From NCBI GenBank assembly GCA_902532195.1, contig CACAHE010000004.1:1-64000 (forward strand): a stretch of 64,000 bases of DNA. The letters run 5' to 3'. A program made the position numbers and the translations under genes. This document shows, piece by piece, positions 1-64,000 of this stretch. The DNA comes from an uncultured Pelagibacteraceae bacterium (GTDB taxonomy: Bacteria; Pseudomonadota; Alphaproteobacteria; Pelagibacterales; Pelagibacteraceae). The notes under the pieces were generated by a model, which had not been told where the DNA came from, did no database searches, and worked only from the letters and a program-made list of their open reading frames with translations. Each line of letters begins with the position of its first letter. Within the stretch, counting starts at the first letter, position 1.

Positions 1-648
1 TCTAACGGAAAACTTTTTTGCAAAAAAAATAGGGTTATTGCTACAAATGATGCATTTAAAGAAAATTTTGATGTGGCAATTTTTGATGATGGACTTCAGG
101 ACAAAAATATTAAATACGACATTAACATAGTTTGTTTTAACGAAAAAACAGAAGTTGGAAATGGCTGCTTGTTACCAGCTGGTCCTTTAAGAGAAAGTAT
201 TCAAAATTTAAAAAAATACGACGCAGTTTTTTTGAACGGAAACAACATAAATGAATCTGATTTTGAAAAAAAAATAAAAAAAGACTTTCCTCATATAAAA
301 ATTTTTAAATCTACTTATTCCATAAAAAATCTTCATGAGCTTGATACAAAAGAACAATATTTAGTTTTTGCAGGAATAGGTAATTTTGATAGTTTTATTG
401 ATATGCTAAAAAAAAACAATTTTATAATATTAGATACAATTGCTTATCCTGATCATTATAATTATAGCCAATCAGATATCAAAAAAATTTTAGAAATTGC
501 AAAATTAAAAAAAGCGAAAATTATTACAACTGAAAAAGATTACATAAAAATAGCTGAAGAATATAAAAATGAAATTAAAGCGATAAAGATCGAATTGAAT
601 ATTGCAAATGAAAATAAATTTAACGATTTTTTAAATGAAAGGTTATGA
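1..648 (+). CDS. lpxK: Tetraacyldisaccharide 4'-kinase (lipid A biosynthesis), 5' end truncated by window
   Basis: Frame is open from base 1 (SNGKLFCKKNRVIATNDAFKENFDVAIFDDGLQDKNI); DDGLQ and LLPAGPLRE motifs of LpxK; followed by an lpxL-like gene. Confidence 0.88.
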   Translation, partial: SNGKLFCKKNRVIATNDAFKENFDVAIFDDGLQDKNIKYDINIVCFNEKTEVGNGCLLPAGPLRESIQNLKKYDAVFLNGNNINESDFEKKIKKDFPHIKIFKSTYSIKNLHELDTKEQYLVFAGIGNFDSFIDMLKKNNFIILDTIAYPDHYNYSQSDIKKILEIAKLKKAKIITTEKDYIKIAEEYKNEIKAIKIELNIANENKFNDFLNERL

Positions 649-1505
649 AAATAGTTAAGTATTTTTTAGAATTTATTTTTATAGTTATTCTATTTATTAT
701 TTTTAAAATATTAGGATTCAAACTAGCATCAAATATGGGCGGCTATATAGGAAAAAAAATTGGCCCTCTATTTCGTTCAAAGCAAACAATATTAAACAAT
801 ATTAAAAATGCTTTACCAAACACAAATAAAGCTGACTTAGAATTAATTATTCAAAGTATGTGGGAAAACTATGGAAGAATCTTAGCAGAATATGTTTTTT
901 TAAAAGATTTTAGAAAAGAAAAATTAAATGATTATCTAGAAATTGAAGGTAAAGAGCACTTAAACAAAGTAAGAGACTCAAACGAGCAAGTGGTTTTTGT
1001 TTCTGGTCACTTTAACAACTTTGAGCTAATGGCAATGCAAATAGAGAAATCAGGTATTAATTTAGCTGCAATATATAGACCACTAAATAATATTTTTTTA
1101 AATGGAATAATGGAAAAAATAAGAACAAAATACATATGCAAAAATCAAATTAAAAAAGGAAGAAGTGGTACGAGAGAATTATTAAAATCATTCAATAATA
1201 AAAATTCTATAGCACTTATGATTGACCAAAGGGTAAGTGAAGGAGAAAAGTCAAATTTTTTTGGACAAGATGCTTTTACAACAACTATACCGGCTCAACT
1301 TGTAAAAAAATTTGGTTGCAAGATCGTACCAATTCATATTGAGAGATATGATAATTTCTACTTCAAAATGAAAATTGAAGAACCGATTAATTATAATAAA
1401 GATTCAACCATCGACGAAATAACTCTAAGTTTAAATAAGCTTTTAGAAAATATGATTCTTAAAAATCCAGAACAATGGATTTGGTCACATAATCGTTGGA
1501 AATAA
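645..1505 (+). CDS. lpxL: Lysophospholipid/lauroyl acyltransferase, LpxL/HtrB family
   Basis: N-terminal TM, SGHFNNFE (HX4D/E-type) motif, DQR motif; 4-nt overlap with lpxK. Confidence 0.85.
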   Translation: MKIVKYFLEFIFIVILFIIFKILGFKLASNMGGYIGKKIGPLFRSKQTILNNIKNALPNTNKADLELIIQSMWENYGRILAEYVFLKDFRKEKLNDYLEIEGKEHLNKVRDSNEQVVFVSGHFNNFELMAMQIEKSGINLAAIYRPLNNIFLNGIMEKIRTKYICKNQIKKGRSGTRELLKSFNNKNSIALMIDQRVSEGEKSNFFGQDAFTTTIPAQLVKKFGCKIVPIHIERYDNFYFKMKIEEPINYNKDSTIDEITLSLNKLLENMILKNPEQWIWSHNRWK

Positions 1506-1706
1506 CTAATCTTTTTTTAGTAGTTCCTCTTTTTTGTGCGCTGCTTCAAGATGAGAAAAATATGCCTCTTGTAATTCTATATTCCAATATGTAAGTTTTT
1601 CTAGACTAATTTTTTTTCCTGATACTGCACAAATTACGTGGTCTCCATGTTCTATTATTTCAAAATTATTAGGAAGATATTTTAATTTTGCTAATTTTTT
1701 ATACAT
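1506..1706 (-). CDS. DUF2093-like small protein (ORF track start 1766; likely start at MYKKLAK, 1706)
   Basis: GDHVICAVSGKKISLEKLTYWNIELQEAY pattern typical of alphaproteobacterial DUF2093; upstream residues overlap purD start. Confidence 0.65.
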   Translation of the reverse strand: MYKKLAKLKYLPNNFEIIEHGDHVICAVSGKKISLEKLTYWNIELQEAYFSHLEAAHKKEELLKKD

Positions 1707-1727
1707 TTTTAGTTTATAAAGTATTAC

Positions 1728-2996
1728 ATGAATATAGGAATAATTGGAAGTGGCGCCAGAGAACATTCGATTTGCTATAAATTAAAACAATCAAAAATAG
1801 TTAAAAATTTATATTGTATTCCAGGAAACGCAGGCACATCTGAAATATGTAATAATATTAATATTAATATTAATAATTTTGATGAAATTTACAAAGTTGT
1901 TATTGCAAAAAAAATTGAACTGATAGTTGTGGGTCCTGAAGAGCCTCTTGTGAACGGAATTACAGATTTTTTTGAAAAAAAAAATATTAATATTTTTGGT
2001 CCCAGCAAGATGGCTTCAAGATTAGAAGGGTCAAAAGCATTTATGAAGGGTATTTGTAAAGAATTTGCAATACCTTCGGCAAAATATGAAGAAATAAATA
2101 ATTTAGATGAAGCCAATAAAGCTTTAGAAAAATTTAAAGTACCAATAGTTGTAAAATCAGATGCTTTGGCAGGTGGTAAAGGGGTAACAATTTGCAATAC
2201 CAAACAAGATGCATTCAATGATATTAAAAATATATTGTCGGGAAAATTTGAAAAATCGAAAAAAGTTATAATAGAAGAATTTTTACAAGGAGAAGAAGCA
2301 AGTTATTTTGTTGTTACTGATGGTGAAAACTACATTCCTATAGGAACTGCACAGGATCATAAGAGAATAGGCGAAAACGATACTGGACTTAATACCGGTG
2401 GCATGGGTGCCTATTCACCATCCTTTTTAATATCTAAAGAAGTTGATAAAAAAATTAAAAAAACAATTATCGAACCCACTATTAACGCCATGAAGGCAAA
2501 AGGGTGTCCATATAAAGGAATATTATATGCGGGATTAATGATAAATAAATCTCAGCCAAAACTTATTGAATACAATATCAGATTTGGTGATCCTGAGTGC
2601 CAAGTATTAATGATGAGACTAAATAATGATTTATTAGAAATAATACAATCAACATTAAACAAAAAATTAGATAAAATTGAGATAAACTGGAATAATGACT
2701 TTTGCATGACTATAGTAGCAGCTAGCAAAGGCTATCCAGAAAAATTTGAAAAATTAAAAGAGATTAAAAACATCTCAGAATTTGGAAAAAGTTCTAGTAA
2801 ACAATTGTTTCACGCATCGACAATCAAAGGCAAAGATGGGAAAATTTATTCAAATGGTGGAAGAGTATTAAGTTCGACAGTTTTAAATAAGTCATTAAAA
2901 GAGGCTAGAAAAGAAGCTTTGAAAATCTTAGACTCAATTGATTGGGAAAATAAATATTATCGAAGAGATATTGGTTATAGGATTATTGATAAATGA
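1728..2996 (+). CDS. purD: Phosphoribosylamine-glycine ligase
   Basis: GSGAREHSI start, GPEEPLVNGI, KSDALAGGKGV, NTGGMGAYSP, ATP-grasp motifs. Confidence 0.97.
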   Translation: MNIGIIGSGAREHSICYKLKQSKIVKNLYCIPGNAGTSEICNNINININNFDEIYKVVIAKKIELIVVGPEEPLVNGITDFFEKKNINIFGPSKMASRLEGSKAFMKGICKEFAIPSAKYEEINNLDEANKALEKFKVPIVVKSDALAGGKGVTICNTKQDAFNDIKNILSGKFEKSKKVIIEEFLQGEEASYFVVTDGENYIPIGTAQDHKRIGENDTGLNTGGMGAYSPSFLISKEVDKKIKKTIIEPTINAMKAKGCPYKGILYAGLMINKSQPKLIEYNIRFGDPECQVLMMRLNNDLLEIIQSTLNKKLDKIEINWNNDFCMTIVAASKGYPEKFEKLKEIKNISEFGKSSSKQLFHASTIKGKDGKIYSNGGRVLSSTVLNKSLKEARKEALKILDSIDWENKYYRRDIGYRIIDK

Positions 2997-3556
2997 GAAT
3001 AATTTCAGGTATTTACAAGGGTAAAAAACTATTAGAACCAATTGATAAAAAAACAAGACCTTTAAAAGACTTAGTTAAAGAATCTATTTTTAATTTACTA
3101 CTACATTCAAATTATATTAATTTAAGTTTAAAAGACTCGTTTGTATTAGACTTATTTGCTGGATCTGGATCATTTGGTCTCGAGTGTTTATCAAGAAATT
3201 CAAGTCATGTAACTTTTGTTGAAAATTATGAACCTGCGATCCATACTTTGAAAAAAAATATAAGAAATTTAAATATTTTAAACAAATATTCCTTAAAGGA
3301 GGAAGATATTTTTAATAATAGGTTTATTAATAGATTAAATAAAAAGTTTGATTTAATTTTTGCTGATCCGCCATACAAAGAAGAGAGAATTTTTAATTTA
3401 TTATCTATTGTATATGAAAATAAGATTTTAAAAAAAAATGGTATATTTGTAATACATAGAAATAAAAAAAGTGATGAATTAAGCAATAATAAATTCGAAA
3501 TTATAGAAATAAGAATATACGGAATATCAAAAATAATATTTTATAAATTAAAATAA
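2993..3556 (+). CDS. rsmD: 16S rRNA (guanine966-N2)-methyltransferase
   Basis: MRIISG.YKGKKL, TRPLKDLVKESIFN, DLFAGSGSFGLE, DPPY. Confidence 0.95.
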   Translation: MRIISGIYKGKKLLEPIDKKTRPLKDLVKESIFNLLLHSNYINLSLKDSFVLDLFAGSGSFGLECLSRNSSHVTFVENYEPAIHTLKKNIRNLNILNKYSLKEEDIFNNRFINRLNKKFDLIFADPPYKEERIFNLLSIVYENKILKKNGIFVIHRNKKSDELSNNKFEIIEIRIYGISKIIFYKLK

Positions 3557-4699
3557 TTTTTTAGTCTCAGTTTTTATTAGTTCGACAGCGGGTTGATCAA
3601 AAGGATTTAAATTAAGAGCTTTTCCTAATAAAATAGTCTCTAAAATAAAAAAAGAAAAAAGAGCACCTAATGTTTTTTCGGATCTTTGATTTATAGTAAA
3701 ACTTCTAAAAGGAATATTTTTTTTTAAAAAAACATTTTCTGTAGCAATTTTTTGTGCATTTATAATTTGAATTATTTTTTTGTTATACAGTTTTTTTTGA
3801 TTTAATAATAAATTTTTATTATTTAATATTGGTGATTTTTTTTCATTAATAGAGAAAAAAGTATAAAAATTTTTTTTAGGTCCATCTAAAAAATATTGCA
3901 TCAAGCTATGATTATCCTTTGGCATAGTTGATATAATTGGAAAAATACCTTTAGATTTTTTTCCAAGACTTTCAGCAACTAATTGTTGATACCATTTAAA
4001 AAAATTATCTGAATACTCATCATAATTTAAAATTATTGAATTTTGTTTATTTTTACACAAATGAATTAAACATCCAACATTTTGGACTAATTTATTTATA
4101 AAATATTTATTTTTAATTAAATTATCATATTGTTTAAATTTTTTTTCATCAAATCCCATAAGAACAGCTGGAACCATGCCAACTTCAGAAAGCACGGAAT
4201 ATCTTCCCCCTATAAAATTGTTATGTTCTATAATTTCACACTTAAGTTTATTTGCTAATTTAAATAAATAATTATTTTTTTTTTCAGTAATAATTATATT
4301 TTTATCTTTTTTTTTTAAGTATAAGTTTATATTCGAGATTGTCTCAAGAGTATTGCCAGATTTAGATATAATAATATTTATAGATTTTGTTTTTTTATCT
4401 AACCTCAAATCGTTCTGAAGATTATTTATAAAGTAAAATTTTTTTTTACATTTTAAAAAACTATAAATTGCTTCAGCTCCTAAAATTGAGCCACCCATTC
4501 CAATAATTTTAAAAGTTTTTTCTTTTCTAAATTTATTTAATGTTTTTTTTTTAAAACTATAATTGTAACTTTTAGAAAGTGATTTTAATAAATTATTATT
4601 ATTTTGATGTTTTAAAGAGCTTAAGATTCTATATAGTTTTTTACTATTAATTTTTCTATTTAATTGAAAATTTTTAAATTCAACAATATTTTTAAACAT
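3548..4699 (-). CDS. pgi: Glucose-6-phosphate isomerase-like protein (short, divergent)
   Basis: GMGGSILGAEA, SKSGNTLET, GGRYSVLS motifs; 383 aa, shorter than typical Pgi. Confidence 0.8.
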   Translation of the reverse strand: MFKNIVEFKNFQLNRKINSKKLYRILSSLKHQNNNNLLKSLSKSYNYSFKKKTLNKFRKEKTFKIIGMGGSILGAEAIYSFLKCKKKFYFINNLQNDLRLDKKTKSINIIISKSGNTLETISNINLYLKKKDKNIIITEKKNNYLFKLANKLKCEIIEHNNFIGGRYSVLSEVGMVPAVLMGFDEKKFKQYDNLIKNKYFINKLVQNVGCLIHLCKNKQNSIILNYDEYSDNFFKWYQQLVAESLGKKSKGIFPIISTMPKDNHSLMQYFLDGPKKNFYTFFSINEKKSPILNNKNLLLNQKKLYNKKIIQIINAQKIATENVFLKKNIPFRSFTINQRSEKTLGALFSFFILETILLGKALNLNPFDQPAVELIKTETKKLF

Positions 4700-5016
4700 T
4701 ATTCTTTATTTATTTCTTCTAAAATTAAACTTTCAATTCTACTTGTTTCTGAATTATCGTTGCTTGAGTCACTTTTATTTAAAATTTTCATTATTTCATC
4801 TTCATTGTTGTTAGCTATTTCGTTTTCTTCGTTAGTTGGGTTGGGCAATTCTCCAAAATTAGGAGGTAAACTTAAAGGATTTTTCTTTTGAATTAAAAAT
4901 TCATCTCCACTTTTACTTCGTCTTTTTCCCTCTAATGCTTCTTTTAATCCAGAGCCACAAGAATTGAGAAGATAAATCAGAGCTAAGAATAATAATAATT
5001 TAGAGTTTTTTTTCAT
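4699..5016 (-). CDS. Small lipoprotein, DUF3035-like (likely start MKKNSK at 5016)
   Basis: Signal peptide with lipobox LLNSCGS; downstream of lsp[15 protein letters not shown] motif. Confidence 0.6.
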
Positions 5017-5503
5017 TTTTTGTTTTATTAAAAAAAAATAATTCACTAGTTATAAGACAAATAATGCCTATAGAAATAAAAATATCTGCAACATTAAAAA
5101 TAAACCAGTGAAAACCGTTATAATTTATATCAATAAAATCAGGTACAGCAAAATAATATATTCGGTCAAATAGATTTCCTAGCGATCCACCTAATATAAG
5201 TAATAAAAAGTATATTCTAGAGTCTTCTGTTTTAATAATTAAATATACTATAATTATATTTACAAAAATTATTATCACGGTGATCAGATGATAAAATATT
5301 GTGCCATCCGAAGACAATAATCCGAATCCGATACCCGTGTTCCAAACTAATATTAAATTTAAAAATTGGTTAACATAGATATTTATATTTCCATTATTTT
5401 CTACATAATTTAAAATATAAATTTTTGTAAATCTATCTAAAAGAAATATAAAAATAATTATAGAAATATAAAATATATTTTTCTTTGAAAATAATTTACT
5501 CAT
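5000..5503 (-). CDS. lspA: Lipoprotein signal peptidase (signal peptidase II)
   Basis: Four TM segments, [37 protein letters not shown] motifs. Confidence 0.95.
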
Positions 5504-5506
5504 TAT

Positions 5507-8233
5507 TCAAATGCCATGTCTCTCACATTTTCCTTTTTTAATTTTCCAACAAACTTTACACTTTTCGCCTTCTGCTTTATAAGTTTCTACAAATACTTCA
5601 TCGCTTATACTATCATCTTTAATTAATTCAGCCTCGGAAGTAATACAAAGTTCTGCAAAATCAAAATTTTTAGCTTTTTCGTATAAATTTTTATTAATTT
5701 TAATTTTTATTCTAGCTTCAAGACTTGAGCCTATTACTTTCTCAGCTCTTTTATTTTCTATACTAATATTTGAGAAGTCTCTAATTTTAATTAAATCTTT
5801 CCATTTTTCGTTAAGCTTCTCATTTTTCCATGTTTTTGGAATTCTTACAAAATTCTTTAAATGAATACTGCTATTATTATCTTTATTAATTAATTTAAAA
5901 ATTTCTTCAGTAGTAAAAGACAGTATAGGAGCAAACCAACTTAATAAAGTTTGTAGAATTATATTTAAAAACTTAATACAATCTTTTCTTTTTTTTGAAT
6001 CTTTTGGGTCACAATAAAGTGTATCTTTTCTTATATCAAAATAAAAAGCTGAAAGATCTACTGTGCAGAAATTTAACAACTCTTTATATAAATTATGAAA
6101 TGTATATGTTTGAAAATTTTTTTGAAATATTTCGTTTAACAAATAAATTTTATGAAACATGTATTGTTCCAATTCTGGAAAATCATTTAATTTAACTTTT
6201 TCAAAATCAGTTTCGGAAAAATTATCGTTTAAATTTCCAAGTAAATATCTAAAAGTATTTCTTATTTTTCTATAAGCTTCTGCATGCTGTTCTAATATAG
6301 AATAATCTATTCTCAAATCCTCTGAATAATTAGAGGCTGCAACCCAAACTCTAAGGATGTCTGCGCCATATTTTTTTAATATATCCTCTGGTGAAATTGC
6401 ATTTCCCAAAGATTTAGACATTTTTAATCCTTTGCCATCAACTACAAATCCATGAGATAAAATTGAATCGAAAGGTGCTCTTCCTCTTGTTCCACAAGAC
6501 TGAAGCAATGATGAATGAAACCATCCTCTATGCTGGTCTGAACCTTCCAAATACATGGATGCTGGCCATTTTAAATCACTTCTTTTTTCTAATACAAAAG
6601 AATGTGTTGAGCCGCTATCAAACCATACTTCGACAATATCACTTAACTTTTCATATTCTTCTTTTTTATACTTATTTCCTAAAAATCTTTGAGGGTCATC
6701 TGAAAACCAACAATCAGATCCTTCTTTTTCATAAATTTTTGCAATATTATCGAAAACATCCTGGTCAATTAAAACTTCATTGTTTTTTTTTGATACGAAA
6801 ATAGGCAGAGGAACTCCCCAAACTCTTTGTCTAGATACGCACCAATCTGGTCTGGTTTCTATCATTGATTTAATTCTCTCTTTACCTTTGCTCGGATAAA
6901 ATGCAGTTTGATCAATTGCTTTAAGTGCTTTTTTCCTTAATCCATGGCTTTCCATTGAGATAAACCATTGTTGGGTAGCCCTATGAACTAAAGGAGCTTT
7001 TGATCTCCAAGAATGAGGGTATGAATGAGTTAATTTTCCATTTGCCAAAAGTTTTTTTTGTTCTTTTAATTTTTCTATGACTATTGAATTGGCTTTAAAA
7101 ACATGAGTACCTTCAAATATAGGAATATGTTTTGTATATTTTCCATCGTCATCAACTGTTTCTAATGCTTTTATTCCATTATTTATACAAAGATTAAAAT
7201 CATCAGGACCGTGACTTGGAGCACAGTGAACAAATCCAGTTCCTTGCTCTGTTGTAACAAACCTAGCTTCAAGCATTGGGATATCATATTTGTATCCTAT
7301 ATCGTGAAAAGGATGTTTACATATAGTTCCTAATAAATCCTTACCTTTAATCTCTTTCAATATTTTATAATTTTCTATTTTACAGTCATTTAATACCGAT
7401 TCTAACAAATCCTTTGCTATTACTATTTTTCGATTTTTAAATTCCGATTCGCCTTCAATAAGAATAATTAAATAACTTAAGTTTTGATTATAGGCCAAAG
7501 CTTTATTAGCAGGAATTGTCCATGGAGTAGTTGTCCAAATAATTATTTCACAACTAACTAGTTCTTTTAAATTAGATTTTTTTATAACAAAAGAAGTATA
7601 AATTGTATCTGAAGTATGGTCCATGTACTCTACTTCAGCATCAGACAATGCAGTTTTTTCTACAGTTGACCAAAGAACCGGCTTATATCCCTTGTAAAGA
7701 CTGCCTTCTTTTAAAAATTTACCTAGTTCTCTAACTATTTGAGCTTCAGCATCGAAACTCATTGTAGAATAATAGTTTTCCCAATCTCCAATAACTCCTA
7801 ATCTTTTAAATTGATCTTTGTGAACTTTAATCCATTTATTTGCAAATTCTCTGCATTCTTTTCTAAATTCAGTAATTGGAACTTCATTTTTATTTTTTTT
7901 ATTTTTTTTATACTGTTCCTCTATTTTCCATTCTATTGGTAGTCCGTGACAATCCCAGCCTGGAACATAGACTGAATCTTTGCCATCCATTTGATGAAAT
8001 TTGGTTATTATGTCTTTAAGAATTTTATTTAATGCAGTGCCCATATGAATATTACCGTTTGCATATGGCGGCCCATCATGAAGAACAAATTTTTCCTTAC
8101 CTTTAGTAGATTCTCTTAATTTTTCATATAATTTTATCTTGTCCCAATATTCTATAAAACCTGGTTCTTTTGAAGGTAAGTTTGCCTTCATAGAAAAGGA
8201 TGTTTTTGGAAGATTTAAACTTTCTTTACTCAT
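5507..8233 (-). CDS. ileS: Isoleucyl-tRNA synthetase
   Basis: DGPPYANGNIHMGTALNK, KMSKSLGN, PGWDCHGLP, C-terminal CKVCWK zinc motif. Confidence 0.98.
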   Translation of the reverse strand: MSKESLNLPKTSFSMKANLPSKEPGFIEYWDKIKLYEKLRESTKGKEKFVLHDGPPYANGNIHMGTALNKILKDIITKFHQMDGKDSVYVPGWDCHGLPIEWKIEEQYKKNKKNKNEVPITEFRKECREFANKWIKVHKDQFKRLGVIGDWENYYSTMSFDAEAQIVRELGKFLKEGSLYKGYKPVLWSTVEKTALSDAEVEYMDHTSDTIYTSFVIKKSNLKELVSCEIIIWTTTPWTIPANKALAYNQNLSYLIILIEGESEFKNRKIVIAKDLLESVLNDCKIENYKILKEIKGKDLLGTICKHPFHDIGYKYDIPMLEARFVTTEQGTGFVHCAPSHGPDDFNLCINNGIKALETVDDDGKYTKHIPIFEGTHVFKANSIVIEKLKEQKKLLANGKLTHSYPHSWRSKAPLVHRATQQWFISMESHGLRKKALKAIDQTAFYPSKGKERIKSMIETRPDWCVSRQRVWGVPLPIFVSKKNNEVLIDQDVFDNIAKIYEKEGSDCWFSDDPQRFLGNKYKKEEYEKLSDIVEVWFDSGSTHSFVLEKRSDLKWPASMYLEGSDQHRGWFHSSLLQSCGTRGRAPFDSILSHGFVVDGKGLKMSKSLGNAISPEDILKKYGADILRVWVAASNYSEDLRIDYSILEQHAEAYRKIRNTFRYLLGNLNDNFSETDFEKVKLNDFPELEQYMFHKIYLLNEIFQKNFQTYTFHNLYKELLNFCTVDLSAFYFDIRKDTLYCDPKDSKKRKDCIKFLNIILQTLLSWFAPILSFTTEEIFKLINKDNNSSIHLKNFVRIPKTWKNEKLNEKWKDLIKIRDFSNISIENKRAEKVIGSSLEARIKIKINKNLYEKAKNFDFAELCITSEAELIKDDSISDEVFVETYKAEGEKCKVCWKIKKGKCERHGI

Positions 8234-8239
8234 TAATAT

Positions 8240-9166
8240 TTACAACCTTTTTGCTAATTTAATATCCTTATTTATTTGTTTTCTTAACTCGTTAATTCCT
8301 TTAAATTTTTTTTCTTTTCTTATAAATTTTATAAACTTAACAATTAGTTTCTTATTATAAAGATTTCCATTAAAATTAAATATATTTACCTCTAAAAGAA
8401 TTATTTTTTGATTAAAAGTTGGCCTATATCCCAAATTAGCTATACCTTTTAAATATTTTTTAGTTTTAGGCAAACAAACTTTAACTGCATAAACACCGGG
8501 TTTCGCTATAACATAATTTTTTAAATCAATGTTGCAAGTAGGAAATCCAATTTTTTTTCCCATCATTCTCCCTTTTTTAACAGTGCCTTCTATACTCCAA
8601 TTTCTACCTAGATATTGATTAGCTAAATTAAGTTTGCCACTTGATAATAAATTTCTAATTAAAGTAGACGAAATAATTTTATTTTTTTTAATCAAAGGGT
8701 TTGGATTAATGACCTTATATTTAAATTCTTTTTGGAATTTCTTTAAAAGAGAAACATTTCCTTCTCTTTTATTTCCAAATCTAAAGTTATTGCTTACAAA
8801 AATATATTTCGGCTCGATTTTTTTATGTAAAATATATTTTATAAAATTGAAAGCTTTAATTTTTGAAAAATTAAGATCAAATTTTTTTTTTATTACAAAA
8901 TCTACATTAAATTTTTTTAACAAAATTAACTTTTGATTTAAATTTGACAATCTATAATTACTGATACTTTTATTGAAAAACATTTTTGGAATTGGATCAA
9001 ATGTTATTACTCCGATTTTATATTTCTTTTTTTTAAATTTTTTTGCTAGTTTAAAAAGTTTTTGATGCCCTTGATGTAATCCATCAAAATTGCCAATCAA
9101 AATTATTGAATTTTTATGAAGTCTACTTATTTTAAAATTATTATAAACTTTAATTTTTTTTACCAT
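8240..9166 (-). CDS. ribF: Bifunctional riboflavin kinase/FAD synthetase
   Basis: IGNFDGLHQGHQKL, SSTLIRNLL, GRMMGKKIGFPTCNI, GVYAVKV motifs. Confidence 0.95.
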   Translation of the reverse strand: MVKKIKVYNNFKISRLHKNSIILIGNFDGLHQGHQKLFKLAKKFKKKKYKIGVITFDPIPKMFFNKSISNYRLSNLNQKLILLKKFNVDFVIKKKFDLNFSKIKAFNFIKYILHKKIEPKYIFVSNNFRFGNKREGNVSLLKKFQKEFKYKVINPNPLIKKNKIISSTLIRNLLSSGKLNLANQYLGRNWSIEGTVKKGRMMGKKIGFPTCNIDLKNYVIAKPGVYAVKVCLPKTKKYLKGIANLGYRPTFNQKIILLEVNIFNFNGNLYNKKLIVKFIKFIRKEKKFKGINELRKQINKDIKLAKRL

Positions 9167-9984
9167 TTTAATTTAGATTGAATAAAATTTACATTTACAT
9201 CATATTTATTTAATAAATTTTCTAAATTTCCTTTATTTTCATTTTTATGAATTCCGCTTGAAATAAATAATGAACTATAGTTCTGAATATTTGCTCCTTT
9301 TATATCTGTGTTCAAATTATCTCCAATACATAAAATTTTTTTATTTTTTGTATTCGTTGATAGATTATAAACTAAAGGATAAGGTTTTCCAAAATAATCA
9401 ACCTGCCCTCCAATATCTTCAAAAATTTTAGCAATCATTCCAGCACAAAATTCTCTTTTTTCTCCTCTATCTACAACTAAATCTGGATTAGTGCAGATCA
9501 TTCTTATTTTTAAATGTGGTTGTAATAATTTTTTATAAAATTCTAAATTTTCACTTTCATTGTCAAATAACCCAGTACATAAAAAAAAATTTGCTTTATC
9601 AATTTTTTCAACTTTATTTTTCTCAAATAGTTTAAATAAATCAAAATCTCTGGGTGGTCCTATATGAAAAAATTTAAGATTTTTCCAATCAGTTTTTAAA
9701 TAATTTAGTGATGCTTGACCGGATGTATAAACTTTTTGACACTTTTTTTCATCTAAACCCATATTACTTAGAAAACTAATTACTTTTGAATTTGGCCTAG
9801 GAGCATTCGTCAAAAGTATATATTCTTTTTTTATTTCGTCTAATTTATTTAAAACTTCAACTGACTCACTATTTAATACTATGCCATTATGAATAACGCC
9901 CCATATATCAATAAACAACAGATCAAAATCAGAAATTATTGAACTTAGCCCTTTGTTATCTAAATTTAATGTCATCTTGGACAT
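9160..9984 (-). CDS. HAD-superfamily hydrolase, TIGR01459-like (likely start at MSKMTLN)
   Basis: DLLFIDIWGVIHNG, LLTNAPRP, FGKPYPLVY, CIGDNLNTDIKGA. Confidence 0.85.
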   Translation of the reverse strand: MSKMTLNLDNKGLSSIISDFDLLFIDIWGVIHNGIVLNSESVEVLNKLDEIKKEYILLTNAPRPNSKVISFLSNMGLDEKKCQKVYTSGQASLNYLKTDWKNLKFFHIGPPRDFDLFKLFEKNKVEKIDKANFFLCTGLFDNESENLEFYKKLLQPHLKIRMICTNPDLVVDRGEKREFCAGMIAKIFEDIGGQVDYFGKPYPLVYNLSTNTKNKKILCIGDNLNTDIKGANIQNYSSLFISSGIHKNENKGNLENLLNKYDVNVNFIQSKLKW

Positions 9985-10044
9985 ATACCGCAAAAATATC
10001 AATATTTCCTGGATTTTTTAACTTTATATATTTTTAAGGGATAT

Positions 10045-10074
10045 CTTGAAAATATTGCTTTATGTCTTTATATG
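10045..10074 (+). promoter_or_regulatory. Candidate sigma32 promoter for groESL
   Basis: CTTGAAA at 10045-10051, 14-nt spacer, then CTTTATATG; the -10 is a partial match to CCCCATATA. Confidence 0.5.
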
Positions 10075-10099
10075 ACATCAATATTTAAAGGAGTAATAT

Positions 10100-10393
10100 A
10101 TGAAGTTTAAGCCTTTGCACGATAGAGTGCTGATAGAAGTTTTAGATAGCAATGAAAAAACCGCTGGAGGGATAATAATTCCAGATACTGCTCAAGAAAA
10201 ACCTCAAGAAGGAAAAGTTATTGCCGTAGGAGGTGGAGCAAAGACTGAGGATGGTAAAATTATACCAATGGACGTAAAAGTTGGTGATAAAGTTCTGTTT
10301 GGAAAATGGTCAGGAACAGAAGTAAAAATAGATGGTAAAGAATACAGCATAATGAAGGAGTCTGACATTATGGGTATAACTACTGGAAAATAA
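10100..10393 (+). CDS. groES: Co-chaperonin GroES
   Basis: [29 protein letters not shown]; followed by groEL. Confidence 0.98.
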
Positions 10394-10403
10394 TTAATAT
10401 TAA

Positions 10404-12071
<1,668 letters not shown>

Positions 12072-12102
12072 CCTAATCTACTTTAAAAAATTAAAAAAAT
12101 TA

Positions 12103-12130
12103 AACCCCCAATTTTTGGGGGTTTTTTTTT
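12103..12130 (+). terminator. Rho-independent terminator of groESL
   Basis: AACCCCCAATTTTTGGGGGTTTTTTTTT: 5-bp C/G stem plus U tract just after groEL stop. Confidence 0.9.
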
Positions 12131-12776
12131 ATTTAAAAATTCTAGATACAATAAAAAGTCCTAAAGCAACCGAAGGTCCTACACCGAAAGCAAATAGTAA
12201 AGTTCCAATACCAACTATACCTCCTAAATACCAACCAATACTAACTACAGATATCTCTAAAAATGCTCTAACTAGTGCAATAGGTAAGTTTGTTTTTTTT
12301 TGTAATCCTGTCATTAAACCATCTCTGGGACCAGGACCTAAATTTGCTATTAGATATAACCCACTACCCAATCCAACAATTAAAACCGCTGCTATTGCCA
12401 TAATGATTTGAAATAAAAAATTTTCAGGTGTATTTATATATGTCAAAGATACATCTATCATAAAAGCAATAATTATTGCATTTAGAATTGTTCCTATCCC
12501 GGGTTTTTGATTTAAAAAAACCCATAAAAAAATAACAAATAAACTAATAAGAAAAGTTATCAATCCAATTGAATAATCTATGTGTAAAGAAATACCTTGC
12601 GCAAGTACACTCCATGGAGAAGCTCCAGTCAATGAAACTAATAATAAACCTTCCCCAAGTCCGAATAATGTTAAACCTAAGCATAAATAAAAAAAAGTTG
12701 ATATTTTAGGTTTAAAATTCAGAGGTTTTGGAGAACTCCAACTTATTTTTGGGATTTTTTTTATAGTTAAAAACAT
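12129..12776 (-). CDS. YczE/YitT-like integral membrane protein
   Basis: Multiple TM helices; GASPWSVLAQG and LGPGPRDGLMTGL motifs. Confidence 0.65.
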   Translation of the reverse strand: MFLTIKKIPKISWSSPKPLNFKPKISTFFYLCLGLTLFGLGEGLLLVSLTGASPWSVLAQGISLHIDYSIGLITFLISLFVIFLWVFLNQKPGIGTILNAIIIAFMIDVSLTYINTPENFLFQIIMAIAAVLIVGLGSGLYLIANLGPGPRDGLMTGLQKKTNLPIALVRAFLEISVVSIGWYLGGIVGIGTLLFAFGVGPSVALGLFIVSRIFK

Positions 12777-12810
12777 TTTTTTTATATATTCATACCTGAA
12801 ATTCCAATAA

Positions 12811-13491
12811 ATGAAAAAATATATTTATTTATTACTATTTATTTTTTTTACCTTCAAGGCCTACTCTCACACAGGTCATTATAAAGGAATTTCAAAAATT
12901 GAAATGGATGTTTTGAGAAATGGCGAAGTTGTGGGTTATAGCAACTATTTTTTTGAATACAGTGAAAATATATTAATTGTCAAAAATTACACAAAATTTA
13001 AAGTCAAAATTTTGGGAGCTACTTTATTTTCAATATCAAGTGAAGCAATTGAGACGTATGAGAATGATAAATTAATAAATTTTAAATCTATAACCTATCA
13101 GAACAAAAAAGAGAAATTTGTAAATTTAGAATATAACAACACGACGAATAAATTCGATATAAATGGATCATCTTATAAAGGAGAAGCAAGTGCTAATAAT
13201 GTTGTAGGAAATTGGTGGAATCATAAAATTCTAGATGCTGATACACAAATTAGTCCATTATCTGGAAGTATTAAGGAGCAAGTTGTTAAATTCATTGGAA
13301 AAGAAAGTTTAATAATAAACAATAAAAAATATAATGCTGATCATTATACATTAAAATCAAAAAATGAAAATCTGCCAGATGATAAAAAATTAAATTTTGA
13401 TATTTGGTATGATTCAAAAAAAAAAATAATACTTAAAGTCTCTTACTCTAAACTAGGAGACTGGGAGTATAAATTGAAAGGTATAGAATAA
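12811..13491 (+). CDS. Secreted protein, DUF6134-like
   Basis: Signal peptide; MDVLRNGEVVGYSNYFFE and beta-rich pattern. Confidence 0.5.
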   Translation: MKKYIYLLLFIFFTFKAYSHTGHYKGISKIEMDVLRNGEVVGYSNYFFEYSENILIVKNYTKFKVKILGATLFSISSEAIETYENDKLINFKSITYQNKKEKFVNLEYNNTTNKFDINGSSYKGEASANNVVGNWWNHKILDADTQISPLSGSIKEQVVKFIGKESLIINNKKYNADHYTLKSKNENLPDDKKLNFDIWYDSKKKIILKVSYSKLGDWEYKLKGIE

Positions 13492-13494
13492 AAT

Positions 13495-14220
13495 ATGTCT
13501 ATCTGGGGAAGTTTAATTGGAGGTATGGTTGGATTTTCATTGGGAGGACCTTTTGGTATGTTGTTAGGTTCTATAATTGGTGGAAAAATCTCTAGAAGCA
13601 GGTCTAGAGCTGGTTTAGGATCTTTTAAAAATCCTCAACAAATTTTTGCTTTATCTTTAATAGTTTTATCTGCAAAGTTAAGTAAAGCAGATGGACAAGT
13701 AAGCCGTGAAGAGCTGGTAGCTGTAAAAGAAAAGTTAAAAATACCTGAAAATGAACTTGATCAGGTTGGAATAATTTTTAATAAAGCAAAAGAAGAAAGT
13801 ACAGGATATGAACCCTACGCTCAGCAAATAGCTCAAATTTATAGAGGAAATCTTAATGTTTTGGAAGAAGTCATAAATATTTTATTTTATATTGCCGAAG
13901 CAGACGGAGATCTAAGCAATAATGAAATAAAAATGATCGAAAATATTGCTAAAATTTTTGGACTAAATGAAACTCAAATAAAAAGTATTAAAGAAACTAG
14001 AAAATCTTCTGATAAACTTAATCCATATATTGTTTTAGAAAGCAATCCTAAAGATGATCTTAAGATTATTAGAAAAAGATATTTAAAATTAAGTAAAGAA
14101 CACCATCCTGATTTACTAATGAATAAAGGCGTTCCTGAAGAGGTTATTGAAGAAAGCAAAAAGAAGATGAGAGCTATAAATTTAGCATGGAATCAAGTTC
14201 AAAAATTAAAAGCTAATTAA
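13495..14220 (+). CDS. DjlA-like protein: Gly-rich N-terminus, TerB-like domain, C-terminal J domain
   Basis: [33 protein letters not shown] and [11 protein letters not shown] (TerB-type); [10 protein letters not shown] (HPD) J-domain. Confidence 0.85.
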
Positions 14221-15491
14221 AATTGATCTTCTTCTGTTGAGCCTTTCATGGCTGTAGTAGAGCTTTGACCTGAACTAATGGTATTTGAAACAGCGTCAAA
14301 GTAAGAAGTCCCTACTTCTCTTTGATGTTTTACACTTGTGTAACCATCTTTTTCTTTTGCAAATTCTTGTTCTTGTATTTTTGAATAAGCGGCCATACCT
14401 TGACTTTTATATTTTTCAGCAAGTTCAAAAATAGCTATATTTTGAGTATGAAACCCAGCTAATGTTATAAACTGAAATTTATAACCCATATCCCCAATTT
14501 TTTCTTGAAATGAAGATATTTCTTTATCAGATAAATGTTTTTTCCAATTAAATGAAGGAGAGCAATTATATGCTAATAATTTGCCAGGAAATTTATTGTG
14601 TATAGCATCTGCAAATTTTTTTGCCTCTTCTAAATTAGGGGTTGCTGTCTCGCACCATATTAAATCTGCATAAGGTGCATAAGCTAAGCCTCTTGAAATT
14701 GCTTGGTCAATTCCATCTTTAACATAATAAAAACCTTCTGGAGATCTTTTTCCTGTTAAAAAAGGTTTGTCATTTTCATCATGGTCATTGGTAATTAGTT
14801 TTGCTCCATTAGCATCGGTTCTAGCAAGAATTATTAACGGAACATCTGCTATGTCTGCCGCTAATCTTGCTGCTTTTAAATTTTTTATCATTGTTCCAGT
14901 TGGAACTAAAACTTTTCCACCCATATGCCCACATTTTTTTTCACTAGCTAGCTGGTCTTCAAAATGTACTCCTGCTGCACCAGCTTTTATAAATTTTTTT
15001 GTTAATTCAAATACATTCAATGGCCCACCAAAACCCGCTTCTCCATCCGCGATAATTGGCAACATGTAATCAACTTTATTTTTTGTATTCATATCACCAT
15101 CTTTAAGTTCCATGTGTTGTATTTGATCGGCTCTAATAAGAGCATTATTAATTGAGTCAACTAATTTTGGAGCGCTATCAAAAGGATATAGTGACTGGTC
15201 AGGATACATTTCTCCTGCTGTATTAGCATCTGCAGCTACTTGCCATCCACTAACATAAATTGCCTTTAATCCTGCCTTTGCATGTTGGACTGAGTGATTT
15301 CCAGATAATGAACCAAGAGTATTAACAAAGGGCTCTGTATTTAATAAGTTCCACAATTTTTTAGATTGGACTTCACACATTGTATGATGAATTTTTATAG
15401 ACCCTCTTAATCTTTCAACTTCTTTTTCTGTATAATCTCTCTTAATTCCAGAAAATCTTTTTAGGTCATAAGAAACATTTGATTTTGGCAT
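14217..15491 (-). CDS. aceA: Isocitrate lyase
   Basis: [14 protein letters not shown] (KKCGH), [38 protein letters not shown]. Confidence 0.97.
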
Positions 15492-15540
15492 TAATTTTCT
15501 CGGTTTTTAATTTATTATTTATTGAAGATAAATAATTTAG

Positions 15541-15657
15541 TTAGTCCTGATCTACTTCATTGTTATCATGATCATGGTCTGCAAAGCATATATCATCGTG
15601 ATAAGATACACAGTTCGATGGTTTATACTTATCTTCAGGATTATTTAAATTATTCAT
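15541..15657 (-). CDS. Untracked 38-aa ORF upstream of aceA: MNNLNNPEDKYKPSNCVSYHDDICFADHDHDNNEVDQD
   Basis: Manual translation; same strand as aceA, 50 nt upstream of it; Cys/His/Asp-rich; no strong SD. Confidence 0.5.
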   Translation of the reverse strand: MNNLNNPEDKYKPSNCVSYHDDICFADHDHDNNEVDQD

Positions 15658-15669
15658 AATCTACTAATA

Positions 15670-15767
15670 TTAACAAAATATTAACTAGTAAAGTTTTTTA
15701 TTGATTATATCTGATAATTTGATTAAAATATTAACAAAAAATTAACAAAATATTAACAGTCTGTTAA
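15670..15767. promoter_or_regulatory. aceA/scfR divergent control region: five TTAAC boxes plus terminal palindrome
   Basis: TTAAC at 15670, 15681, 15731, 15742, 15753 (11-bp spacing within clusters); TTAACAG-T-CTGTTAA at 15753-15767. Confidence 0.6.
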
Positions 15768-15769
15768 AT

Positions 15770-17188
15770 ATGCGAAAAATATACAATTATGGTCAAATAA
15801 TTAGAGCTAAAAGGCAAAATAAAAACATTAAAGCAATAACGCTTGCTAAGGACCTTGGAATTACTGCAGCTTATCTTTCACTAATTGAATCAAACCAAAG
15901 AAAACCTGATGGAGATTTATTATTAAGAATTCAAGATTTATTAGAGCTACAGAGGGAAGATCTTACAAAAAAAACAGATCCTGATCTAGAGTCCAGAACC
16001 CAAGAAATAGTTAAAATATCTATATTAGAAGATCTAGATATTCGATCTGATGAAGTGCAGGAAATTGTTAGATTGAATCCTAAAATAGCTAAAGCCTTAG
16101 TGAAACTAGGTATTGATCATAAAAACAAAGAGCATGAATTGGGTCAAAATATTGAAAAAAAAATATATGAAGGGGGAACAACATTTCCGGGAGAAATTGT
16201 TTCAGATTTTATTCAAAAATTTGAAAATTATTTTCCTAAACTTGAAGAATTTGCAACAACAATTTATGAAAAAGTTAAAATGAATAATAGAACAAGATAT
16301 TTATCACTTTGCAGTTATTTAAATGAAAAACACAAAATAATAGTCAAAGATATTTTGCCTCAAGAAAATAAACCTTTTTCAAAAATTTTTTTACCAGAAA
16401 AAAAAGAATTTCATTTATCAGATTTGCTTAATCTTGAAACTAAAAAGTTATTTACTGCTGCATTAGTTGCTCAATTGGAAGCTGATGGATTAATAGAGGA
16501 ATATTTAGATGATTTTTCATTTCCTTCTGAAACTAGTAGAAAAGTATCAAAAGTTGCATTACTTAATTATACTGGAGCTGCAATAATAATGCCTTATGAA
16601 ATTTTTTTTAACGAATGTGTAAAAAAACATAGGTATGATCTTGAATTGTTACAATCTACATTTGCAGTTTCATTCGAACAAGTTTGTCATAGAGTTACTT
16701 GTCTTAATAATCCTGACCCAAAATTAAGGGGTATTCCTTTGCATATGATAAGGGTAGACAGAAGTGGGAACGTTTCAAAACGATTTTCACTTTCTGGAAT
16801 TGAGTTGCCAAGATTAAGTGGAGCTTGCCCTAAATGGAATGTATACAGTGCTTTTTCAAACCCAGGTAAAATAAGTGCTGCAGTAAGTAAAATGACTGAT
16901 GGAGAAAAGTATGTTTGTATAGCAAGAACAGTTGAAAAAGGAATTTCAAAATATGGAGAAGAAAAAGGTTTACTTTCAATTGGTTTAGGATGTCAAATTA
17001 AATATGCTAAAGATTTTGTTTACGCAGATGGTCTAAATTTAAATGATGAAAAGAGTGAGTCTAAAATTGGAGTTTCTTGCAGAAAATGTGATCGTTTAGA
17101 TTGTAGTCAGAGAGCCTTTCCTCCTGATACACAAAACTATGATGTAAATATTAATCAAAGAGGAGTTTCTATCTTTGTAAACGAATAA
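15770..17188 (+). CDS. XRE-family transcriptional regulator, short-chain fatty acyl/RamB (ScfR) type, with IrrE-like and DUF2083-like regions
   Basis: N-terminal HTH (AKDLGITAAYLSLIESNQRKPDGDLLLRI); FAVSFEQVCHRVTCL; C-terminal CRKCDRLDCSQRAFPP; divergent from aceA. Confidence 0.85.
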   Translation: MRKIYNYGQIIRAKRQNKNIKAITLAKDLGITAAYLSLIESNQRKPDGDLLLRIQDLLELQREDLTKKTDPDLESRTQEIVKISILEDLDIRSDEVQEIVRLNPKIAKALVKLGIDHKNKEHELGQNIEKKIYEGGTTFPGEIVSDFIQKFENYFPKLEEFATTIYEKVKMNNRTRYLSLCSYLNEKHKIIVKDILPQENKPFSKIFLPEKKEFHLSDLLNLETKKLFTAALVAQLEADGLIEEYLDDFSFPSETSRKVSKVALLNYTGAAIIMPYEIFFNECVKKHRYDLELLQSTFAVSFEQVCHRVTCLNNPDPKLRGIPLHMIRVDRSGNVSKRFSLSGIELPRLSGACPKWNVYSAFSNPGKISAAVSKMTDGEKYVCIARTVEKGISKYGEEKGLLSIGLGCQIKYAKDFVYADGLNLNDEKSESKIGVSCRKCDRLDCSQRAFPPDTQNYDVNINQRGVSIFVNE

Positions 17189-17191
17189 TTA

Positions 17192-18361
17192 TTAACTAGC
17201 TTTTTTCGATCTTTCTTTAGCAAGTAGTTGTGTTAGTGAATCAACCATAAGATCTGAGGCCTTAAAAATTTCATTTGAATTAAATTCATGAGATAAATTT
17301 CTTTCTGGATTTGATTTGTCTTCAATAACTATTCCTTTATCAGGCGAATTGTCCTTAATATAAATTAATATTAACCAGTCATCATCTGATGACTCATCCC
17401 ATTTAATAAAAATTTCACCTGTTTCAAATCTCCTATCTATGCATCTGAAAATCGACATATTTCTAGTAATATGTCGTTTATTTAATTGAAAAACTAAACT
17501 GCTTGCACTTCTGTAAAAACTTTCAAGGGCAAACTCAATTTTTTGTCTAGCTAAATTATATTCCTTCTCTCTTTCAAGAAGCTTCTCTCTATCGTCATCT
17601 TCAAATGTTTTAACTCCTAAAGCCTCTACTCTTTCTCTAATTTTCTGATCTCTAATTAATCGATATTTTTCCTTTAATTTTTCGATTCTATTTTGTAATC
17701 CAGTATAATCTTCTCTTTGTTCTTTTAGAGAAATTTTCTCCAACTGCTCTAATTCTTTAACTTCTCTAATTCTAAATTTTTCTATTTGTTTCTCTAATTT
17801 TAGCTCTTGTAAAAATCTTTTTTGTCTTTCGGCTTGTTCTTTTCTAAGTATCGCTTGTTCTTTTCTTAAAAAAAGTTTTATATCTTTTGATCTTTCTCTC
17901 TCTAACCTTTCCTCTTCCTTGATTTGCTTTTCTTTCAATTTAAGTTGAAATTTTTCTTCTTCTATTTTATTTTTTTGTTCTTTTTCTTTTTCTTTTTTTA
18001 CCTTTTCCATCTTCTCAATTTTAATTCTATTTCTCTCTTCTACCCTTAAAATTTTATAGTCTTGAATCTTTTTATCTATTTTATGAAAAAAACTTTGTAT
18101 TGCTCTATCAATTGAAAAAACATCAAATTTAAAACTTAATAAAAATTTGGATTTTATGTTTTCTTGAAGTCTAATTAGTTTTAATAATATATCTTTATTG
18201 CTTATAATTTTTTTTCTATTTCGTTTTAATTTAATATTTTTTTTTTTAATTAAAATTTTTTGCTTTTTTTTAATTAATTTTTTGGATTTTTTTGTACTAG
18301 AAATTTTTCTAATACGTTTTTTTTTTTTATTTTTTTGATTTTTTTTTTTTCTTTTTTTCAT
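17192..18361 (-). CDS. Lys/Glu/Arg-rich coiled-coil protein with strongly basic N-terminus and small C-terminal globular domain
   Basis: 389-aa ORF; N-terminal MKKRKKKNQKNKKKKRIRK..., central EKEKEQKNKIEEE coil, non-repetitive C-terminal ~110 aa. Confidence 0.7.
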   Translation of the reverse strand: MKKRKKKNQKNKKKKRIRKISSTKKSKKLIKKKQKILIKKKNIKLKRNRKKIISNKDILLKLIRLQENIKSKFLLSFKFDVFSIDRAIQSFFHKIDKKIQDYKILRVEERNRIKIEKMEKVKKEKEKEQKNKIEEEKFQLKLKEKQIKEEERLERERSKDIKLFLRKEQAILRKEQAERQKRFLQELKLEKQIEKFRIREVKELEQLEKISLKEQREDYTGLQNRIEKLKEKYRLIRDQKIRERVEALGVKTFEDDDREKLLEREKEYNLARQKIEFALESFYRSASSLVFQLNKRHITRNMSIFRCIDRRFETGEIFIKWDESSDDDWLILIYIKDNSPDKGIVIEDKSNPERNLSHEFNSNEIFKASDLMVDSLTQLLAKERSKKAS

Positions 18362-18392
18362 TTACAGGTAGGTTAGACTTATCAATAAATAA

Positions 18393-19580
18393 TTAATAAA
18401 TATAGTCTCTTGTATTGGGCGTAGCTGTTAATTTTTTGCTTAATTGAAATTGAAATACAACCTGGTCTCCCAATTTAAATGCCATTTCACATCCAGCTAG
18501 ATAAAATTCCCACATTCTAAAAAATTTTTCGTCAAACATGCTTAGCACCTCTTCTTTTTTACTTAAAAATCTTTCTTTCCAATGTCTTAATGTATGGGAA
18601 TAATGCATTCGCAACACTTCTATATCATTAATTATCAAACCTGATTTTTCAATAGGTCCTATTACTTCACTCATGCTAGGCGTATATCCTCCTGGAAAAA
18701 TATATTTTGAAATCCAAGGATGGGGATCTCTTGGAGGATCTATAGAACCTATTGTATGAATTAATGCAACACCATCATCGTTTAAAAGTTTAGATACTGA
18801 GTTGAAATAAGTTTTGTAGAACTTTCTTCCTACGTGTTCAAACATGCCAACACTTACAATTCTATCAAACTTCTCATTAAGTTCCCTGTAATCTATTAAT
18901 TTAAATCTTACCTGATTTTCAAGATTAAGTTCTTTTACTTTTTTATTACTATATTCAAATTGATTTTCAGATAGTGTTATTCCTAAAACTTCACATTGTG
19001 ATTTTTTTGCAATTTCGATCGCTAATGTTCCCCAGCCTGATCCTATGTCTAAAACTTTCTGGTTGGGTTTTAAATTTAACTTTTTAATTATATGTTCTAT
19101 TTTATTGTTTTGTGCGGTTTCTAAAGATTCATTTTCATTTTTAAAATATGCACAAGAGTATTGTCTATTTTTATCTAAAAATAAATCATACAATTTTTCC
19201 GAAATATCATAATGGTGTGCAACGTTTCTTTTTGATTTTGAAATTAAATTAAAATTAGTAAGATAACGATAATTTCCTCTTATTTTTTTTATAATCTTGG
19301 CAAATGAATTTGTTTCTCCTCTCCCTATGTTTTTTAAGGCTATTTCCAAAAATTCTGTTAATGTCCCATTTTCAATTATCAGTGAACCGTCTGAATATGC
19401 TTCTCCAAAATATAAATCTGGTAGTAGAAGTAATTTATAATGCAAACTTTTATCCAATAGTCTAATTTTAATTGGATTTTTTTTTTTCGGATTTCCTACG
19501 ATATGTTCTTTAGAGTTTGCATCTATTAATACAAATCCATCATCTTTAAAAAGCTGATTTAAGAAACGAGTTAAATTCAT
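18393..19580 (-). CDS. cfa: Cyclopropane-fatty-acyl-phospholipid synthase family methyltransferase
   Basis: AHHYDISEKLYDLFLD, YSCAYF, VLDIGSGWGTLAIE, HTIGS, WISKYIFPGGYTPS. Confidence 0.93.
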   Translation of the reverse strand: MNLTRFLNQLFKDDGFVLIDANSKEHIVGNPKKKNPIKIRLLDKSLHYKLLLLPDLYFGEAYSDGSLIIENGTLTEFLEIALKNIGRGETNSFAKIIKKIRGNYRYLTNFNLISKSKRNVAHHYDISEKLYDLFLDKNRQYSCAYFKNENESLETAQNNKIEHIIKKLNLKPNQKVLDIGSGWGTLAIEIAKKSQCEVLGITLSENQFEYSNKKVKELNLENQVRFKLIDYRELNEKFDRIVSVGMFEHVGRKFYKTYFNSVSKLLNDDGVALIHTIGSIDPPRDPHPWISKYIFPGGYTPSMSEVIGPIEKSGLIINDIEVLRMHYSHTLRHWKERFLSKKEEVLSMFDEKFFRMWEFYLAGCEMAFKLGDQVVFQFQLSKKLTATPNTRDYIY

Positions 19581-20465
19581 TTAGTTTACTTTTAAATTAT
19601 TAATATTAAATTCTAATTTATCTAAATCTTCAAATAATTTTTTTTCTTCATTTTTAGATAATAAGCTAAGTATAGGAAGAATATTTCGATATATTTTGTC
19701 TTTTTTAGACATAAAAGTATGGAGTGCTGAAATTAAATTATGTTTCTCAAATACCTTTCTTACGTTACATAATTTTTCATTAACAGTTTGCGTATTATTT
19801 TTATAAAAATCATCATAAACTTTTCTTGCTAACGGAGCAGTTACGTTGCATGTGGCAGTTATTATTCCGGCACAACCCAATTCAAGACCTTTTAGTAATT
19901 TCCCCTCAGATCCAGGAAGTACTGAAAAATTTTTTATTTTTATAGTCTCAAACAAATTATACGTACTGTCTTTAACTCCAATTATTTGATCTGGAAATTT
20001 TTTTACTAATTCCTCAACACATTCTTTGCTAAACTTATATCCACATAATTTTTCAAAATTATATAATATAATTTTACAATCATTTATTTTTTCAATAATT
20101 CTAGAATAATAATTAATTACATCCTCGTCCCCATATTTATAATAAGCAGGAGGCATGATCAAAAATTTATTAAAATTTAAAGTATTTGATATTTTCATAA
20201 AATTTATTGTTTCGCTTAGCGAATTAAGTCCAGTACCTATTATATATTTATCTTTAAATTTGCTTTTTGATAGCTCATTGATTAAATGAATTTTTTCACT
20301 CAAAGAAATTAATTGTGATTGCCCGGTGCTTCCAAAAATCGCTACACCATGACATCCCATTTCAATAAGGTTTTCTGCATGTTGAATTGTTTTATGAACA
20401 TCTAAAGCCAAATTATTATCTAGAATCGATAGCGAAGCCGCATAAATGCCTTTAATTTCAGTCAT
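19581..20465 (-). CDS. DapA-family (dihydrodipicolinate synthase/NAL) aldolase
   Basis: GVAIFGSTGQSQLISLSEK, YNFEKLCG, GVKDST; divergent from housekeeping DapA. Confidence 0.8.
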   Translation of the reverse strand: MTEIKGIYAASLSILDNNLALDVHKTIQHAENLIEMGCHGVAIFGSTGQSQLISLSEKIHLINELSKSKFKDKYIIGTGLNSLSETINFMKISNTLNFNKFLIMPPAYYKYGDEDVINYYSRIIEKINDCKIILYNFEKLCGYKFSKECVEELVKKFPDQIIGVKDSTYNLFETIKIKNFSVLPGSEGKLLKGLELGCAGIITATCNVTAPLARKVYDDFYKNNTQTVNEKLCNVRKVFEKHNLISALHTFMSKKDKIYRNILPILSLLSKNEEKKLFEDLDKLEFNINNLKVN

Positions 20466-20522
20466 AATAAAAAGTAAAAAAGTATTATAACTTATATTAA
20501 TTTAAATTAATAAATTAAATTT

Positions 20523-21464
20523 ATGAAAATAGGTGTTTTTTTAAACTATGTAGGCTTGGGTGCAAACTTGCTTCATTTAAGTTATTGCCATCAAATAGCA
20601 AAGAAATATGGACCTATTGTAATTATTACTTTGTGTGAAAATTTAAAAATGGCTTTAGAGGATGACCCTCTAATTAAAGATATAATTGTTATAGATGGAA
20701 AAAATTATAGAAGAGTAATGGACATTTTTAAATTATCAAAAAAATTAAAACATAACTCATTTGAAAAACTATTTATATTTTATCCAAGCTTAAGAACATA
20801 TCTTGCTGCAAAATTTGCAAATATTAAAGAAGTATATTCTTACCCATTTTATAAAAAAAAAAAACTTCATCTTATTAATGCAGCAAAAGAATTTACTGAA
20901 AAATATTTAAATATTAAGGATTGTCCAACAGAAACTAAAATTTTTATAAATAATGAAAAAAAGAATACTGCAAAAAAAATTATAAATCAAAACTATTATA
21001 ATATTGTTATTGGAGCAGGATCTTCGGGACCTACTACCAAATGGGGCGAACAGAATTATATTGACCTTATTAATAAATTAAACTTAGAGGATAATTATTT
21101 TTTTTATATTTTGTGTGGTGGTAATGAAAAAAATTTATCTGAAAAAATAATTTCAGGAGTAAATAAAAAAAATTGTGTTTCATTGCATGATAAAAATATT
21201 TCAGAAATCATTCCATTAATTTCCTTATGTAAAATATATGTTGGAAATGATTCATTTGGACATCATGTTATGTCTCAATCTAATATACCTAGTATTATTT
21301 TACTACTTGATACTCCAAGCACCTATACAGATTACAGTAAAAATCAATTTCAAATTATACCGGAAGGGAAAAAAATAAATGAAATTAAACATGATACAGC
21401 ATTTAATCCAAATTTAATAAAAATAGAACAAGTTTATAATAAGATTTTAGAAATAAAAAATTAA
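20523..21464 (+). CDS. Glycosyltransferase family 9 (heptosyltransferase-like)
   Basis: IGAGSSGPTTKWG, GGNEKN, YVGNDSFGHHVMSQ. Confidence 0.75.
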   Translation: MKIGVFLNYVGLGANLLHLSYCHQIAKKYGPIVIITLCENLKMALEDDPLIKDIIVIDGKNYRRVMDIFKLSKKLKHNSFEKLFIFYPSLRTYLAAKFANIKEVYSYPFYKKKKLHLINAAKEFTEKYLNIKDCPTETKIFINNEKKNTAKKIINQNYYNIVIGAGSSGPTTKWGEQNYIDLINKLNLEDNYFFYILCGGNEKNLSEKIISGVNKKNCVSLHDKNISEIIPLISLCKIYVGNDSFGHHVMSQSNIPSIILLLDTPSTYTDYSKNQFQIIPEGKKINEIKHDTAFNPNLIKIEQVYNKILEIKN

Positions 21465-21967
21465 ATCAAATTATTTAATATTAAATCTTTAGCTTCATTA
21501 ACTATAGCCGACAAACGTGATGTTTCTGGGGAAACATCAGGGTGAATTTTTTTTTGTATTTTTGAATGAGCTCTTTTAACATCTTCTTTTGTTATTTTTT
21601 TATTTATATCCAAATTTAAAATTTTATATGCTTCTTCAAGTGAAAGATCTGAAGAATTATTAAAATTATTTTTATTATTAAAAGAAAACCTTCCAGAATT
21701 TCTTAATGTTTGAATGAGTCTGAATAAACCAATCATCTGAAAAATTGTTAGGCCTTTAAGTTTAATAAGACCAAGACCCAATAAAACTAAAGGCAACGAA
21801 AGTAAAAATCTTCCCCCAAATGCAAATAGTGCTGCTAGCAGAAGTGAAACAATGAAAATTGAATATCTGACAATTTTGCTCAATTTTTTAGTTGAGGCAT
21901 TTGCTATAAATCTTAATAATAAATAGCAGATAATAAAAATAATAAGTGAATAAATTATAATATTCAT
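21461..21967 (-). CDS. Membrane-anchored J-domain protein (DnaJ/TIM14-like)
   Basis: N-terminal TM segments; C-terminal EEAYKILNLD...HSKIQKKIHPDVSPE (HPD). Confidence 0.85.
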   Translation of the reverse strand: MNIIIYSLIIFIICYLLLRFIANASTKKLSKIVRYSIFIVSLLLAALFAFGGRFLLSLPLVLLGLGLIKLKGLTIFQMIGLFRLIQTLRNSGRFSFNNKNNFNNSSDLSLEEAYKILNLDINKKITKEDVKRAHSKIQKKIHPDVSPETSRLSAIVNEAKDLILNNLI

Positions 21968-21983
21968 ATATCTAAGTTTTTTT

Positions 21984-24062
21984 ATGAAAGTACCACAACT
22001 TCAAAAGAAACCCGAATTAAAATCTTGTCACAACACAAGCTGGGAAGATAATTATAGTTGGATACATCAATCAAATATTCTGGAAGTTTTAAGAGATAGT
22101 TCAAAACTTGCCCCTGAAGTGAAGAAATACTTAGAGGAAGAAAATTCTTATACTGAACACCATTTGAGAGACACTAAAAATACACAAAAAAAATTATTTA
22201 ATGAGATAAAAGGAAGAATAAAATTAGATGATGAGTCTCTTCCGTATAAAGATATTAGATATGAATATTGGACAAAAACAACAACTGAAGGAAATTATTC
22301 AATTAAACTTAGAAAAAAGATTGGAACAGATAAAATTGAAGAAATATGGAATGGAGATAAAGAAAAAGAAAAGCTTAAAACTGAATATTTTGGATTAGGA
22401 GATTTAGAAGTTAGTTTTAACGACAAGTATCTTGGTTATTCTTTAGATCTTAAAGGTTCGGAATATTATACAATTTTTATAAGAAATATTGAGACAAAAG
22501 AATTAATTACAGAAAAAATAGAAGAAACGAGTGGAAGTATCGAATTTAGTTTAGATGATCAATATATATTTTACTCAAAGTTAGATGCAAATCATAGACC
22601 AAGAAAAATATTTAGGCATAAATTAGGAACTCCAGTAAAAGAAGATAAATTAATTTTTGAGGAAAAAAGTGAAGCATTCACAGTTAACATTGGTTTGAGT
22701 TCAGATGAAAAATATTATTTTATTTCTACATCAGATCACAGTACTTCTGAACAATATTATTTTCCAGTTGATGAGGAAAATCCTAAACCAAAGTTAATAA
22801 AAGAGAGAAAAAGAGGAATTATCTATTCTGTAAATTCATGGGATGGTTATTTTTATAATCATACTAATGAAAATGCTGAAGATTTTAAAATAGATAGATG
22901 TAAAGATTTATCAAATCAAAAATGGGAAAGTTATATAGCTGCAAAAAATGAAGTTTTAATTGGAAGCTTAGTTTTTTTTAACAATTGGATAATTCGATCT
23001 GAAGTTTCTGAAGCATTAGGAAGATTATTTGTAAAAGATCTAAAAAAAAATATAGAAGAAGAGTTAATTTTCGCTGATGAAAAAGTTATAGTACCAGGAG
23101 TTTCTTCAGTCCAAAAAGATAAAAATACTGATTTTGTATATTTGTCCTACTCATCGCCAAAAACTCCAGGCAGAACTTATTTATACAATTTGAAGACTAA
23201 AGATAAAAAACTAGTAAAAGAACAAGAAATTCCTTCGGGTCATGACCCAGATAAATATATTGTTGAAAGGCTTGAATGCCCTTCGCATGACGGAAGAATG
23301 GTTCCAATAACTATTACAAGACACAAAAAAACTAAAATAGATGGATCTGCAAACGTATTATTATATGGATATGGTTCTTACGGTAATTCTATGTCTCCAG
23401 GATTTTCATCAACAAGATTAAGTCTAATTGATAGAGATATTATTTGGGTAACAGCTCATATTAGAGGTGGACTGGAAAGAGGAATGAAGTGGTGGAAAGA
23501 AGGAAAGCTTCTTAATAAAAAAAATACCTTTGAAGACTATATTGCTGTCGGTAAATATTTAATTGAAAAAAAATATACTTCAAAACAAAAAATAATTGGA
23601 ATGGGAGGTTCTGCTGGTGGACTATTAATGGGAGTGGTGGTTAATCAAGCGCCAGAATTATTTTTAGGAGTAATTATGGCTGTACCATTTGTTGATTCGC
23701 TTACCACCAATCTTGACCATTCTTTACCATTGACTGTTGGAGAGTTTGATGAGTTCGGAAATGCCAAGGATAACAAAGAACACTTTGATTATATTTATTC
23801 CTATGCGCCTTATAATAATATAAAAAAAATGGATTATCCTCACATATTAATCACAACTAGTTTAAGTGACAATAGGGTTTTATTTGATGAGCCTGCAAAA
23901 TTTACTGCAAAACTAAGAGACTTTAAAACTGATAATAATTTATTATTATTAAAAACTGAAATGAATGCTGGTCATGGTGGAAAATCTGGAAGAGATGGTG
24001 CTATAGAAGAAATTGCTCTTGATTATGCATTTGCATTAAAAATTTCAAATCAAATTTCTTGA
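21984..24062 (+). CDS. ptrB: Oligopeptidase B / prolyl oligopeptidase family (S9A)
   Basis: GMGGSAGGLLMG catalytic Ser, YGYGSYG, AHIRGGLERG, NAGHGGKSGR. Confidence 0.94.
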   Translation: MKVPQLQKKPELKSCHNTSWEDNYSWIHQSNILEVLRDSSKLAPEVKKYLEEENSYTEHHLRDTKNTQKKLFNEIKGRIKLDDESLPYKDIRYEYWTKTTTEGNYSIKLRKKIGTDKIEEIWNGDKEKEKLKTEYFGLGDLEVSFNDKYLGYSLDLKGSEYYTIFIRNIETKELITEKIEETSGSIEFSLDDQYIFYSKLDANHRPRKIFRHKLGTPVKEDKLIFEEKSEAFTVNIGLSSDEKYYFISTSDHSTSEQYYFPVDEENPKPKLIKERKRGIIYSVNSWDGYFYNHTNENAEDFKIDRCKDLSNQKWESYIAAKNEVLIGSLVFFNNWIIRSEVSEALGRLFVKDLKKNIEEELIFADEKVIVPGVSSVQKDKNTDFVYLSYSSPKTPGRTYLYNLKTKDKKLVKEQEIPSGHDPDKYIVERLECPSHDGRMVPITITRHKKTKIDGSANVLLYGYGSYGNSMSPGFSSTRLSLIDRDIIWVTAHIRGGLERGMKWWKEGKLLNKKNTFEDYIAVGKYLIEKKYTSKQKIIGMGGSAGGLLMGVVVNQAPELFLGVIMAVPFVDSLTTNLDHSLPLTVGEFDEFGNAKDNKEHFDYIYSYAPYNNIKKMDYPHILITTSLSDNRVLFDEPAKFTAKLRDFKTDNNLLLLKTEMNAGHGGKSGRDGAIEEIALDYAFALKISNQIS

Positions 24063-24086
24063 AAATATAGAATTAGTCCCCATATA
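24058..24086 (+). promoter_or_regulatory. Sigma32 promoter of hsp20
   Basis: CTTGAAA (24058-24064) - 13 nt - CCCCATATA (24078-24086); matches the heat-shock sigma consensus; overlaps ptrB stop codon. Confidence 0.9.
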
Positions 24087-24091
24087 AAATA

Positions 24092-24141
24092 TGTAAGTTG
24101 CCTAATGGGGCTTACAAAATAAACTTGCTTAAAAAAGGAGG
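24092..24141 (+). promoter_or_regulatory. Candidate ROSE-like RNA thermometer in hsp20 5' UTR
   Basis: Hairpin I TGTAAG(24092-24097)/CTTACA(24111-24116); hairpin II CTTGCT(24124-24129)-TAAAAA-AGGAGG(24136-24141), pairing UUGCU with the SD. Confidence 0.65.
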
Positions 24142-24146
24142 ATATT

Positions 24147-24593
24147 ATGACAAGTAAGGATCTATCTATATTCAACTCATTAAGACCTTTTTCAATTGGT
24201 TTTGACGACATGTTTGACCAATTTGAAAGCATGTTGGGAAATGGAGGTTTGAGCACACAATCAAACTATCCACCATACAACATAAGAAAAGCTGGAAAGG
24301 ACAAATACGCAATAGAAGTTGCTCTTGCTGGTTTTAACAAAAAGGATGTTGAAGTTGAGTTTGAAGACAATTTATTAACTATAAGAACAAAACAAGTTAA
24401 TAAGTCTGAAGATAAAAATGAAGATGGTGAAATTCTTCATAAGGGTATTTCTCAAAGACAATTTGCTAGATCATTTACAATTGCAGATGATGTAAAAGTA
24501 GGTGGTGCTGAGTTAAAAGATGGTCTTTTGACTATAGCATGTGAAAGAATTGTGCCTGAGTATAAGAAAAAAAAGCTTATTGAAATAAAATAA
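24147..24593 (+). CDS. Small heat-shock protein Hsp20/IbpA family
   Basis: YPPYNIRKAGKDKYAIEVALAGFNKKDVEVEFEDN..LTI alpha-crystallin domain; strong SD AGGAGG. Confidence 0.96.
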   Translation: MTSKDLSIFNSLRPFSIGFDDMFDQFESMLGNGGLSTQSNYPPYNIRKAGKDKYAIEVALAGFNKKDVEVEFEDNLLTIRTKQVNKSEDKNEDGEILHKGISQRQFARSFTIADDVKVGGAELKDGLLTIACERIVPEYKKKKLIEIK

Positions 24594-24605
24594 GTACAAA
24601 CCTTG

Positions 24606-24640
24606 CTTGTGGGGATTTCTCCCCACAAGTTTTAAAATAA
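24606..24640. terminator. Likely bidirectional terminator between hsp20 and NCS2 permease
   Basis: CTTGTGGGGA-TTTC-TCCCCACAAG perfect 10-bp stem followed by T-rich sequence. Confidence 0.85.
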
Positions 24641-24641
24641 T

Positions 24642-25958
24642 TTATTTTTTATTAGGCAATGTAGCATTTAATATAAATGCCAATAGTCCAGCAGGTATTA
24701 AACCAGTTGTTAATAGCAATCCTAATTTAATTCCAAGATCTGGCACATGAGCGACAAACTCCGGAAATGCGTATAATCCAATTCCAAAAGAAAGAGATAA
24801 AGACAATATTAAAATATTTCTTTGGCTCATTTCTGCTTTGGAAATAAGTTTTATTCCTGCTCCAGCAATTAATCCGAACATGATAATAGCGGCACCACCA
24901 ATTACTGAATCTGGCATCGCAGCAATAACTCCACCAAGTTTTGGAAACAAACCTAATAAAATTAAAATAACACCAGCAACTGTACCAACATGTCTACTAA
25001 TTACCCCAGTGAATGCAACTAAACCCGCATTTTGTGAATAAGAAGTATTTGGCATAGCATTAAAAATTGATGCAAAAGCTGTTCCAACTCCATCAGCCAT
25101 TATACCACCCGAAAGCTCTTTATTAGTAGCTTCTCGATTTGCTCCACCCATTGTTGTAGCACTAATGTCTCCTATAGTTTCAATTGTTGTTACTATAGAC
25201 ATAAATAACATTAAGATTACAGCTCCCCAAACAAAGTCTATTCCATATTGTAAAGGCATTGGTAAAGCAAACCAGTCAGCAGCAGCGATTTTTGCCCATC
25301 TGACTTCTCCAAATAAAGCTGCAACTATGAACCCAGCTATTATTCCAATTAGAATTGATGCCGCAGACACCATTCCTTTTCCTTTTAAGTTTGTTAAAAG
25401 TGCAACTATTAAAACTGTACCAGCTATAGTTAGATGATGCCAATTCGCAAAAATTTCTGGCTTATTGTTCATCAACCATACTCCACCACCAGCATATTTA
25501 AATCCGACTTTAAGCAAACTAATCCCTATCATTAATACAACTATTCCTGTTACTAATGGAGGAAACATGTGACGAATTGGTTTTAACATTTTACCAATCC
25601 ATATTTGAAAAATTCCTCCTATAAATGCAGCTGTAAATATTGCTCCTAAACCAAAAGCTTTAAAAGGTAACATTATTGGAATAAAGGCAAAACTTGTTCC
25701 TTGAATTATTGGCAGCCTAGAACCAATATTTTTATAACCTACAGTCTGTATAATTGTTGCAACACCTGCAGCAAACAAGGCCATTTGAATTAAAAAAATT
25801 TTTTCTTCAGTTGTCACTCCAAAAACTCCAGCTACAATCAATGGAACAGTTATGTTCCCAGCAAACATTGCAAACACATGTTGGATACCTAAAGGTATAG
25901 ATTGATTGAGTGGCAGTTTCTTGTTGGCGGCTCCTGAAACTGATTTTTTTGTAGCCAT
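24642..25958 (-). CDS. NCS2 family nucleobase permease (uracil/xanthine type)
   Basis: QHVFAMFAGNITVPLIVAG, VTTIETIGDISATTMGG, GLFPKLGGVIAAMPDSVIGGA. Confidence 0.92.
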   Translation of the reverse strand: MATKKSVSGAANKKLPLNQSIPLGIQHVFAMFAGNITVPLIVAGVFGVTTEEKIFLIQMALFAAGVATIIQTVGYKNIGSRLPIIQGTSFAFIPIMLPFKAFGLGAIFTAAFIGGIFQIWIGKMLKPIRHMFPPLVTGIVVLMIGISLLKVGFKYAGGGVWLMNNKPEIFANWHHLTIAGTVLIVALLTNLKGKGMVSAASILIGIIAGFIVAALFGEVRWAKIAAADWFALPMPLQYGIDFVWGAVILMLFMSIVTTIETIGDISATTMGGANREATNKELSGGIMADGVGTAFASIFNAMPNTSYSQNAGLVAFTGVISRHVGTVAGVILILLGLFPKLGGVIAAMPDSVIGGAAIIMFGLIAGAGIKLISKAEMSQRNILILSLSLSFGIGLYAFPEFVAHVPDLGIKLGLLLTTGLIPAGLLAFILNATLPNKK

Positions 25959-26062
25959 ATATTCTCCTTCCTTAATATAATGCTGTTATATTATTTTAAT
26001 TGCTTTCCTATTGATATAAGAATTTGTTTAAAAAATAAGGAATAAACTAACTATTTTTGAAT

Positions 26063-26368
26063 TTAAATACATCCACTAGAAGAAAACCCAATAATGATTT
26101 GTTTTTCATCTATCTCAAATTTTCTTTCACAAGTAATTCCATATTTTTTACTTTTATATACAAAAACTTTATTACCTTTTTCATTTAGATAATCTTCGGT
26201 TGAGCTTCCAAGTTCAATTTTTAACTCTTCAATGTGCTCTCCAACAAATTTACCAAATTTATCGTTTTCTTCTTTTGCAACAGAATCAGATTTTTTTTTA
26301 ATTGTTTCGCAACTTGATAATATCAATAAGCTTGAAATAACAACTAATAAGAGTCTTAATTTCATCAA
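26063..26368 (-). CDS. Small putative lipoprotein
   Basis: MMKLRLLLVVISSLLILSSCET lipobox; C-terminal Cys pair. Confidence 0.6.
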   Translation of the reverse strand: MMKLRLLLVVISSLLILSSCETIKKKSDSVAKEENDKFGKFVGEHIEELKIELGSSTEDYLNEKGNKVFVYKSKKYGITCERKFEIDEKQIIIGFSSSGCI

Positions 26369-26445
26369 TTAATTCTATCATCAATTTCTTAGAAAAAATT
26401 AACTTTAAAGTTGTAAAAAAAATTATTTTATCAACATTTAAGCCT

Positions 26446-26464
26446 TTATGCGCATTTTGCGTAA
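26446..26464 (+). promoter_or_regulatory. GC-rich inverted repeat in 5' region of AzgA-type permease
   Basis: TTATGCGCATTTTGCGTAA; CGCA-TTT-TGCG arms in otherwise AT-rich leader. Confidence 0.35.
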
Positions 26465-26511
26465 GATCTTTTGTTTCGAATCAATTAAAGTCGTCTCAAT
26501 TTGGAGGTCTA

Positions 26512-27801
26512 ATGTTAGATAACTACTTTAACTATAAAAAACATAAGACAGATTTTAAAACAGAAGTCACTGCGGGAGTGTCGACGTTCCTTACAATGGC
26601 TTACATAATGTTTTTAAATCCTGTCATACTTGCCGACGGTGGGTTTGATTTTGGCGGTGTTTTCACAGCGACAGCTTTAGCAGCAGCTTTAGCATGTTTC
26701 ATCTGTGCATTTTACGCTAGAACTTGGCCCATAGGACTTGCACCAGGAATGGGAATAAATGCATTTATTGCCTATGGTGTTTGTTTGGGAATGGGAAATA
26801 CACCAGCAGAAGCACTTGGTGCTGTTTTGGTTGCAGGTGTAGTCTTCTTAATAATTTCATTAACGCCACTAAGAGCTTGGCTAATAAACTCTATTCCAAA
26901 AAGTTTAAAACTTGGAATTGGAGCTGGTATTGGTCTGTTTCTTGCGATCATCGGTTTTCAACTTATGGGGTTAACTGCTAATGACGATGTTGTACTTGTG
27001 CGACTAGGTGATGTTTCTAATCCAATGTTATTATTAGGTGCGGGTGCATTCGTTTCAATGATTGTAATGGAAAAAATGAACATTAAAGGAAATATAATAA
27101 TTGGTATCCTTGTCTTTAGTGCAATAGCATGGGTTACTGGACTAGGAAACTTCAATGGAGTTATGTCTGCTCCACCGCCAATGACACACTTAATGACTTT
27201 TGATTTAGGTGCTGCGCTAAGTGCATCGATGGTAACAATAATTTTTACATTATTTTTTATCGACTTTTTTGATACTGCTGGAACATTAACCAGTGTTGCT
27301 AATGTAGCTGGAAAAGTTGGACCTGATGGAAAAATTAAAGACATCGAAAAAGCAATGCTATCAGACAGTGTATCAACTGTTGCAGGAGCTGTAATGGGTA
27401 CTTCTACGGTTACTTCATATGTTGAGAGTGCTGCTGGAGTAAAGGTTGGAGGAAGAACAGGAATGACTTCGCTTGTTATTGGAATTGGTTTCTTGTTATG
27501 TTTATTCTTCAGTCCGCTTGCAACATCTCTTCCAAAAGAAGTTGATGCTGCTGCTTTAATCTATATTGCAACTCTGTTTGTGAGAAATATAACAGATATT
27601 AGTTGGGACGATGCTGCAGAAGCAGGCCCTGCTGTTCTCGCAATGATAGCAATGCCATTTACTTATTCTATTTCTAATGGAATAGCTTTAGCATTTGTTT
27701 CGTACGCTGCAATTAAGATTTGTACTGGAAAATTTAATGAGACTAGTCCAGCAATATGGGTTATTGCTGCGCTAAGTGTAGTGAGTTTTGCAGTATCATA
27801 A
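26512..27801 (+). CDS. AzgA-type NCS2 purine permease (adenine/guanine/hypoxanthine)
   Basis: VTAGVSTFLTMAYIMFLNP, GLAPGMGINAFIAY, FIDFFDTAGTLTSVA, ESAAGVKVGGRTGMTS. Confidence 0.94.
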   Translation: MLDNYFNYKKHKTDFKTEVTAGVSTFLTMAYIMFLNPVILADGGFDFGGVFTATALAAALACFICAFYARTWPIGLAPGMGINAFIAYGVCLGMGNTPAEALGAVLVAGVVFLIISLTPLRAWLINSIPKSLKLGIGAGIGLFLAIIGFQLMGLTANDDVVLVRLGDVSNPMLLLGAGAFVSMIVMEKMNIKGNIIIGILVFSAIAWVTGLGNFNGVMSAPPPMTHLMTFDLGAALSASMVTIIFTLFFIDFFDTAGTLTSVANVAGKVGPDGKIKDIEKAMLSDSVSTVAGAVMGTSTVTSYVESAAGVKVGGRTGMTSLVIGIGFLLCLFFSPLATSLPKEVDAAALIYIATLFVRNITDISWDDAAEAGPAVLAMIAMPFTYSISNGIALAFVSYAAIKICTGKFNETSPAIWVIAALSVVSFAVS

Positions 27802-27826
27802 ATTTAAAAAGTAATATTATTAAATT

Positions 27827-27851
27827 GGGCGGTCTTAGGATCGCCCTTTTT
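27827..27851 (+). terminator. Rho-independent terminator of AzgA-type permease
   Basis: GGGCGGTC-TTAG-GATCGCCC then TTTTT. Confidence 0.88.
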
Positions 27852-28374
27852 ATTTACGGTGTTTTTTAATAATATCTTCTATTCTTATTTCTTCGTAAAT
27901 TTCAAATGGTTGAACAATCCACGGATTATCTGGCAAATTTATAGCACAATAATCAGGTTTAAATGTTGATTTTTTTTTCTTCCATAAGGTAGCTGTTTTT
28001 ATATCTTCTATTTTGTTTTTAATGGGTTCATATTTTTTAAGCCAATCTATGCTTTTATTAAAAGTAATTCCAGTGTCAGACAAATCATCACAAAGCAAAA
28101 TTCTACCTCCCATATTGGGTGCAATAGAACTCATTTCCCTTGAAAAAACAATGTTACCTTGTTCATCTTCAATTCCTTTTCCGCTATAAGACTCAACGGC
28201 CAAATAAGCACATTTTAATTTAAAAATCCTGCTTAAAACATCAATCATAGGAGCTGCACCTCGCATTATTCCAATTAGTATTGTGGGTTTATAATTACTT
28301 TCCTCTATTTGAATTGCTAATTTCTCCACTGTCTGGTTGTACTCTTCCCAACTAACAATTAATTTTTCTGACAT
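27850..28374 (-). CDS. Purine (xanthine/guanine-type) phosphoribosyltransferase
   Basis: ILLCDDLSDTGITF PRPP-binding motif; IGIMRGAAPMIDVL; last gene of xanthine oxidation operon. Confidence 0.75.
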   Translation of the reverse strand: MSEKLIVSWEEYNQTVEKLAIQIEESNYKPTILIGIMRGAAPMIDVLSRIFKLKCAYLAVESYSGKGIEDEQGNIVFSREMSSIAPNMGGRILLCDDLSDTGITFNKSIDWLKKYEPIKNKIEDIKTATLWKKKKSTFKPDYCAINLPDNPWIVQPFEIYEEIRIEDIIKKHRK

Positions 28375-28388
28375 ATGTTTCTATAATA

Positions 28389-29300
28389 TTAATTTTTAAA
28401 AATTAAAAGTAAAACCGCAAGAACAATTAAAGCAACAATTGAACTTATAAGAATATACAACCTATGAATGTTTCTTCCTCTTAAATTAAAGTAATGTCTT
28501 GCAGCAACAGAGATTATTCCAACTAAACATAATACAAGCCAATTATATTTGTTATAAATTATAAAGCTATAATGACCAGAAAGCATGATAAATAAAACTA
28601 AAAAAGTTGAGTAATTATTATGAATTGATCTCTGCTTAGCAGCTAACGATAAACTGGTGTCAAACTTTTCATTTTTTTTACTACTATTTATTATATTCAT
28701 TTGATTAGGAATAATTACTGTAAACACATTTCCAAACATATTTGTTCCAATTATTAACCCAACACTCAAAAATGCAAATTTTGAACCAAATATTTTAGTT
28801 AAAACAAAAGAAATAATAACAAGCAAAATAAATATAATTAATGAAAAAATAATATTATTATTTATTAATTTAGACTTACATAAAAAATCGTAAACAAACC
28901 AAGAAATTATAAGAGATGCAGCAGAAATAAGAATTGCATTTAATGGAGTAATTTCCAAGACTCTTTTGTCTACCATTAAAATACCAGAATTATAGTAGTA
29001 AATAATTATTAGTAACAAAATACCAGTAATAAAAGTTAGATAACTTTGCCACTTAAATATTACCAGTCTATTAATATAATCTGTAGGTGGGGATTTTTTT
29101 AATCTACTTAACTTATAGTAATAGCCTGAATGCATTAAATAACCTTCGGCGTCCACATCATTGCTGACGATGTTTTTATTAAGTTTATTATCTAAATAAT
29201 TAAATAAAAAACTATTTCCAACCCATAATATCGCAAAAAGAACATGTCCCCATCTTAGTACTAATTCTAACCATTTAAGTGTATAAGCTAAAATATCCAT
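28389..29300 (-). CDS. puuD: Membrane urate oxidase (urate hydroxylase) PuuD, integral domain only
   Basis: GHVLFAILWVGNSFLFNYLD, IIPNQ, KQRSIHNNYSTFLVLFIMLSGHYSF, RHYFNLRG; no CXXCH; gene context. Confidence 0.8.
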   Translation of the reverse strand: MDILAYTLKWLELVLRWGHVLFAILWVGNSFLFNYLDNKLNKNIVSNDVDAEGYLMHSGYYYKLSRLKKSPPTDYINRLVIFKWQSYLTFITGILLLIIIYYYNSGILMVDKRVLEITPLNAILISAASLIISWFVYDFLCKSKLINNNIIFSLIIFILLVIISFVLTKIFGSKFAFLSVGLIIGTNMFGNVFTVIIPNQMNIINSSKKNEKFDTSLSLAAKQRSIHNNYSTFLVLFIMLSGHYSFIIYNKYNWLVLCLVGIISVAARHYFNLRGRNIHRLYILISSIVALIVLAVLLLIFKN

Positions 29301-29764
29301 TAATATTTTATTTTATCTTTTTTTTTGTCCCATAATTCAAAAGCTTCTAACGCTTCATTTCTCATCATTTGAAATATTGGTATTTTTCTTTGATTAACAT
29401 CTTTTTGAAATTCAGAATAAATAAATGAGTCATCAAAATCAATTTTTTGGGCATCTTCTCTGGTGTTTGCATAGTATATTTTTTCAATTCTAGCCCAATA
29501 TATTGCTGATAAGCACATAGGACAAGGTTCACAATTAGAATATAATTCACAACCTTTAAGACTAAAATCATTTAATTTTTTACATGCTTCACGTATTGCA
29601 ACGATTTCTCCATGTGCTGTAGGATCTTTTGAAGACGTAACTTTATTAGATCCTTCTGATATAATTTTTTTGTTTTTGACAATAACACAACCAAATGGTC
29701 CTCCTCCATTATTTACACTTTTGATTGAAAGCTCTATAGCTCTTTTCATAAATTCATTTGTCAT
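29300..29764 (-). CDS. guaD: Guanine deaminase / nucleoside deaminase family
   Basis: GGPFGCVIVKN, DPTAHGEIVAIREA, CEPCPMCLSAIYWA; between xdhB and puuD. Confidence 0.85.
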   Translation of the reverse strand: MTNEFMKRAIELSIKSVNNGGGPFGCVIVKNKKIISEGSNKVTSSKDPTAHGEIVAIREACKKLNDFSLKGCELYSNCEPCPMCLSAIYWARIEKIYYANTREDAQKIDFDDSFIYSEFQKDVNQRKIPIFQMMRNEALEAFELWDKKKDKIKY

Positions 29765-32061
29765 AATTTTGATTTTAAATTTTTTATGCTCATAAGTATT
29801 TTTTCTGGAGTAGCAGGTGCATCAATAATTGGACTAATTGCATGATTTCCAATTGAAGCTATGGCATCTTTGATTGCAAAAAAAACACTCATTGCCAACA
29901 TTAGAGGTGGTTCTCCAGTTGTTTTAGATTTATTAACCACTTTTTCCTTATTTATTCCTTCCTTATAAATTTCAACATTAAATTTTTTTGGAATATCGCT
30001 GATAGCTGGAATTTTATAAGTAGACGGTGAAAAAGTTGTTATTTTACCATTTGAATTCCAATTTACCTCTTCCATTGTTAACCATCCTTGTCCTTGAACA
30101 AAACCCCCTTCAATTTGACCTAATTCAAGAGCTGGGTTAATTGCATTTCCTGCATCATGTAAAATATCAACTCTATTAATAATATTTTCTCCCGTTAATG
30201 TGTCAATTACAACTTCTGTAACAGCTGCTCCGTAACAAAAATAATAAAAAGGTCTTCCATAAAAGCTTTTCTTATTAAATTTTATTTTTGGTGTAGAGTA
30301 AAAACCAGAAGATGAAAGTGAAACTCTATTTAAATAAGCTTCTTGAATAATGTTTTTAAATTTAAACGACCTATTTCCAAATATAATGTATCCGTTACTG
30401 TAAATTGGTTCTTTATTATGAAAAATTTTGTATTTTGATTTAATAAACTTTTCTAAATTTGCCTTTATTTTAGAAACTGCATTAAGTGCCGCTGCCCCAT
30501 TTAGATCTGTTGTAGATGAAGCAGCACTTGCAGAAGTATTGGGAACTTTAGAAGTATTAGTTGAGGAAATCTGTACCTTGTCATAAGTCAAACCAAATGA
30601 ACTGGCTACCAACTGAGCAATTTTAGTATGCGTTCCTTGCCCCATTTCAATCCCTCCATGATTCAAGTGTATACTCCCATCAGTATAAATATGTACTAAA
30701 GCTCCAGCTTGATTAAGATGAATAGTTGTGAATGAAATTCCAAATTTAACAGGTGTAATTGCTATTCCTTTTTTTATATGTTTATTTTTAGAATTAAATT
30801 TTTTTATTTCAAAAACTCTTTTTTTATAGTTAGATTTTTTTACAAGTTTATCAAATATTTCATTAATAACATTATCTTCGATTCGCATTCCATAATGAGT
30901 TATATTTTTTTTATTTTTTTGGTAAAAATTTTTCTTTCTAATTTCTAATGGATCTTTTTTTAAGTATCTGGCAATATTATCAATAATATTTTCTATTGCC
31001 ATCATGCCTTGATTTCCACCAAATCCTCTAAATGCTGTAGAAGTAGAAGTATTAGTTTTACAAAGATAATTATTAATTTCTATATTTGGAACAAAATATG
31101 CGTTGTCTATATGTAGCAAAGCTCTTTCATTTATAGCAACTGATAAATCTGGAGACATTCCACATTTTGAAGCTAGTTTAATTTTTAAACCATTTATAAT
31201 TCCATTATCATTGAAGCCTACTTCATATTCTGAATAAAATTCATGTCTCTTGCCAGTTATAATTATATCATCATCTCTGTCTAACCTAAGTTTTACAGGT
31301 CTTTTTGTTTTTTTTGCAAGTAAAGCACAAATACTTGACGTCATAAAATTTGTCTCTTTTCCTCCAAATCCACCGCCAATTCTTCTTACTAAAACAGTTA
31401 TAGAATTACTTTTCTGATTTAGCATTTTTGCAATTATTTGTTGAGTTTCTGATGGATGTTGTGTTGAACTATATACAATTAATTCTTTATCTTCTTTTGG
31501 TATTACAAATGCTACTTGGCCTTCTAAATAAAAATGTTCTTGGCTTCCAGTTGTAAAATTTCCTTTTAAATAATTTTTAGAGTTAGAAATTTTTTTTGAC
31601 GGATTGCCTTTTTTTATATTCCTTATGTTGAAAAGAAGTTTATTTTTTTTTAAAGATTCTTTTATAGTAACAATTGGATGCAAATCTTTATAAATAACTT
31701 TCGCATTTAATACAGCTTTTCTAGCTAGATCAATTGATGTAGCTGCTACTGCAAATAAAGGTTGACCATAATATTCTACCTTTTTTTCTGGAAATATTGG
31801 ATCTCCATCAAATACTGGTCCAACATCATTTCTGCCTTCAATATCTAAATACGTTACAACTGAAACAACTCCCTCACTTGCTTTAACTTTATTTAAATCA
31901 ATTTTTTTAATTATTGCATTAGCCTTTTTACTCCATCCTATTGCTCCAAAAAGAGTTCCTTCTGGTTCTTTTATATCATCTGTATATTCTGCAAATCCAC
32001 TAACATGCTTAAATGCACTATCATGTGGCCTACTAACTTGAATATAATTATTATTTTTCAT
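29761..32061 (-). CDS. xdhB: Xanthine dehydrogenase molybdopterin subunit
   Basis: RIGGGFGGKE, STAFRGFGGNQGMMAIE, LNHGGIEMGQGTHTKIAQ, TGEPPLMLAMSV. Confidence 0.96.
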   Translation of the reverse strand: MKNNNYIQVSRPHDSAFKHVSGFAEYTDDIKEPEGTLFGAIGWSKKANAIIKKIDLNKVKASEGVVSVVTYLDIEGRNDVGPVFDGDPIFPEKKVEYYGQPLFAVAATSIDLARKAVLNAKVIYKDLHPIVTIKESLKKNKLLFNIRNIKKGNPSKKISNSKNYLKGNFTTGSQEHFYLEGQVAFVIPKEDKELIVYSSTQHPSETQQIIAKMLNQKSNSITVLVRRIGGGFGGKETNFMTSSICALLAKKTKRPVKLRLDRDDDIIITGKRHEFYSEYEVGFNDNGIINGLKIKLASKCGMSPDLSVAINERALLHIDNAYFVPNIEINNYLCKTNTSTSTAFRGFGGNQGMMAIENIIDNIARYLKKDPLEIRKKNFYQKNKKNITHYGMRIEDNVINEIFDKLVKKSNYKKRVFEIKKFNSKNKHIKKGIAITPVKFGISFTTIHLNQAGALVHIYTDGSIHLNHGGIEMGQGTHTKIAQLVASSFGLTYDKVQISSTNTSKVPNTSASAASSTTDLNGAAALNAVSKIKANLEKFIKSKYKIFHNKEPIYSNGYIIFGNRSFKFKNIIQEAYLNRVSLSSSGFYSTPKIKFNKKSFYGRPFYYFCYGAAVTEVVIDTLTGENIINRVDILHDAGNAINPALELGQIEGGFVQGQGWLTMEEVNWNSNGKITTFSPSTYKIPAISDIPKKFNVEIYKEGINKEKVVNKSKTTGEPPLMLAMSVFFAIKDAIASIGNHAISPIIDAPATPEKILMSIKNLKSKL

Positions 32062-33497
32062 TAATTTATCCTAAGTATTTTTTTATTTCTGACTTCTAAA
32101 AAGCACTTCATTAACAAATTTTTTGCTATTTCCATTCTATAAGTCTTGCTGGCTCTCATATCGTCAATTGGCTTGTAGTCATTTTTTAAATAATTAATTG
32201 CTTTATTAAATATTTGCTCAGAAAAAATTGAATTGATAAGCAATTTTTCTGTTTTTTTTGCTCTTTTTGGAATTTCAGACATTCCTCCATAGGCTATTTT
32301 AATTTTTTTAATTTTATTTTGATTTATCTCAATATTAAAAGATCCACAAACAGATGAAATATCATCATCAAACCTTTTTGATACCTTGTATGCTTTAAAT
32401 ATATTTTTTTTATATATAGGTATTTTTATAGAATAAATAAATTGTCCTTTTTTAAGTTTAGTTTTACGGTAACTTATAAAAAATTTATTTAATGAAATTG
32501 ACTCTTTTTTTTTTGATCCATCTAAAATTAATTTAGCATCTAGAGATAATAATAGTGGCAAAGTATCGCCTATGGGTGATGCCGTAGCAATATTTCCCGC
32601 TATGGTTCCAACATTCCTAATTTGAACTGATCCATATCTTCTTAAAATATTATTAAAATCTGGGTAATATTTTTTTATAAATTTCTCAAAAATAATTAAT
32701 GGTGTGCATGCACCTATTTCTATTTCTTTTTTTTTACTTTTAATAAAATCTAATTCTTTTATAGAATTTAAGTATATTATTTTTTTTATTTCTTTATGAG
32801 CTTTAGTTACTTCTAAAGAAAGATCAGTGCCACCACTCAATAATCTTGCGTCTGGATTTTTTTTAAGGACCTCTTTTAATTCAGTTATTGTTTTAGGCGC
32901 AAAATATTTTTTATTTTTATTTTTAATTTCTATATTTTTTGTTCTAATTTTTTTAAGGAGATTAATTGTTTTTTTTTTTAATTTTAAAAATTCATCGATA
33001 TATTTTTTTTTATTCAAACTTTTAGCAGCATCGATTATTGGTCTATAACCTGTGCAACGACACAAGTTTCCAGATAATGAGTCTGATACTATTTCATCAT
33101 TGAATTTTTTATTATTTTTATACATAGCAAACATTGACATAACAAATCCTGGTGTACAAAACCCGCACTGTGAACCATGAAATTTTATCATTGCGTCTTG
33201 TACTGGATGCAATTTGCCGTCAGAAGAAATTAAATCTTCAACTAAAATTAATTGTTTGCCATTAAGAATTGGTAAAAAAGCTATACATGCATTTATTGCT
33301 TTGTATTCAATATTGTTTCTTACTAATTCTCCTAAAACTATTGTACATGCTCCACATCCTCCTTCTGCACAACCTTCTTTGGTTCCAGTTTTTTTTAGTT
33401 TGAGTCGAATAAAATTTAATATTGTTTCGTTAGGATCAGGATTTGAAATTTTATGTATTCTATTATTTAAAATAAATTCTATAGTGTTGGAAGACAT
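32061..33497 (-). CDS. xdhA: Xanthine dehydrogenase 2Fe-2S/FAD subunit
   Basis: GTKEGCAEGGCGACTIVLGE, HGSQCGFCTPGFVMSM, GNLCRCTGYRPI, GSVQIRNVGTIAGNIATASPIGD. Confidence 0.96.
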   Translation of the reverse strand: MSSNTIEFILNNRIHKISNPDPNETILNFIRLKLKKTGTKEGCAEGGCGACTIVLGELVRNNIEYKAINACIAFLPILNGKQLILVEDLISSDGKLHPVQDAMIKFHGSQCGFCTPGFVMSMFAMYKNNKKFNDEIVSDSLSGNLCRCTGYRPIIDAAKSLNKKKYIDEFLKLKKKTINLLKKIRTKNIEIKNKNKKYFAPKTITELKEVLKKNPDARLLSGGTDLSLEVTKAHKEIKKIIYLNSIKELDFIKSKKKEIEIGACTPLIIFEKFIKKYYPDFNNILRRYGSVQIRNVGTIAGNIATASPIGDTLPLLLSLDAKLILDGSKKKESISLNKFFISYRKTKLKKGQFIYSIKIPIYKKNIFKAYKVSKRFDDDISSVCGSFNIEINQNKIKKIKIAYGGMSEIPKRAKKTEKLLINSIFSEQIFNKAINYLKNDYKPIDDMRASKTYRMEIAKNLLMKCFLEVRNKKILRIN

Positions 33498-33847
33498 TAG
33501 CTTCCCCTATAAGTTGAATAACTCCAGGGTGAGACAAGTAATGGGACATGGTAGTGTTCTTTGGAATTTGATATTCCAAACCTAATCACAACATCATCTA
33601 AAAAGGGTAATTTAGAATTTTCATTAATTTTTTTATAATAGTTGCCTATATAAAATATCAACTCGTATTTCCCTTCTAAAAAGTTTTTACCTTCAACTAG
33701 CGGATTGTCTGCTCTACCGTCACTATTTAATACTATTGAATTTAATTTTTTTCTTTGATTATTATTTATATAAATTAAATCAACTTTTATTCCTTTGCCA
33801 GGTTTTCCAGAGTAAATATCTAAAACATGAGTAGTTAACTTTGTCAT
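33497..33847 (-). CDS. uraH: 5-hydroxyisourate hydrolase (transthyretin-like)
   Basis: LTTHVLDIYSGKPG, HYHVPLLVSPWSYSTYRGS C-terminal signature. Confidence 0.95.
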   Translation of the reverse strand: MTKLTTHVLDIYSGKPGKGIKVDLIYINNNQRKKLNSIVLNSDGRADNPLVEGKNFLEGKYELIFYIGNYYKKINENSKLPFLDDVVIRFGISNSKEHYHVPLLVSPWSYSTYRGS

Positions 33848-33915
33848 ATTAATAGTTATATATTATACAATTATAATAATAAATATATTAAAAGTGAAAT
33901 ATTGTTGTTCATTAT

Positions 33916-34416
33916 ATGTTTTCTATAAATAAAATTAACGAGCTTAATAAATCTGAATTTTTATCAATTTTTGGAAATATTTTTGAAAAAACAGAGTGGA
34001 TAGCAAAAAAAGTATTTGAATTAAAACCATTTAAAAACTCTGAAGATTGTTTTTTAAAATTTACTGAAATTTATGAAAGTAGTAACAAAAAAAAAATTTT
34101 AAAAATACTTAATGCACACCCTGATTTAGCAGTAGAAAAAAAACTTACAAAGGACTCAGCTAATGAACAACTTGGTGCAAATTTAAATGAATGTTCTGAA
34201 GAAGAGTTTTTAGAATTTTCTAGATTAAATAAAGAATATAAGAATAAATTTAATTTTCCATTTATTATTGCTGTAAAAGGTAAAAATAAAATTGAAATTT
34301 TAAAAATATTTAAAAAAAGAATTTATAATTCAAATGAAAAAGAATTCGAAGAAGCAAAAAACCAAGTAAAAAAGATTGCTTTGATTAGACTAAGCCAAAT
34401 AATTGAAATCAATTAA
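33916..34416 (+). CDS. uraD: OHCU decarboxylase
   Basis: ILNAHPDLA, SANEQLGANLNECSEEEFLEFSRLNKEYKNKFNFPFIIAVKGK; divergent from uraH. Confidence 0.94.
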   Translation: MFSINKINELNKSEFLSIFGNIFEKTEWIAKKVFELKPFKNSEDCFLKFTEIYESSNKKKILKILNAHPDLAVEKKLTKDSANEQLGANLNECSEEEFLEFSRLNKEYKNKFNFPFIIAVKGKNKIEILKIFKKRIYNSNEKEFEEAKNQVKKIALIRLSQIIEIN

Positions 34417-36968
34417 TTAAAATTTTTATCTTCTAGATCTTTTATATTTATAAATTTTTCAGTTATTTTTTTATTATTAAATTTTATGTCTTCAAAAAAA
34501 TTCCAAGCTAAAACTATTACTGTGGGATTTTTTTCTTTAATTTTTGATTTTGAAAATATTGGAATATCTACGCCAGGTACAATTTTATTATGTTTAAGAT
34601 TATTATCTTCAACAATATAATTTATTTCTTTTTTAATCCCAAAAAAGTTTAATGCAGTTGTGGCTTTAGCAGGTGCACCGAAACCTATTATTACCTTTTC
34701 TTTTTTTTTAAGTTTACTAATATTTTTAATTACATTTTTTCTGATCTCATATACCTTTTCCCCAAACTCTTGGTATGTTTTAAAATTTTTGATTCCAAAT
34801 TTTTCCTCTTCATTGATTAATTTTTTTACGCTATTTTCGATTTTTATATTTTTATCTTTTTTAATATAAATTCTTATAGATCCTCCATGAGTTTTTATTT
34901 TTTCAGCTCTAAAAATTTTTACTTTAAACTGAGCAAAGAAATTAATTAATGATGTTAATGACCAATAGTTGTAGTGTTCATGATAAATATTATCAAAAGT
35001 TAAATCTTTTAATGTATTCATTAAATATTGAACTTCTATAATTATAGTTCCTTTATTGTGTAAAAGTTTGATCATGCACTCTGCCATTTCTTTTAAATTA
35101 TCTGAATGGGCAAAAACGTTGGAAGCCAATATTAAATCAGCATTTTTTTTTATTTTTTTAATATTTTTTTTGGTTAAAAAACCATTAAAAGTTTTTATTT
35201 TATTTTTGTTAGCCAATTTAGCTATATTTTTAGCGGGCTCTATTCCTAAAATATTTTTAAAGTTTAATTCTTTAAAAGGTTTTAAAGCTATTCCATCATT
35301 GCTTCCTACGTCAATAATATATGTTTTTTTTGGTTTTAGTTTTAAATCTTTAATATATTTTTTAGCTGCGTTAGCAAAATGATCTCTAAAAACTTTTGAT
35401 GTAGATGACGTATACAAATAATTTGAAAACATTTTTTTGGAATCAACTGCAACAGATAGCTGGCAATTATGGCAATTATTACAATAATTTAATTCTAAAG
35501 GATAAAGTTCACATTTTTCTCCTTTTTTATTTATTAAATTATTTGCTAGTGGTTGGTAGCCTAAAGAAACAACTCTTTTTAACTTTTTATTTCCACAAGA
35601 TCTGCATTCAAATTTATAGCAATTTAATAATAAATTTTTTTCTTCTTCATCTACAAATAAATGTTTAATTGTGTGAGTTATTCCATAATTATCATGTTCT
35701 CTTTCTCCTCTTACTAAATTTAAAAAAGTTGTATCTTCTGTAAATACCATGGTATGAGCTACGTTTGGTTTGATGATTGATAACTGACCTTCATTAACTA
35801 CTTGGGTAATTTTTGGTGAATTGGGATTAAGCAAATCTTGAAATATTTCTATAATCTGTCCCTTAGTAAACAAACATTTTTGTTCTTGTTGAGGATGGTA
35901 GTGATTAGCTCTAATTGTTCCTTTTTTTGATTCTATGAGACCAATCATATTGATTGGTTCTGTTAATTCATGATTACTTATCTTGCCCCTGTCATCAATA
36001 AATTCATTTTCTCCATCTTTTACATGTTCTAAATCTTTTATTAAATTTTGTTTATCCCATTTTGAAATCATTTCTTTGATGCTTTCATCGAGAGCATAAA
36101 GAAATTTAAATCCCGTTTTTAAAAGTTTTTTGTTTGAAAGTGAAAAACCAAGATTAGGAATTTCATCATTAGTTTCTCTTAAAGTTATTTTAGGGTTGTG
36201 CTTCTTGCAAATTTCTGCAACCTCCTTAACTGTGACTGTATCTTTGGTTAAATTAAATAAATCATAAGATATATCTTCTCTTTCTTCCATAAATTTAAAA
36301 CATCTTGCAACATCTATTAATGGAACTAAGCTTTTTACCTGTCTTCCACCAGCAAAAAGTCTGAGAACACCATCTTGGGAAGCCATCTTAGAAAAAAAAT
36401 TTGGCATTATATCAATTCGTGCTGTGTCAGTTGAATAACCATAAACTGAACCAAGTCTTAAAATAATATAATTTTTTCCAGAAGATTTTAGTTGTTTTTC
36501 ATTAAAATCTTTTGACTTTCCATATACAAGAACTGGATGTGTTTTTTCATTTTCCAAAATATTATTTTTTACTTTTTCAATTCCTTCGTAAACAACATGT
36601 GTTGATGGCATAATTATTTTGCATTTATCTGGAACAGCATCAATAATATTTTGGGTTCCTTGTTCACCAACTAATTTTATTTTTTTGTCTTGATCAGTAT
36701 TGCTTTCATTTTTAACTCTTGGAACACTTGTTATTCCTGCAAGATGATGAACAATATCAGCATCATAACAATATTTTTTTACTAAATCTTTATCTAAAAT
36801 ATCGCCATGAATAAAATTCATGTTCCACTTCCTAATCTGATTTACTCTTTCAGATATAAATCTATTATCTATAATGGTAATTTTATCGTTCCAGCTATAT
36901 CCTGAATATATTTTGCACAGTTCAGTTCCGATATAACCCAAACCTCCAGTGATGACTATTTTTTTCAT
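34413..36968 (-). CDS. Three-domain fusion: NAD-dependent epimerase/dehydratase + cupin + zinc-binding C-methyltransferase
   Basis: GGLGYIGTELCKIY; YGKSK; RANHYHPQQEQKCLF cupin; CRSCGNKKLKRVVSLGYQPLANNL and CNNCHNCQL (Methyltransf_13-like); DVGSNDGIALKPF; GFGAPAKATTALNFFGI (Methyltransf_14-like). Confidence 0.85.
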   Translation of the reverse strand: MKKIVITGGLGYIGTELCKIYSGYSWNDKITIIDNRFISERVNQIRKWNMNFIHGDILDKDLVKKYCYDADIVHHLAGITSVPRVKNESNTDQDKKIKLVGEQGTQNIIDAVPDKCKIIMPSTHVVYEGIEKVKNNILENEKTHPVLVYGKSKDFNEKQLKSSGKNYIILRLGSVYGYSTDTARIDIMPNFFSKMASQDGVLRLFAGGRQVKSLVPLIDVARCFKFMEEREDISYDLFNLTKDTVTVKEVAEICKKHNPKITLRETNDEIPNLGFSLSNKKLLKTGFKFLYALDESIKEMISKWDKQNLIKDLEHVKDGENEFIDDRGKISNHELTEPINMIGLIESKKGTIRANHYHPQQEQKCLFTKGQIIEIFQDLLNPNSPKITQVVNEGQLSIIKPNVAHTMVFTEDTTFLNLVRGEREHDNYGITHTIKHLFVDEEEKNLLLNCYKFECRSCGNKKLKRVVSLGYQPLANNLINKKGEKCELYPLELNYCNNCHNCQLSVAVDSKKMFSNYLYTSSTSKVFRDHFANAAKKYIKDLKLKPKKTYIIDVGSNDGIALKPFKELNFKNILGIEPAKNIAKLANKNKIKTFNGFLTKKNIKKIKKNADLILASNVFAHSDNLKEMAECMIKLLHNKGTIIIEVQYLMNTLKDLTFDNIYHEHYNYWSLTSLINFFAQFKVKIFRAEKIKTHGGSIRIYIKKDKNIKIENSVKKLINEEEKFGIKNFKTYQEFGEKVYEIRKNVIKNISKLKKKEKVIIGFGAPAKATTALNFFGIKKEINYIVEDNNLKHNKIVPGVDIPIFSKSKIKEKNPTVIVLAWNFFEDIKFNNKKITEKFINIKDLEDKNFN

Positions 36969-37034
36969 TATTGTTGTACTAGCAAATTATTTATAACTTT
37001 ACATCTAATATAATTATCATTATTTAGATAAATA

Positions 37035-37925
37035 ATGAAAGTCTTTGATTGTTTCATGTATCATAATGAGGACACAGTCCTTGATGTTAGATTAAACTAT
37101 CTAGATAAATTTGTTGATAAATTTATTATAGTAGAAAGTACCTTTAATCACAAAGGCGAGAAAAAACAATTAAATTTTGATATTAATAAATTTTCTAATT
37201 TTGCTAATAAAATTAATTATATAATTTTAGATTCTCAATCAAAAGAAATAGAAAAAATTAATAAGGATGATAGTGAAAATGAAAAAAGTAGAAAATTTAT
37301 TTTAAATGGTTATAGAAGAGATCACTATCAACGAAACCATATATCATCTGGTTTAAACTATGCGAAATCAGAAGATGTTATAATAATTTCAGATATAGAT
37401 GAAATACCCAACTTAGAAAAAATTGACTTAAAAATATCAAAAAAAAAATTAATCTTTTTTAAACAAAAAATGTGTTACTATAAATTTAATCTTTATCACA
37501 AAAATTATAATTGGTTTGGATCAAGAGCTTGTAGAAAAAAAGATCTAATATCTCCTCAATGGTTAAGGGATATAAAACCAAAATCTTATGGATTTTGGAG
37601 ATTGGATACATTATTTTCTAAATATAGATACAGCAACATTCATTTTGTTAGTAATGGGGGATGGCATTTTTCTTATTTAAATACGCCGGAGCTTATTGAT
37701 GAAAAACTCAGGTCATATACTCACCATTTTGAATATAGTTTGAATCCAATAGGCGTTGATAACATTGCTAAAAGAATTAAAAATAAAGAAAGTGTATATA
37801 ATTTAAATTACGATCAAAGAAAAAATAAGTTTTCTGAAGGAGTTAAATTAGATACTTTAAGTTTTGAAGAGTTGCCTTACAATATAAATGAAAATATTGA
37901 TAAATATAAACAATGGTTAGAATAA
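37035..37925 (+). CDS. Glycosyltransferase family 17 (MGAT3-like)
   Basis: FDCFMYHNEDTVLDVRLNYLDKFVDKFIIVESTFNHKG, IISDIDEIPN, GGWHFSYL. Confidence 0.88.
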   Translation: MKVFDCFMYHNEDTVLDVRLNYLDKFVDKFIIVESTFNHKGEKKQLNFDINKFSNFANKINYIILDSQSKEIEKINKDDSENEKSRKFILNGYRRDHYQRNHISSGLNYAKSEDVIIISDIDEIPNLEKIDLKISKKKLIFFKQKMCYYKFNLYHKNYNWFGSRACRKKDLISPQWLRDIKPKSYGFWRLDTLFSKYRYSNIHFVSNGGWHFSYLNTPELIDEKLRSYTHHFEYSLNPIGVDNIAKRIKNKESVYNLNYDQRKNKFSEGVKLDTLSFEELPYNINENIDKYKQWLE

Positions 37926-37926
37926 A

Positions 37927-38214
37927 ATGAAAGCATATTGGATTGCAATATATAAAGATTTAAACGGTCTTGAAAACTTGAAAGGATATGCTGAAAAGGC
38001 GACACCTGCTATCAAAAAGCATAATGGTAAAATTCTTGTAAGAGGAGGAAAAACTGAAACAGTAGAAGGTAATCCTTCTCCCAGAACAGTAATTATAGAA
38101 TTTCCTAGTGTTGAGGATGCATTAAAATGTTATCATTCAGATGAGTACCAGTCTGCAAAAAAACTAGTCAAAGGAAAATTTAATAGACATTGTCAAATAG
38201 TTGAAGGAAATTAA
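37927..38214 (+). CDS. DUF1330 family protein
   Basis: YWIAIYKDLNGLENLKGYAEKATPAIKKHNGKILVRGGKTE..RTVIIEFPSVEDALKCYHSDEYQ. Confidence 0.9.
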   Translation: MKAYWIAIYKDLNGLENLKGYAEKATPAIKKHNGKILVRGGKTETVEGNPSPRTVIIEFPSVEDALKCYHSDEYQSAKKLVKGKFNRHCQIVEGN

Positions 38215-38837
38215 TATTCAACATCAACAGGATCAATACTTCTCCACATATACCATGTAAAAACACTTCTATAGCCTAAGTGTTTTTTTGAAATTTTATT
38301 TAAGAATCTTTCACTAGGTGGGTAAGATATTTTATAGTTTTTTGAAATTGCTCTTAATAATCCTATATCTTTAATTGGAAATATATCCGCTCTGTTTAAA
38401 TTAAACATTAAAAACATTTGTGCACTCCATATACCCAAACCCTTTAATTGAGTTATGTAATTAATAGCTTCTTGATCATTCATTTTTTCAATTTTAGAGA
38501 CATTGAATGAATTATTTTGAAAGCTTTTTGCTATATTTTTTAAATAGGAAATTTTTTGACGAGATAATCCTGCACTTTTTAGTGCCTTGGAGTTTAGTTT
38601 AATAACTACTTTAGGTTTAATTTTTTTTTTACATTTTATCACAAACTTTGCCCAAATTGAATCTGCTGCTTTAGTTGATATTTGCTGTCCAATTATTGTT
38701 CTACATAATGAAAAAAACGGATCTTTTTTAGAACTTAGGTAGCCTTTTTTATATTTTTTAATAATTTTTTTTAAAATTTTATCTCTTTTAGATAGTTCTT
38801 TTTTAGCTTTGTTCCAATACTTTGGGGGACTAGTCAT
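38211..38837 (-). CDS. alkA: DNA-3-methyladenine glycosylase II family (HhH-GPD)
   Basis: RTIIGQQISTKAADSIW, LKGLGIWSAQMFLMF, HhH-GPD arrangement. Confidence 0.88.
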   Translation of the reverse strand: MTSPPKYWNKAKKELSKRDKILKKIIKKYKKGYLSSKKDPFFSLCRTIIGQQISTKAADSIWAKFVIKCKKKIKPKVVIKLNSKALKSAGLSRQKISYLKNIAKSFQNNSFNVSKIEKMNDQEAINYITQLKGLGIWSAQMFLMFNLNRADIFPIKDIGLLRAISKNYKISYPPSERFLNKISKKHLGYRSVFTWYMWRSIDPVDVEY

Positions 38838-39711
38838 GTCTAGAAATTGACAGTTGTTTTTTAAGTAAAATTTCCCTTCTAAAAATAATAATTGAGGAAA
38901 TAATTACTAATGATGAGCCTAACAAAGTTTTCATGGTTGGTATTTCATTCCAAATTATGTAGCCAAAAAATATTCCAAATATTAATGCTAGATATTTAAG
39001 GGGAGACACAAGTGAAACTTCAGAATATTTATAAGATTGACTTAACCATAAATTTGCAAAACCTCCTAGAATACCTACTGAAGAAAGCAGAAAAAGATCT
39101 TTAATACTAGGCATAATCCATCCAAATGGGATTGTAGTAATTCCAGCTAAAGTAATAAGTATTGAAAAATTTAAAGATATTAGCCAAACAGGTTCGGTCT
39201 TTGATAATTGTCTTATTGCTATAGCTACATAAGATAATCCCAAACAAAATATTATTGGATATATGTAATAAAAGTTCAACGAACTAAATCCAGGCTCTGA
39301 TATGATTATTATTCCAATAAAACCAACCAAAACTGCAAGCCACCTATAAAAACCAACTTTTTCACTTAAAAAAATAATTGATAGTATAGTTGTAAATATT
39401 GGTGCAGCAAAAGTGATGCTTACTACTGTTGCTAGAGGAAGGCTTCTTAGAGCTATAAAAATAGAAATTAAAGCTATTAAACCAGATATACATCTTAAAA
39501 AATGTAAACCAGCTCTTTTTGTATAGTAAAAATTTTTAAATCTTTCAGGTGGTATTAAAAATAAAAGAGGCATTATTCCAAAAAAGCCTCTGAAAAATAG
39601 AACTTCGCCCAATGGGTATTGTTCTGACCATTTAACAATTAAATCCATCAAAGAAAACGCACAAACAGATATAAACATGTACAAAAAGCCTAATTGATTT
39701 TTGGAAAACAT
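38830..39711 (-). CDS. EamA/DMT-superfamily transporter
   Basis: About 10 TM segments; FRGFFGIMPLL, LPLATVVSITFAAPIFTTILSI, two EamA repeats. Confidence 0.88.
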   Translation of the reverse strand: MFSKNQLGFLYMFISVCAFSLMDLIVKWSEQYPLGEVLFFRGFFGIMPLLFLIPPERFKNFYYTKRAGLHFLRCISGLIALISIFIALRSLPLATVVSITFAAPIFTTILSIIFLSEKVGFYRWLAVLVGFIGIIIISEPGFSSLNFYYIYPIIFCLGLSYVAIAIRQLSKTEPVWLISLNFSILITLAGITTIPFGWIMPSIKDLFLLSSVGILGGFANLWLSQSYKYSEVSLVSPLKYLALIFGIFFGYIIWNEIPTMKTLLGSSLVIISSIIIFRREILLKKQLSISRHD

Positions 39712-39745
39712 AATAATAACTTTAGATTAATTGGAATATTTATCA

Positions 39746-40189
39746 ATGGAAATAGCAATTTTAGCTTGTGGGTGTTTTTGGGGTCCTGAAATTAAATTTA
39801 GTAAACTTGAAGGCATTATAAAAACAGAAGTAGGTTATTGTGGGGGAAATACTAAAACAACAACATATAGAGAAGTTTGTAGTGGTAAAACAAATCATGC
39901 AGAAGTTGTTAAGTTAGATTTTGATCCTAAACTGATTTCTTATGAAAGAATTTTAAATTATTTTTTTGAAATTCATGATCCAACAACTTTAAACTCTCAA
40001 GGCCCAGATTTTGGAACTCAATATAGAAGTGAAATATTTTTTTTAAATGAAAATCAAAAAAAGATTGCTGAAAATATAAAAGAAAAAATTAATAAAAAAT
40101 TATCTGGTAAAGTTGTTACAATAATATCTTTAGCAAAAAATTATTGCGCTGCTGAAGAATATCATCAAAAATATTTAGAAAAAAGATAA
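39746..40189 (+). CDS. msrA: Peptide-methionine (S)-S-oxide reductase (ORF track start 39731)
   Basis: ACGCFWGPE, EVGYCGGNT, FFEIHDPTTLNSQGPDFGTQYRS, AEEYHQKYLEKR. Confidence 0.96.
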   Translation: MEIAILACGCFWGPEIKFSKLEGIIKTEVGYCGGNTKTTTYREVCSGKTNHAEVVKLDFDPKLISYERILNYFFEIHDPTTLNSQGPDFGTQYRSEIFFLNENQKKIAENIKEKINKKLSGKVVTIISLAKNYCAAEEYHQKYLEKR

Positions 40190-40190
40190 T

Positions 40191-41006
40191 ATGTCTCTTG
40201 TAAGTACAAGTTGGTTAGAAAATAATTTAAATAAGGTAAAAATTTTTGACTCCTCATGGCATATGCCAGCTACAAAAAGAGACGGTTATAAAGAATATAC
40301 TAAAGAACATATAAGTAATGCTATTTTTTTTGATTTAGATCAAAATTCTGATCAAAGCACTGACTTACCTCATATGTTAGTTAAGAAAGATTTGTGGGAA
40401 AAAATTATTTCATCAATGGGGATTTCAAATGATGATAGAATTATAATTTATGATAATTCTGATGTAATTAGCTCATGCAGACTTTGGTACAATTTAATTT
40501 ACTACGGTCACAGTCCTAAAATTGTTCATGTTTTAGATGGTGGTTTAAAAAAATGGAAAAGTGAAAATAGAAAATTAACTAGTTTACCAACAAAAAATAT
40601 AAATTCACAATATATAGCAAAAGAAATAAAATCTTTAGTAAAGAATAAGAATGAAATAAATGAAAATATTTTAAAAAATAAATTTAAACTTGTTGATGCA
40701 AGAAGCGAGGAAAGATTCTATGGAAGAATTAAAGAACCTAGGGCTGGATTAAGAAGTGGATCCATTCCAAAGTCATTGTGTCTTCCTTATAAACATTTAA
40801 TATCTCAAGATAATACATTTAAAAATAAAAATGATATTTTAAATATTTTTAAACAAATACTTGGGGAAGATATGTCAACAAATGTTATTTTTTCTTGTGG
40901 ATCTGGTATAACAGCATCAGTTTTGGCACTTGCATATTCTTTAATAAATAATAAATATATGCCTATTATTTACGATGGTTCTTGGGCTGAATACGGAAAA
41001 ATTTAA
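40191..41006 (+). CDS. sseA: 3-mercaptopyruvate/thiosulfate sulfurtransferase
   Basis: Two rhodanese domains; RFYGRIKEPRAGLRSGSIPKSL; FSCGSGITASVLALA active loop. Confidence 0.92.
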   Translation: MSLVSTSWLENNLNKVKIFDSSWHMPATKRDGYKEYTKEHISNAIFFDLDQNSDQSTDLPHMLVKKDLWEKIISSMGISNDDRIIIYDNSDVISSCRLWYNLIYYGHSPKIVHVLDGGLKKWKSENRKLTSLPTKNINSQYIAKEIKSLVKNKNEINENILKNKFKLVDARSEERFYGRIKEPRAGLRSGSIPKSLCLPYKHLISQDNTFKNKNDILNIFKQILGEDMSTNVIFSCGSGITASVLALAYSLINNKYMPIIYDGSWAEYGKI

Positions 41007-41008
41007 TT

Positions 41009-41878
41009 ATGAAAAGATCTACTAAAATTACTACTATAATTGTTATTTTCTTTTTTATAATTGCGGCAGTTATTATTGGTAGAACAATGATTGGCAATCA
41101 TTTTGCAAAAAAATTTGGTAAAAGACCTCCACCAGGAATTATGGTTACTGAAGTAATCCAAACTGAATTTTCTGAAAAAATAGAAAGTTTTGGAACTGCC
41201 GTCTCAAAAAAAACTGAAACTTTCAGGATAAAAAAAAATCAGCTATCTTCTGAGTTGGATCTAAAAAAATATGTAAAAAAAGGAGATTTAATTGTAAAAT
41301 TAAAAGATGAAAATGTTGTTGCTCCTTTTAGCGGAGTATTAGGAGTAAGAGGCTTAACTGAAGATGTGCTTGGATCTGATAATTCAGTAATTATTACTTT
41401 AGATGATATTTCAGTAATTTATTCTGATTTAAAAATACCTGAAGTTTTTGCAGCAGTAATGAAAAAGGGTTTGCCAGTTGAAGCAAAATTCTCAGGTTAT
41501 AAAAATAAAATTTACTTTGGAGAAATTGATGGTGTTTCAAGTAGAATTAATGCAGAAACAAGAAGTCTTTTAACAAGAATCAAAATAAATAATGAAAATT
41601 TTGAGCTTATTCCAGGTTCTTTGCTTGAAGTAACAGTTAATTATAATGTTAGAAATTCTATTGGTGTTCCAGATACAAGTCTAATGTTGGAAGGAAATAA
41701 AGCTTTTGTATATAAAGTATCTAATGAGAATACTGCAAATAAAGTAGAGGTAAAAATAGGTATTAGAGATGAGGGATATGTTGAAGTAATCTCTGGACTA
41801 AATGAAGGCGATATAATAGTTGCAGAAGGTTTAAAAAAAGTAAGACCAAGAGGAAAAATTAAGCCAATTAAAAATTAA
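41009..41878 (+). CDS. RND efflux periplasmic adaptor subunit
   Basis: N-terminal TM; VVAPFSGVLGVRGLTEDVLGSDNSVIITLDD; GLNEGDIIVAEGLKKVRPRGKIKP; upstream of RND pump. Confidence 0.9.
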   Translation: MKRSTKITTIIVIFFFIIAAVIIGRTMIGNHFAKKFGKRPPPGIMVTEVIQTEFSEKIESFGTAVSKKTETFRIKKNQLSSELDLKKYVKKGDLIVKLKDENVVAPFSGVLGVRGLTEDVLGSDNSVIITLDDISVIYSDLKIPEVFAAVMKKGLPVEAKFSGYKNKIYFGEIDGVSSRINAETRSLLTRIKINNENFELIPGSLLEVTVNYNVRNSIGVPDTSLMLEGNKAFVYKVSNENTANKVEVKIGIRDEGYVEVISGLNEGDIIVAEGLKKVRPRGKIKPIKN

Positions 41879-44800
41879 ATGTATTTAACTGAAGTTAGTA
41901 TTAGAAGACCGGTTGTTTCATGGGTAATGTCACTAATTCTTATTGTTTTTGGAATATTTGTATTTTGGAAACTGCCAGTGAGAGAACTACCCTCTGGTTT
42001 ACAACCTCCTGTGGTCCAAATCCAAGTAGATTATAAATCAGCCTCAGCACCAATTATTGATCAAGAAGTTACTCAAGTTATAGAAGATGTAATTGGAGGA
42101 GCAGAAGGAATAAAAAATATAGACTCAGTTTCAGAAAATGGAAGAAGTACAATAAATGTAATTTTTGATACTGATATTGATTTAGATGATGCGGCCAATG
42201 ATATTAGAGAAAGGGTTGCGAGAATAGTAGACAACTTGCCATCTGAAGCAGATCCTCCTCAAATTTTAAAGCAAGCTGCTGGATTTACTACTACAATGTG
42301 GTTGGCTCTTTCGTCATCAACATGGAGTGATTTGGAACTTGGAGATTATGCAGAAAGGTACTTGGTTGATACTTTTTCTAGTGTGAAAAATGTTGGAAGA
42401 ATTTTAGTAGGTGGATTAAGAGAACTGAGTGTAAGAGTTTGGGTTGATCCAATTAAACTTGCAGCAAATGATTTAACTATACAGGAAGTTGAAAATGCTA
42501 TTAGAAGTGAAAATATAAGTTTACCGGCAGGCACTCTCGAAGCAAATAATATTGATCTGACTTTAAACCTAGATAAATCTTATGATAAAATAAGTAAATT
42601 GAAAGAATTACCTGTTAAAAAAGAAAAAAATAATATTGTAAAATTATCTGATGTAGCAAATATTGAATTTGGTCCTGTTTCGGAAAAAACTCTTTTTAAA
42701 GCTCAAAGAAAAGATGCTTTAAATTTAAAAACTGTTGGTATTGGAATATATGCTAGAAGTGGCGCTTCTACTGTAGAATTATCAAAAGAAATAAAAAAAA
42801 AGATTTCTGAGGTTAAAAAAACTTTGCCTGAAGGTCTAAACTTAGAAATAGCATTTAATAGAGCTACTTATATAGGAGCTGCAATTGAAGAGGTTTATAA
42901 AACTCTTATTATAGCATTTATATTAGTAGTAATAATAATTTATTTATTTTTAGGAAACCTTAAAGCTGTAATTGTTCCTGCGGTTGCACTGCCAGTAAGT
43001 TTGATTGCATCATTTTTAGGTTTATATTTATTCGGTCTTTCAATAAACATTTTTGTTCTTCTAAGTTTTATATTAGCAATTGGAATTATTACTGATGACT
43101 CTGTAATAATGACAGATGCAATTTATAGAAGAGTTGAGAATGGTGAAACACCTCTCGTTGCTGCTTATAAAGGCTCTAAACAAATTACTTTTGCGATAAT
43201 AGCAACAACACTTATTTTAGTTGCAGTTTTTTTGCCATTAATATTTATAGAAGGAATTTCGGGCACATTATTTAGAGAAACTGCTATTGCATTGACATTC
43301 TCAATTGTTGTTTCTTCTTTTGTAGCTTTGACTCTTTCACCAATGCTTGGAAGTAAATTTTTAAAAAAAAGAACCAATAAAAATATTATTGTTAGTAAAT
43401 TTGAAAAAATTTTCAATTCTTTCTCTAAATTTTATCAAGAAACTCTTGAATTTTGGATTTATAAAAAAAAAGCTATATCTATTTTTATCATTTTTATAAT
43501 AATTGCCTCTGGACTATTGTTTAATTTTTCAAAAAAAGAACTTTTACCAATGGAAGATAGAGGTGCTTACTTAATCATAGGTTTTACAGATGAAGGAAGT
43601 TCTTTTGAATACACTCAAAAAAGAGCTCAAGAAGTTGAGAGAAGATTAATACCCCTTCTGCAGGCTGAAGATAGTCCTTATAACAGATTTATTATGAGAG
43701 TCCCTGGTTTTGGAAGATCAAGCAATTCTTTTAATAGTTTTATAATTATAGCTCTTTTAGATAGTTGGAAAAATAGAAAGCAAGATTCTCAAACAGTAAT
43801 GAGACAAGCAATTGGTAAAATAGTAACGGTCCCACAAGCTGTAGCCTTTCCTATTTCTCCACAATCAATTAGAGTTTCTAATTATAATAAACCTATTCAA
43901 ATGGTAATTTTAGGGAGTACCTATGAAGAATTACAAAAAGTACAAGCTCAAGTAATTAGAAGTTTAAGAAAAAATCCTAATTTATCTAGAATAGAGTCCG
44001 ACTACACCGTAGATAAACCTGAGGTTAAGTTATTAATAAACAACAATAAGGCCAAGGATCTAGGTATATCCACTCAAACAATTGGACAAACATTAGAAAC
44101 ACTTTATGGAGGAAAAAGAGTAACAACATTTAATAGGCTTGGAAAAGAATATCCAATAATTGTACAACAATATTTATCAGATAGAAGAAGTAAAGATGGT
44201 CTTGCAAAAATTTTTGTTAGATCAGAAAATAATGGGAAATTAATATCAGTTGCTAATTTAGTTGATTTTAAAGAAGAAGGATCGGCTAAAGTACTGTCTA
44301 GATATAATAGACAAAGAGCAGTCACAATTTCTGCTAATATTAACGAAAATTATACATTATCAGAGGCTATAAAATATTTAGAAAATACTATTGGACAAGT
44401 TGCACCTGAAAATCAAATTACCTGGAAGGGTAAATCTGAGGAACTTAAAGAAACAAGCAATGAATTATTTATAATTTTTGCACTAGCTTTACTTACGGCA
44501 TATCTAGTTATGGCAGCTACATTTAATTCATTCATTCATCCATTTATAATTGTCTTAACTGTACCACTTGCAGTTTTTGGCGGATTAGTATTTATTTTAT
44601 TTCTTAATAGCTCTGTAAATATTTTTTCACAGATTGCCTTGGTCATACTAATTGGTATCTCTACTAAAAATAGTATCCTGATAGTTGACTATACAAATCA
44701 ATTAAGGATAAAAGGAAAAAATATAGAATCCGCTGTAAAAGAGGCCTGTGAATTAAGATTCAGACCAATAATTATGACCTCTTTAAGCACAATGATAGCT

Positions 44801-45001
44801 ATGATGCCTTTAGTTATAGGAAACATTGGACCAGGAGCTGGGGAAGGCTCTAGGTTGGCAGTAGGATCAACAATTCTTGGTGGAATGATAATTTCAACGT
44901 TTTTTACACTTTATGTAACTCCAACTATGTATCTCGCTTTAGCAAAAAATACTAAAAGAATAGATGCTGTTGATATTGAGCTTAAAAAACAACTTCATTA
45001 A
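41879..45001 (+). CDS. RND efflux permease (AcrB/MexF family)
   Basis: ISIRRPVVSWVMSLI-type start, IGIITDDSVIMTDAIYR, FSIVVSSFVALTLSPM, repeated RND motifs, 1040 aa. Confidence 0.95.
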   Translation: MYLTEVSIRRPVVSWVMSLILIVFGIFVFWKLPVRELPSGLQPPVVQIQVDYKSASAPIIDQEVTQVIEDVIGGAEGIKNIDSVSENGRSTINVIFDTDIDLDDAANDIRERVARIVDNLPSEADPPQILKQAAGFTTTMWLALSSSTWSDLELGDYAERYLVDTFSSVKNVGRILVGGLRELSVRVWVDPIKLAANDLTIQEVENAIRSENISLPAGTLEANNIDLTLNLDKSYDKISKLKELPVKKEKNNIVKLSDVANIEFGPVSEKTLFKAQRKDALNLKTVGIGIYARSGASTVELSKEIKKKISEVKKTLPEGLNLEIAFNRATYIGAAIEEVYKTLIIAFILVVIIIYLFLGNLKAVIVPAVALPVSLIASFLGLYLFGLSINIFVLLSFILAIGIITDDSVIMTDAIYRRVENGETPLVAAYKGSKQITFAIIATTLILVAVFLPLIFIEGISGTLFRETAIALTFSIVVSSFVALTLSPMLGSKFLKKRTNKNIIVSKFEKIFNSFSKFYQETLEFWIYKKKAISIFIIFIIIASGLLFNFSKKELLPMEDRGAYLIIGFTDEGSSFEYTQKRAQEVERRLIPLLQAEDSPYNRFIMRVPGFGRSSNSFNSFIIIALLDSWKNRKQDSQTVMRQAIGKIVTVPQAVAFPISPQSIRVSNYNKPIQMVILGSTYEELQKVQAQVIRSLRKNPNLSRIESDYTVDKPEVKLLINNNKAKDLGISTQTIGQTLETLYGGKRVTTFNRLGKEYPIIVQQYLSDRRSKDGLAKIFVRSENNGKLISVANLVDFKEEGSAKVLSRYNRQRAVTISANINENYTLSEAIKYLENTIGQVAPENQITWKGKSEELKETSNELFIIFALALLTAYLVMAATFNSFIHPFIIVLTVPLAVFGGLVFILFLNSSVNIFSQIALVILIGISTKNSILIVDYTNQLRIKGKNIESAVKEACELRFRPIIMTSLSTMIAMMPLVIGNIGPGAGEGSRLAVGSTILGGMIISTFFTLYVTPTMYLALAKNTKRIDAVDIELKKQLH

Positions 45002-45585
45002 AAAATAATATATTTTTTTCTATTTAAAGATCTTTTACATTTTTCAAGTTGGCTCTTATATTTGTTTGATTGATTTTGAACTTTTTTAGCAAGTAAAATT
45101 ACTTTTTGTTTTTTTTTATAATTTTTGTAATTACCCCATCCTTCATGATAAGCAATATACTGCCTAAATACATCTGTCTTTGATATTTTTAAAATTTTTT
45201 CAGTTTTATTTGTATACCAACCTATAAAATCCACACTATCTTTAAATCTTGTTCTTCTGGCTAATTTATTACCAGTTTCTTCCTTATATTGTTTCCATGT
45301 TCCTTTAACAGCTTGTGAATATCCAAAAGAACTTGAAGGTCTTTTGTAAGGTATTACTTTAAATATTTTTTGTCTTTTAGGTTTTGCTAACCAATCAAAA
45401 TCTGATTCCATTTTTATTATTGCTAGTTGTAGATAAATAGGTGTTCCCCATTTTTTCTCAGTTTTTTTTGCATGTTTATACCAAAGATATCTTTCTGAAA
45501 ATATTGAGCAACTATCAGCAGTATTTTTAGGAATAGAGGAGCAGGCAGAAATTAAAAAAAATATAAGTAACAATAATTTTTTCAT
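44998..45585 (-). CDS. Lytic transglycosylase-like (SLT) lipoprotein
   Basis: Lipobox FFLISACSS; AIIKMESDFDW, SSFGYSQAVKGTW, YIAYHEGWGNY. Confidence 0.8.
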   Translation of the reverse strand: MKKLLLLIFFLISACSSIPKNTADSCSIFSERYLWYKHAKKTEKKWGTPIYLQLAIIKMESDFDWLAKPKRQKIFKVIPYKRPSSSFGYSQAVKGTWKQYKEETGNKLARRTRFKDSVDFIGWYTNKTEKILKISKTDVFRQYIAYHEGWGNYKNYKKKQKVILLAKKVQNQSNKYKSQLEKCKRSLNRKKYIIF

Positions 45586-46112
45586 TTGTTTTTTCTAATT
45601 TTTTCTTTCCATTCCCATGGATACTCAAACTTCATATTCCAAAAACCTAACTTGTTTATCTTTGCATATTCTTGATCGTTTGCAAATTTTCCTTTTGAAT
45701 AGTAGGGCCAATCAAAAGCATAACCATTTCTTACCATAAAAACAGATAAACTTTCATCTTTTAAAAAACACTCACCTACTGATCTTTTATATTTGTCTTT
45801 TTTTTTTTCAATTTTACAATTTAGAGAATTATTTCCTATTTTTTCTATCAACTTATCCTTGGAGATTTGTCCACAATAAACTTTTTTATTATCTTTAATA
45901 CAAGTTTGTTTTTTACCCCTGTAATAACTTTCTGGAGCATCAATTCCGCCAAAACGAATTTGTTCACCTTTAATCTTTATGGTATCTCCATCAACGACAA
46001 TAGCTTTTCCTTTAGTGATATTATTTTCATCGCTATAAGAAAATGAAATAGAAAATAAAATTATAATTATAAAGCTACTTAAATTCAGACTTAGCTTTTT
46101 CATTAAGCTCAT
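45582..46112 (-). CDS. Secreted thermonuclease (SNase)-like protein
   Basis: GKAIVVDGDTIKIKGEQIRFGGIDAPE, VGECFLKDESLSVFMVRNGYAF. Confidence 0.9.
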   Translation of the reverse strand: MSLMKKLSLNLSSFIIIILFSISFSYSDENNITKGKAIVVDGDTIKIKGEQIRFGGIDAPESYYRGKKQTCIKDNKKVYCGQISKDKLIEKIGNNSLNCKIEKKKDKYKRSVGECFLKDESLSVFMVRNGYAFDWPYYSKGKFANDQEYAKINKLGFWNMKFEYPWEWKEKIRKNK

Positions 46113-46383
46113 CCATTTTTTTTCTGATTTCTTCGTCTGAAATTTTATGATCTTTTAGGTCAGCCTTTACTTTTCTATAAACGTCTTCATCTCCTGCCTC
46201 AGCAAAATCTGCCTTTATAACTGCTTGAATGTAATCTTTTTCTTGATCAGGATTATAGCCTAAAATTTGTGAAACCCATTGAGCAATATATTTGTTTCTT
46301 CGAGCACTAACTTTAAATTGTAATTCTTCATCATGTGCAAATTTTTTTTCAAAACTTTTTGTTCTTTCATCAAATGTGCTCAT
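46075..46383 (-). CDS. DUF1476 / F1-ATPase inhibitor zeta-subunit family
   Basis: STFDERTKSFEKKFAHDEELQFKVSARRNKYIAQWVSQILG, ADFAEAGDEDVYRKVKADL. Confidence 0.88.
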   Translation of the reverse strand: MSTFDERTKSFEKKFAHDEELQFKVSARRNKYIAQWVSQILGYNPDQEKDYIQAVIKADFAEAGDEDVYRKVKADLKDHKISDEEIRKKMDELNEKAKSEFK

Positions 46384-46756
46384 CTTTTCTCCAAAAATTA
46401 AATATACTATATAAAAAAATTGACATTAAAACTCCAGCAATATTACCAAACAAGTCATCGTATTGAAATGATCTGTTTGGTATCACTATATGTAAAATCT
46501 CGAGGAATATAGAGCTTAATATTAAATAAGTAATAATAAGTTTTTTTTTGCTTTTGTAATAAGCAATTAATCCTATTAATGACAGCACAAAAAATGCATA
46601 TACGTGATTTGATGATATTGATAAAAAATCTGGAGTAATTTGTGGTTGTTTGTGGAGCTCTCTATAAATTATAAAACCTAAAATACTCCCTGGATATACA
46701 TATAAAATAATAAAGATCGTATTAATAACATTAAATAGTATTTTTATCTTTTCCAT
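46370..46756 (-). CDS. VanZ-like membrane protein
   Basis: Four TM pattern; LEILHIVIPNRSFQYDDLFGNIAGV. Confidence 0.75.
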   Translation of the reverse strand: MEKIKILFNVINTIFIILYVYPGSILGFIIYRELHKQPQITPDFLSISSNHVYAFFVLSLIGLIAYYKSKKKLIITYLILSSIFLEILHIVIPNRSFQYDDLFGNIAGVLMSIFLYSIFNFWRKDEHI

Positions 46757-46782
46757 AATTGTCTTATATTAAAATTAATTTA

Positions 46783-47493
46783 ATGAGTCATTTAATTTTA
46801 GTACGACATGGTCAAAGTGAGTGGAACTTACAAAAAAGGTTTACTGGATGGGTTGATGTTGAGCTAACTCCCCAAGGAAAACTGGAAGCATGTAAGGCTG
46901 GAGAATTAATAAAAAACTTAAAACTAAATTTAAATCATTTTTTTTGCTCTTATCAAAAAAGAGCTATCGAAACATTAAATTTAATTTTAAACACGATAAG
47001 AATAAAAAACAATAATGTTATAAAAGCTTGGCAATTAAATGAAAGAAATTATGGAGCATTAACAGGTTTAAACAAAGAAGAAATGAAAAAAACTTTGGGG
47101 GAAAAAAAAGTTTATGAGTTTAGAAGATCATGGAATATTGCTCCTGAACCATTAAACAAAAATAATCCCTACCATCCTTTAAATATTGAAGCATATAATG
47201 ATGTGCCTAAAAATAAAATTCCAGATACTGAGTCACTGAAAGATACCTATGAAAGAGTAGTTCCATATTATAAAAAAAATATACTTCCTTTAATTAATGA
47301 AAATATAATTATTGCTGCACATGGAAACTCTATCCGTTCACTATGTAAATATATATTCGAAATAGATGACGCTAAAATATCAAGACTAGAAATTCCTACC
47401 GGCAATCCATTAGTTTTAAATTTTGAAAATCAAAAGTTAAAAGATGCTAAATACCTAGATAAAGAGAGAGCAAAAGATTTATTGGTTTTTTGA
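46783..47493 (+). CDS. gpmA: 2,3-bisphosphoglycerate-dependent phosphoglycerate mutase (ORF track start 46759)
   Basis: LVRHGQSEWNLQKRFTGWVDVELTPQG, LNERNYGALTGLNK, AAHGNSIR. Confidence 0.96.
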   Translation: MSHLILVRHGQSEWNLQKRFTGWVDVELTPQGKLEACKAGELIKNLKLNLNHFFCSYQKRAIETLNLILNTIRIKNNNVIKAWQLNERNYGALTGLNKEEMKKTLGEKKVYEFRRSWNIAPEPLNKNNPYHPLNIEAYNDVPKNKIPDTESLKDTYERVVPYYKKNILPLINENIIIAAHGNSIRSLCKYIFEIDDAKISRLEIPTGNPLVLNFENQKLKDAKYLDKERAKDLLVF

Positions 47494-48174
47494 AAGTTTG
47501 TTAAATATTTCTATGTCGGTAATATGTGTGAAATCGATTAAACTTTCAAAACCATATAGTTTATTTTCATTAATTAGCTGCCTCCATATCTCAACAATTG
47601 AAAAAGACTTTTTGTTAACAATAGAAAAAATATTTCTATTAATTATTTGGCAACCAGTATAAATAAATTTTTTTTCTTCATAATTTAGATTATTTTTTAA
47701 ATCTAAATTAAAATCTCCTTTAAGTTTTTTATCAAAACTTCTGGATTTGTTAACAACCAATAAAATATTTTGAATTTTATTATTTAAATAATAAATCTCC
47801 ATTTTTCTAATTATTTCAATATATTCTTTGCTCCATATTGTGTCAGGATTAAAAACAATAAAATTATCATTGTGTGTGTTTTTTATTAAATTTAAAATCC
47901 CACCGCCAGTGTCTAGAATAAAATTTCCGTCCTCTATGATATTAATTTTGCAATTAAAATTTTTTTTATTAAGAAATTCTTTTATTTGTTCTTTTAGGTA
48001 AAATGTATTAATCGAAATATTTTTAATTCCTAAGTCATTAATTAAATTAATAGTATTTTCTAATAAACATATATCTTTTACTTTGAGCAAAGGTTTCGGC
48101 GTTTTTAACGTTAATGGATTTAATCTTTTACCATAACCAGCACATAGAATTAATGCATTATTTATTTTTTCCAT
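47479..48174 (-). CDS. murU: Sugar-1-phosphate nucleotidyltransferase, MurU-like
   Basis: LILCAGYGKRLNPLTLKTPKPLLKV; paired with AmgK-like kinase. Confidence 0.75.
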   Translation of the reverse strand: MEKINNALILCAGYGKRLNPLTLKTPKPLLKVKDICLLENTINLINDLGIKNISINTFYLKEQIKEFLNKKNFNCKINIIEDGNFILDTGGGILNLIKNTHNDNFIVFNPDTIWSKEYIEIIRKMEIYYLNNKIQNILLVVNKSRSFDKKLKGDFNLDLKNNLNYEEKKFIYTGCQIINRNIFSIVNKKSFSIVEIWRQLINENKLYGFESLIDFTHITDIEIFNKLSKNQ

Positions 48175-49115
48175 TTTTTTTGCCTAATTTTTTTTGAAAA
48201 GTTGTCATCTAAAAATATTTTTAAGTCATGAAATATTTCATTATTATCTATTCTATTCTCTATTAGTTTCCACGCATGTGGTATTAAATTTAAATAATAA
48301 TGTTTTTTATCTCTAGAAGATAATCTTGTAAATATACCAATTATTTTTATATTTCTTAAGACAGACAAAACATCAAAGTCATTTTTAAAATCTTTTTTAT
48401 TTATAGATATATTTTGTTTTAAAAAATATCTGAAAATTTTTTCTTTTAAAGAATTTGACGTTTTTAGCCTCACATCATCAATTAGTGAAGCAAGATCATA
48501 TGCCGGGTTTCCATACAAAGCGTCTTGGGTATCTATAATAGCTAATTTTTTTCTATACTCCATTAAATTAGATATATGAAAATCTCTATGCACAAATATA
48601 TTATTTTTATTTTTTATTTTTGTTAATAACATTTTAATAATAATTTTTAATTTATTATTTATCATTTTTTGTTTTTGTTTACTTATAACTTTTACAACAT
48701 ACCAATCTAAAAATAGTTTAGACTCTTTAAAAAGTTTGTCTTTTGAATATTTTGGAATAGTATAATTTGTATTATTAAATGTTTTAATTTTTTTTGTTTG
48801 AATTTTTTGTAATTTTAATAACAATAAAATTATTTTTTTATAATAGTTTATTTTAATTATTCTTTTATTTTTAATTTTATTATAAATAGTTTGATCTCCC
48901 AAATCTTCTATTTCAATTAAATTTTTTCTATAATATTGTTTTAATAATCTCGGTGCTTTTATTTGATTTTTTAATAAAACTTTATTTATTGCATCATAAA
49001 TAAGTAAATTAATTTTTTTTTCTTTTTTACAAAACACAAAAACAGATTTTTTACCTCTATAAAATGTTCTAAATGATGCGTCTCCTGATAATTTTACCAA
49101 ATTATTTAAATTCAT
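48162..49115 (-). CDS. amgK: Aminoglycoside phosphotransferase-family sugar kinase, AmgK-like
   Basis: SGDASFRTFYRG, FVHRDFHISNLM, AIIDTQDALYGNPAYDLASL. Confidence 0.78.
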   Translation of the reverse strand: MNLNNLVKLSGDASFRTFYRGKKSVFVFCKKEKKINLLIYDAINKVLLKNQIKAPRLLKQYYRKNLIEIEDLGDQTIYNKIKNKRIIKINYYKKIILLLLKLQKIQTKKIKTFNNTNYTIPKYSKDKLFKESKLFLDWYVVKVISKQKQKMINNKLKIIIKMLLTKIKNKNNIFVHRDFHISNLMEYRKKLAIIDTQDALYGNPAYDLASLIDDVRLKTSNSLKEKIFRYFLKQNISINKKDFKNDFDVLSVLRNIKIIGIFTRLSSRDKKHYYLNLIPHAWKLIENRIDNNEIFHDLKIFLDDNFSKKIRQKKWKK

Positions 49116-49581
49116 TAAAAATTTCTTTTTTATAATTGCTAGATATAACTAAACTCCTTTTACTTAAATTTTCTTCATAATTGAAAAATAACTCAATAAT
49201 ATTTTTTGGTTTTTCTTTAATTATTTCGGGCCACTCAATTAATATTATGGTGTCTTTTTTATTTTCAAATAATCCTATATTTTTTAGTTCCATTGCACTT
49301 TGCACTCTATACAGATCATAGTGACAAATAATCAATTCATCAATTTTGTATTCATGCACTATATTGAAGGTTGGACTTGGTATCTCCGTTATTTTATAAT
49401 TTTTTTTAGCTTGTAGATAGTTGATTAGATGTCTTATAAAAGTTGTTTTACCAACCCCTATTTCTCCGTATAAAAAAACTGTATCTCCTTTTGAAAGATA
49501 ATTTGAAATTTTTTGAGAAATTGACTCTGTGTCTTTTTCTAATGTGATATCAATTTTGCTACTTTTAGTAGCGATATGCAT
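49102..49581 (-). CDS. tsaE: tRNA threonylcarbamoyladenosine biosynthesis ATPase TsaE (likely start MHIATKSSK)
   Basis: [39 protein letters not shown]. Confidence 0.95.
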
Positions 49582-50851
49582 CGGGTTTGTAAGGTCCATC
49601 AGGTGTTACACTAATATAATCGGCCTGATCTTTAGACATTTTTGTAAGTTTAGCGCCCACTTTTTCTAAGTGTAATCTAGCTACTTTTTCATCAAGATGT
49701 TTTGGTAAAACGTAAACTTTTTTTTCGTACTTATCTGAATTATTCCATAACTCTATTTGAGCAGTTACTTGATTAGTAAATGAAGCACTCATTACAAAAC
49801 TTGGATGTCCAGTGGCACAACCTAAGTTAACCAGTCTTCCTTCAGCAAGCAAAATTATTCTTTTCTTACTTGGCAGAGTTATTTCGTGAACTTGTGGCTT
49901 AATTTCATCCCATTTATAATTTTTCAATGCTTCAACCTGAATTTCATTATCAAAGTGCCCAATATTACATAATATTGCTCTATCTTTCATTTCTCTCATA
50001 TGATCAGCGGTCACTATGTCTTTGTTTCCTGTTGCTGTAACGACTATATCTGCTTCTTTAATCATTTCGTCCATGAGCACAACTTCATAACCTTCCATTG
50101 CGGCTTGTAGAGCACATATTGGATCAGTTTCGGTAACCATTACTCTCGCTCCGCTTTGTCTTAATGAAGCAGCGCTTCCTTTTCCAACGTCACCAAATCC
50201 TGCAACGATTGCAACTTTTCCTGACATCATAACATCCGTTGCTCTTTTAATTCCGTCTACTAAGCTTTCTCTGCAACCATATAAATTATCAAATTTAGAC
50301 TTTGTTACAGAATCGTTAACATTGATTGCTGGAACTAATAATGTTCCTTGAGCTTCCATCTTCTTAAGCGCTAGCACTCCAGTTGTTGTTTCTTCGGATA
50401 ATCCTTTAATATCTTTTAATAAATCTTTATAATCTTTATGCATAAGCGCAGTTAAATCACCACCATCATCAAGAATCATATTAGGTTTCCAATCCTTTTT
50501 TCCCTCAATAGTTTGCTTAACACACCACCAATATTCCTCTTCGGTCTCACCTTTCCATGCAAACACTGGTATGCCTACTTTTGCAATTGCTGCTGCAGCA
50601 TGATCTTGGGTTGAAAAAATGTTACAAGATGACCATCTTACTTCTGCGCCTAATTCTACAAGTGTTTCAATTAATACTGCTGTTTGAATAGTCATATGCA
50701 AACATCCAAGAATTCTAGCTCCTTTAAGGGGATGCTTGCCTTTATACTCTTTTCTTAATGCCATCAATCCTGGCATTTCAGTTTCTGCTAAGGAAATTTC
50801 TTTTCTTCCAAAATCTGCAAGGTTTATATCTTTTACTTTGAAATCTGTCAT
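49565..50851 (-). CDS. ahcY: S-adenosylhomocysteinase
   Basis: [44 protein letters not shown]-terminal [12 protein letters not shown]. Confidence 0.98.
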
Positions 50852-50896
50852 GAGCGAAGTTATTTAGCAATATTATTTAAAATAATCAACTTTTGT

Positions 50897-52426
50897 TTAA
50901 ACTCCTGGAAAAGAAATTTCGATTTTTGCACCCTTGACCTTATTGTTTGATGCTAAAATATTGCCATTATGGAGTTCAACCAAATTTTTCACTATATTTA
51001 ACCCTAAACCAGAGTGTTTACCGAACTTATCTGGTCTATTACTATAAAATCTTTTAAATATTTTTTGAGTATCGTTTTCTCTAAAACCCTCTCCTTCATC
51101 TACTACCTTTAAATTTACAGATCCATTTTTTTTTTCTAATTCAACAATAATTTCTTGATTATTTTTACTGAATGAAATTGAATTATCTAGTAGATTTGCA
51201 ATTATTTGCTCAATCCTATTTTCTATTCCTAATATATGATAATTTTTTTCTCCATTAGTTTTCATCTTTATTGATATTCCTCTTTTAGAATCATATATAC
51301 TGTTGAAATCATCAACAACTGACTTAGTAATTAAAATTAAATCTAATTTTTTCATTTTTTCTGAAGAAATAGCAACCTCATCTTTTAACATTTGTGAGTA
51401 GTCTGTTATTAATCTTTCTATTCTTTCCACATCATGTGAAACTATACCAATGAGTTTATCTCTTTGATCTTTGTCTTCGGTTTCAGATATTATTTCTGAA
51501 GCACTTTTCAATGATGCTAGTGGGTTTCTAATTTCATGTACTAAATCAGTTGAAAAATTTTCTGCAGTATTTATTCGTTTTTGCAATTCATTTGTCATTG
51601 CATCAAGCGATTTAGACAGCTTACCTAATTCATCATTCCTTTTCTTGATTGGTTCGATATCTAATTTTATTTTTGTCTTATCTTTAATTATATTAGTATA
51701 ATTAACTAGGTTTTTAATTGGTTTTAAAAAATATCTATTTAAAACAAGAGAAAAAACAATAATAACTATTACAACAGCAAAAAATGTTCGTATAATAAAA
51801 TTTTTTCTTTCATTAATTGCAGTTTTTATTTCATTTGCATTTTCTGTTATAGCTAAATATCCAATATTTTTTTTACCATCATTAACATTTTTTATTGTGA
51901 CCAAAAAAAATTGGTTATAAGTTTCTTCTGTAAAAGTATAAGGTTTTCCAAATTCTTTAGAACTTGCATAATTTGAAACAATATCACTTATTGATAATGC
52001 TTTATTTTTTTTTTTAGTTACGTTTTCTTTATACTCTAAATTATCAGTTTCATTTAATTCACTTAACTCAATTATTTCTAACTTTTGAGAAAATGATCTT
52101 GGGTCAAGATCTAAATTATCAGTATCTCCTATTAAATTAAATTTATCATCAAGTATAATAACTCTATCCAAATTCTGAAAAAGAAAACGAGTGGAAAATA
52201 AAAATTTTTTAATTTCATTTTCAGTAAAATCTATTTTTAATCTATTAATATTATCTATAGTGTTATCAATGATTTTAATATGATTTGATGCTTTTTTATT
52301 TATTAAGCTTGGTTGAATTGTATCTAAGTAAACTACAGTAAAACTTCCAATAACAATAAAAATAATTAAATTTATAAATATAAATTTTTTAAGTATAGAT
52401 AAATTCGTTATAAGACTACTAAACAT
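50897..52426 (-). CDS. chvG: Sensor histidine kinase, ChvG-like (likely start MFSSLITN)
   Basis: Two TMs, HAMP, FSTDLVHEIRNPLASLKSASE H-box, GLGLNIVKNL; coupled to ChvI-like regulator. Confidence 0.9.
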   Translation of the reverse strand: MFSSLITNLSILKKFIFINLIIFIVIGSFTVVYLDTIQPSLINKKASNHIKIIDNTIDNINRLKIDFTENEIKKFLFSTRFLFQNLDRVIILDDKFNLIGDTDNLDLDPRSFSQKLEIIELSELNETDNLEYKENVTKKKNKALSISDIVSNYASSKEFGKPYTFTEETYNQFFLVTIKNVNDGKKNIGYLAITENANEIKTAINERKNFIIRTFFAVVIVIIVFSLVLNRYFLKPIKNLVNYTNIIKDKTKIKLDIEPIKKRNDELGKLSKSLDAMTNELQKRINTAENFSTDLVHEIRNPLASLKSASEIISETEDKDQRDKLIGIVSHDVERIERLITDYSQMLKDEVAISSEKMKKLDLILITKSVVDDFNSIYDSKRGISIKMKTNGEKNYHILGIENRIEQIIANLLDNSISFSKNNQEIIVELEKKNGSVNLKVVDEGEGFRENDTQKIFKRFYSNRPDKFGKHSGLGLNIVKNLVELHNGNILASNNKVKGAKIEISFPGV

Positions 52427-53127
52427 TAATTTACGTTCCAACGATATCCACTTCCATATCTTGTTTCAATTGCAGAAAATTCACTGTCTATTTTTTTGAA
52501 TTTTTTTCTAATTCTTTTAACATGACTATCTATAGTTCTATCCTCAATATCAGTGTCCTCTCTATAAGCGATATCCATTAATTGTGACCTTTCTTTAATA
52601 ATCCCTGGTCTTTTTGCTAATTCTTGAACAATCAAAAACTCAGTTGTTGTAAGCTTATCTGGTAGAGATTTTCCTCCCCATTCACATTCTAATTGCGAAG
52701 GATCTAATCTTAATTTTCCATGAGAAATGATATTTTTTGAATCTTCGATAATATTTATATTTTTTTTTCTAAGCTGAACTCTTATTCTTTCAATTAACAC
52801 TTTAACAGAAAATCCACCTGATTTCTTTATAAAATCATCAGCACCAAGCTTTAAACCTAAAAGTTCATCTACCTCTTCATCTTTTGAAGTCAAAAAAATT
52901 ACAGGTAAAGAAGTTTTTTTTCTTAATTTTTTTAATAATTCTTCACCATCCATTTTTGGCATTTTAATATCTATTACTGCCAAATCTGGAGGAGTTCTAG
53001 ATAAACCTATAAGTGCACTTTCTCCGTCTAAGTACGTTTGAACTTTAAAACCTTCTTTTTCTAATGCAATGCTCAAACTTGTTAGAATATTTCTATCATC
53101 ATCAATTAATGCAATTGTATGATTCAT
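52426..53127 (-). CDS. chvI: Response regulator, OmpR family, ChvI-like
   Basis: ALIDDDRNILTSLSIALEKEGFKVQTYLDGESAL, PPDLAVIDIKMPKMDG, winged-helix C-terminus; TAATG stop/start coupling to chvG. Confidence 0.92.
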   Translation of the reverse strand: MNHTIALIDDDRNILTSLSIALEKEGFKVQTYLDGESALIGLSRTPPDLAVIDIKMPKMDGEELLKKLRKKTSLPVIFLTSKDEEVDELLGLKLGADDFIKKSGGFSVKVLIERIRVQLRKKNINIIEDSKNIISHGKLRLDPSQLECEWGGKSLPDKLTTTEFLIVQELAKRPGIIKERSQLMDIAYREDTDIEDRTIDSHVKRIRKKFKKIDSEFSAIETRYGSGYRWNVN

Positions 53128-53179
53128 AATTATTTAGTTAAAAATACTAAATTGTTCTAATTTGGGCAAGACTTCTTGA

Positions 53180-55945
53180 TTAATGAAGATCCCCCCAATT
53201 ACTTCCTGAATTTATATCAACCAGCAAAGGTATAGAAAATGAGTGTAGATTACTATCTTTTACACTTGACATTTCCTTCTTAATTATTTTTGTGTATTCG
53301 CTAACACTTGATTTTACTGTTTCAAAAATTAATTCATCGTGAATTTGAAGTAATATCTTACATTCAACATTTTTAACCTCCTCAAATTTTTTACTAATAC
53401 GAATCATTGCCATTCTCATAATTTCAGATGCTGACCCTTGGATGGGAGCATTAATTGCTGCCCTTTCTTGGAAATTTCTTACATTATAATTTTTATCATT
53501 TATACCTGTTATATGAGTTTTTCTTCCAAAAATATTTTTAACATAACCACTTTTTCTACAAAATTTTATGGTGGAAACCATGTATTCCTTAATTTCAGGA
53601 AATTTAATAAAATAAGAATTTAAAAAATCTTCTGCTTCATTGTTGGAAACATTTATTTGTTTAGCAAGACCGTATTGGGAGATACCATAAATTATTCCAA
53701 AATTTATAGCTTTAGCTTTTCTTCTCATATCAAAATCTATTTTTTTTATATCTACATTAAATACTTGACTTGCAGTTAATGAGTGTATGTCTTCATTATT
53801 AATGAACGCTTTTTTAAGTTCTTTAACATCTGCTAGGTCAGCAAGAATTCTCATTTCAATCTGATTATAGTCTGCTGAAATAAGACATGAATTTTTTTCT
53901 GCTATAAATCCTTTTCTTATATCTTTTCCATCTTCACTTTTAATTGGAATATTTTGTAAATTAGGATCACTTGACGCCAAACGACCAGTTGATGTAGCTG
54001 CTAACAGAAAAGAAGTATGTACTCTTTTAGACTTAGGATTTAAATGTTCTACTAAAGAATCTGAATAAGTATTTTTTAGTTTTGCAACCTGCCTCCAATC
54101 CAAAACTAATTTTGGAAGCTTGTGTCCTTTAAAAGCTAAATCTTCTAAAACTGCTGCACTTGTTGCATAGCTTCCTTTTTTTGTTTTTTTAAGTGATGCT
54201 ATTTTCATCTCATTATATAATACTTCTCCAAGTTGTTTCGTTGATCCAATATTAAATTCTTTATTTGCTATTTTAAATATTTCTTTTTCTAGAATATTTA
54301 TTTTTTTTTCAAATTTCTTAGATAATGATTTGAGAATATTTGTATCTAATTTAATTCCATCAATTTCCATTAATGCCAATATTTTTATTAATGGTTTTTC
54401 AAATGTTTCATAAATATTTGTTAATTTTTCATTTATAATATTTTTATAAAATATTTTATAAAGTCTTAAAGTTACATCCGCATCTTCAGCGGCATAATTT
54501 TTTGCACTATTAATATCAACTTCGCTAAAATTAATTTGTTTTTTCCCAGAGCCTACTAATTCTTTAAATGAAATAGTTTTATGGCCTAAATGAATTTTGG
54601 ATAAAGTATCCATGTTATGTCTATTTTTACCTGCGTCAAGCACATAGGACATCAACATAGTATCCTCCATACAATTCATGATAACACCTCTATGATATAA
54701 TATTATGAAATCAAATTTAATATTTTGTCCAATTTTTTTTATACTTGGATCTTCTAATATTGGTTTAAGAATTTTTAAAACTTTTTTCTCATCAAAATTA
54801 TTTTCATTTAAATGTCCTATGGGAATATAGCCTGCTTTACCAATATCAGTTGATATAGATATTCCTACTAAGTTGGCTTGGTGAGGGTCTAAAGATGTTG
54901 TTTCGGTATCTATTGCCAATGCTCCTTTTTCCTCTATTTCAGCAATCCATTTTTTCAAGTCATTTTCATTTTGTATTAAAACGTAATCTTTATTATTAAT
55001 TTTTTTATAACTTTCATTGTTTTTTTTTTCTTTTTCAAATTGAAGTTCGCCATATTTAGAAATTACTGAACTTAACAACCTATTAAATTCCATTTCTCTT
55101 AAAAAATTATAAAGTTTTTCTTTATCTATTTCTTTTAATTTAAAATCTGCAACATCATCTTTAATGGGAACATCTTTTTTAAGTGTTACAAGTTTTTTAC
55201 TTATTATCGCTTTATCTTTATTCTCTAACAATGTTTCTCTTCTTTTATTTTGTTTAATTTTATCTGCATTACTTAACAAGTTTTCTAGTGTTTTATATTC
55301 TTTAATTAGTTCAGCTGCAGTTTTTACTCCGATGCCAGGAACGCCTGGAACATTATCGCTGCTATCTCCGGCTAAAGCTTGAACATCAATTACTTTATCT
55401 GGACTTACTCCAAATTTTTTTTCTACATCTTCATTTGATATGAATTTGTTTTTCATTGGATCATAAATTCTGATATTTTTTTTAAATAATTGCATTAAAT
55501 CTTTATCAGACGAAACGATCGTTACCTTTCCACCTTTTTTAATAATCTGTTCTGAATACGTAGCTATTAGATCATCTGCTTCATAATTAATTAATTCAAT
55601 AGAAGGTAAATTAAATGCTTTAACTGATTTTCTAATAAAATTAAATTGTGGTATTAAATCATCTGGAGCATCATCTCTGTTAGCTTTATATTCAGAATAA
55701 ATTTCATTTCTAAAATTTTTCCTAGCAGAATCAAAAATTACTGCAAAGTGAGTAGGTTTATCTTTATTGTCTTCTGATTTTGAGTCTTCAAGTAGTTTAA
55801 ACAGCATATTGCAAAAGCCATTTACTGCACCTGTTGGCATGCCATCACTTTTTCTGCTAAGTGGAGGTAATGCGTAATAGGCTCTAAAAATATATCCTGA
55901 GCCATCAATAAGATAATAATGATCAGTTTTATTTATATTTGACAT
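53180..55945 (-). CDS. polA: DNA polymerase I (5'-3' exo, 3'-5' exo and polymerase domains)
   Basis: YLIDGSGYIFRAYYALPPL, AIDTETTSLDPHQANLVGIS, SADYNQIEMRILAD, RRKAKAINFGIIYG, QIHDELIFE. Confidence 0.98.
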   Translation of the reverse strand: MSNINKTDHYYLIDGSGYIFRAYYALPPLSRKSDGMPTGAVNGFCNMLFKLLEDSKSEDNKDKPTHFAVIFDSARKNFRNEIYSEYKANRDDAPDDLIPQFNFIRKSVKAFNLPSIELINYEADDLIATYSEQIIKKGGKVTIVSSDKDLMQLFKKNIRIYDPMKNKFISNEDVEKKFGVSPDKVIDVQALAGDSSDNVPGVPGIGVKTAAELIKEYKTLENLLSNADKIKQNKRRETLLENKDKAIISKKLVTLKKDVPIKDDVADFKLKEIDKEKLYNFLREMEFNRLLSSVISKYGELQFEKEKKNNESYKKINNKDYVLIQNENDLKKWIAEIEEKGALAIDTETTSLDPHQANLVGISISTDIGKAGYIPIGHLNENNFDEKKVLKILKPILEDPSIKKIGQNIKFDFIILYHRGVIMNCMEDTMLMSYVLDAGKNRHNMDTLSKIHLGHKTISFKELVGSGKKQINFSEVDINSAKNYAAEDADVTLRLYKIFYKNIINEKLTNIYETFEKPLIKILALMEIDGIKLDTNILKSLSKKFEKKINILEKEIFKIANKEFNIGSTKQLGEVLYNEMKIASLKKTKKGSYATSAAVLEDLAFKGHKLPKLVLDWRQVAKLKNTYSDSLVEHLNPKSKRVHTSFLLAATSTGRLASSDPNLQNIPIKSEDGKDIRKGFIAEKNSCLISADYNQIEMRILADLADVKELKKAFINNEDIHSLTASQVFNVDIKKIDFDMRRKAKAINFGIIYGISQYGLAKQINVSNNEAEDFLNSYFIKFPEIKEYMVSTIKFCRKSGYVKNIFGRKTHITGINDKNYNVRNFQERAAINAPIQGSASEIMRMAMIRISKKFEEVKNVECKILLQIHDELIFETVKSSVSEYTKIIKKEMSSVKDSNLHSFSIPLLVDINSGSNWGDLH

Positions 55946-55995
55946 ATAATTGTGTTATTTATTTTAAATCACATGTTATAAATCTATAATTATTT

Positions 55996-56925
55996 ATGAA
56001 CAAACAAAATGTAATTTCTATCAAGAATCTTAACAAAATATATTTTAAAAATAGTTCTAAATCTATTAATGCATTAAATAATTTAAACTTAGAAGTGAAA
56101 GAAGGAGAGATTTTTGGCTTATTAGGCCCTAACGGCGCAGGAAAAAGTACCTTTATAAATATTCTTGCTGGAACCACTGTTAAGTCATCTGGCGCAGTAA
56201 ATGTTTGGGGTTTTGATTTAGATAGAAATCCTAGACAAGTTAAAGCATCTATTGGAATTGTTCCTCAAGAGGTAAATGTTGATCCTTTTTTTACCCCTGA
56301 AGAACTTTTAGATCTGCAGGCTGGTTTATACGGAGTTAAAAAAAAAGATAGAATTACTAATACAATATTAAATTTAGTATCTTTAGAAAAACAAGCGAAT
56401 AGTTATACAAGAAGTTTATCTGGAGGAATGAAAAGAAGATTATTAGTTGCTAAAGCATTAGTTCATCAGCCACCAATAGTAATTTTAGATGAACCAACAG
56501 CTGGGGTTGATGTAGAGCTTAGAAATAATTTGTGGGAAAATGTAAAGTTGTTAAATAAACAAGGTGTTACAATAATTTTAACAACTCATTACTTAATTGA
56601 AGCAGAAAAAATGTGTAATCGTATCGGAATTTTAAATAATGGAAATTTAGTGGCTCTGGATAGTACAAAAAATTTATTAAAAAGAATTCAAACCAAAAAA
56701 GTAATTTTTATAGTCAATAATCAAGTCAAAATTGAAGAAAATTCATTTGAATCATTAAATATTTTTGAAAATTCAATAAATAAATTAGTTGTTTCTTATG
56801 AAAAAAGTAAACTAAATATAAGCAATTTAATAAATTTTATTAGTAAACAAAATATTAAAATATTGGATATTTCGACAGATGATGGTGACTTAGAGGACGT
56901 TTTTGTTAGGTTAACAAAAAACTAG
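55996..56925 (+). CDS. ABC-2 type transporter ATPase (YadG/CcmA/NodI-like)
   Basis: LLGPNGAGKSTFINILAG, YTRSLSGGMKRRLLVAKAL, VILDEPTAGVDVELR. Confidence 0.93.
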   Translation: MNKQNVISIKNLNKIYFKNSSKSINALNNLNLEVKEGEIFGLLGPNGAGKSTFINILAGTTVKSSGAVNVWGFDLDRNPRQVKASIGIVPQEVNVDPFFTPEELLDLQAGLYGVKKKDRITNTILNLVSLEKQANSYTRSLSGGMKRRLLVAKALVHQPPIVILDEPTAGVDVELRNNLWENVKLLNKQGVTIILTTHYLIEAEKMCNRIGILNNGNLVALDSTKNLLKRIQTKKVIFIVNNQVKIEENSFESLNIFENSINKLVVSYEKSKLNISNLINFISKQNIKILDISTDDGDLEDVFVRLTKN

Positions 56926-56957
56926 ATTAATTAAGATATAAGGAGTAAAATAATAAT

Positions 56958-57533
56958 ATGGAATTAGTTAAATCAATAGTTAATCAAAAATTATTAAAAT
57001 CTGTTATTGTTATATTTCTTGGTTCAATTTTATTAACTTTATCTGCAAAATTTAAAATTCCTTTTTATCCTGTGCCAATGACAATGCAAACATTTGTTGT
57101 GTTATTTCTTGGATTAGCATTTGGATATAAAATTGGTATAGCTACAGTAACTCTTTATTTGCTAGAAGGAATAATTGGACTCCCCGTTTTTGCTAATTCT
57201 CCAGAAAAAGGAGTGGGTATAATTTATTTTACTGGACCAACAATGGGATATTTAATCGGTTTCTTGTTGGCAGTTTATTCTGCCGGAGTTCATAAAGATT
57301 TGATTAACTTCAGTAATTATAAATATATTAATATACTTACAGTATTTTCAAGTTTGCTTGTTTCGGTAAGTTTTATATATATTTTAGGTTTGGTGTGGTT
57401 GGGATATTTGATTGGTTGGGACAAACCAATTTTCAAATTAGGAGCTCAACCTTTTTTGTTAGCAGAATTATTTAAATTATTTCTATTATCAGCCTTGTAT
57501 CCTTGGATAATTAAATTAAATAAAATTATCTAG
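56958..57533 (+). CDS. bioY: Biotin transporter BioY
   Basis: KIPFYPVPMTMQTFVVLFLGLAFG, LYLLEGIIGLPVFA, GPTMGYLIGFL. Confidence 0.95.
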   Translation: MELVKSIVNQKLLKSVIVIFLGSILLTLSAKFKIPFYPVPMTMQTFVVLFLGLAFGYKIGIATVTLYLLEGIIGLPVFANSPEKGVGIIYFTGPTMGYLIGFLLAVYSAGVHKDLINFSNYKYINILTVFSSLLVSVSFIYILGLVWLGYLIGWDKPIFKLGAQPFLLAELFKLFLLSALYPWIIKLNKII

Positions 57534-58089
57534 GGGATCTTTTAGATAAAATTCTTTGCAAAGTTCTTCTATGCATTTTAAGTCTTCTTGCTGTCTCAGA
57601 GACATTTCTATTACATAGTTCAAAAACTCTATGTATGTGTTCCCACTTAACTCTATCAGCTGACATTGGATTTTCCGGTGGCTCTGCTTTGGTATTAGGA
57701 TCTGCTAACAAAGCTTTCTCAACATCATCCGCATCTGCTGGTTTAGCCAAATAATCTATTGCGCCTTCTTTTATCGCTGCAACTGCAGTGGGAATATTTC
57801 CATAACCTGTCAACATTACTATTCTACTTTTAGAATTTGTTTGTTGAATTTCTTTTACAACTTCCAGTCCATTTCCGTCTCCGAGTCTTAAATCAACTAC
57901 TGCAAATGCTGGTTTTATTGTCTTTAGTACCTCTAGTCCTCTTTTTACACTTTCAGCTTGTGAAACTAGAAAACCTTTTTTTTCCATAGCTCTGGCCAAT
58001 CTCTCTCTAAATGGATTGTCATCATCAACTATTAATAGAGATTTATCATCAAATTCAGCTATTTTTATAATTTTTTGAGATCCTGTCAT
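57526..58089 (-). CDS. regA: Redox response regulator RegA/PrrA/ActR family
   Basis: SLLIVDDDNPFRERLARAMEKKGF, VVDLRLGDGNGLEVV, C-terminal Fis-type HTH RVFELCNRNVSETARRLKMHRRTLQRILSKRSPR. Confidence 0.95.
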   Translation of the reverse strand: MTGSQKIIKIAEFDDKSLLIVDDDNPFRERLARAMEKKGFLVSQAESVKRGLEVLKTIKPAFAVVDLRLGDGNGLEVVKEIQQTNSKSRIVMLTGYGNIPTAVAAIKEGAIDYLAKPADADDVEKALLADPNTKAEPPENPMSADRVKWEHIHRVFELCNRNVSETARRLKMHRRTLQRILSKRSPR

Positions 58090-58181
58090 AGTTATACATA
58101 TGGTGATGATTTTTTTCTAATCAAGGTAATTATTTTCTTTACATTAACTTATATATCTCATAAATGCTTTTTTTAATGAAA

Positions 58182-58202
58182 TTTGCATAGCTGTTATGTA
58201 AA
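58182..58202 (+). promoter_or_regulatory. Near-perfect inverted repeat upstream of polyamine operon
   Basis: TTTGCATA-GCTGT-TATGTAAA; 8-bp arms with one mismatch, 31 nt before the start codon. Confidence 0.4.
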
Positions 58203-58233
58203 TTTTTTTTATTAGATTTTTTTTGGGGCTAAA

Positions 58234-59412
58234 ATGGAAAAATTTAAAAATATTGACGAATTGGTAAGTCAATTAAAACCGAGTGAACCAGTATATTGTA
58301 TCAGAAAAAAATCGATACAATTAGCGTCTGGTTACTTTAGAAAAAAATTTCCTGGTAAAATTTTGTATGCGGTAAAAACAAACCCACACCCATTTGTTAT
58401 AAAAACTCTTTATGACAGTGGTATTACTAATTTTGATGTAGCTTCAATAAAAGAAATAGAAACGATAAAAGAAATAAGCCCAAAAGCTAAATGCTCTTTT
58501 ATGCACTCTGTAAAAAGTAGAGAAAATATTTATGAAGCCTATTTTAATCACGGTGTTAAAACTTTTTCACTTGATACTAAGGATGAGTTAATTAAAATAA
58601 TTGAAAGCACCAATCAGGCTAAAGATTTAGAATTATTTGTTAGAATCTCTGTTTCAAATGAACATGCAGAAATTGACTTATCAAAAAAATTTGGTGCAGC
58701 CAATTCGGAAGCTACAGGATTATTAAGGTTAGCTAAACAATATGCAAAAAAAGTGGGACTAAGTTTTCATGTGGGATCTCAATGCATGCATCCAATTTCT
58801 TACGTTAAAGGAATTTCTGAAATTGGATCAGTAATTAAAAAAACAAAAATAGTTCCCGATTATATTAATGTTGGAGGTGGTTTTCCAACTATATATCCTG
58901 ATTTAATTCCACAATCATTAGACAACTATTTTAGAGAAATTAATATTGCATTAGAAAATTTAAAATTAAAAAAATTACCTGAAATTATTTGTGAACCAGG
59001 ACGAGCGCTAGTTGCTGAAAGTGGATCGACTGTAGTAAGAGTAAATTTAAAAAAGAAGCAAAAACTTTATATAAATGATGGAACTTATGGAACCTTATTT
59101 GATGCTGGAGTTCCAAATATAGTTTACCCTTCAAGATTAATAACCAGTGGAAGAATTATTTCAAAAAAAATGACTGCATTCGATTTTTATGGACCAACAT
59201 GTGATAGTATGGATTATATGAAAGGTCCTTTTGTATTGCCAAACAATATCAAAGAAAATGATTATATTGAACTTGGACAGTTGGGTGCTTATGGACTAAC
59301 ATTCAGAACTCAATTTAATGGTTATTATTCAAATAACATTTTTGAAGTTGAAGACGATCCAATAATGACAATGTATGACAAAAAAGCTAATAGTGAGTTC
59401 CTAGTTGCTTAA
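58234..59412 (+). CDS. Type III PLP-dependent ornithine/lysine decarboxylase
   Basis: YAVKTNPHP (PLP Lys), SFHVGSQ, GGGFPTIYP, EPGRALVAESG, FYGPTCDSMD. Confidence 0.92.
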   Translation: MEKFKNIDELVSQLKPSEPVYCIRKKSIQLASGYFRKKFPGKILYAVKTNPHPFVIKTLYDSGITNFDVASIKEIETIKEISPKAKCSFMHSVKSRENIYEAYFNHGVKTFSLDTKDELIKIIESTNQAKDLELFVRISVSNEHAEIDLSKKFGAANSEATGLLRLAKQYAKKVGLSFHVGSQCMHPISYVKGISEIGSVIKKTKIVPDYINVGGGFPTIYPDLIPQSLDNYFREINIALENLKLKKLPEIICEPGRALVAESGSTVVRVNLKKKQKLYINDGTYGTLFDAGVPNIVYPSRLITSGRIISKKMTAFDFYGPTCDSMDYMKGPFVLPNNIKENDYIELGQLGAYGLTFRTQFNGYYSNNIFEVEDDPIMTMYDKKANSEFLVA

Positions 59413-60456
59413 ATGTCTAATAAAAAAAATTTAGGTCATAACTCTAAAAAAGATTTTCTTAAAAAACCTGTAGAACATATCGACATAAAATCTTTTGATT
59501 CTAGAAATATTATTTCCTCAATGAAAAAAATGTCATTTGTTTCAAGAGAAACTGCTAATGCAGCGAATATTTTTAACGAAATGATTAAGGATAAAGACTG
59601 TACAATATTTTTAACTTTAGCAGGGTCAACTTCTGCCGCAGGATGCATGCACATTTATAGGGATATGGTAAAATATAATATGGTGGATGCAATAGTAGCA
59701 ACGGGCGCGTCTATAATTGATATGGATTTTTTTGAAGCTTTAGGTTTTAAACATTATCAAGGTTCTCAATTTCAAAACGATGGTGAATTAAGAAAAAACT
59801 ATATTGATAGAATATACGATACATACATAGATGAAGATGAACTACAGATGTGTGATAAAATTATTTGCGATATTGCAGATAAGTTAGATCCAAGAAGCTA
59901 TACATCGAGAGAATTCATTAATGAAATAGGGAAATATTTAAAATCAAATGCTAAAAAAGAAGGATCTCTTATCGAAACAGCATATGATAATAATGTTCCA
60001 ATATTTTGCCCAGCATTTACAGATTCTAGCGCAGGATTTGGGTTGGTAATGCATCAAGAAAAAAATCCAAAAAAACATTTAACAATAGACTCTATAAGAG
60101 AGTTTAGAGAGCTTACTGAAATAAAAATTAATTCAAAAGGATCAGGGTTATTTATGATTGGTGGCGGTGTGCCAAAAAACTTTATTCAAGATACTGTTAT
60201 ATGTGCTGAACTTCTAGGCAAGGAAGTTGATATGCATAAATATGCAATACAAATTACTGTTGCGGATTCTAGAGATGGTGCGTGCAGTAGTTCTACTTTA
60301 AAAGAAGCAAGCTCTTGGGGAAAAGTTGATGTTACAAAAGAACAAATGGTATTTGCTGAAGCAACTAGCGTACTTCCTTTGATTGCAAGTGATGCTTATC
60401 ATAGAGCTGAGTGGAAAAATAGAGATAGAAAAAATTTTTCAAAAATATTTGGATAA
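59413..60456 (+). CDS. Deoxyhypusine synthase-family protein (bacterial homolog)
   Basis: LTLAGSTSAAGCMHIYRDMV, AIVATGASIIDMDFFEALG, SSWGKVDV (catalytic Lys context); starts directly after upstream stop. Confidence 0.9.
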   Translation: MSNKKNLGHNSKKDFLKKPVEHIDIKSFDSRNIISSMKKMSFVSRETANAANIFNEMIKDKDCTIFLTLAGSTSAAGCMHIYRDMVKYNMVDAIVATGASIIDMDFFEALGFKHYQGSQFQNDGELRKNYIDRIYDTYIDEDELQMCDKIICDIADKLDPRSYTSREFINEIGKYLKSNAKKEGSLIETAYDNNVPIFCPAFTDSSAGFGLVMHQEKNPKKHLTIDSIREFRELTEIKINSKGSGLFMIGGGVPKNFIQDTVICAELLGKEVDMHKYAIQITVADSRDGACSSSTLKEASSWGKVDVTKEQMVFAEATSVLPLIASDAYHRAEWKNRDRKNFSKIFG

Positions 60457-60459
60457 AAA

Positions 60460-61338
60460 TTGAATTATTTATCAAATAAACAGGGGTTTCTAGGGATTGA
60501 TAATAAATTTAACTTTAAAGAAAAAGTAGTAGTAGTTCCTTTTGGTTTAGAAAAAACAGTTAGTTATGGTTCTGGAACAAAAAATGGACCAAAAGAAATT
60601 ATTAAAGCTTCACACCAGGTTGAACTCTATGATGAAGAACTTAATTGTGAGCCTTACAAAAAAATAGGTATAAAAACTCTTAAACCATTTAAAATTGAGA
60701 AAAATATTACAAATGCATTAAATAAGATGTCCAAAATAAATGAGAAAATTTTAAGTAAAAATAAATTTCCTCTAACGCTTGGAGGTGAGCATTCAATAAC
60801 ACCAGGTTGCATTGCTCCATTTGTAAAAAAATACAAAGATCTTATTTTACTGCATTTTGATGCTCACGCAGATTTAAGAGAAAGTTATAATGGTGAAAAA
60901 TTTTCACATGCGTCAGCAATAAGAAGATGTTTAGATTATAAAAATGTCTCATTAGTTTCATTTGGAATCAGAAATATTTCTCAAAGTGAAATTCCTTATT
61001 TAAAAAAAAATTCGTCTAGAATAAATATTTTTTGGGCAAAAGATAAACACAAGTGGGATTTAAAAAAATTCAAAAAAATGATTAAAAATAAAACTGTTTA
61101 TTTAACATTTGACGTAGATGGATTTGACTCAAGCATTATGCCTGCAACAGGTACTCCTGAGCCTGGAGGTCTCTTTTGGTATGAAACGTTAAAAATAATC
61201 AAATTAGCATGTAAAAATTCAAATATAGTTGGTGCTGATATCAATGAATTGGCACCTATAAAAGGTTTTAATTCTTACAATTTTCTAGTAGCTAAATTAG
61301 CATACAAAATTTTATCTTATAAATTTTTTGTTAAATAA
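60460..61338 (+). CDS. speB: Agmatinase/ureohydrolase family (TTG start)
   Basis: LGGEHSITPG, HFDAHADLRESYNGEKFSHASAIRR, LTFDVDGFDSSIMPATGTPEPGGL. Confidence 0.92.
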   Translation: MNYLSNKQGFLGIDNKFNFKEKVVVVPFGLEKTVSYGSGTKNGPKEIIKASHQVELYDEELNCEPYKKIGIKTLKPFKIEKNITNALNKMSKINEKILSKNKFPLTLGGEHSITPGCIAPFVKKYKDLILLHFDAHADLRESYNGEKFSHASAIRRCLDYKNVSLVSFGIRNISQSEIPYLKKNSSRINIFWAKDKHKWDLKKFKKMIKNKTVYLTFDVDGFDSSIMPATGTPEPGGLFWYETLKIIKLACKNSNIVGADINELAPIKGFNSYNFLVAKLAYKILSYKFFVK

Positions 61339-61887
61339 TTAAACGGGTTTAAGAGATCCTAGCAATAGTCTAAAAGGAATTAGCATTAATAGTGAAACAA
61401 GGATTTTTACCGACAGATCTCCAATAGATAATGTAAACCAAGGTATTCCGGTTGCATAAAAGGAAATTGAGAAGAATAAAAAAGTATCTACAGTTGAACC
61501 AATTAATGAAGAGGTGAGAGGAGCTATAAACCATTTTTTTTTTCTTAATTGATCAAATATTTGTACATCTAATAATTGAGCTACAATAAAAGCCGTACCT
61601 GAACCAATTGCAATTCTTACTGATATTAAATCTGCAAAATTAGTAGAAAATAATAGTGTAAAACTAATACCTATTAAAAATCCAAAATATACAATTTTTC
61701 TTGCTGATACTTTGCCATAAGATCTATTTGCAAGGTCAGTTATTAAAAAAGCAATAGGATAGCTCAGTGCACCATAAGTTAATATTTCATCTAACCCAAA
61801 ATATTTAATTGGAAACTGAACTAAATAATTAGATGATAAAACAACCACTCCCATTAATAATGAAAGTGTAAAAAAAATTTTTTTCAT
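61339..61887 (-). CDS. Queuosine precursor transporter-like (VUT/YhhQ family)
   Basis: TM-rich; YPIAFLITDLANRSYGKVSARKIVYFGF; SSLIGSTVDTFLFFSI. Confidence 0.82.
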   Translation of the reverse strand: MKKIFFTLSLLMGVVVLSSNYLVQFPIKYFGLDEILTYGALSYPIAFLITDLANRSYGKVSARKIVYFGFLIGISFTLLFSTNFADLISVRIAIGSGTAFIVAQLLDVQIFDQLRKKKWFIAPLTSSLIGSTVDTFLFFSISFYATGIPWFTLSIGDLSVKILVSLLMLIPFRLLLGSLKPV

Positions 61888-62168
61888 TAAGCTGATTTGC
61901 TAATTAAGGTTTTTTTTAGTTTTTTTAGTCTAAAAGATAAATTTTTAGCTTTTGCGGTTTTTATATATTGATCAAAACTACCTTTTTTATCTACCGATCT
62001 TACACCTGCATTAGAAACTGTTAGCCTCAAACTTTTGTTCAAAATTTCACTTTTAAACTTAACTTTTTTAAGGTTTGGTAGAAATCTTCTTTTTGTCTTA
62101 TTGTTGGCATGACTAACTTTATGACCTTTAAGAGGAATTTTTCCAGTAAGTTCACATTTTTTTGACAT
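61887..62168 (-). CDS. rpmB: 50S ribosomal protein L28
   Basis: [47 protein letters not shown]. Confidence 0.97.
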
Positions 62169-62211
62169 AAAATTTATGACTGTATAGGTGTTCTAAAGTT
62201 ACCCGTCAAGT

Positions 62212-63255
62212 TCAATTTTTTATACCTACTAAATCAGATATGTTTTTTACTCTTTCTTTATATAAAATTTTAATTAATTCCTGGTTTATTTTTGTAGCAA
62301 TCTTTGGGCCTTTGTAAATCATCCCAGTATATAATTGAATTATACTAGCTCCACTTACCAATTTTTCATAAGCACTTTGACCTGAGTCAACACCACCTAC
62401 ACCAATTATTTTTATTTTATTTTTTAAAATTTTATAAAATTTATTTATTAATTCATTGGATCGCTTTTCTAAAGGTTTGCCAGATAAACCTCCTTTTTCT
62501 AATTTATTAATATTTTTTAAACTATCTCTGTATTTATCTGTGGTGTTTGAAATTATAACTGCCTCAACATTATGCTCCATAAGTAAATCTGAAATTTTAT
62601 TTATATTTTCATTTTCAATATCTGGAGAAATTTTAACCACAATTGGAACTAAAGTATTCAATTTTTTCTTTTCTTTTTTAATTAAACTTAAAAGTTGATT
62701 TAGCTCATTTTGATTATGAAAATTTCTTAAATTTTCTGTGTTTGGAGAAGATATATTAATTGTTATGTAATCGGCAACATCATAAAATTTGTGAAGACCA
62801 TTTATATAATCTTCTATTCTATTATTTGTATCTTTATTAGGACCAATATTTACTCCAAACAATCCTTTGGGTGAATTTGAGGTGATTCTTGATCTAACAC
62901 TATCAGAACCTGAATTATTAAATCCAAGTCTATTAATTAATGCTTCGTCCTCTTCAAGGCGAAATATTCTTGGTTTTGGATTCCCATATTGGCTAACTGG
63001 GGTAACAGTTCCAACTTCAACCAATCCAAAACCTAACCCAAACAAAGAATTATATACCTCTGCATTTTTATCAAAACCTGCTGCTACTCCAATCGGATTT
63101 GGAATTTTTTTACCAAAAATTTCAGTTTTTATAGAGTTTTCAGTTATAATTTTTTTTTGAGGAATAAAATTAAATTTTAAAGACTTAATTGCTAAATTAT
63201 GAGCTATTTCAGGATCTAATTTAAATAATAATGATCTTATTTTTGAAAACATCAA
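62212..63255 (-). CDS. pyrD: Dihydroorotate dehydrogenase (quinone, class 2)
   Basis: NPIGVAAGFDKNAE, FGLVEVGTVTP, INRLGFNNSG, NISSPNTENLR, ISNTT, IGVGGVDSGQSAYEKL. Confidence 0.97.
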   Translation of the reverse strand: MMFSKIRSLLFKLDPEIAHNLAIKSLKFNFIPQKKIITENSIKTEIFGKKIPNPIGVAAGFDKNAEVYNSLFGLGFGLVEVGTVTPVSQYGNPKPRIFRLEEDEALINRLGFNNSGSDSVRSRITSNSPKGLFGVNIGPNKDTNNRIEDYINGLHKFYDVADYITINISSPNTENLRNFHNQNELNQLLSLIKKEKKKLNTLVPIVVKISPDIENENINKISDLLMEHNVEAVIISNTTDKYRDSLKNINKLEKGGLSGKPLEKRSNELINKFYKILKNKIKIIGVGGVDSGQSAYEKLVSGASIIQLYTGMIYKGPKIATKINQELIKILYKERVKNISDLVGIKN

Positions 63256-64000
63256 CTAATTTTATCTTTTATTAATTGTTTTGTCTCTTTAACTCCAAAA
63301 AAACTAATAAAAAAACCTATTCTTGGTCCATTTTCGACTCCAAATACTACTTCGTATATTAACTTAAACCAATCCCTAAGATTTTCTTTGTATCCATTAT
63401 CTTTTCCAACGGTATATATTTGAGTTTGAATATCTTCGGGCTCCATTTGATCGTTACAATTATCTAAAGCAACTATTAGAGCATTTAAAGCATTAATTTC
63501 AGTTTTATTTGGTTTTTTATATTTTTTTGTTTTTTTAACGACTTCGTTAAAATATTTAATTGCATATTCTATTAAATTATCAAAAATTTTATGATCTTTT
63601 TCAAAAATTTTAGTTTTGTATTTTTTAACAAATTTCCAAACTAAATCTTTTGTTTCAGCATTACTTGTTTCGACTAAATTTAAAAGCATAGAAAAGCTCA
63701 TTATAAATTTTTCTTTCGGCATATTTCCATTATGAACATGCCAAGCTGGATTTAGTAATAATTGTAATTCATTTTGACTCTGGCCTTTTTCAATAAACTC
63801 TAAATATTCATCTACTGCTTTAGGAACTATTTCTTTGTATAATTTTTTTGCTCTTTTAGGATTTTGATACATAAATAATGATAAACTTTCTGGAGAAGCA
63901 TAATTTAGCCATTCGTCAATTGTAATACCATTGCCTTTGGATTTTGAAATTTTTTCTCCTTTTTCGTCTAAAAATAATTCATAAGCAAAACCTGCGGGAT
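63252..64000 (-). CDS. lysK: Class I lysyl-tRNA synthetase, N-terminal part truncated by window end
   Basis: Frame stays open to base 64000 with PAGFAYELFLDEKGEKISKSKGNGITIDEWL (KMSKS-like KISKS) before the tracked start; C-terminal LysK-like domain. Confidence 0.9.
   Translation of the reverse strand, partial: PAGFAYELFLDEKGEKISKSKGNGITIDEWLNYASPESLSLFMYQNPKRAKKLYKEIVPKAVDEYLEFIEKGQSQNELQLLLNPAWHVHNGNMPKEKFIMSFSMLLNLVETSNAETKDLVWKFVKKYKTKIFEKDHKIFDNLIEYAIKYFNEVVKKTKKYKKPNKTEINALNALIVALDNCNDQMEPEDIQTQIYTVGKDNGYKENLRDWFKLIYEVVFGVENGPRIGFFISFFGVKETKQLIKDKIS

Follow-up and report, generated by a model that had tools for sequence, protein, structure and literature searches.

A putative two-hairpin, ROSE-type RNA thermometer in the leader of hsp20 from SAR11 bacteria

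The leader of the hsp20 gene in the window, a stretch of 64,000 nucleotides from an uncultured Pelagibacteraceae bacterium (contig CACAHE010000004.1), is very probably a short, AU-rich RNA thermometer of the ROSE type with two hairpins, as judged from sequence comparison and predicted folding. SAR11 is among the most abundant groups of ocean bacteria, with a streamlined genome and few known regulators; if this putative assignment is true, a conserved thermometer on SAR11 hsp20 would directly, and testably, link seawater temperature to protein output, and natural variants of the element are available across many species. As such, it would be new for the SAR11 lineage. The earlier note knew of no ROSE element in this lineage, and the open-access papers searched contained none from SAR11; a survey of structured Pelagibacter RNAs published in 2009 makes no mention, in its main text, of heat shock, of Hsp genes, or of thermometers. 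No data on the expression, structure probing, or transcription start of SAR11 hsp20 came to light.

All features described below are on the + strand. The open reading frame of hsp20 (24147..24593) encodes an IbpA-like small heat-shock protein of 148 amino acids, related to Hsp20 proteins of solved structure; its score against NCBIfam IbpA was 100 bits, under the IbpA equivalog cut-off of 212, and its relatives were from Pelagibacteraceae. A sigma32 (RpoH)-type promoter was found at 24058..24085, consisting of the -35 element CTTGAAA (24058-24064), an N13 spacer, and the -10 element CCCCATAT (24078-24085). The spacing between TTGAA and the -10 element was the same in 142 of 145 hsp20 leaders, and the gap from the end of the -10 element to hairpin I was 7 nt in 132 of them, the bases of the gap being variable in sequence. 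The exact promoter pattern was not unique in the window genome (G000; incomplete, approximately 0.97 Mb), with three matches and one in the reversed control; rpoH is encoded in this genome and scored over its curated cut-off. Because the gap between the -10 element and hairpin I was constant, the predicted transcription start was placed at the base of hairpin I, position 24092 (± ~1 nt), from which a leader of approximately 55 nt would be transcribed. Both the sigma32 promoter just upstream and the leader of this length had been proposed in the earlier note and agreed with the promoter geometry, and the predicted start would keep the CTTGCT segment inside the transcript. The same promoter spacing was present at groES in the window (10045-10073, CTTGAAA-N13-TCTTTATAT), with no UYGCU opposite the Shine-Dalgarno (SD) sequence of that gene.

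Ten base pairs, interrupted by a single bulged G (24100), and a UAAU loop (24103-24106) made up hairpin I (24092..24116): in the window, TGTAAGTT, the bulged G, and CC on the 5' side were paired with GG and GGCTTACA on the 3' side. The TGTAAG/CTTACA stem described previously was present at these positions, but the stem was longer than claimed, by virtue of the 10 pairs and the bulged G, which is also found in the Rfam ROSE_3 consensus. In a plain MAFFT alignment, 94.5% of the cells were paired and double changes were found at 7 of the 10 pairs; there were 59 doubly changed cells, compared with 26 in the best slid control. Alignments fitted to a covariance model (CM) are biased towards structure, and their values are given beside the plain MAFFT counts: 99% of cells paired with 54 double-change cells, and 99.5% with 47 when distant loci were added. 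Seven to eight pairs carried double changes across the alignments. Conservation of the structure of hairpin I was strong: the sequence varied and the pairing was kept.

The 5' arm of hairpin II is the anti-SD strand CTTGCTT (24124..24130), containing the ROSE core UUGCU; it faces AAGGAG(G) across a 4-nt loop, the 3' arm being the SD sequence AAGGAGG (24135..24141), with which it paired in leader-only folds. U(U/C)GCU was found in 139 of 139 distinct Pelagibacteraceae leaders (137 UUGCU and 2 UCGCU; with the preceding base, CUUGCU and CUCGCU, respectively), set in a variable AU-rich spacer, and AGGAG was located 5-9 nt 3' of UYGCU in all 139. The opposition of UUGCU to AGGAGG, as well as the positions and sequence of the two-hairpin leader (24092-24141) upstream of hsp20, had been given correctly in the earlier note. 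The MAFFT alignment of all leaders placed the CCTTGCTAA subtype one base out of register, and the CM-fitted alignments were therefore used to count the pairs of hairpin II; no compensatory change was found in them, with or without the distant loci. Four of the five pairs never varied, and the sole change was U-G to C-G in the genus g6, giving the ROSE core UCGCU. Compensatory substitutions, on the presence of which the reading had been made to depend, were thus many in hairpin I and none in hairpin II, and the putative hairpin II is supported by its invariance and its likeness to the family, not by covariation. Two registers of this hairpin, that of the earlier note with G opposite G and that of Rfam with G127 bulged, were near-isoenergetic in the window; in 25 of the 139 leaders, the last G of the SD was missing (AGGAGT/AGGAGA), and of the two registers it is the one with the bulged G that retains the lower C-G pair there.

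Public genomes yielded 80 relatives of hsp20, every one of them titled Pelagibacteraceae or Pelagibacter. The leader was kept in every one with enough upstream sequence, as well as in other genera of Pelagibacteraceae, which bore out the expectation that it is conserved among relatives. When the window genome was searched with the covariance model, the hsp20 site alone was strong (81 bits; next, 20.7), and no ROSE leader was seen on the genome's own rpoH. Two inverted copies of one hsp20 leader and gene (L004 and L005) were located on contig CABYKS010000011.1, possibly as an assembly artefact. In a genome listed as 8% contaminated, a further hsp20 of divergent sequence carried a separate element (L241; G985:C13:7294-7350), and this gene may belong to another organism.

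No Rfam family was at or over its gathering threshold in the window. ROSE_3 (RF02523) scored 25.4 bits against a gathering cut-off of 43, and the window leader is not a member of ROSE_3 by this curated cut-off; the best SAR11 relative, at 35.1 bits, was also under it. On the other hand, chance would not account for the pattern: ROSE_3 was the top of 4227 Rfam families at the hsp20 leader (E 0.0027 in 351 nt) and reached a genome-wide E of 7.7e-6 in one relative, and the core was kept in all 139 leaders. The alignment extended over the full model (positions 1-69 of 69), including both hairpins and the start codon, in the window and in relatives. ROSE_3 was also the sole family to recur among 20 SAR11-order loci and five distant loci, always at full length, matching three of the five distant ones. 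Sub-threshold matches of rli60, MicA, and snoRNAs at the hsp20 leader were not seen again in relatives and were dismissed as chance.

A covariance model constructed from 21 leaders (R1) was searched against 389 genomes of the class and gave five matches outside the family, four of them directly 5' of hsp20 genes and the fifth directly 5' of rpoH. A broader model (R2), containing alphaproteobacterial leaders only, gave three matches across 398 genomes of the phylum, one of which was a Pseudomonas-type ibpA leader (G770) that Rfam ROSE_3 itself scored at 67.1 bits, over the cut-off of 43; the alphaproteobacterial model therefore recovered a curated ROSE_3 member in the reciprocal search. In a further 30 genomes, ten strong matches of R2 were read out, all just 5' of hsp20. 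Strong matches outside SAR11 all lay ahead of hsp20, apart from those ahead of rpoH in one genus. The ROSE-like reading of the earlier note was accordingly upheld, with the window itself sub-threshold: from the architecture, core motif, gene context, bulge, and reciprocal search, the SAR11 leader very probably belongs to the same class as ROSE_3. Short ROSE elements of alphaproteobacteria and Pseudomonas would then be joined into one recognizable class, and the covariance model finds members missed by the Rfam cut-off, including leaders 5' of rpoH. The latter two-hairpin elements, directly upstream of the sigma32 gene (L188, G562:C90:15880-15941; L198, G326:C9:1473-1535), were from two species of one distant alphaproteobacterial genus and had a hairpin I with a bulged G and CUUGCUU opposite the SD, behind a promoter that looked sigma70-like; the papers searched describe no ROSE-type leader for rpoH. 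In the family f2 of the order, hsp20 leaders were not detected by R2. By eye, these leaders had a hairpin with a bulged G and, after it, AATCGCTTAAGGAGGATT; in L134, L136, and L139, TTTAATCGCTTAAGGAGGATTAAA would form an SD hairpin that is longer and has a UCGCU core.

The ROSE-like elements of Pseudomonas, demonstrated experimentally to be thermometers, are 61-62 nt long and have two hairpins and a sigma32 promoter; in the cold, pairing of the SD within their hairpin II keeps translation repressed (PMC3669281). The SAR11 leader shared with the ROSE_3 element of Pseudomonas ibpA the two hairpins, a leader of approximately 55-62 nt, a sigma32-type promoter, the bulged G in hairpin I, UYGCU opposite AGGAG, an IbpA-type gene, and a start codon just downstream. 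It differed in its AU-rich, weaker hairpin II with a 4-nt loop and A-U closing pairs, in the UAAU tetraloop of hairpin I, in its score below the cut-off, and in the constrained codons 2-4 (see below). The variation between U and C in SAR11 UYGCU agrees with the consensus core U(U/C)GCU (PMC3669281). This anti-SD core and a small heat-shock gene were also common to rhizobial ROSE (ROSE1 of Bradyrhizobium hspA) and E. coli ibpA, although these classical elements have three to four hairpins (PMC3669281), whereas the SAR11 leader has two. In the meningococcal fHbp thermometer (PMC4999090), coding sequence takes part in the structure at the ribosome site, as is predicted for SAR11; the anti-RBS strands of fHbp lie in the coding region, while in SAR11 the coding strand is complementary to the anti-SD strand and not to the SD itself.

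Codons 2-4 of hsp20 (ACA AGT AAG; 24150..24158) showed no synonymous change in 142 distinct genes from Pelagibacter and the related genus g8. They were the sole codons without synonymous change among 73 degenerate, amino-acid-conserved ones (permutation P ~1e-5, a guide only, as the 142 genes share ancestry). AGT and AAG are both disfavored, accounting for 9% of Ser codons and 21% of Lys codons, respectively. Within this segment, AAGTAAG (24152-24158) complements CTTGCTT over 7 bp with one G-U pair; leader subtypes overall had 6-8 bp with the coding strand, including 7 bp in the main subtypes ACUUGCUU and CCUUGCUAA and 6 in five AACUUGCUAA leaders. A general effect on codons at the 5' end was set aside: groEL starts in 30 genomes were without such a pattern, with few invariant codons, scattered. 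From these comparisons, an RNA-level constraint is seen to reach into the coding region of hsp20, over the first three codons after the start, and AAGUAAG may supply a competitor for CUUGCUU. Neither this unexpected constraint nor the competing pairing had been remarked on in the earlier note. Since the coding-strand complement was absent from g6, g462, f2, and most distant loci, it was regarded as an extension and not as part of the core element.

When the leader alone was folded, the ROSE_3 fold was obtained for the window and the commonest subtype, and the core pair probability of hairpin II in the window was 0.99 at 5°C and 0.90 at 45°C. Mean SD pairing of 115 leaders was 0.81 and 0.71 at these temperatures, a shallow predicted melting. 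Nearest-neighbor parameters miss the non-canonical pairs of ROSE, and these values are therefore no guide to a melting point or to how the coding strand competes. The CCUUGCUAA subtype reached only ~0.4 in the ROSE register because its CCUU can pair with AAGG instead. When codons 2-5 were added to these short fragments, the nearest-neighbor model moved CUUGCUU to AAGUAAG and exposed the SD at all temperatures. With 45 nt of coding sequence, other folds, inconsistent among relatives, were preferred, and these were not used for the temperature response.

In the proposed mechanism, RNA polymerase with sigma32 would initiate at the base of hairpin I, and this hairpin, supported by covariation, would be the first to fold; as a stable stem with a bulged G at the 5' terminus, it may protect the 5' end or guide folding. 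At low temperature, CUUGCUU, with its invariant core, is predicted to pair imperfectly with AAGGAG(G) and to mask the SD; warming would open the weak AU-rich helix and allow the 30S subunit to bind. By analogy with Pseudomonas, Hsp20 would then be made mainly under heat stress, in addition to induction by sigma32. In Pelagibacter and g8, AAGUAAG of codons 2-4 can, by its complementarity, capture the CUUGCUU strand, and this capture probably tunes the balance between the masked and unmasked states.

Several results did not favor a thermometer: no SAR11 score was at the Rfam gathering cut-off, hairpin II was without compensatory change, the predicted melting was shallow, and the model preferred CUUGCUU:AAGUAAG over SD masking once codons 2-5 were included. 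The last of these would fit a bistable switch, in which CUUGCUU alternates between the SD (masked) and AAGUAAG of codons 3-4 (SD free in the loop), and the ratio of the folds, not melting, sets translation. This explanation, which could add to a thermometer, is possible but doubtful. It is consistent with the lack of synonymous variation in codons 2-4, with the use of the disfavored AGT and AAG, and with the 7 bp kept by both main subtypes; in the only two genes with Arg at codon 4, the codon was AGG, by which pairing with CUUGCUU was retained. However, the coding complement is missing in the groups named above, ACA (codon 2) is constrained yet outside the helix, the fixed AGT pairs less well than AGC would, and cooling strengthens the coding helix, the opposite of what a simple heat switch would need. 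The more far-reaching proposal, that the Pelagibacter ROSE is a bistable RNA sharing its anti-SD strand with codons 3-4 such that synonymous codon choice sets the temperature response, is likewise tentative.

It is improbable that the leader serves chiefly as a site at which Hsp20 itself binds, autorepressing translation as E. coli IbpA does, with temperature sensing secondary. In E. coli, IbpA contacts the 5' UTR of its own mRNA via R93, and Y34, R97, and K98 are also needed (PMC10474464). SAR11 Hsp20 is of the same gene type as these gammaproteobacterial proteins and, compared by residues alone, conserves the equivalents of Y34, R93, and R97; constraint at the sequence level, including codons 2-4, would also suit a protein-binding site. 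On the other hand, the position of K98, at which an alanine mutant loses repression in E. coli, is Ser in SAR11, hairpin I varies freely in sequence with its pairing kept, and autorepression by IbpA in E. coli works together with the thermometer, not as a replacement for it. Even less credible is the view that hairpin I is a 5'-end mRNA stabilizer next to an ordinary strong SD, and that the complementarity of CUUGCU to AGGAG is incidental. The restriction of covariation to hairpin I and the location of this hairpin at the predicted 5' end would fit such a role, but CUUGCU (or CUCGCU) persisted amid a variable spacer, UYGCU recurred ahead of hsp20 in distant families and of rpoH, and the ROSE_3 match was reciprocal.

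Apart from hsp20, a conserved GTGCATTTATTTAAATGATGCAC-type hairpin 5' of the SD was observed in several SAR11 genomes (L175, G000:C1:60126-60185; L239, L240, and L242), with weak CM matches; the gene behind it starts with ME(L/V)EAAKMIGAG and is probably atpE (ATP synthase c subunit).
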